This document shows positions 1 to 22,599 of a DNA stretch of 22,599 nt, in pieces (the first letter of the stretch is position 1; every line of letters begins with the position of its first letter). The notes under the pieces are model-generated. The model was not told the DNA's origin, ran no database searches, and saw only the letters and a program-made list of their open reading frames with translations. This DNA is from a virus. Both the position numbers and the translations under genes were made by a program. The DNA lies in the IMG/VR virus record IMGVR_UViG_3300006637_000036, positions 1 to 22,599 of that record. One strand, written 5' to 3'.

Positions 1-1
1 T

Positions 2-322
2 GAACGTGCATGTCTATCCCTTCTCCAAGAGAAGTATGCTAGATGGGAAGGAGACATTTCCGTTAGACTTATAGAAGAGGAGAGTAAGGAGCTAGTACAT
101 GCGTTGAAGCATGAAAACCATGACGCAATCCTTAAGGAAATATGCGACCTCGTGTACGTAGCTGTGGGCACTGCTGTTGCCAGAGGGTACAACTTTAGTG
201 AGGCCTTTAAGCGAGTGCATAATTCTAATATGTCAAAGCTGGATAATTGCACGGTTAGAGAGGATGGTAAAATTCTCAAGGGGGCCAATTACACGCCTCC
301 TGATTTGAAGGACTGTGTGTAA
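2..322 (+). CDS. MazG-like nucleotide pyrophosphohydrolase (5' partial)
   Basis: The frame is open from the left window edge, so the true start lies outside; the TTG at 104 is only an internal leucine codon. Visible protein: about 106 residues. The MazG/PRA-PH signature EExxE...ExxD is present: RLIEEESKEL is encoded at about 65-94 and KEICDLVYV about 17 residues later. The tail HNSNMSKL and then GKILKGANYTPPDL matches the end of phage MazG-like proteins. Enzymes of this family hydrolyse (d)NTPs to monophosphates using Mg2+ held by those acidic residues. In phages they are thought to adjust nucleotide pools or alarmone levels during infection; that role is family knowledge, not seen here. The TAA stop overlaps the ATG of the next gene (TAATG), suggesting translational coupling. 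Confidence 0.85.
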   Translation, partial: ERACLSLLQEKYARWEGDISVRLIEEESKELVHALKHENHDAILKEICDLVYVAVGTAVARGYNFSEAFKRVHNSNMSKLDNCTVREDGKILKGANYTPPDLKDCV

Positions 323-507
323 TGCCTAAAGTGGAGATTAGCGTTAACGCTAAAGACGCAGTGCAGTTTGGGCTGCGCCCTTTCATTGAACGTCAATACG
401 AAAACATAAAAAGGGCCTGTCCAACTGCTTGCAATTTCTCACATGTTGTGATAGCAGATAACTGGACTGGTGAACACGACATTGTAATCACGTATGATGA
501 AAGCTGA
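322..507 (+). CDS. Small hypothetical protein, 61 residues
   Basis: Not recognised. The ATG overlaps the stop codon of the MazG-like gene and the stop lies 3 nt before the next ATG, so it sits tightly inside a plus-strand operon. The product mixes charged and aromatic residues, with no signal peptide or membrane segment, and looks like a small soluble cytoplasmic protein: a short beta-like start (PKVEISVNAKDAV), a basic helix-like middle (FIERQYENIKRA) with two cysteines nearby, and a C-terminal strand (HDIVITYDES). A minus-strand frame at 393-674 overlaps it but has no operon support. Function unknown. Confidence 0.7.
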   Translation: MPKVEISVNAKDAVQFGLRPFIERQYENIKRACPTACNFSHVVIADNWTGEHDIVITYDES

Positions 508-510
508 GAC

Positions 511-987
511 ATGATTGAGATTGACATCACCGAAGATATGGTGGCTAAAGCATTCCGTAAAGCAAAGGAGATGGGAGAACTACGGCAGTCTATTACTAGA
601 GGAGACGGCAACCTTGCCGGTTTCATTGGTGAACAAGTAGTGTGGCAAATTCTTGGAGGTGAATGGGCTAACACGTATGACTATGACATAATCGCTAAAG
701 ACGGCAGCACAGTTGACGTAAAGACTAAGCGTACTGGCGTTACACCATTGCCGCACTACGATTGCTCAGTGTCAGGCTTGAACGCTAAGCAGAAATGTGA
801 TAAGTATGCCTTCGTGCGTATTCTCAATAACAATACTAAAGCGTGGTACTTAGGCACTATTGATAAAGACGTGTTCTACGAAAACGCCACCTTCATTAAA
901 AAGGGAGAAGTGGACCCTTCAAACAACTTCAAAGCTAAGAGTGATATGTACAATTTAACAATTGCCAAACTCAAGGAACTTGCATAA
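511..987 (+). CDS. PD-(D/E)XK nuclease-like protein
   Basis: 158 residues. The layout fits the PD-(D/E)XK nuclease superfamily: helix with GFIGEQVVWQIL (Glu41), then YDYDII (Asp59), then VDVKTK (Asp69-x-Lys71), then a strand with YAFVRI (99-104). Glu41, Asp59, Asp69 and Lys71 would be the metal and catalytic residues. The spacing Asp59-x9-Asp-x-Lys is normal for the fold. Phages use such enzymes for host DNA degradation, Holliday junction resolution or genome processing; which applies cannot be told here. It is not clearly T7 gp3. The ATG follows the previous stop by 3 nt, and its TAA overlaps the next ATG. The fold call is by motif only; specific activity is open. Confidence 0.65.
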   Translation: MIEIDITEDMVAKAFRKAKEMGELRQSITRGDGNLAGFIGEQVVWQILGGEWANTYDYDIIAKDGSTVDVKTKRTGVTPLPHYDCSVSGLNAKQKCDKYAFVRILNNNTKAWYLGTIDKDVFYENATFIKKGEVDPSNNFKAKSDMYNLTIAKLKELA

Positions 988-1190
988 TGGCACGAAGCGC
1001 ATTTTACTACGATAAGTACAGCCTTCCTCCGCTGCGTAATCAATTCAAGGCCGGGTACCTTGCGTATAAAAGCCCCTATCTTAAGAGGCTAAATGGTGCA
1101 ACTATTATTGTGACTGCTAATCCATATCCAGAGGGCACTATGCAACATAAGGAATGGCAACGTGGGTACGACCACGCATACTTTAATTAG
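987..1190 (+). CDS. Small protein with Rmf/CrpP-like pattern, 67 residues
   Basis: The start ATG overlaps the upstream stop (TAATG). The pattern FKAGYLAYKSP...NPYPEGT...EWQRGYDHAY resembles the short Rmf/CrpP-type proteins, in which a G-x-x-A helix is followed by an NPY or CPY turn and a W-x-x-GY/GW-x-x-A helix. Rmf makes ribosomes dimerise and hibernate; phage members of this pattern have no settled role. It is the last gene of the plus-strand operon and ends 4 nt inside the convergent minus-strand gene (1432-1187), with no terminator visible between them. The reading frame is well supported by operon structure; the family link rests on a short pattern and is tentative. Confidence 0.6.
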   Translation: MARSAFYYDKYSLPPLRNQFKAGYLAYKSPYLKRLNGATIIVTANPYPEGTMQHKEWQRGYDHAYFN

Positions 1191-1432
1191 GACTCTAGAA
1201 ATTTAACAACGCTTTTACCGAACACCCCTAAGGCCACGCCAACGGCCCCAGTTGTGCCAGCTAACCACACAAGTACGCGCTCAGCGCCTTTGCGTTCACA
1301 TAGAGCTTTCTCTATAGTAGCCAGCCTACTTGTGTTTTTAGACTGGCCTTCTTTTAGGGCGGTAACGGCGCCAGTTAAATTAACTATGGCCTCCCCTATT
1401 TTACCTAATTCTCGTTCGTAACTATCCGTCAT
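1187..1432 (-). CDS. XhlA/holin-like small membrane protein
   Basis: 81 residues. The N-terminal half is helical and charged (KIGEAIVNLTGAVTALKEG, then SRLATIEKAL), and one hydrophobic segment follows near residues 53-72 (VLVWLAGTTGAVGVALGVFG), then a short basic/acidic tail. This plan, a coiled-coil followed by one C-terminal membrane helix, matches phage XhlA-type (haemolysin/holin-associated) proteins. It lies at the distal end of the virion block, after the tailspike, where podoviruses often keep lysis genes; no endolysin is next to it. A purine-rich ribosome site (GGGGGAGGG) lies immediately before the ATG, closer than usual. The stop overlaps the convergent plus-strand gene by 4 nt. A membrane role is likely; holin activity is an inference. 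Confidence 0.6.
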   Translation of the reverse strand: MTDSYERELGKIGEAIVNLTGAVTALKEGQSKNTSRLATIEKALCERKGAERVLVWLAGTTGAVGVALGVFGKSVVKFLES

Positions 1433-1470
1433 ACCCTCCCCCGAGCCGAACTAACGCCGGCCTTCTGTTG

Positions 1471-2472
1471 TTAGATTGCCGTGATCGTGCCGGTGCCGGT
1501 TTTCACCGGAGTCCCATCATCGCCATCATTCGTAAACCCGCTCGACAGCATGTCTGTCCCGCGCATGGCGATGTCTGGCGTCGCGCCGAGGGTCGTGATA
1601 ACAACCGACATGTCTTGGAGACCCCTGTTGTAGAGCGTTTGTTGTGTCGCGGTCAGCGACGCATCAAGATAGTTTTCCATGTCGAACACGAACCGCTCCA
1701 TTTGACCGGAGATGCCTACGGTGCCATTCGACGTAGAGCCAATACGGAGGTCGGTCATACTGCCGTTGTCGATGTAGGAATAATCGCCTGCGATCATGTC
1801 GATTGGCGAATTGGCGACAAGATAGTGTGGCGTAGCAGAGTCAGCCGTCAGGAAATTGTCAGGGTCCAGCAGCCACGCTTCGTTGATCGTGGATCGGGCC
1901 AGAGACCGACGAGCGAGAGGCATGACGACGCCCGCTTCGTGCAGGTGCATGGAATATTGATCAGGCAAAGTGCCGCCAGTCCCATGCGTGACGCCCGTCT
2001 TCTTCCAGTAGTTGCCTATGTTCGCGCCGCTAACGCCCTCAAGCGGTTGGCCCACGGCGTTCTCGACCGTATCTGTGCATTGCGTCCAGCCGGTCAAAGC
2101 GGCCTGCCCGCTAAAGACTGGTGTCTCGCCGTTGTAGGCATAGAACTTCAGCGCAGACGAGCGAAGCGTATCACCAAAGTCGAAGTAGTCCTCGGCGTAG
2201 GTGCCGCCGCGAACGCCGACCGTTCCGCCTGCCGTGCCGCTGACGGCTTTAATCTTCGCCATCGAGGCGTAGGGATTGCCTACGGAACCGTCGCCAGTTG
2301 TATCGTTGCCCGTGGGAGAAATGTAATAGTCGAACGACGTGCCGTAGTTGGTCCCGAGGGGGCCGTAGGTTATGGAAAGAGGCGGCGTACCACCACTTCC
2401 AACGGACAACGACATGAGGCTGACACCGGTGCGGATGCCGTACAGACGGCGGAGACGGTCAGCCCTACTCAT
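1471..2472 (-). CDS. Tailspike-like receptor-binding protein
   Basis: 333 residues. From about residue 47, FDYYISPTGNDTTGDGSVGN is followed by PYASMAKI and repeated short GG/GT turns (GGTVGVRGGTYAEDYFDFGD). This is the entry into right-handed beta-helix (pectate-lyase-like) tailspikes, which bind and sometimes cleave surface polysaccharide. The first 45 residues, with a basic start (RADRLRRLYGIRTG), could be a virion adaptor. The protein is short for a trimeric tailspike and ends in a GTPVKTGTGTITAI strand, so it may be truncated or be a non-enzymatic receptor-binding domain. Its DNA is distinctly G+C rich (37 of 60 bases G+C at 2041-2100), with a sharp change near 2470, pointing to horizontal acquisition. 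The ATG follows the preceding stop by 2 nt. No catalytic residues can be assigned. Confidence 0.7.
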   Translation of the reverse strand: MSRADRLRRLYGIRTGVSLMSLSVGSGGTPPLSITYGPLGTNYGTSFDYYISPTGNDTTGDGSVGNPYASMAKIKAVSGTAGGTVGVRGGTYAEDYFDFGDTLRSSALKFYAYNGETPVFSGQAALTGWTQCTDTVENAVGQPLEGVSGANIGNYWKKTGVTHGTGGTLPDQYSMHLHEAGVVMPLARRSLARSTINEAWLLDPDNFLTADSATPHYLVANSPIDMIAGDYSYIDNGSMTDLRIGSTSNGTVGISGQMERFVFDMENYLDASLTATQQTLYNRGLQDMSVVITTLGATPDIAMRGTDMLSSGFTNDGDDGTPVKTGTGTITAI

Positions 2473-2474
2473 TA

Positions 2475-2870
2475 TTATTTAAACCCTACAGTAGCAATCA
2501 CATCAATATTAGCCCCAGTACCAGCAGTAAGGTATGGCCGGATAAGGTCAGGAAGCGTAGAGATAGAGTGCATAAAGGAGGCACCACTGGTGTGCGTAAT
2601 AGCAGTGCCGGTTTCATCTTTCAAAGCAGTCCATGTAGTGCCGTTATCATTGCTGCCTTGAGTCGTCACGTCACCACTAGTCCCATAGCTAGTGCCGATA
2701 ATCTGAAAAACGGTATCAACAATATCCCCGCCGCATTGAATGGCTTCAATCGTGTCTGCTGAAGTAACCAAACCGTCCCACCAATAACGCCGGGAAGTAA
2801 TGCGGCCAACTTGAGTGGTGGCAGTGTTAATAGGGATAGCGTAGTTAGAGTCGCCAGTGTACGGCTTCAT
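2475..2870 (-). CDS. Small beta-rich virion protein, 131 residues
   Basis: Not matched to a named family. The product is rich in Thr, Gly and Ser with alternating hydrophobics (TTQVGRITSRRYWWDGLV, DVTTQGSNDNGTTWTAL) and ends SISTLPDLIRPYLTAGTGAN followed by a short strand. The SNDNGTTW and IRPYLTAGTGA elements are typical of small beta-sandwich phage proteins that decorate heads or join fibres. It sits between an HNH protein and the tailspike-like gene. The stop is 2 nt from the tailspike ATG, so the two are probably co-translated. The ribosome site is weak. A structural role is inferred from composition and place. Confidence 0.6.
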   Translation of the reverse strand: MKPYTGDSNYAIPINTATTQVGRITSRRYWWDGLVTSADTIEAIQCGGDIVDTVFQIIGTSYGTSGDVTTQGSNDNGTTWTALKDETGTAITHTSGASFMHSISTLPDLIRPYLTAGTGANIDVIATVGFK

Positions 2871-2884
2871 AGTAATGGTGGCCC

Positions 2885-3133
2885 TTAGTTTTTACCTCTC
2901 TTGGGTTGTTTAATACGATTAGCGCGCTTGGACACAACCTTTAAGTTGCCAGCACTATTATTGCGCGGATTCATGTCCTTATGATCCACCTCTTTACCGT
3001 CACCTTTTTTAACTAGGCCCTTCTTCATCATCTTAGCACGTGCAGCATTACGGGACGCACGAGCCTTTAACTGCGCTGGAGTACCACCGTAGTCTGCGTA
3101 TTCTTTCTTGTAATTACGCGGCCTAGGTGCCAA
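2885..3133 (-). CDS. Small HNH-endonuclease-family protein (TTG start)
   Basis: 82 basic residues. The end of the protein, KGDGKEVDHKDMNPRNNS followed by AGNLKVVSKRANR, is the HNH_3-type motif of phage homing-style nucleases: Asp-His, then the NN pair, then N-R in place of the last His. The start YKKEYADYGGTPAQLKARAS and then NAARAKMM is shared by a family of very small phage HNH proteins. The start is TTG at 3133, read with GAGG six bases upstream; the coding region overlaps the end of the 120-residue gene by 11 nt. It may be a freestanding HNH nicking enzyme, for example aiding packaging or acting as a mobile element, or an inactive relic; the sequence does not decide. Confidence 0.7.
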   Translation of the reverse strand: MAPRPRNYKKEYADYGGTPAQLKARASRNAARAKMMKKGLVKKGDGKEVDHKDMNPRNNSAGNLKVVSKRANRIKQPKRGKN

Positions 3134-3485
3134 GGGGACCTCTAGCTACGCCAAAGTATTCTTTAATGACACCGGTCATGGCTACAGTATTTGCTGTAGC
3201 GACAGTCATGACAATTTGGTCGCCTGCCTCTAGAACCATAAGTATACTATCCATTACTGTTAAAGAGTCCTTTCCGGGAACACTTCCCACGTATACGTTA
3301 TGGTACTCTGTATGACTCGCATGATACTGCTCAATCAGAATAGAATCAGGCCCCACTGTGTCGTTAGATAAAATCATAGACACTAGAACTGCTGTATTAT
3401 TGGCTGGGCATGTGTATACAACTTCCCGACTTGTAGTTGTCGGCTGAAGAAATATAGATCGCAGCTTGTAAGTGTCGTCTCTCAT
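3123..3485 (-). CDS. Beta-sandwich virion protein, 120 residues
   Basis: The protein runs as alternating strands: REVVYTCPANNTAVLVSMIL, SILIEQYH, a central turn (GSVPGKDSLTVMDS), then ILMVLEAGDQIVMTVATA. The string L-E-A-G-D-Q-I is common to small phage proteins with an immunoglobulin- or jelly-roll-like fold that attach to the virion. It is the first gene after the 1302-residue internal protein, behind a possible promoter (3518-3545), and is followed by overlapping HNH and tail genes. An AAAGGG ribosome site lies 5-6 nt before the ATG. The exact virion position is unknown. Confidence 0.6.
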   Translation of the reverse strand: MRDDTYKLRSIFLQPTTTSREVVYTCPANNTAVLVSMILSNDTVGPDSILIEQYHASHTEYHNVYVGSVPGKDSLTVMDSILMVLEAGDQIVMTVATANTVAMTGVIKEYFGVARGPLGT

Positions 3486-3517
3486 TTGGCCCTTTAGAAT
3501 TGAGTACTACTGGCTTG

Positions 3518-3545
3518 GTTGTACATAAATACGCTCTAATGTCAA
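3518..3545 (-). promoter_or_regulatory. Putative sigma70-type promoter
   Basis: On the minus strand a perfect -35 hexamer TTGACA (3545-3540) is followed by a 16-nt spacer and TACAAC (3523-3518), four of six matches to TATAAT. It begins 3 nt after the stop of the 1302-residue gene, in a 63-nt gap, and points at the genes for the small structural proteins and tailspike. Its build (TTGACATT, 16-nt spacer, placement just after a stop) repeats that of the promoter before the capsid gene. Confidence 0.45.
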
Positions 3546-3548
3546 GAA

Positions 3549-6500
3549 TTATTTAGGCTTCCTTATGCTTTGTAGGTCTTTAGCTATAGCTGCCCCAATA
3601 CCGTACAGGCCTAAATTCTCTGTAGTGTTGCCTTTTCCGTACAACACCAGCTTCTCTAGATCAGTTGGGGCGTAATCGTTATTCTCAAACACATACCGCT
3701 GAAGTCTCTCTTTGTACTTCTTCATCTCTAGATCGGCCAGCGCACGATATTCCTTAGTTGCGCCTAGCCAAGTCGCTCGGGCGAATGGGCCCGTGTACTC
3801 GTTGTAACGTGCACGAATCAATTCCAACTCTTTATTCAGAATACTGTTCTTGTCTCGTCGTATGTCACTACTATTGGCTTTGTAATTGTCAAACTCAGTC
3901 TGTAGCTTTTCTGCCTTATCAACCGCCGCAGCCGCAGCATGTAACTCAGCGTATTCTCTAGCGTGGCGTTTAAGGAAGCGAACTCTCTCGTTAAGGCGGG
4001 TTTTCTTATCCGCGTCGGGTAACTCAAGGTACGTAGGGTCCTTTAGCAATTGGGAGCCTACTACTTCTATAGCAGGCGCTAGGTTTTGATTAATGTAGTC
4101 GTCAACTATAGGCTCCCCAGAAGCAGGGATAACTTCAAATTCAGTCAGGCCTAAGCGCAAATACTCCTTAGCTACTTCTGACTCACGGGGCATAGTGGCC
4201 GCACCTGTAAGCTGCTTAATCAGGCCACCGCTGACACGGGGCCCTGAAGTAAGCCCTGTATGTGCAATAGGCTGGTCTAAATCCCCACCCGGAAAATTCT
4301 TCTTTATGGTATTCCAAAACATTTCTTTTCCGCGCTCAACACTGCCGCTGCTTTCAAGGATGTTAGAGTCTCTAGCGTAGGCCATTTCCTTATCTACAAT
4401 GGAGACAATATCCTTAACCGTTCGGGGAATGGCTAGTGTGCCGCCGAGTAACTCTCCAAAAAACTTCCCGATGGCCTCGCCTGTATTTTCATCCGTACTG
4501 TCTTCTGACGCTATGGCGTCAAACACTCGATCAAGTATAATCGGCTGTAGCCCACTTCTACTATTGATGCCTATTACCGTCTTAAGGGTTTCCCATGACT
4601 TAAGAGCGGGGCCATTTCCCTCTTTATCTCGACTATGCCATTTAATAGCTAAATCAGCCACAGCAAGATACTGAGCAAAAGGAAATAGAGACCGCGCATC
4701 TTGTCCATCCAAGTCGTACCATTCCGTGTCTAGGTGCTGTGATCTATACCACATAGCGCCTCCCAAAGCTATGGTTCCGATAGTTCCCTCTGCTACAGAT
4801 TTAGCAAATTGCTCTTTAGTATGAGAGACTTCTCTTCTTAGGGCTGTAGCGATCCCTGCTTGTGTGAATTTAACTATGGGGTCTACGGGACTGTAACGCA
4901 TCTGCCACGCAAGAGCATTGTACATAAACCTCGGAAAAGGAACTGCCATAGAGCTAATAGGAGAAGTCTTATTAACAGCGTCAATTAAAGCTTTGCCTAT
5001 TCCGTGTGCTTCCTTGTTAGGCGTATATGCAAACGTATCCTTCAGAGAAGCATCTACTGCCTTGCGAAGGTGCTTACTATCCATTTTCATGCCAGACGCA
5101 ACAAACTTCTCAAGACTTATGGGGTTTTTTATAGACGCGTCGCTTTGTGTTCTAATAAGAGTGCGATTTACCTCAGCTACGAATCTCGCCCTACGATAAA
5201 AGCCGTCCGTTACAATGTTAAAGTGGTTGGCCATACGCACAAGTTTGGAAACTTCATCCGCGCCAGCCTCCTGCATTTGTCGGACTACCGCCTGACTAAG
5301 TTTAGGATTGCCCGATAGTATTTCTTCAAACATACTACGGGTCTTAGTGTCGTTAACTAGTGCCCCAACAACAGCAAATGTGTCTCTATACCAGTCGCCT
5401 AATGCCTGTTTGGTTTGTCCCTTCTGGAGAGCCCTGCCCCCGTAAATGTACGCATTTTCAAGCGCTGCGGCGGCCGTACCAAAGGTCAAGGAGCCCGCAG
5501 AACCAAGTACGTTTCTAACAGTAGTGGCAAAGCCACTAGTCAAAAGGGCTACTTTGTTTTGAGTTAACCATTTTGCCCTATGCCACCACCCCCTTGCCTC
5601 TTTGGCGCTAGGTTCATACTTTTCAAGGTGTACGCCAAGGGCTTTAGACAACTCATCTGGGACTAAAGTAAAGCGCTTAGCCGTTTTACCTGCTTGACTT
5701 GCTGCGCCCCCTTCTCCAGCAAGCCCTCTGCCCATTTTGCTCATGCCCTCTTTAAAACTGCTCTCAAGCAATCCGGGGTTATGCTTTAGTATTTGCGCCA
5801 TAGTTACAAAAGTATCAGTGCTAATATTGGCAGTGGATAAAACTCTCTCAAGGGTGTCTACATTCACCTTATCCCAATGAACCGTATCGCCACCAGCAAT
5901 GTCTTTAATAAAGTCAGCTACTGCGTGCATAAGAGGCTTGTTAGTCTTAGCGGCTTCACTATACTTAAGCGTGGCATTAAAAATGACATCCGCCTGAGGG
6001 TCAAACGCAAGACCTACAGCTCGTGCCGTCTTCATTTGATCCATTAATACTTGCTGAGAAGAGGACGCTATGTGGTAAGAAGCCGCTGCTAAATGCTGCC
6101 TAAGTACGGCTTCTTGCGCTTCTTCCCCTAACATTTCAACATCTGCTACTTGCTTCAACAGTCGCTCAACTGGCCCACCAATGCCCGCGTCAGGGGAGGG
6201 ATCAACGCCTGCTCGGAACTCCTCGACTCTCTTCAAAAGGTTTATGGCTTCTTTGTCTCCATAAGACGCGGCCTCTTTAACGTTAATATCGTGCAGAGAG
6301 CCTCTATACGGATCGACAACGGCTGCCTCTTTTACAGGCTTAAGATTGTAAAACTCTTTAGCTGTGTCCAGCTTCTTCATAAATACTTTCTTAGCGCCGA
6401 GAGCCGTTGTACCTCCCCCAAGAACTGCGCCTACACCAGTCTGTAGGGCAATGTCGCCAATGTCATATTCAAGTTTATTACGGTCGGAAGTAGGATCGTA

Positions 6501-7457
6501 GATACCAGTCTTAGGGTCAATGTAAGCCGCCCGCTCAGCAGCCTGATTTGCTAGTTCGATGCCTCCAGAACCAGCGCCTTCGACTACGCCAACCCATGCA
6601 GCTTGTTTCATGACCCTCTTACGCACATATGCCTTAAGGGCGGCTTCAGTAACTTCCTTAAGTAAAATCTTAGTAGCTGCGCCACCCACACCGCCCGTAG
6701 CAATAGCCGCTGCGGCACTAAAGAGATTTGTAGGATCAAGAACTCCAGCAAGAGCATAATCTTTAATCGACGATAGGGCGCTAAGGACGGACTGATCCGA
6801 AATGTTTGGAACATCTTCCTCAAATACGCGCATAGCAGCGCCTACAAGTTTTGCATTGTCTTCATCGGCCCCATACAAATTATACGTATCGCGCCCCGCT
6901 GTTCCTATGTTGGATTTACTCCATCTCATGTGAGTAGCAAAATCAGCGGCAAAATCTTCGTCTGATTGCCCTTCTTGCTGTTTAGTCCCATTAAGGGTGT
7001 AAAAAGCCCTACGAATAATGCGCATTTTTTCAGGGTCAATTACAATTTTAGAATAGCGGTCGTCGGTCGTAGGTTCCGTTGACGCAGGCCTGTCAAATTT
7101 ATAATTGTCTGCAAGTACCGGATCGTCCGTAGGCTGAGAAGCATCATCCGAAATAGGGGCGTCTTCAGTTACTTGCTCATCAGTAGAAGATGCTTGCTTA
7201 TATTGCCGCATACCTGCATCTGGCAAGTCAAGAACGGGAGGTGTGTAATCATCTTCTACAGGAACCTCCTCAGAAGAAGACACGTAGTCCCCTATAACGG
7301 GCGGCACATACTCGTCTTCTGAGGCTACCTCTTCTACTGCTTGCAGACCGTCTGTTGATGGGACTGCCGGCAAGTCTAGAACAGGAGGAGTGTAATCGTC
7401 TTCCTCCTCTTCATTAACGTACGGGTCCACAGATAGAAGTGTGTTGTTACTGGGCAT
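3549..7457 (-). CDS. Large internal virion / DNA-ejection protein
   Basis: 1302 residues from the ATG at 7457, which has AAGGTG a few bases upstream; a GTG two codons earlier is a poorer start. The first 80 residues are acidic with three copies of an E-D-x-Y-x-P-P-V motif (about 19-30, 47-56, 68-79). Glycine/alanine-rich hydrophobic stretches follow at about 247-266, 284-300 and 337-356, another near 631-660 (ALLTSGFATTVRNVLGSAGS) and one near 888-903 (GTIGTIALGGAMWYRS). The C-terminal 250 residues are charged and helical. The LTSxxxTxxRN string occurs in large phage virion proteins. By size, hydrophobic segments and place it corresponds to T7 gp16-type core protein that would help DNA cross the envelope. 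No lytic transglycosylase motif was found. It overlaps the 519-residue gene by 11 nt. Confidence 0.65.
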   Translation of the reverse strand: MPSNNTLLSVDPYVNEEEEDDYTPPVLDLPAVPSTDGLQAVEEVASEDEYVPPVIGDYVSSSEEVPVEDDYTPPVLDLPDAGMRQYKQASSTDEQVTEDAPISDDASQPTDDPVLADNYKFDRPASTEPTTDDRYSKIVIDPEKMRIIRRAFYTLNGTKQQEGQSDEDFAADFATHMRWSKSNIGTAGRDTYNLYGADEDNAKLVGAAMRVFEEDVPNISDQSVLSALSSIKDYALAGVLDPTNLFSAAAAIATGGVGGAATKILLKEVTEAALKAYVRKRVMKQAAWVGVVEGAGSGGIELANQAAERAAYIDPKTGIYDPTSDRNKLEYDIGDIALQTGVGAVLGGGTTALGAKKVFMKKLDTAKEFYNLKPVKEAAVVDPYRGSLHDINVKEAASYGDKEAINLLKRVEEFRAGVDPSPDAGIGGPVERLLKQVADVEMLGEEAQEAVLRQHLAAASYHIASSSQQVLMDQMKTARAVGLAFDPQADVIFNATLKYSEAAKTNKPLMHAVADFIKDIAGGDTVHWDKVNVDTLERVLSTANISTDTFVTMAQILKHNPGLLESSFKEGMSKMGRGLAGEGGAASQAGKTAKRFTLVPDELSKALGVHLEKYEPSAKEARGWWHRAKWLTQNKVALLTSGFATTVRNVLGSAGSLTFGTAAAALENAYIYGGRALQKGQTKQALGDWYRDTFAVVGALVNDTKTRSMFEEILSGNPKLSQAVVRQMQEAGADEVSKLVRMANHFNIVTDGFYRRARFVAEVNRTLIRTQSDASIKNPISLEKFVASGMKMDSKHLRKAVDASLKDTFAYTPNKEAHGIGKALIDAVNKTSPISSMAVPFPRFMYNALAWQMRYSPVDPIVKFTQAGIATALRREVSHTKEQFAKSVAEGTIGTIALGGAMWYRSQHLDTEWYDLDGQDARSLFPFAQYLAVADLAIKWHSRDKEGNGPALKSWETLKTVIGINSRSGLQPIILDRVFDAIASEDSTDENTGEAIGKFFGELLGGTLAIPRTVKDIVSIVDKEMAYARDSNILESSGSVERGKEMFWNTIKKNFPGGDLDQPIAHTGLTSGPRVSGGLIKQLTGAATMPRESEVAKEYLRLGLTEFEVIPASGEPIVDDYINQNLAPAIEVVGSQLLKDPTYLELPDADKKTRLNERVRFLKRHAREYAELHAAAAAVDKAEKLQTEFDNYKANSSDIRRDKNSILNKELELIRARYNEYTGPFARATWLGATKEYRALADLEMKKYKERLQRYVFENNDYAPTDLEKLVLYGKGNTTENLGLYGIGAAIAKDLQSIRKPK

Positions 7458-9006
7458 TTGCACCTTGCATTTTTTGAAGGGCTAGATCGAAGGCATTCAG
7501 AAATTCCCCCGACTTATTCATGAACCGAGCAGTAAGTTCAAAAGTGATACGGGCCTTTTCAATTGCAGATTTAGCTGCTGCGGCTTGTGCTTCGGGCGTC
7601 TTGTCTGCTCTGGCTTTTTCAGCTTCGACGGTTTTACTGATGTTTCGTTGAAGCCTGCTTACCAACGCATCACCTTCAAGGCCCTTTAGGTAGTATGTGT
7701 TTTCAAAGGCAACGTCATACACTTTGCGCTCCTCAGGAGGCATACCTAAGAGAACCGTAGAATTTTTATGAAGGACTTTACGGTTCTTTGGATCGTACAC
7801 AGCGGAGGACCTATACAGAGCCATTTGGTGTTGCTCAGCGATGGCCATTCTGTACTTAGGTACGTACACTTGAGTGATTAAGGCTTCTATAGGGTAGTCG
7901 CCATACTGGGTGCTTTTTGGGTCCAGCCCCATAATCCGCAAAATTGCCTCCTGCCTATCTCCCATTTGCTTAAGTTTTGTGCCTATTTTAAGGTCTGAGA
8001 TCATAGTAGTGCCTGTTCTAGCTTGAAACCACCCAAGCGGGTCAGTCAGTGCCTTTTCCATATTGACTTTGTCTGCTGAGTCCTTAATAGATGTAGTCAT
8101 GTAGTCGTAGTATCTTTTCGGTGCCTCTTGGGCCAGTTCTGGAGAAGACAGAATAAAGTTCTGTTGTATAGTAGTGTATGCGACTTCGGCCTCTTGCTTT
8201 TGTTCTGGAGGTACAGTAGGGTCGTTTAAAGTATCAAAATATACGCCTGCTGCCTTCTGAACCTCTCTGCTCGCGGCACTGAGTTTTCTGTCTTCTTGTT
8301 CTTGTATAAACTTAGCTCGGTCTCTAGTGTTTTTTTCTATTTGTATGGCATGCGTTTCTGCGTCACGCCTGCGTTTAATCTCAACATCTTTTCTGGCGGC
8401 TACAACATCCGGAGTAAGTTCACCGGGCTCAAATCTAATACTTTCGCCGATGTCTGCGCTAGTCTGCTCAGGAGCCGCCTCTACTGGGGTCTCTTCCTCC
8501 CCGGATGAAAACAAACTACCAATTGAGGACACAATACTATCTGCAATCGTAGGCTTCTTCTCAACAGGAGACGGCAAGGGGGCAACATCACGAGCCAAGA
8601 TATCTGCTAGAGCGCCGGGGTCCCATGCCTGCGTAGGCCTATTGGGGTCTGACGGAGCAGAACTAAAATACTTCTGCTTCAAGGGCTGTAACAGAGGACT
8701 ACCAGAGTCATACATTTTCCTTATAGAAGACACTGTCCCTTCAATCTCATCTACAGACTTGCCTTTAATCATTCTAGCTGCGTCTTGGTTAGAAATGTCT
8801 AACATAGACGACAACGACTTAATATGAGAAGTCATGGCCGTTCTAGTTTTCTTATACGTCTCAAGTTCAGCTTGGCGAGTCTCAAATTCAGACTGCCACT
8901 CGTGCTTCTTTTTATAACTTGCGAGGTCTCGACGCGACTCCTCTGCCGCATCGTACTCCTTGTTGAAGCCCTGCGAAAAACTATCGAAGAAAGAGTTTTT
9001 AGCCAT
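7447..9006 (-). CDS. Internal virion protein with coiled coils, 519 residues
   Basis: Mostly helical and highly charged, with probable coiled coils at about 15-70 (SRRDLASYKKKHEWQSEFET) and about 205-250 (VEIKRRRDAETHAIQIEKN), separated by an acidic Pro/Ser/Glu linker (about 140-200). The C-terminal half is alpha-rich, ending FLNAFDLALQKMQ. No signal peptide or membrane helix. There is no catalytic motif that I recognise. The neighbours are other internal proteins, and the start overlaps the end of the 188-residue gene through the shared string AATGGCTAA. A role as a core/ejection or tail-assembly protein is inferred from position and fold, by analogy with T7 gp14-gp15. Confidence 0.6.
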   Translation of the reverse strand: MAKNSFFDSFSQGFNKEYDAAEESRRDLASYKKKHEWQSEFETRQAELETYKKTRTAMTSHIKSLSSMLDISNQDAARMIKGKSVDEIEGTVSSIRKMYDSGSPLLQPLKQKYFSSAPSDPNRPTQAWDPGALADILARDVAPLPSPVEKKPTIADSIVSSIGSLFSSGEEETPVEAAPEQTSADIGESIRFEPGELTPDVVAARKDVEIKRRRDAETHAIQIEKNTRDRAKFIQEQEDRKLSAASREVQKAAGVYFDTLNDPTVPPEQKQEAEVAYTTIQQNFILSSPELAQEAPKRYYDYMTTSIKDSADKVNMEKALTDPLGWFQARTGTTMISDLKIGTKLKQMGDRQEAILRIMGLDPKSTQYGDYPIEALITQVYVPKYRMAIAEQHQMALYRSSAVYDPKNRKVLHKNSTVLLGMPPEERKVYDVAFENTYYLKGLEGDALVSRLQRNISKTVEAEKARADKTPEAQAAAAKSAIEKARITFELTARFMNKSGEFLNAFDLALQKMQGANAQ

Positions 9007-9565
9007 TTAGCGGTTTCCTACTCATAAGACCTTTTGAAGGCATAGGCAAAGGAGGCTCTTCCTCCACAGGCACGTCAGGCACAGCGCCTACAGCCGGCTC
9101 TACTTCCATAGGATCAACATCCTCAAATTCATTCTCATCTTCAAGATCGACAAGCAGGGCGTCAATGAACGAGGGCCTAATGTACTCTTCATTATCTTCA
9201 TCTGGCAATCCAAACTTGTAATCTACTTGATACTCATCCCCAATCATTGCTACAGCTTCAACTAGAGCAGGGGCAACCAGAACGCTGCTATCTAAAGTGT
9301 GTACGCCTTCCATAGCCCCTGTCGACAGAAGATTTTCTACTATATCTGCTACAGGCATTCCAGACATGAAAGCGTCCAAAATATGCTGTTTGCTTTCCTT
9401 ATCCATAATGGCCTTGATGTAGTACTCCAGCACATCTTTAGTCTTGACGTATTGTGGCGGGCGGGTGTAGGGGCGAGACTTTAAATCCGTAGTTAGGCTT
9501 TGCCCCGGAATAGGCGCAATAAAATTATACTGTTGTTCAAATTGACTAAGTTTCTTTTTAGCCAT
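8999..9565 (-). CDS. Conserved phage virion-associated protein (PGQSLT type)
   Basis: 188 residues. The N-terminus FIAPIPGQSLTTDLKSRPYT, followed by RPPQYVKTKDVLEYYI, the centre MSGMPVADIVENLLSTGAME and GVHTLD, and then LVAPALVEAVAMIGDEYQVD form a pattern I know from uncharacterised structural proteins of marine podoviruses and cyanophages. The last 60 residues are acidic and proline-rich (PDVPVEEEPPLPMPSKGLMS), probably disordered. A GGAG ribosome site lies 8 nt before the ATG, inside the end of the 90-residue gene (8-nt overlap). The function is not established; its place among internal proteins suggests a virion or assembly role. Confidence 0.65.
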   Translation of the reverse strand: MAKKKLSQFEQQYNFIAPIPGQSLTTDLKSRPYTRPPQYVKTKDVLEYYIKAIMDKESKQHILDAFMSGMPVADIVENLLSTGAMEGVHTLDSSVLVAPALVEAVAMIGDEYQVDYKFGLPDEDNEEYIRPSFIDALLVDLEDENEFEDVDPMEVEPAVGAVPDVPVEEEPPLPMPSKGLMSRKPLNG

Positions 9566-9830
9566 TAGCGTTCTCCATCATAGCCTTGCGAGCCAGTCGC
9601 AACTGACGAAGCCTTTTTGCGTACTGAATATGTTCCCCCTCTTTAGGGGGAGTTTCCTCTTTACTGCCTTTTGCACTCATATTCTTTTTAGCCATCATCC
9701 CTTTAGCCGGCTTAAATTCGGGCTTATCCTGCCCAAACAAGTCATCCAGTACTGAAGAAGGCTTATCCTCCAGTGTCTTAAGAAATGCCACATACGCCCT
9801 GCGTACAAGACTTTTGCTTATATCACGCAT
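9558..9830 (-). CDS. Small basic protein, 90 residues, unknown
   Basis: Not recognised. The start is predicted helical (RDISKSLVRRAYVAFLKTLE), the middle has Lys/Pro/Gly (KPAKGMMAKKNMSAKGSKEE), and the end is a basic helix (YAKRLRQLRLARKAMMENAN). The start ATG overlaps the end of the 992-residue gene; a GAGAGG ribosome site lies 9 nt upstream. Its stop overlaps the next gene by 8 nt. It could be a small assembly chaperone or internal protein, but nothing in the sequence decides this. Confidence 0.65.
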   Translation of the reverse strand: MRDISKSLVRRAYVAFLKTLEDKPSSVLDDLFGQDKPEFKPAKGMMAKKNMSAKGSKEETPPKEGEHIQYAKRLRQLRLARKAMMENANG

Positions 9831-12796
9831 TTAAGGATGACCTCTCCGTAATTAACCATCAGTGTGTTATTTATAGGGTGCCTCTTCACACAGTGAGGGA
9901 GATACTTATACACATTCTGTGCAATAAAGCCAGTGGTGGGGGCATTACGACCGTCTCGCCAGTCCCACGTGTAAATGCCAACACCGTTAGGAAACATTCC
10001 TACCCGTTTGATATTCTCTTTCAATGACGCATCGCTGGAAAAGTCTATTTTATTAATAACGGAGGAAGCAATTGACCCACCAATACGCCCAAGAATATTA
10101 CCAGCGAAGCCTAAGATACCTCCACTGGAGCTGCCGTCTTGGGCGTTAGCCGCAATCTGAGCCATGCTAAGAGATACTGCCCGCCCAAGGTACGATTCAT
10201 TTGTAGCGTACACCATATCTACAGCATCTTTGTACTCTTCCCATAATTGTGCGTAAGCTTCTTCACGAATACCCAGAAAAGCTGTACTATTCTGTTTATT
10301 GGCTTCCTGCTGATTGGCTGTATCAATAGTGGCTGCCTGCCTACGCCACGTGGCATTACTTGCAACAATCTCAACTAGACGTTTAGAGTTGTACTCGTCG
10401 CGTTGTGCCTGCTGCTCTGCGTTAAAAGTGCTAATTGCAGCCGCTCGATCTGCATCAGCTTTAGTCAAAGCGTCTGCCTGTGCAGCATTTTGCAGATTGA
10501 CATTCTGTTGTAGCCCAGAGAAGAACTTATCCATTTCCATCTGGTTGCTAACATTTAGCGCTTTAGCAGCGTTGGTAGCAGCCGCGTCAGTGAATAGGCT
10601 TTGAATAACTTGCTGCTTCTTAAACATATCATTCGTAGCAGCCGCATCGAGATTTGCTAAGTCCATCTGGAGAAAGTTACGAGCGTTCTCACTCTGGGCC
10701 TGCTGACGATTATTCAGATTAGCCATGTTCAATTCAGATAGTTCAGCCAGTTCCCCCATAAGCACAGCTTGCCTGTTGCTAAGGTTCTCCAAATTCATGG
10801 TGTTGGCAGCACGAGAGTTCTCTAGAGCCACTTGCTGTGAAGCAGTAAAATTCATATTGGCCACATCTGAAACCTTAGCAGCATTGGCTACTTTAGCTTG
10901 AAATCTTTGGTCAAACTCCGCACCAATAAAGGCGGCACGCTGCTCAGCAGCCATCATGGCGCGCTGTTGACGATTACTAAGATTCTGCAATTCAAACGTA
11001 GCTTGCGTCTGCGCGTCAGCCGTAGCAATTGGGAGAGCCGACTCCATAGCTGCCTGCACGAGGGATTGACCGGCAATGGTAGACGCTACAATGCCGCGAG
11101 ATGCCATAGCAGCAGTAGCAGCGCGCATAGCCCCAGCAGCCCACGGGGGAGGAGGCGCACCGTCCTTAAAGTCGCTATACAACTTCGTAAGCTGACCCTG
11201 CACAGTTGCAAGGGCTGTAGGTTGCGCCTGCGCAGCGGTAACGTCCTCGGTAAAGGCAGCAGCTTGCTTAGCACTAAACGCAGCGCTTACTAGCTCTTTA
11301 CCCGACAGCGTGCGTAGAGGAGCGCCAGTGACATCCACAGACTCGCCTTGCGCTCCGGTGATGCCAGATGCAGCAATAGCGCTTTGCGTCTCCTGAGCAG
11401 CCTCTACGCCTTTAGTGACCTGCCCCTGAACAGCGTCCATACCTGCCGTAGCAGCCGACACACCGGGAGCCGCTTGTGCCACACCAACTTTACCCGCTTG
11501 AACAGCATCAACACCCTGCGCCGCAGTCTGCGTAGTAGGGGCTGTCGTAGCCTGTGGGGCTGTGGCACCCAAGGCCCCTGTACCGCCGCCAATAAGCTGG
11601 TTGCTTTCTACAGGCGTCTTAGCTGCCTGCATTTTGCCTTCACCGAGAACATCCGCTTCCGACCCCGTCAGACGTTTCTTTTGCTCAGGGCTATACTCTT
11701 TTGAAAGGTCGGTCGCTTGACTTGCGGCAAAGTTGACATTAGCGCCTTGTTCATTGTTAATACGCTCAATGTCGAACACACGCTGGTTCTTTACAGCATC
11801 TGCAACCGCTGCTGCACGAGGGCCATAGGCATCCTTAAAGGCTTTTTCTTCAGGAGTGAGGTTTTCAATAGGCTTTCGTGAAATAATATCATATTTATTA
11901 GCGGCTTCTTGTGCAGTATAACTCTGCCCACCTAATACAAAGCCAAAGGAGTTTCGATAATCTTTAAGTTTTGCAAGTTCCTCTGGGCGCAGCTTAGCAG
12001 TATCAACGGACACCAGATTAGCAAATTCCTGCTGCGCGTCTGCAAGGCTCTGTCGAATCTCCTTAGGCGGGTACGTTGAGCGGTCAAATCCAATGTATTG
12101 ACCATCTTTAATGCTGGGCTTGAAGGGAGACCCGAAAGCGTCTTCATACTCTTGCACCCATTTGGTGTAATACGCAGTATTCCCTCCCGCAGTGCCGGCA
12201 GTAAGCGCCTTAGACAAATTATCATATTGGGCCTTTGCGGCGGCGGGGGAGTAGGAAAACGTAGACGGTACGTTTATTTTAAACTCTTCAAGGGCCGCAG
12301 GCCTAAAGGACGTAGGCGGCGTGGGAGCGGCAACAGGCTCAAACTGTCCAAGGCTTTCGGCACCTTCTCCAATAGGAAGAGGGGGCGGCGTAGGCGTCGG
12401 TGCTGGCTGAGGAGTAGCTGTAGTAGTGGTAGTGGGTACGGGCGGCGGCGTCGTAGGCGTCGCAGTCGTAGTGCTTTCTACAGTAGGCGTAGTAGTAGTC
12501 GGTGCAGCAGGGTAAGTCGTTTCAGCAGGAGGAGGAGGAGTAGAATCGCTTTCGTAATTGACTGCGCCATTGTTATTGTCAACTAAGCCCCCATCATTGT
12601 AGCTCTTACTAGGCGTAGACCTACTAAGGGCAGACTTTGCCGACTTGCTTACTTTTGCCAGAGCGTCAGCATTCTTAGACATCCACGCCTTGACGGACTC
12701 CCGGTTTTCTTCACCATCGTAGCCATATCGTTTTGCTACCTTAAACAGAGAAGCGTCTTTAAGAGTTGCTTTGACTTTAGCCATTTGTTTGCTCAT
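9818..12796 (-). CDS. Internal virion protein with trimmed S74-like C-terminus
   Basis: 992 residues from the ATG at 12796, which overlaps the preceding TAA (TAATG). An in-frame upstream extension to 12847 belongs to the previous gene in another frame. Residues 1-70 are basic and helical. Residues about 83-160 are a Pro/Thr low-complexity linker. The middle (about 590-830) is a long Asn/Gln/Ala helical region with repeated NLSNRQQ-type motifs near 604, 668 and 692. A hydrophobic Gly-rich segment (GGILGFAGNILGRIGGSIAS) precedes the end. The last 75 residues, with SDASLKENIKRVG and GFIAQNVYKYLPHCV, match the Peptidase_S74 intramolecular chaperone, including its Ser and Lys, but stop soon after the last strand without the usual C-terminal helices. 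The likely role is a core or stopper protein; self-cleavage is possible but unproven. Confidence 0.6.
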   Translation of the reverse strand: MSKQMAKVKATLKDASLFKVAKRYGYDGEENRESVKAWMSKNADALAKVSKSAKSALSRSTPSKSYNDGGLVDNNNGAVNYESDSTPPPPAETTYPAAPTTTTPTVESTTTATPTTPPPVPTTTTTATPQPAPTPTPPPLPIGEGAESLGQFEPVAAPTPPTSFRPAALEEFKINVPSTFSYSPAAAKAQYDNLSKALTAGTAGGNTAYYTKWVQEYEDAFGSPFKPSIKDGQYIGFDRSTYPPKEIRQSLADAQQEFANLVSVDTAKLRPEELAKLKDYRNSFGFVLGGQSYTAQEAANKYDIISRKPIENLTPEEKAFKDAYGPRAAAVADAVKNQRVFDIERINNEQGANVNFAASQATDLSKEYSPEQKKRLTGSEADVLGEGKMQAAKTPVESNQLIGGGTGALGATAPQATTAPTTQTAAQGVDAVQAGKVGVAQAAPGVSAATAGMDAVQGQVTKGVEAAQETQSAIAASGITGAQGESVDVTGAPLRTLSGKELVSAAFSAKQAAAFTEDVTAAQAQPTALATVQGQLTKLYSDFKDGAPPPPWAAGAMRAATAAMASRGIVASTIAGQSLVQAAMESALPIATADAQTQATFELQNLSNRQQRAMMAAEQRAAFIGAEFDQRFQAKVANAAKVSDVANMNFTASQQVALENSRAANTMNLENLSNRQAVLMGELAELSELNMANLNNRQQAQSENARNFLQMDLANLDAAATNDMFKKQQVIQSLFTDAAATNAAKALNVSNQMEMDKFFSGLQQNVNLQNAAQADALTKADADRAAAISTFNAEQQAQRDEYNSKRLVEIVASNATWRRQAATIDTANQQEANKQNSTAFLGIREEAYAQLWEEYKDAVDMVYATNESYLGRAVSLSMAQIAANAQDGSSSGGILGFAGNILGRIGGSIASSVINKIDFSSDASLKENIKRVGMFPNGVGIYTWDWRDGRNAPTTGFIAQNVYKYLPHCVKRHPINNTLMVNYGEVILKCVI

Positions 12797-12927
12797 TATC
12801 CTATAGGGTTCCAACCCGAATTGTCCGGGTCGATTTCGTCGTGCCACGCATCACGCAGCTTTGGGTCTTCTTGTACATGTTCCTGCCACTGCCGCTCATT
12901 GATCTGGCCGCTGCGGTAACAGGCCAC
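12796..12927 (-). pseudogene. Remnant of small conserved phage gene (start lost)
   Basis: In this frame the strand reads AQELLVACYRSGQINERQWQ and then EHVQEDPKLRDAW up to the TAA at 12798-12796. The pattern (ELLVACYRSGQ...QWQEH...DP.LR) is one I associate with a small conserved phage protein, but there is no ATG: upstream the frame is open only back to a TAA near 12975, and the sole candidate is the GTG at 12927, with no good ribosome site, giving 43 residues that lack the AQELL part. The preceding gene (13022-12801) runs over it in another frame. The simplest reading is that a deletion removed its start and fused it out of frame with its neighbour. The stop overlaps the ATG of the 992-residue gene. 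Confidence 0.5.
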
Positions 12928-13022
12928 GAGAAGTTCTTGCGCCGCTCTTCGATGCGGGTATACCGGAGGTTACATTCGGCCTCGTGCTTTTCGAGCTTGC
13001 TAAGGACTTCTTCGACGCGCAT
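12801..13022 (-). CDS. XhlA-like N-terminal fragment with out-of-frame tail
   Basis: 73 residues from the ATG at 13022, which has GAGGTCGAG just upstream. Residues 1-29 (MRVEEVLSKLEKHEAECNLR, then YTRIEERRK) match the coiled-coil start of XhlA-type phage proteins. The rest (NFSWPVTAAARSMSGSGRNM onward) is Ser/Thr/Arg-rich, lacks the expected membrane helix, and is simply the alternate frame of the next gene. The overall length is close to normal, but the membrane half is missing. Probably a gene damaged by deletion near 12937; an intact XhlA-like protein is encoded at 1432-1187. Expression as a short soluble coiled-coil peptide remains possible. Confidence 0.5.
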   Translation of the reverse strand: MRVEEVLSKLEKHEAECNLRYTRIEERRKNFSWPVTAAARSMSGSGRNMYKKTQSCVMRGTTKSTRTIRVGTL

Positions 13023-13029
13023 CTCGACC

Positions 13030-13314
13030 TCACCAAGCCTTACAAGACCAATATCTTGCAGAGAACTTATCGCTTGCGGTGTCGCAGGAGTGCCGCGCCC
13101 TGAAATTTTTACGCCTTCCGGGCTGATCCTTCTTAATCGACATATTCGGATCGCCAAACCTGACAAGTCTAATCTGATCGCCTTTTTTAGCGAGTACAGC
13201 GCTTTTCTTGGCTTTACCCGGAGTCCGTTTTGGCTTGTTGAAACCTGCGAACGTCTCATCGCGATACTTTACCCTTCCAGAGGGGAGACGCTTAACGTCT
13301 TTCGTAGTAGGCAT
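13030..13314 (-). CDS. Conserved small phage protein (ARYWSCKAW end)
   Basis: 94 basic residues. The pattern KVKYRDETFAGFNKPKRTPG-like start, then AVLAKKGDQIRLVRFGDPNM, then RRKNFRARHSCDT and a closing ARYWSCKAW recalls a conserved podophage/cyanophage family that ends in (A)xYWxxKxW; its function is unknown. His and Cys near the end (RARHSCD, WSCKAW) could bind a metal. The ATG overlaps the stop of the 26-residue frame before it (TAATG), and its TGA lies 7 nt before the next ATG. Intact length for the family, in contrast to the damaged genes directly downstream. Confidence 0.65.
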   Translation of the reverse strand: MPTTKDVKRLPSGRVKYRDETFAGFNKPKRTPGKAKKSAVLAKKGDQIRLVRFGDPNMSIKKDQPGRRKNFRARHSCDTASDKFSARYWSCKAW

Positions 13315-13394
13315 TACAGGGTATCTCCGTTTTTAATATAAGTCATATCGAGAGTAGCAGAGGCAGTAATTGTTCCCCCTGCGGAGTCGGCCAT
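13314..13394 (-). CDS. Very small gene, 26 residues
   Basis: An ATG at 13394 with AAAGGTG six bases upstream opens a frame of 26 codons (MADSAGGTITASATLDMTYI, then KNGDTL) whose TAA overlaps the ATG of the next gene. The ribosome site, the stop/start overlap and the exact filling of the gap between tail fibre and the 94-residue gene are good evidence of translation. The peptide looks like one or two beta strands, similar in style to fibre segments. It may be a small virion peptide, a coupling leader, or the remnant of a larger gene. Confidence 0.5.
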   Translation of the reverse strand: MADSAGGTITASATLDMTYIKNGDTL

Positions 13395-13405
13395 TTTATA
13401 CACCT

Positions 13406-15802
13406 TTAGCCGCAATGGAGGGTACACGGCACTGTGTATGAGCCATCATCATAGGTTTCAATGGCAGTGGTGCTAGTCACTTTGGCAATCGTACTTGCCT
13501 TAAACAAATCAGCGCTATCTCCTGTCTGTGGTCTAGCAGTCCCGTCACCAGCCGACTCAAGAAGATCACCGTTCGCAACAGTTACGCCTGAACCGACACG
13601 GATAGCACCAAGACCAAGAGACTCGATGCTGCTGTCACCATCTTTGTAGTGACCGGCAAACACGCCATAGACGGATTTATCACCAGCAGTGTCACTTACT
13701 TTTACTTTTGCTAGACGTTTGTGCGTACTTTGAGCAATAGCAGTTCCTTCCGCCTGTGCGCCGTCTTCATCAATGTAAATTGTGTGGGTGCTTCCGATTT
13801 CGAACGAACCAGCAATATCTGTTTTCTGTGTTTGACCGTCACCATCAACATATTCGAACTGTGTGTAATTACACATTTCATTGATCGTGGACATTACTGT
13901 GCCGAGTGGAATTTCTGGCTGGCTGTGGTCTGTAAACTGCGACCAGTGCGCCCCGGTAAAAGTATTATACCTGATAGTGCTGTTATCAACTGTATCAATG
14001 TCCCCGATTGACGAGGCTTGATACCTAAAAACAATGTAGTTATGAGTTCCAGCAGCAGATGAACTATCGGTCATAATTATTGCAAGAGTATTGTCGGTGC
14101 TGTGCGCAATTTGACCGGTTGATCCAAACAAGAAGCCGTTTTCACCGCTACTACCACTAGCATTCACATTCAATACTTCAAGTGGACCGGCTGGTGCCGT
14201 GTTGCCAATACCAACATTGCCGCTGCTGTTGATGCGCATACGTTCAGAGTTAGTCGCTCCTGTTCCTGAGCTAAAAATAAGGCCACCGGCATTTGTCCCC
14301 GTAGTCGAACCTCCGAAGGTGATTGAGCCGCCGTTGTTAAATGTATTGCCACCCGCAATGCTATAGGTCGAGGACGTGGCATCGCTGAACATATCTCCGC
14401 CATCAACAAGGGCAATGTTGCCGCTTACTGTTAGAGGCTGACTTGGAGAACTTGTACCAATGCCGACATTCCCGCTGCTGTCGATACGCATACGTTCAGT
14501 TGCATTAGTCGTAAACGACATAAAATCACTAGCATGACTGTATCGGATTATTCCAATGTTTGTGTCGTCAAGATCACCAAAGTAAATGTAATTATTTCGA
14601 CTATTGTCAGCGCATAGATTTTCGAAAACAGTATCTGCGCCGCCACCCGTGTCTGAAGCTTTGAGACGAATCCACGCATCTCCAGAGGCTTCATCCACTT
14701 CAAAGAGGCGGTCAGGTGTCGCAGTACCCACGCCGACGTTATCGGCGCTGCTGATGGTCAAGGCTGTGCTTGTAGCATTGTCATCAATGCCGGTCGAAGT
14801 AAACGTCGTAAACGTACCCGCAGCCGCGCTAGAACCGCCAATCACCGTGCCGTCGATGGTGCCGCCGTTGATGTCGGCGGTGGTAACAGCCCCAAGGTTG
14901 GTGATAGTTTGACCTGCAAAGGTGCTCGTGCCAGCAGCAGTAATACCGCCGTCCTTGACAAGAAGGGAGTCAATTGTCACGCCTGACGCGGCGGTCGTTT
15001 CATTGATGGTGTTCGTGGTGATTACGTCGCCAGACGACACCACAATGTCTGTCCCGCCGGTCGTATTACCGTTGGCAAGAATTTCCGCAAGAGTGTCGAC
15101 CGTATCAACCTGACTATCAACATAGGCCTTAATCGACTGCTGGGTCGCCAATGCGGTCGCGCTATCTGAAGCCATGTTGTCTTCGTCAAGAATAGTGCTG
15201 ACAACCGTAACCCCCGTACCTTTTAGCTCGCCAAACGTAACGCGCCCACTAGCGGTGACCGTGGTAAAGCCACCCGCCGCCGTGCTGGCACCGCCGATGG
15301 TAACCCCATCCATAGTGCCGCCGTTGATATCTGCTGTGGTAGCAGATAAGGTAGTAAAAGCCCCAGCAGCAGGGGCAGCGCCGCCAATGGCAGCCCCATC
15401 AATAGTGCCTCCATTAATGTCTGCTGTCGTAACAGTACCCAAATCAGCAATCGTGGCTCCCGAAAAGGTGCCAGTGGCTGTAACAGTCAGAGCATCTACA
15501 GACGCGGCGTCAATATTGGCGGTACCGTCGATGTACAAATCTTTAAATTCTTTAGACGCACTGCCCAAATCTAGCGTATTATCAGTCTTTGGCGTTAGAG
15601 CAGAGGCGCTGATTACAAGGTCTTGTACAGGCCCAACAACAGTAATCGGGGCCCCTTCATCAGCAGTTCCATCATGGGTATGCCCCGTGGTCTCATCGAA
15701 GGCAGCCTCGATGGCATCGTATTCGCCATCTAGGTCACTAGCGTTAATAATATTACCCGTAGCAATATTATTACTTGTGTCATTGCGAGTGTAGCCGGTC
15801 AC
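13406..15802 (-). CDS. Tail fibre protein
   Basis: 798 residues from a GTG at 15802 with AGGAG six bases upstream; no ATG lies near. The N-terminus (GYTRNDTSNNIATGNIINAS) is the virion-attachment start shared by many marine podovirus fibres, followed by LDLGSASKEFKDLYIDGTAN. Then three copies of a TADINGGTIDG...IGG...AAGxFTT repeat (residues about 126-151, 156-181, 308-333) and two or three GNVGIGTSSP-type repeats (about 360-540). The C-terminal domain (FEYVDGDGQTQKT to SYTVPCTLHCG) is conserved in phage fibres and replaces the S74 chaperone that often follows GIGT repeats. It sits directly after tail tubular protein B. It should bind the host receptor; the sugar or protein target is unknown. 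Confidence 0.85.
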   Translation of the reverse strand: MTGYTRNDTSNNIATGNIINASDLDGEYDAIEAAFDETTGHTHDGTADEGAPITVVGPVQDLVISASALTPKTDNTLDLGSASKEFKDLYIDGTANIDAASVDALTVTATGTFSGATIADLGTVTTADINGGTIDGAAIGGAAPAAGAFTTLSATTADINGGTMDGVTIGGASTAAGGFTTVTASGRVTFGELKGTGVTVVSTILDEDNMASDSATALATQQSIKAYVDSQVDTVDTLAEILANGNTTGGTDIVVSSGDVITTNTINETTAASGVTIDSLLVKDGGITAAGTSTFAGQTITNLGAVTTADINGGTIDGTVIGGSSAAAGTFTTFTSTGIDDNATSTALTISSADNVGVGTATPDRLFEVDEASGDAWIRLKASDTGGGADTVFENLCADNSRNNYIYFGDLDDTNIGIIRYSHASDFMSFTTNATERMRIDSSGNVGIGTSSPSQPLTVSGNIALVDGGDMFSDATSSTYSIAGGNTFNNGGSITFGGSTTGTNAGGLIFSSGTGATNSERMRINSSGNVGIGNTAPAGPLEVLNVNASGSSGENGFLFGSTGQIAHSTDNTLAIIMTDSSSAAGTHNYIVFRYQASSIGDIDTVDNSTIRYNTFTGAHWSQFTDHSQPEIPLGTVMSTINEMCNYTQFEYVDGDGQTQKTDIAGSFEIGSTHTIYIDEDGAQAEGTAIAQSTHKRLAKVKVSDTAGDKSVYGVFAGHYKDGDSSIESLGLGAIRVGSGVTVANGDLLESAGDGTARPQTGDSADLFKASTIAKVTSTTAIETYDDGSYTVPCTLHCG
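14804..15427 (-). repeat. Three protein-coding repeats inside tail fibre gene
   Basis: Copies at about 15427-15350, 15337-15260 and 14881-14804 each encode TTADINGGTxDGxxIGGxxxAAGxFTT. The first two are nearly adjacent and the third lies about 380 nt further on. Base differences are mostly at third positions, so the protein repeat is conserved more than the DNA. Confidence 0.75.
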
Positions 15803-15815
15803 AAATTAACTCCTA

Positions 15816-17804
15816 TTACCTACGATCATCTTCACGATACTCTAGAATCACTGCGTCTAGAGCAAATGGCGCGCCCGTTCCAGTAGTTGCAAATTCAAGC
15901 GAAGTAGTAAAACCTGCGCCTACCATAGGCACCGTGAATACTTTAACTAGCAAATCGCCATAAATACCTGTGCCGTATCGGCTACTGCCATAGAAACTTC
16001 CTCCGGTGCCAGTATTTGTTACTTCAGTAGCTTGGGGTTGTACCACATCTTTTCCATCGAAGTCAAGTTTTAATGCTAGAGTAAAGGTAAAACCTCCTTC
16101 TGGATTACTATAAATGTGTGCTTTGTACACAGTTTTGCGAAGTCTTGGATTATTTATCGGCCAGTGAGGTGTAGCGAAAGAGGCAAATAGACCTGACCCA
16201 TCCATAGTGTTACCCGTGTCCATTTCGTACACGTAGCCATCGTCATTGGCAAAGACAGAAGTTTCCACACCTTCAAAAAAGTGGCTATGCCCAACATAAG
16301 CATTGAAGCCTTGCAATTGAGCAAAGGCAAAATTGTCATCGTCTTGGGCTTCTTTTGCCAACATAGTCGTTACAAAACCCAATGCAGAGTTATTAGCAGT
16401 AGAAGAACTCCAACCAAAAATACGATACTGGGACTTTCCTCGAATAATTATAGACGCGTACGACGTTGAAAGCGTACGAAATGTGGAAAATTCAGACTGC
16501 ACACTCTTAGACACATTAGCAAAGTTAAAGTCACCTACACGGTCCGTGGCGCTCAACTGTCGCAAGCCATCTTGGGCTAGAAATAAAACGTCTGTGCCGA
16601 CCTCTTGAATAGTATCCGTGTGAATACACCCAATCTCTCGCGTCACAGGTTGCATATCAAAAGTGTCAAGAGAGGAACCAGATAGCCTATAAATGCTCTC
16701 TTCAGTGAAGATAAACAATTCGTCACGAAAGGATATAAGACCAGTGATGGGATCGCCTACACGAATCAGTCCCGCTCCTGTAGCCGTCTCAAGCGTGTCG
16801 TAAGCGTAGGGGGCAGTAAAAGAGAGCATATCATCTTTTGCAAAAAACAAAGCATTTTTGTGATTACAGACATGAGAAGCACCTTGAACATCAGAAGTCG
16901 CGCTAGCAAAAGGAATAAAACTTGTGCCGTCATAAAAGGAAGGATAGTCAATACCATTTACCATTACAATTCGTTCAGTACCATCGTAGTTAAAACGATC
17001 AAACCTCATTTTAGTAAAGGCGGAAAATTTAGAACTGTAGAACGTAATGGCCGCATCATCCGCAGGGGACGAGTCAAGAGCAGGGCTAATTGTGACGTTT
17101 ACTTCTTTAGTGGCGGGATCACTATACGCTGCAACAGAGGACACCACGGAATAAGTTAAATCCACACCAGAGATAGTAAAAATATCTCCTGCTTGTGGAA
17201 AGTAGTCAAAACCATCTGCTACTAAAGTTGTGCCAGTCTGAGACCCCCCATCGACTAGTGTAGTGCCATATGCAGGTTTAGAGACAAGAGTCATACCAGA
17301 GCCAACAGTTTTGTAGACTGCCGTATTTTTGGCTACAAACACATTGCTATTGTCCCATGCAAAAATGCCTCTAGCAAGGTGCTTAGATGTGGTGGTTACG
17401 AATGTCAAAGCCGCTGCATTGGCGGGAGAGCTGTCTAGTGTAGGCGTAATAACTAGCGTGTAACGATAGGCGGCGTCAATTGTGCTACTCACTACCGTGT
17501 ACGTTCCAGCCACGCCAGCAATAGTGAACGTGTCACCTGCTTCAGGCTCCGTATATACACCGTCAACTAGAAGGCTAGTGCCCGTCTGACTTCCACCATG
17601 AACTAGTACGGACCCATACGGAGGGATCATGGTGTCGTCGTATTTGACGTAGCCCTTTACTTTTTTGTAGCCGCCCTCAATCGACGGCTCAAAGTTAATC
17701 AGGCGTCTGGCGCTACCGGGTCTATTGACACCTTGCTGCAAAGGACTAAGATTGGTAATTAGCCCGCCACGAAGTTCAACAGAAAAGGTTTCCCATCCAT
17801 CCAT
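15816..17804 (-). CDS. Tail tubular protein B (T7 gp12-like)
   Basis: 662 residues. The N-terminus LITNLSPLQQGVNRPGSARR followed by LINFEPSIEGGYKKVKGY is the hallmark of podovirus tail tubular protein B, which forms the distal tail nozzle. It is a little shorter than T7 gp12. Two copies of a beta domain lie near the N-terminus (residues about 65-136 and 180-256), each with GSQTGT, P-x-AGD-x-FTI, TY-x-VVSS and LDSSPA; the second repeats the first. The rest has propeller-like strands (LISFRDELFIFTEESIYRLS). The ATG follows the stop of tail tubular A by 1 nt, and the fibre gene starts 13 nt after its stop, so all three are co-expressed. Confidence 0.88.
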   Translation of the reverse strand: MDGWETFSVELRGGLITNLSPLQQGVNRPGSARRLINFEPSIEGGYKKVKGYVKYDDTMIPPYGSVLVHGGSQTGTSLLVDGVYTEPEAGDTFTIAGVAGTYTVVSSTIDAAYRYTLVITPTLDSSPANAAALTFVTTTSKHLARGIFAWDNSNVFVAKNTAVYKTVGSGMTLVSKPAYGTTLVDGGSQTGTTLVADGFDYFPQAGDIFTISGVDLTYSVVSSVAAYSDPATKEVNVTISPALDSSPADDAAITFYSSKFSAFTKMRFDRFNYDGTERIVMVNGIDYPSFYDGTSFIPFASATSDVQGASHVCNHKNALFFAKDDMLSFTAPYAYDTLETATGAGLIRVGDPITGLISFRDELFIFTEESIYRLSGSSLDTFDMQPVTREIGCIHTDTIQEVGTDVLFLAQDGLRQLSATDRVGDFNFANVSKSVQSEFSTFRTLSTSYASIIIRGKSQYRIFGWSSSTANNSALGFVTTMLAKEAQDDDNFAFAQLQGFNAYVGHSHFFEGVETSVFANDDGYVYEMDTGNTMDGSGLFASFATPHWPINNPRLRKTVYKAHIYSNPEGGFTFTLALKLDFDGKDVVQPQATEVTNTGTGGSFYGSSRYGTGIYGDLLVKVFTVPMVGAGFTTSLEFATTGTGAPFALDAVILEYREDDRR
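17037..17612 (-). repeat. Duplicated beta domain inside tail tubular B gene
   Basis: Segments 17612-17397 and 17267-17037 encode two similar domains with identical landmarks in the same order (GGSQTGT, AGD-x-FTI, VVSS, LDSSPA). The 43 residues between them belong to the main fold (HLARGIFAWDNSNVFVAKN). This looks like an intragenic duplication with later divergence. Confidence 0.75.
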
Positions 17805-17805
17805 G

Positions 17806-18531
17806 CTAGTAGCTAAACACTTTTCCAGAAAGTCGGTATTTTGAACGAATTACTTCTGTTCCACGGACACGATCATAGTTGTTAATCATGATCTTTCGCA
17901 TGTCCTCAAGATTATCTTCATATAATGCTTTCATCATATCAGCAGACTCTTTGTTGCTACGAAAAATATAAGCGTAGTACATAGCCTTAGCGTAAATTAC
18001 ATGACTGAATTTTTCAGGAATAACAGGCACATCGTTGTACGCGGAAAGTGATGCAGGGCTGCTGTAGTACTCATACGTTAGCGTGTACGCGGCGTCAGGG
18101 ACTGGGGAGACAATGTATTCCTCAGACGGAGTAAGCGTGACGTATTGTGGAATAGCCCGGATGCTAGTATCCGTTTCATACTCTTGATCTATAAAGTTGT
18201 TCAGGTACTCATGGTATTCAATGTATGTTAGACGCTGGGTGTTATTGCCAATAGTGTCATCTTGCTGAATGCGAAAACTGTAACGATCCACATATTTGTA
18301 GTCAGACTGAAGATTGTATCTAGAAGTTCCAACAACCAGAGTGTCATCTTGCGTAGTATGATTCCAAGGCCACGTAAACACGGATTGGTTAATGTCACGA
18401 ATGGCCTGATTTACTGCATCCTTAGCATGGGCGTAAAAGCCAATAGCAGTAGCAAAATTAGTGGAATTGAGTTCCACTTCGTTCAAAGGCCTATTAACTT
18501 GATTTACCAGCTCTAGAAAATTGTAAGTCAT
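17806..18531 (-). CDS. Tail tubular protein A (T7 gp11-like)
   Basis: 241 residues. It starts MTYNFLELVNQVNRPLNEVE, with AVNQAIRDINQSVFTWPWN next, the typical opening of podovirus tail tubular A proteins, which form the upper tail ring under the portal. The centre contains a strand-rich region (TLVVGTSRYNLQSDYKYVDR), and the end is helical with basic residues. Its place, immediately before tail tubular B and after the capsid unit, is the T7 gene 11 position. It is preceded by a strong terminator, so tail genes are read at a lower level than capsid genes unless a separate promoter exists. The ribosome site before the ATG is weak. Confidence 0.85.
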   Translation of the reverse strand: MTYNFLELVNQVNRPLNEVELNSTNFATAIGFYAHAKDAVNQAIRDINQSVFTWPWNHTTQDDTLVVGTSRYNLQSDYKYVDRYSFRIQQDDTIGNNTQRLTYIEYHEYLNNFIDQEYETDTSIRAIPQYVTLTPSEEYIVSPVPDAAYTLTYEYYSSPASLSAYNDVPVIPEKFSHVIYAKAMYYAYIFRSNKESADMMKALYEDNLEDMRKIMINNYDRVRGTEVIRSKYRLSGKVFSY

Positions 18532-18563
18532 ATTAATGGGCCCTATAATCAGAAACAGAGTAA

Positions 18564-18587
18564 GGGGACCCTCCGAAGAGAGCCCCC
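18564..18587 (-). terminator. Rho-independent terminator with UUCG loop
   Basis: On the minus strand GGGGGCUCUC, UUCG loop, GAGGGUCCCC forms a 10-bp stem (two G-U pairs) closed by the very stable C(UUCG)G tetraloop, followed by UUACUCUGUUU. It lies 34 nt after the stop of the decoration-like gene and about 33 nt before the tail tubular A start. The broken U run suggests partial rather than full termination, so read-through would still supply tail genes. The same place is held by the T-phi terminator in T7. Confidence 0.8.
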
Positions 18588-18620
18588 AAACCCTTGTAGT
18601 TAACGATTAGCGCGGTAAAG

Positions 18621-19115
18621 TTAAGCGAGGCGATCTCGATCAACTTCATTAGCAGTAACGTCACCAACGTCGTCAATGTCCATACAGACAGCCCAGCAGC
18701 GAAGTTTGCCAGTGAGCGTAGTGCCCGTCTGAGCGGCAATCAGCACGTCGATGGTGTCAGCCGTCCCACCAACAACCACCGGAGTACCAGCAGCCGGCTG
18801 AGAGTAGTCACCAACAGACGCAGCATCGAAGTCAAAGCCGTCAACGAAGGCGTCAACATCCCCGCCAGTCAGACCGAAGTCCAACGCGCAGTCGGTGGAC
18901 GTACCCGTATGAGCGCCCGTAACTTCAAAGCCAGCACTAAGGATCACCGTGTTAGCCGGAATGGTAAGGACCGGAATAACATCCGAAGCAGCCAGAGCCG
19001 TGCCCTTATCCGTAACAGCAGTAGCGAAATCCAGTTCGTGCTGAATGTAGTAAGGCTGACGACCATTAGCATTAGCGCCATGAGAGACAGAGGTAGTATT
19101 ATCACCCAATGCCAT
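18621..19115 (-). CDS. Probable capsid decoration/accessory protein
   Basis: 164 residues, beta-rich and short of charged residues. The core SDVIPVLTIPANTVILSAGF, with CALDFGLTGGDVDAFVDGFD following, is a pattern I know from small structural proteins placed next to capsid genes in marine phages. It starts 12 nt after the capsid stop with GGAGAA upstream, and is followed by the terminator, so it is co-transcribed with the capsid. This close linkage suggests large amounts and a role on the capsid surface, such as decoration or cement. A head-fibre role is the alternative. No signal sequence. Confidence 0.65.
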   Translation of the reverse strand: MALGDNTTSVSHGANANGRQPYYIQHELDFATAVTDKGTALAASDVIPVLTIPANTVILSAGFEVTGAHTGTSTDCALDFGLTGGDVDAFVDGFDFDAASVGDYSQPAAGTPVVVGGTADTIDVLIAAQTGTTLTGKLRCWAVCMDIDDVGDVTANEVDRDRLA

Positions 19116-19127
19116 TATGAGTTCTCC

Positions 19128-20210
19128 TTACACCAAGTTGTAAATGGCACGAGCAATACCCTCAGGCTTGAGGATTTTACGGCCATACAAATGCATCCCG
19201 CGAACGAGGTCGCCGAAGCTGTTGGGATTGCGGAACGATTCAACCTTGTTGATCTGCTCAGCAGTAGCAACGCAGCTAGCGTGGCCGGCAGCGATAACAC
19301 CGAAGTTACTCGCATTCGTGCCACCCGTAGTAGCGGGGCCAGTACCGATAGACGGAAGGTTGTTGCTCTTGTAGACGCGGAAACCGTGCAGGTCAGGAAG
19401 AACCATACCATTACGGAGTTCACGAGCACCGCCGCCTTCATAGTTGAAGAGACGGCTGTCTTCGTCCTTAAGGATTTCGCAGAAGACCGGATCAATAACC
19501 AGCCAACGGCCCTCAGTCGGGACATTTTGCTGATCGAGGAGACGATCCATACGAGCGATAACCGTAAGAGCAAAGGCATTACCAGCAGTAGCCGACTTCG
19601 TAGCCGTAGCGCCACCGGCGCGCGGCTCAATACCAATGGACGAATTGGCGGAACCCGCCGTACCCGACGTATTGGTGAAGTCCGACGCGTCAAGCTTCAT
19701 GCTAGCCAGCAGTTCGTCACTGTCGGCAGTCGAAACCGCCTTGGTGCCCGAAGCCGTGGTACGAGCCGTGTCAGCAACAGCGCCAAGCGTGGACTGCTGA
19801 TAACCCGTCATGTAACCAAGAACATCCATGTCGAAGTTATCCGACAGGCTGTACGCAGCACGATTCGACGCAAGCGACTCAAAGTTCACATGAGAATGCG
19901 CCGCTTCAATGTCGTCAACGGCAAACGCAAAGTAGTTAGCCTTGTCAACCACAAGAGTGAAATCCTCATCGTCGAGGTCTTGCGGCTGAATGACCGTACC
20001 ACGAGCGTACGCCTTAACCGTGATTTCCGGCTCTTTGATGATCTTAACAGAGTCGCCAAAGTTAGCAATTTCGCCGAAGTAGTCAGAATTGGTGATGTCC
20101 TGCGCGACCGACTTGGTACGGAAGGCAAGCTGCACCTGTTTGCTGTAAATTACGGGGCTGAAATTGCCGTTAGGCAGATTGCCATTACCCGCAGCAGATT
20201 GAAACGCCAT
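19128..20210 (-). CDS. Major capsid protein (HK97-fold type)
   Basis: 360 residues. It begins MAFQSAAGNGNLPNGNFSPV, then FRTKSVAQDITNSDYFGEIA, an N-arm and strand region followed by the conserved IQPQDLDDEDFTLVVDKANY and AFAVDDIEAAH, typical of podovirus major capsid proteins. The following helix is the long spine of the HK97 fold (SLASNRAAYSLSDNFDMDVL). The end reads GMHLYGRKILKPEGIARAIY. It comes directly after the scaffold gene and before the decoration gene. The upstream gap of 251 nt with a promoter and hairpins suggests it is highly and separately expressed. AAGGA lies 9 nt before the ATG. Confidence 0.88.
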   Translation of the reverse strand: MAFQSAAGNGNLPNGNFSPVIYSKQVQLAFRTKSVAQDITNSDYFGEIANFGDSVKIIKEPEITVKAYARGTVIQPQDLDDEDFTLVVDKANYFAFAVDDIEAAHSHVNFESLASNRAAYSLSDNFDMDVLGYMTGYQQSTLGAVADTARTTASGTKAVSTADSDELLASMKLDASDFTNTSGTAGSANSSIGIEPRAGGATATKSATAGNAFALTVIARMDRLLDQQNVPTEGRWLVIDPVFCEILKDEDSRLFNYEGGGARELRNGMVLPDLHGFRVYKSNNLPSIGTGPATTGGTNASNFGVIAAGHASCVATAEQINKVESFRNPNSFGDLVRGMHLYGRKILKPEGIARAIYNLV

Positions 20211-20292
20211 TTTGAGTAATCCTTAGTAGCGTTACAGATGCTAACTTCCAATAACCACATAATGGGCGGCTAACTCGGATCAGGGTGCGAAG

Positions 20293-20320
20293 TAGAGAGG
20301 AGATGGCCGTCTCCCCTTTA
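20293..20320 (-). promoter_or_regulatory. Stem-loop in capsid leader
   Basis: On the minus strand GGGGAGA (20316-20310) and TCTCCTC (20303-20297) can pair around a CGGCCA loop: 7 bp including one G-U, with extra pairs outside broken by mismatches. It is followed by UCUACUUCGC, with too few U to be a clear terminator. It lies about 90 nt before the capsid ATG and could stabilise the messenger or act as a processing site. Confidence 0.4.
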
Positions 20321-20373
20321 CTCGGGCCTTTAGGTTAGGTAGGTCCTAAGGTATTGTAGTTGCGTTTTAGTAA

Positions 20374-20412
20374 CTTAATGTAGAGGTGTCCATAAAGGGG
20401 CTATACATTAAG
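20374..20412. repeat. 9-bp perfect inverted repeat
   Basis: CTTAATGTA (20374-20382) and TACATTAAG (20404-20412) are exact inverse copies 21 nt apart. They lie just downstream (minus direction) of the promoter at 20455-20428, where a repressor or activator could act, or where the nascent leader RNA could fold. Together with 20293-20320 and a smaller CCTTAGG/CCTAAAGG pair at 20351-20327, this makes the capsid leader unusually structured. Confidence 0.5.
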
Positions 20413-20427
20413 CTGAGTGTAATTCCG

Positions 20428-20455
20428 GGTATACTCACAATTTTAAGAATGTCAA
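20428..20455 (-). promoter_or_regulatory. Sigma70-type promoter for capsid unit
   Basis: On the minus strand the perfect -35 hexamer TTGACA (20455-20450) is followed by a 16-nt spacer and TATACC (20433-20428), four of six matches to TATAAT. It starts 6 nt after the scaffold stop and reads towards the capsid gene through a leader of about 210 nt. The position equals that of the T7 gene 10 promoter, but the sequence is of bacterial type; no T7-family promoter consensus is seen. Confidence 0.6.
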
Positions 20456-20461
20456 CACTTA

Positions 20462-21316
20462 TTATCGTGCGCCACCGGAAATATCGTAAACAAAAGTGTT
20501 TTTACGCATGGAATCGTGAATAGCTTCCTTGTGCTTCTCGTATTCAGCCACGGACATGGCCTCAACTTGCGATTCACTAAAGCCACCTTCGCCAGTCTCA
20601 GCAGGAGAATTACGATTGCCCTTGCCCACAAGAGTTGCAGCTTTAGCATCTGCACTCTTCTTAGTTTTAGGTTTGCTTTTCTTGGCTTGGTCTGCCTTAT
20701 ACAAGTCAATAGCTCGGGCAGCAGCCTTAGCATCTGTATCGTTTTCATACAGAGCGTCTTGCACCCACTTAGGTTGCTCGCCAGCCCAATCGTGAAACTC
20801 GTCACTATCTCTAATCTCATCAATGTCTGGATGGAAACTAAGCAATTCCTGTTCAGCCCGTGCTACAAGCGTATCACGTTCGCGCTGATCTAGCTCCTCA
20901 AAACGAGACGAGAGAGTAGCACTCTGTTCCGCCGCCTTCTTAGAAGCCAACGTCTCAATGATGCTAGCCAATTCTGGATTGTCCTTCATCCACGTTTCAA
21001 GTTCATCGTCAGACTTAGGAACCGTCACTGACGTAGAAGCGGCACTTTTTGCTTCTAGCTCTTCGATACGTTTCAGAAGTTCCTGTTCCTTCTGCTGCGT
21101 GTGACGGCGAAGGTCTCCATAGCGCTTCTTAAACGTACGCTCTTCGGCAGAGGCAGGCTCTTCTTCCACAACCTCCTTAACAACAGGCTCCTTACGCGCT
21201 TCAAGAAGTTCTGCAAGTTCGTCTTCGTCCCGTTTGATACGATCCTCATTGGCGTAAGGCTTGTTCATAAAAGCGACACGCTTCGGAGTATTCTCAATAA
21301 CCATAGCTTCCGACAT
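20462..21316 (-). CDS. Scaffold protein
   Basis: 284 residues, very acidic and helical. Landmarks: an acidic N-terminus (RIKRDEDELAELLEARKEPV), a coiled coil at about 60-95 (RTFKKRYGDLRRHTQQKEQE), an acidic middle (ELLSFHPDIDEIRDSDEFHD with WAGEQPKWVQDALYE), and a basic Lys-rich stretch (KADQAKKSKPKTKKSADAK) before an end with a helix (EYEKHKEAIHDSMRKN). These are the features of podovirus scaffold proteins, which guide procapsid assembly through a basic C-terminal part and then leave. It directly precedes the capsid gene, as expected. GGAG lies 10 nt before the ATG. Confidence 0.82.
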   Translation of the reverse strand: MSEAMVIENTPKRVAFMNKPYANEDRIKRDEDELAELLEARKEPVVKEVVEEEPASAEERTFKKRYGDLRRHTQQKEQELLKRIEELEAKSAASTSVTVPKSDDELETWMKDNPELASIIETLASKKAAEQSATLSSRFEELDQRERDTLVARAEQELLSFHPDIDEIRDSDEFHDWAGEQPKWVQDALYENDTDAKAAARAIDLYKADQAKKSKPKTKKSADAKAATLVGKGNRNSPAETGEGGFSESQVEAMSVAEYEKHKEAIHDSMRKNTFVYDISGGAR

Positions 21317-21322
21317 AGTAGT

Positions 21323-21421
21323 TTATTCTCCGTTTGTTGGGGCAACCGTAGCCTTATTAGGGGGATTAGTAGCCAACCACGAACTGTCTTTTTCGGTGCA
21401 GTCCTTACCGTCGTTTGCCGG
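21323..21421 (-). other. Uncalled 32-codon frame between two genes
   Basis: The 88-nt gap between the 396-residue gene and the scaffold is open in the +1 frame relative to the former: [20 protein letters not shown], then PNKATVAPTNGE and TAA, ending 6 nt before the scaffold ATG. There is no ATG, GTG or good start at its beginning, and a TAG lies just upstream, within the end of the previous gene. It could be reached by a +1 shift in the GGC-AAA-CGA-CGG-TAA region, giving a C-terminal extension, or be the remains of a small gene whose start was lost. Composition looks protein-like but evidence is thin. Confidence 0.25.
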
Positions 21422-22598
21422 CTAAGCCGGATTTCTTTTTGGGCCGTCCCGAGTACTCTTTATCTTGCTCTTCATGTAGTTTGCGAGCGTATTCCGTGGC
21501 CTGCTCTGGGGTATCAAACATACCCAAGTGTTTGCCCGTCTTGATGTACGTATTATATGCATCTTCATCAGACATAATACGCCCGTCGTCGCTCACCGTT
21601 GGCACTAAAACTTCTTTGCCCTTAATATTAAAAGAGGTAGAACGGACTGTGCTAATAGAACCGTCAGCATTCTTCACTATTGGTCTATTATGTAGATCAA
21701 TGTTCCCCGGAACGTACCCTCCTTCAGCGTATTTCTTTTTAGTGCGCTTCGATACGAGGCCGCCTTTAGCTAAACCTTCTGAGCCGTCTTCGCCGCCACC
21801 TTGCGCACCACCCCCGCCGGAGGAATCGCCGCTGGAGGAATCGCCGCTGCTACTCTCCGCGCCCGTCTCTGCTCCCATGCCGGCCCCGGTGTCCGTAGCT
21901 GATTCACCGACCCCGAGTCCTGCTTCCATGCCACCAAAAGAAGCCCCGCCGAATCCCACGTCAGCTTGGCCCCCCAAGGACGTCTCCGAGTCAAGGCCAA
22001 GTCCCTCTCCAAAACCGCCACCAGCTATACCACTGTCAAATCCACTAAACTGGGACGACGAGAGCCCAAGCGCATCCCTCGCCAAATCCATTAAACTGGG
22101 CGTCTTACTTTTAGGGTTTGCTACAGCGGCAGCCAGACCCATAGCTATACCAAATGGACTACTAAACGCAGCCATGTTAGATATGGCATCCTCTAGGCCA
22201 AAGTCTTTCCCTCCCGTAGTGCTCTGTCCCAAACCCGGCGAGGAGAAATCAAGCCCTACTGTTGAAGGGGCGTCTTTACCTGTATCGTTATCTTGATTAT
22301 CTTCCCCTCCTTCAGTAATAATAGGCGGACGGGCTTCACTAGTAGAAAAACCGTCCTCAGCACGACGTTTATCCTGTAAACTTTTACTTTCAAATCCCGG
22401 AGGACCGCTGCTGCCAAATCCAGTATCCAATGAAGGTGCTTGCGGTGCTACTGGGGCCTGCGGAACGCCTCCCACAGCATACCCTTTTGCTTCTCCTGTA
22501 AAGAGACCTCCAATAGCCATCTCCACAGTGTCACTTTCTGTATCTTCATAATCATCTGGAACTTCTTCGTAGTCAAAATCATCTTCTCCAAACAAAGC
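21405..22598 (-). CDS. Glycine-rich phage protein with NIDLxNRP domain (5' partial)
   Basis: The frame runs off the right edge, so the true start is outside; the TTG at 22595 is not a convincing start. Counting from there, 396 residues are visible. The start is acidic ([17 protein letters not shown]) with [17 protein letters not shown]; a hydrophobic stretch lies at about 141-160, and residues 185-275 are Gly/Ser/Ala-rich. Residues about 298-381 form a compact domain ([56 protein letters not shown]) that I know from many phage virion proteins; its function is unknown. The end is basic ([14 protein letters not shown]). It lies where the portal-to-scaffold junction is expected, so a head or internal protein is likely. 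Confidence 0.6.
21819..21848. repeat. 15-bp perfect tandem duplication
   Basis: GGAGGAATCGCCGCT occurs twice in direct succession (21819-21833 and 21834-21848). It encodes a doubled SSSGD unit in the Gly/Ser-rich linker of the 396-residue protein. In-frame slippage could change the linker length between related phages. Confidence 0.85.
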
Positions 22599-22599
22599 A

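Follow-up and report, generated by a model that had tools for sequence, protein, structure and literature searches.

A conserved, predicted RNA structure between a sigma-70-type promoter and the capsid gene of HMO-2011-type phages

Genes and boundaries of the capsid unit

The sequence analyzed here (the window) spans an entire IMG/VR record (22,599 bases), which is a 22.6-kb piece of the genome of an HMO-2011-type podophage. Its structural genes are carried on the minus strand. The genes for MazG, the tail proteins, the adaptor, the small protein, the capsid and the scaffold have the same order and strands as in HMO-2011; by identity and synteny, the window has the capsid and structural gene order of this phage in a record without the replication region. 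The major capsid protein (360 aa; 19128..20210, minus strand) was assigned to PHROG 267 (E 3e-59), is weakly P22-like, and shows 70.8% and 69.4% identity over its full length (100%) to the capsid proteins of Roseobacter phage CRP-345 and Puniceispirillum phage HMO-2011, respectively. No match to the T7 capsid family was found for it in Pfam and PHROG searches. A Shine-Dalgarno-like AAGGA could be read at 20220..20224 (minus strand). The capsid gene is followed by an open reading frame for a small protein of 164 aa (18621..19115, minus strand), which had no match in Pfam and PHROG searches and is by position a probable decoration protein. The gene before the unit (20462..21316, minus strand), considered as the scaffold gene by position, matched PHROG 13678 (E 1e-47), for which no function is assigned. 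The first gene past the unit (17806..18531, minus strand) had been named tail tubular A in the original prediction; Pfam identified the product as an SU10-type head-tail adaptor (PF24175, E 6e-22). No tRNA or tmRNA was detected in the five sources scanned. It should also be noted that HMO-2011-type contigs (L095, L096, L097 and L100) were present inside MAGs named Euryarchaeota, Gammaproteobacteria, Bacteroidetes and Blastopirellula, probably due to mis-binning.

Between the scaffold and capsid genes, a promoter of TTGACA type and of bacterial character had been predicted, and both points are borne out by the relatives. The window carries the −35 element TTGACA (20450..20455) and the −10 element TATACC (20428..20433) with a 16-nt spacer, that is, a promoter at 20455-20428 on the minus strand. 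As a match in a single sequence it is unremarkable: a consensus scan of the window listed 28 promoter-like sites against 22.3 expected and did not list this one, because its −10 element does not end in T. Comparison with relatives made it significant. TTGACA-N16/17-TATAAC was observed ∼200-320 nt before the capsid codon in 77 of 80 relatives (TATACC being the form in the window's own record), and the remaining three had less than 200 nt of upstream sequence. For statistical analysis, the 187 loci in which the capsid start could be used were reduced to 161 distinct upstream regions and then to 67 cluster representatives. TTGACA was present in 60 of the 67, and TATAAC and the 16-nt spacer were each found in 58 of the 63 promoter-bearing representatives. 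A strict promoter test was passed by 58 of 67 representatives versus 39 of 670 random 330-nt windows, and four (CRP-212, CRP-738, CRP-3 and phiM6) had no promoter even at a looser cut-off. The sigma-70-like TTGACA/TATAAC type is therefore kept across relatives. The late strand of HMO-2011 (NC_021864.1) contains two more sigma-70-like TTGACA-TATAA sites (53369-53396 and 31727-31754, minus strand); the capsid promoter thus probably belongs to a small set of promoters on this strand. The available portions of PMC9038755, PMC6918029, PMC8528129 and PMC6256558 yielded no passage on promoters or terminators of HMO-2011-group phages.

The original prediction had left room for a phage-encoded single-subunit RNA polymerase elsewhere in the genome. 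In profile searches, none of 13 complete related phages and three contigs had the corresponding family (PF00940), and the same search was positive in Vibrio phage CHOED, so that 16 of the 17 related records lacked it. It was also absent from the window, a fragment for which the state of the whole genome is judged from its relatives. The window encodes a 1304-aa probable internal virion protein (3549-7463) without a match in PHROG and solved-structure searches; these searches gave no sign of a phage polymerase within this protein, although a diverged one could have escaped them.

At the other end of the unit, a UUCG hairpin (18557..18594, minus strand; inner stem 18587-18564) lies before the adaptor gene at a conserved position, where a strong terminator had been predicted. 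The stability and conservation of the hairpin were supported. This G+C-rich hairpin folds at −26.5 kcal/mol (z −4.64), a stability reached by 0 of 200 shuffles; the T run that follows is poor (TTACTCTGTTTC; the U-tract directly after the stem reads TTACTCTG), and a terminator scan of the window did not list the hairpin. With such a weak U-tract, it is best described as a probable terminator or 3′-end hairpin. Of 110 distinct relatives, 80 carried a hairpin of −17 kcal/mol or better in the 100 nt that precede the adaptor gene, compared with 18 of 550 shuffled sequences, and its loop was mostly GCAA (41) or UUCG (13). Among these 80 relatives, at least five of the first eight positions after the hairpin were T in 35, four in 21 and fewer in 24. 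The other 30 included 16 with a hairpin 430-550 nt after the capsid gene, two with one directly after the capsid gene, six with none after the decoration or capsid gene, and six left out of the scan because the region was too long. Since a hairpin follows the decoration or capsid gene in 18 of these, the capsid unit tends to be closed by a hairpin even where genes intervene before the adaptor (for example, CRP-345). Thus, both boundaries of the unit as originally proposed, the promoter and the end hairpin, are conserved in relatives.

Structure and occurrence of the leader

The unusual part of the capsid unit is a feature that the original prediction did not mention, a conserved leader that appeared when the interval between promoter and capsid gene was aligned across relatives. 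As judged from covariation, the ∼200 nt between the promoter and the capsid codon are a conserved structured RNA. Its 5′ end, which is also that of the predicted transcript, forms the hairpin P1 (20372..20414, minus strand, from folding and covariation), which occurs in two types among relatives and in the window has an internal loop of CC opposite ACAC. The structured core follows (20235..20364, minus strand), comprising in 5′ to 3′ order an outer helix (GCAAAC/GUUUGC), P3, P4 (CUGA/UCAG), P5 and P6 on either side of an internal loop CC/CAC, and the hairpin P7, whose apical loop CGGCCA (20304..20309, minus strand, placed by alignment) contains the self-complementary GGCC. P7 is followed by an invariant AUCUG and then by the ribosome site. 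An internal loop of CC opposite (N)AC recurs at conserved positions in type II P1 and in P5 and, reversed, at P4.

Covariation was measured in an alignment of 37 core sequences (36 distinct; A1) that was not fitted to structure, and in alignments fitted to the model (A2, A7 and A8); related contigs are not independent, and clustering was applied to the promoter counts only. In A1, 88.9% of cells at 32 pairs were paired versus 27.6-42.2% when partners were slid by 1-3 columns, 119 cells had changed on both sides versus a mean of 40 in shuffles, and the covariation score was 0.337 versus 0.158 in shuffles (0 of 500 as high). With 62 distinct model-aligned sequences, 96.2% of cells were paired and 23 of 25 pairs had changed on both sides; for P1, the corresponding fractions were 10 of 10 pairs in type II and 9 of 13 in type I. 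The ten top column pairs in a mutual-information scan of A2 were all model pairs. G-U cells exceeded A-C cells (110 versus 21 in A2, 77 versus 16 in A1), which indicates that the capsid-sense strand is the folding strand, as RNA. A second subfamily of 18 contigs (15 aligned) had a similar architecture, with 97.1% of cells paired and 5 of 25 pairs changed on both sides. Folding energy of the leader was only moderately below that of shuffles (mean z −2.1; window z −2.0).

Several candidate elements were discarded. Helices P2b and P4b, in which 74% and 66% of cells pair, were dropped from the models. A pseudoknot of UGGCC with the loop GGCCA fails in A1, where a 5′ part UAGCC co-occurs with the loop UGUACA. 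The CUGANGA of some members recalls a hammerhead ribozyme; by eye this motif is not kept, and Rfam gave no match. The leaders of two contigs (L061 and L073) have an enlarged P1 region, and that of L061 seems to repeat a P1-like segment.

To examine the occurrence of the leader, we used three models. R1, whose training included the window's own locus, scored 70.4 bits on the window core. R2, from whose construction the window and its duplicate were excluded, recovered 20235-20364 at 53.2 bits (E 2.7e-8), and R3, the sequence-only version of the R2 alignment without base pairs, gave 29.4 bits. For isolates outside its training, R2 scored 112.5 bits on HMO-2011, 74.1 on CRP-1, 71.6 on CRP-345, 46.4 on ctYwJ313, 34.9 on CRP-212 and 30.9 on CRP-9. 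Scores for CRP-3, phiM6 and CRP-2 were 18-23 bits, which are not significant by themselves, and each match lies directly before the capsid gene. R2 found no match in N3_13, CRP-738, two pelagiphages, CHOED, three contigs of the second subfamily and the MAG contigs L095 and L096, and R1 missed the 18-contig second subfamily, N3_13 and CRP-738. A single R1 match per record was obtained in 14 of 18 whole records, and no further copy elsewhere in the genome was found in any of the 18. In new viral contigs, a core sequence pattern occurred in at least 106 places; among the matches listed, 101 had a capsid start 60-250 nt downstream, four were at contig ends, and one without a capsid (L176), in a whole record without an R1 match, was taken as chance. 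No Rfam family matched the window at the gathering threshold, laxer searches giving weak, chance-level matches only, and the titles and abstract openings found in the literature, in which coverage of subscription papers is thin, described no such capsid leader.

Exceptional arrangements were also observed. In ctYwJ313 (MW202701.1), an annotated HNH-type endonuclease gene (2315-2884) separates the promoter and P1 from the core, which still adjoins the capsid gene. In the MAG contig L100 (4784-6001), the core lies ∼1 kb before the matched part of the capsid, and what appears by eye to be a homing-endonuclease-like protein is encoded between them. The pelagiphages HTVC033P and HTVC115P have related capsids and gaps of only 31 and ∼60 nt, respectively, without an R2 match, so the leader is dispensable within the capsid lineage.

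The apical loop of P7 showed a further regularity. Among six-base P7 loops, the central tetranucleotide was self-complementary in 105 of 106 (GGCC, GCGC or GUAC), with a chance expectation of 0.08 per loop; loops were counted in 168 matches (124 distinct), that is, 175 minus five antisense echoes and two spurious places. UGCA and AGCU were loop centres in other members, and three long P7 loops (CRP-1, CRP-345 and L007) contained UGAUCA. Exceptions were ctYwJ313 (GGCA), CRP-212 (CGGCGG) and phiM6 (ACCAGAG), and in the second subfamily UAGCUA is self-complementary and UCGCUA, UUGCUA and UCGCAA are not. Two neighbouring columns of the loop (70-71) covary, reading GC, UA or CG, which is impossible as pairing within one molecule. 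Since loops are shared by descent among relatives, the independent evidence amounts to a handful of loop types. According to the accessible part of PMC7357161, RNA dimers are known to make contact through palindromic loops of two to six bases. The self-complementary P7 loop hints at RNA dimers, and the leader may dimerize through it.

Possible roles of the leader

On balance, we consider it probable that the unit combines a host-read promoter, a structured leader of ∼200 nt that acts in cis on the capsid mRNA and is a likely site for a phage factor, and an end hairpin. Host RNA polymerase would read the extra sigma-70-type promoter and produce a capsid gene transcript, the 5′ part of which would fold into P1 and then into a long closed domain, with the ribosome site immediately after it. 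The transcript would run on through the capsid and decoration genes and end at, or be processed to, the stable tetraloop hairpin. The leader would act in cis, most likely as the target of a factor that the phage encodes, for which the capsid or scaffolding protein is the first candidate; once bound, this factor would adjust translation or lifetime of the capsid mRNA to assembly. The leader is kept in CRP-1, CRP-3, CRP-212 and CRP-2, where a separate decoration gene is not annotated, which makes the decoration protein a poor candidate ligand. The predicted unpaired probability of the Shine-Dalgarno sequence was 0.36 in the whole leader and 0.30 in the last 60 nt; accessibility is thus not lowered by the leader, and simple sequestration is not indicated.

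Other roles were weighed against such cis-acting control of the capsid mRNA, which remains the most likely function of the leader. P1 and the closing 3′ hairpin might shield a very abundant mRNA from ribonucleases without any specific partner. P1 starts a few nucleotides past the predicted transcript start, covariation in its stem is free, and the loops of the 3′ hairpin are of stable UUCG or GNRA type, as expected of such an element; however, the long invariant unpaired stretches and internal loops exceed the needs of protection, and we regard shielding as an unlikely, still credible role. A specific partner is favoured by the complexity of the leader, by its constant position next to the ribosome site and by its presence in phages for which no separate decoration gene is annotated. 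In another reading, the leaders would form a new RNA family: capsid mRNAs would pair with one another by kissing loops (GGCC, GUAC, GCGC, UGCA or AGCU), the CC/(N)AC internal loops (up to three per RNA) would serve as a shared receptor, and mRNA concentration or a bound assembly protein would set capsid output, a scheme that seems doubtful to us.

The leader has a sigma-70-type promoter immediately before it and a conserved terminator-like hairpin farther downstream, an arrangement that would also suit an RNA that binds host RNA polymerase while nascent, so that the enzyme ignores downstream pauses and terminators, including the hairpin before the adaptor gene. As described in the available text of PMC9378689, the put RNA of HK022 acts in cis without a phage protein and is found on early promoters, whereas the leader is single-copy, lies just before the ribosome site and is about three times as long as put (∼70 nt, two stem-loops), making such a function improbable. 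The stable, compact domain might also be released as a separate small RNA or virion RNA acting in trans, if transcription terminated or the transcript were processed ahead of the capsid gene; this has a precedent for phage structural RNA in phi29 prohead RNA (PMC7357161, accessible part). We consider this quite improbable, given that the leader adjoins the capsid gene and its ribosome site and that the scan of the window listed no terminator-like site on the minus strand between the core and the start codon. Finally, inverted repeats near structural genes, together with the integrase of HMO-2011 and CRP-345, could suggest an origin, packaging or attachment site functioning as DNA; the excess of G-U over A-C cells and the fixed order of promoter, leader and ribosome site render it highly improbable.

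HMO-2011-type phages are a very common ocean virus group infecting bacteria. If a structured RNA determines their capsid level, this would be a control point in a major marine phage group and an example of a tailed-phage capsid gene under complex RNA regulation. It would also suggest a route by which a phage without its own polymerase gives its capsid gene a dose of its own.

Comparison with known systems

In T7, the phi10 promoter, gene 10 and the T-phi terminator form a unit that is read by the phage's own polymerase. By analogy only, the HMO-2011-type capsid unit resembles it: both have a promoter before and a terminator or terminator-like element after the capsid gene, here recognized by sequence and position. 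T7 differs in having its own polymerase rather than a sigma-70-type promoter in phages where PF00940 was not found, and in its capsid family; the long structured leader occurs only here. Autogenous RNA operators, such as ribosomal protein leaders and the MS2 coat operator, likewise place a structured site ahead of a highly expressed structural gene, whereas the leader described here is much larger, has a putative ligand only and belongs to the capsid gene of a tailed dsDNA phage.

The HIV-1 DIS, the hatchet ribozyme and the guanidine-II riboswitch, as presented in the accessible part of PMC7357161, share with the leader an apical loop that is self-complementary and in most cases flanked by an A on its 3′ side. 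These RNAs form dimers, whereas the likeness of the leader to them lies in the loop sequence alone. HK022 put, of which two copies are associated with early promoters in the available text of PMC9378689, is similar in that a structured RNA immediately follows a sigma-70-type phage promoter; the leader differs in its length of ∼200 nt, its single copy and its place before the ribosome site of the capsid gene.
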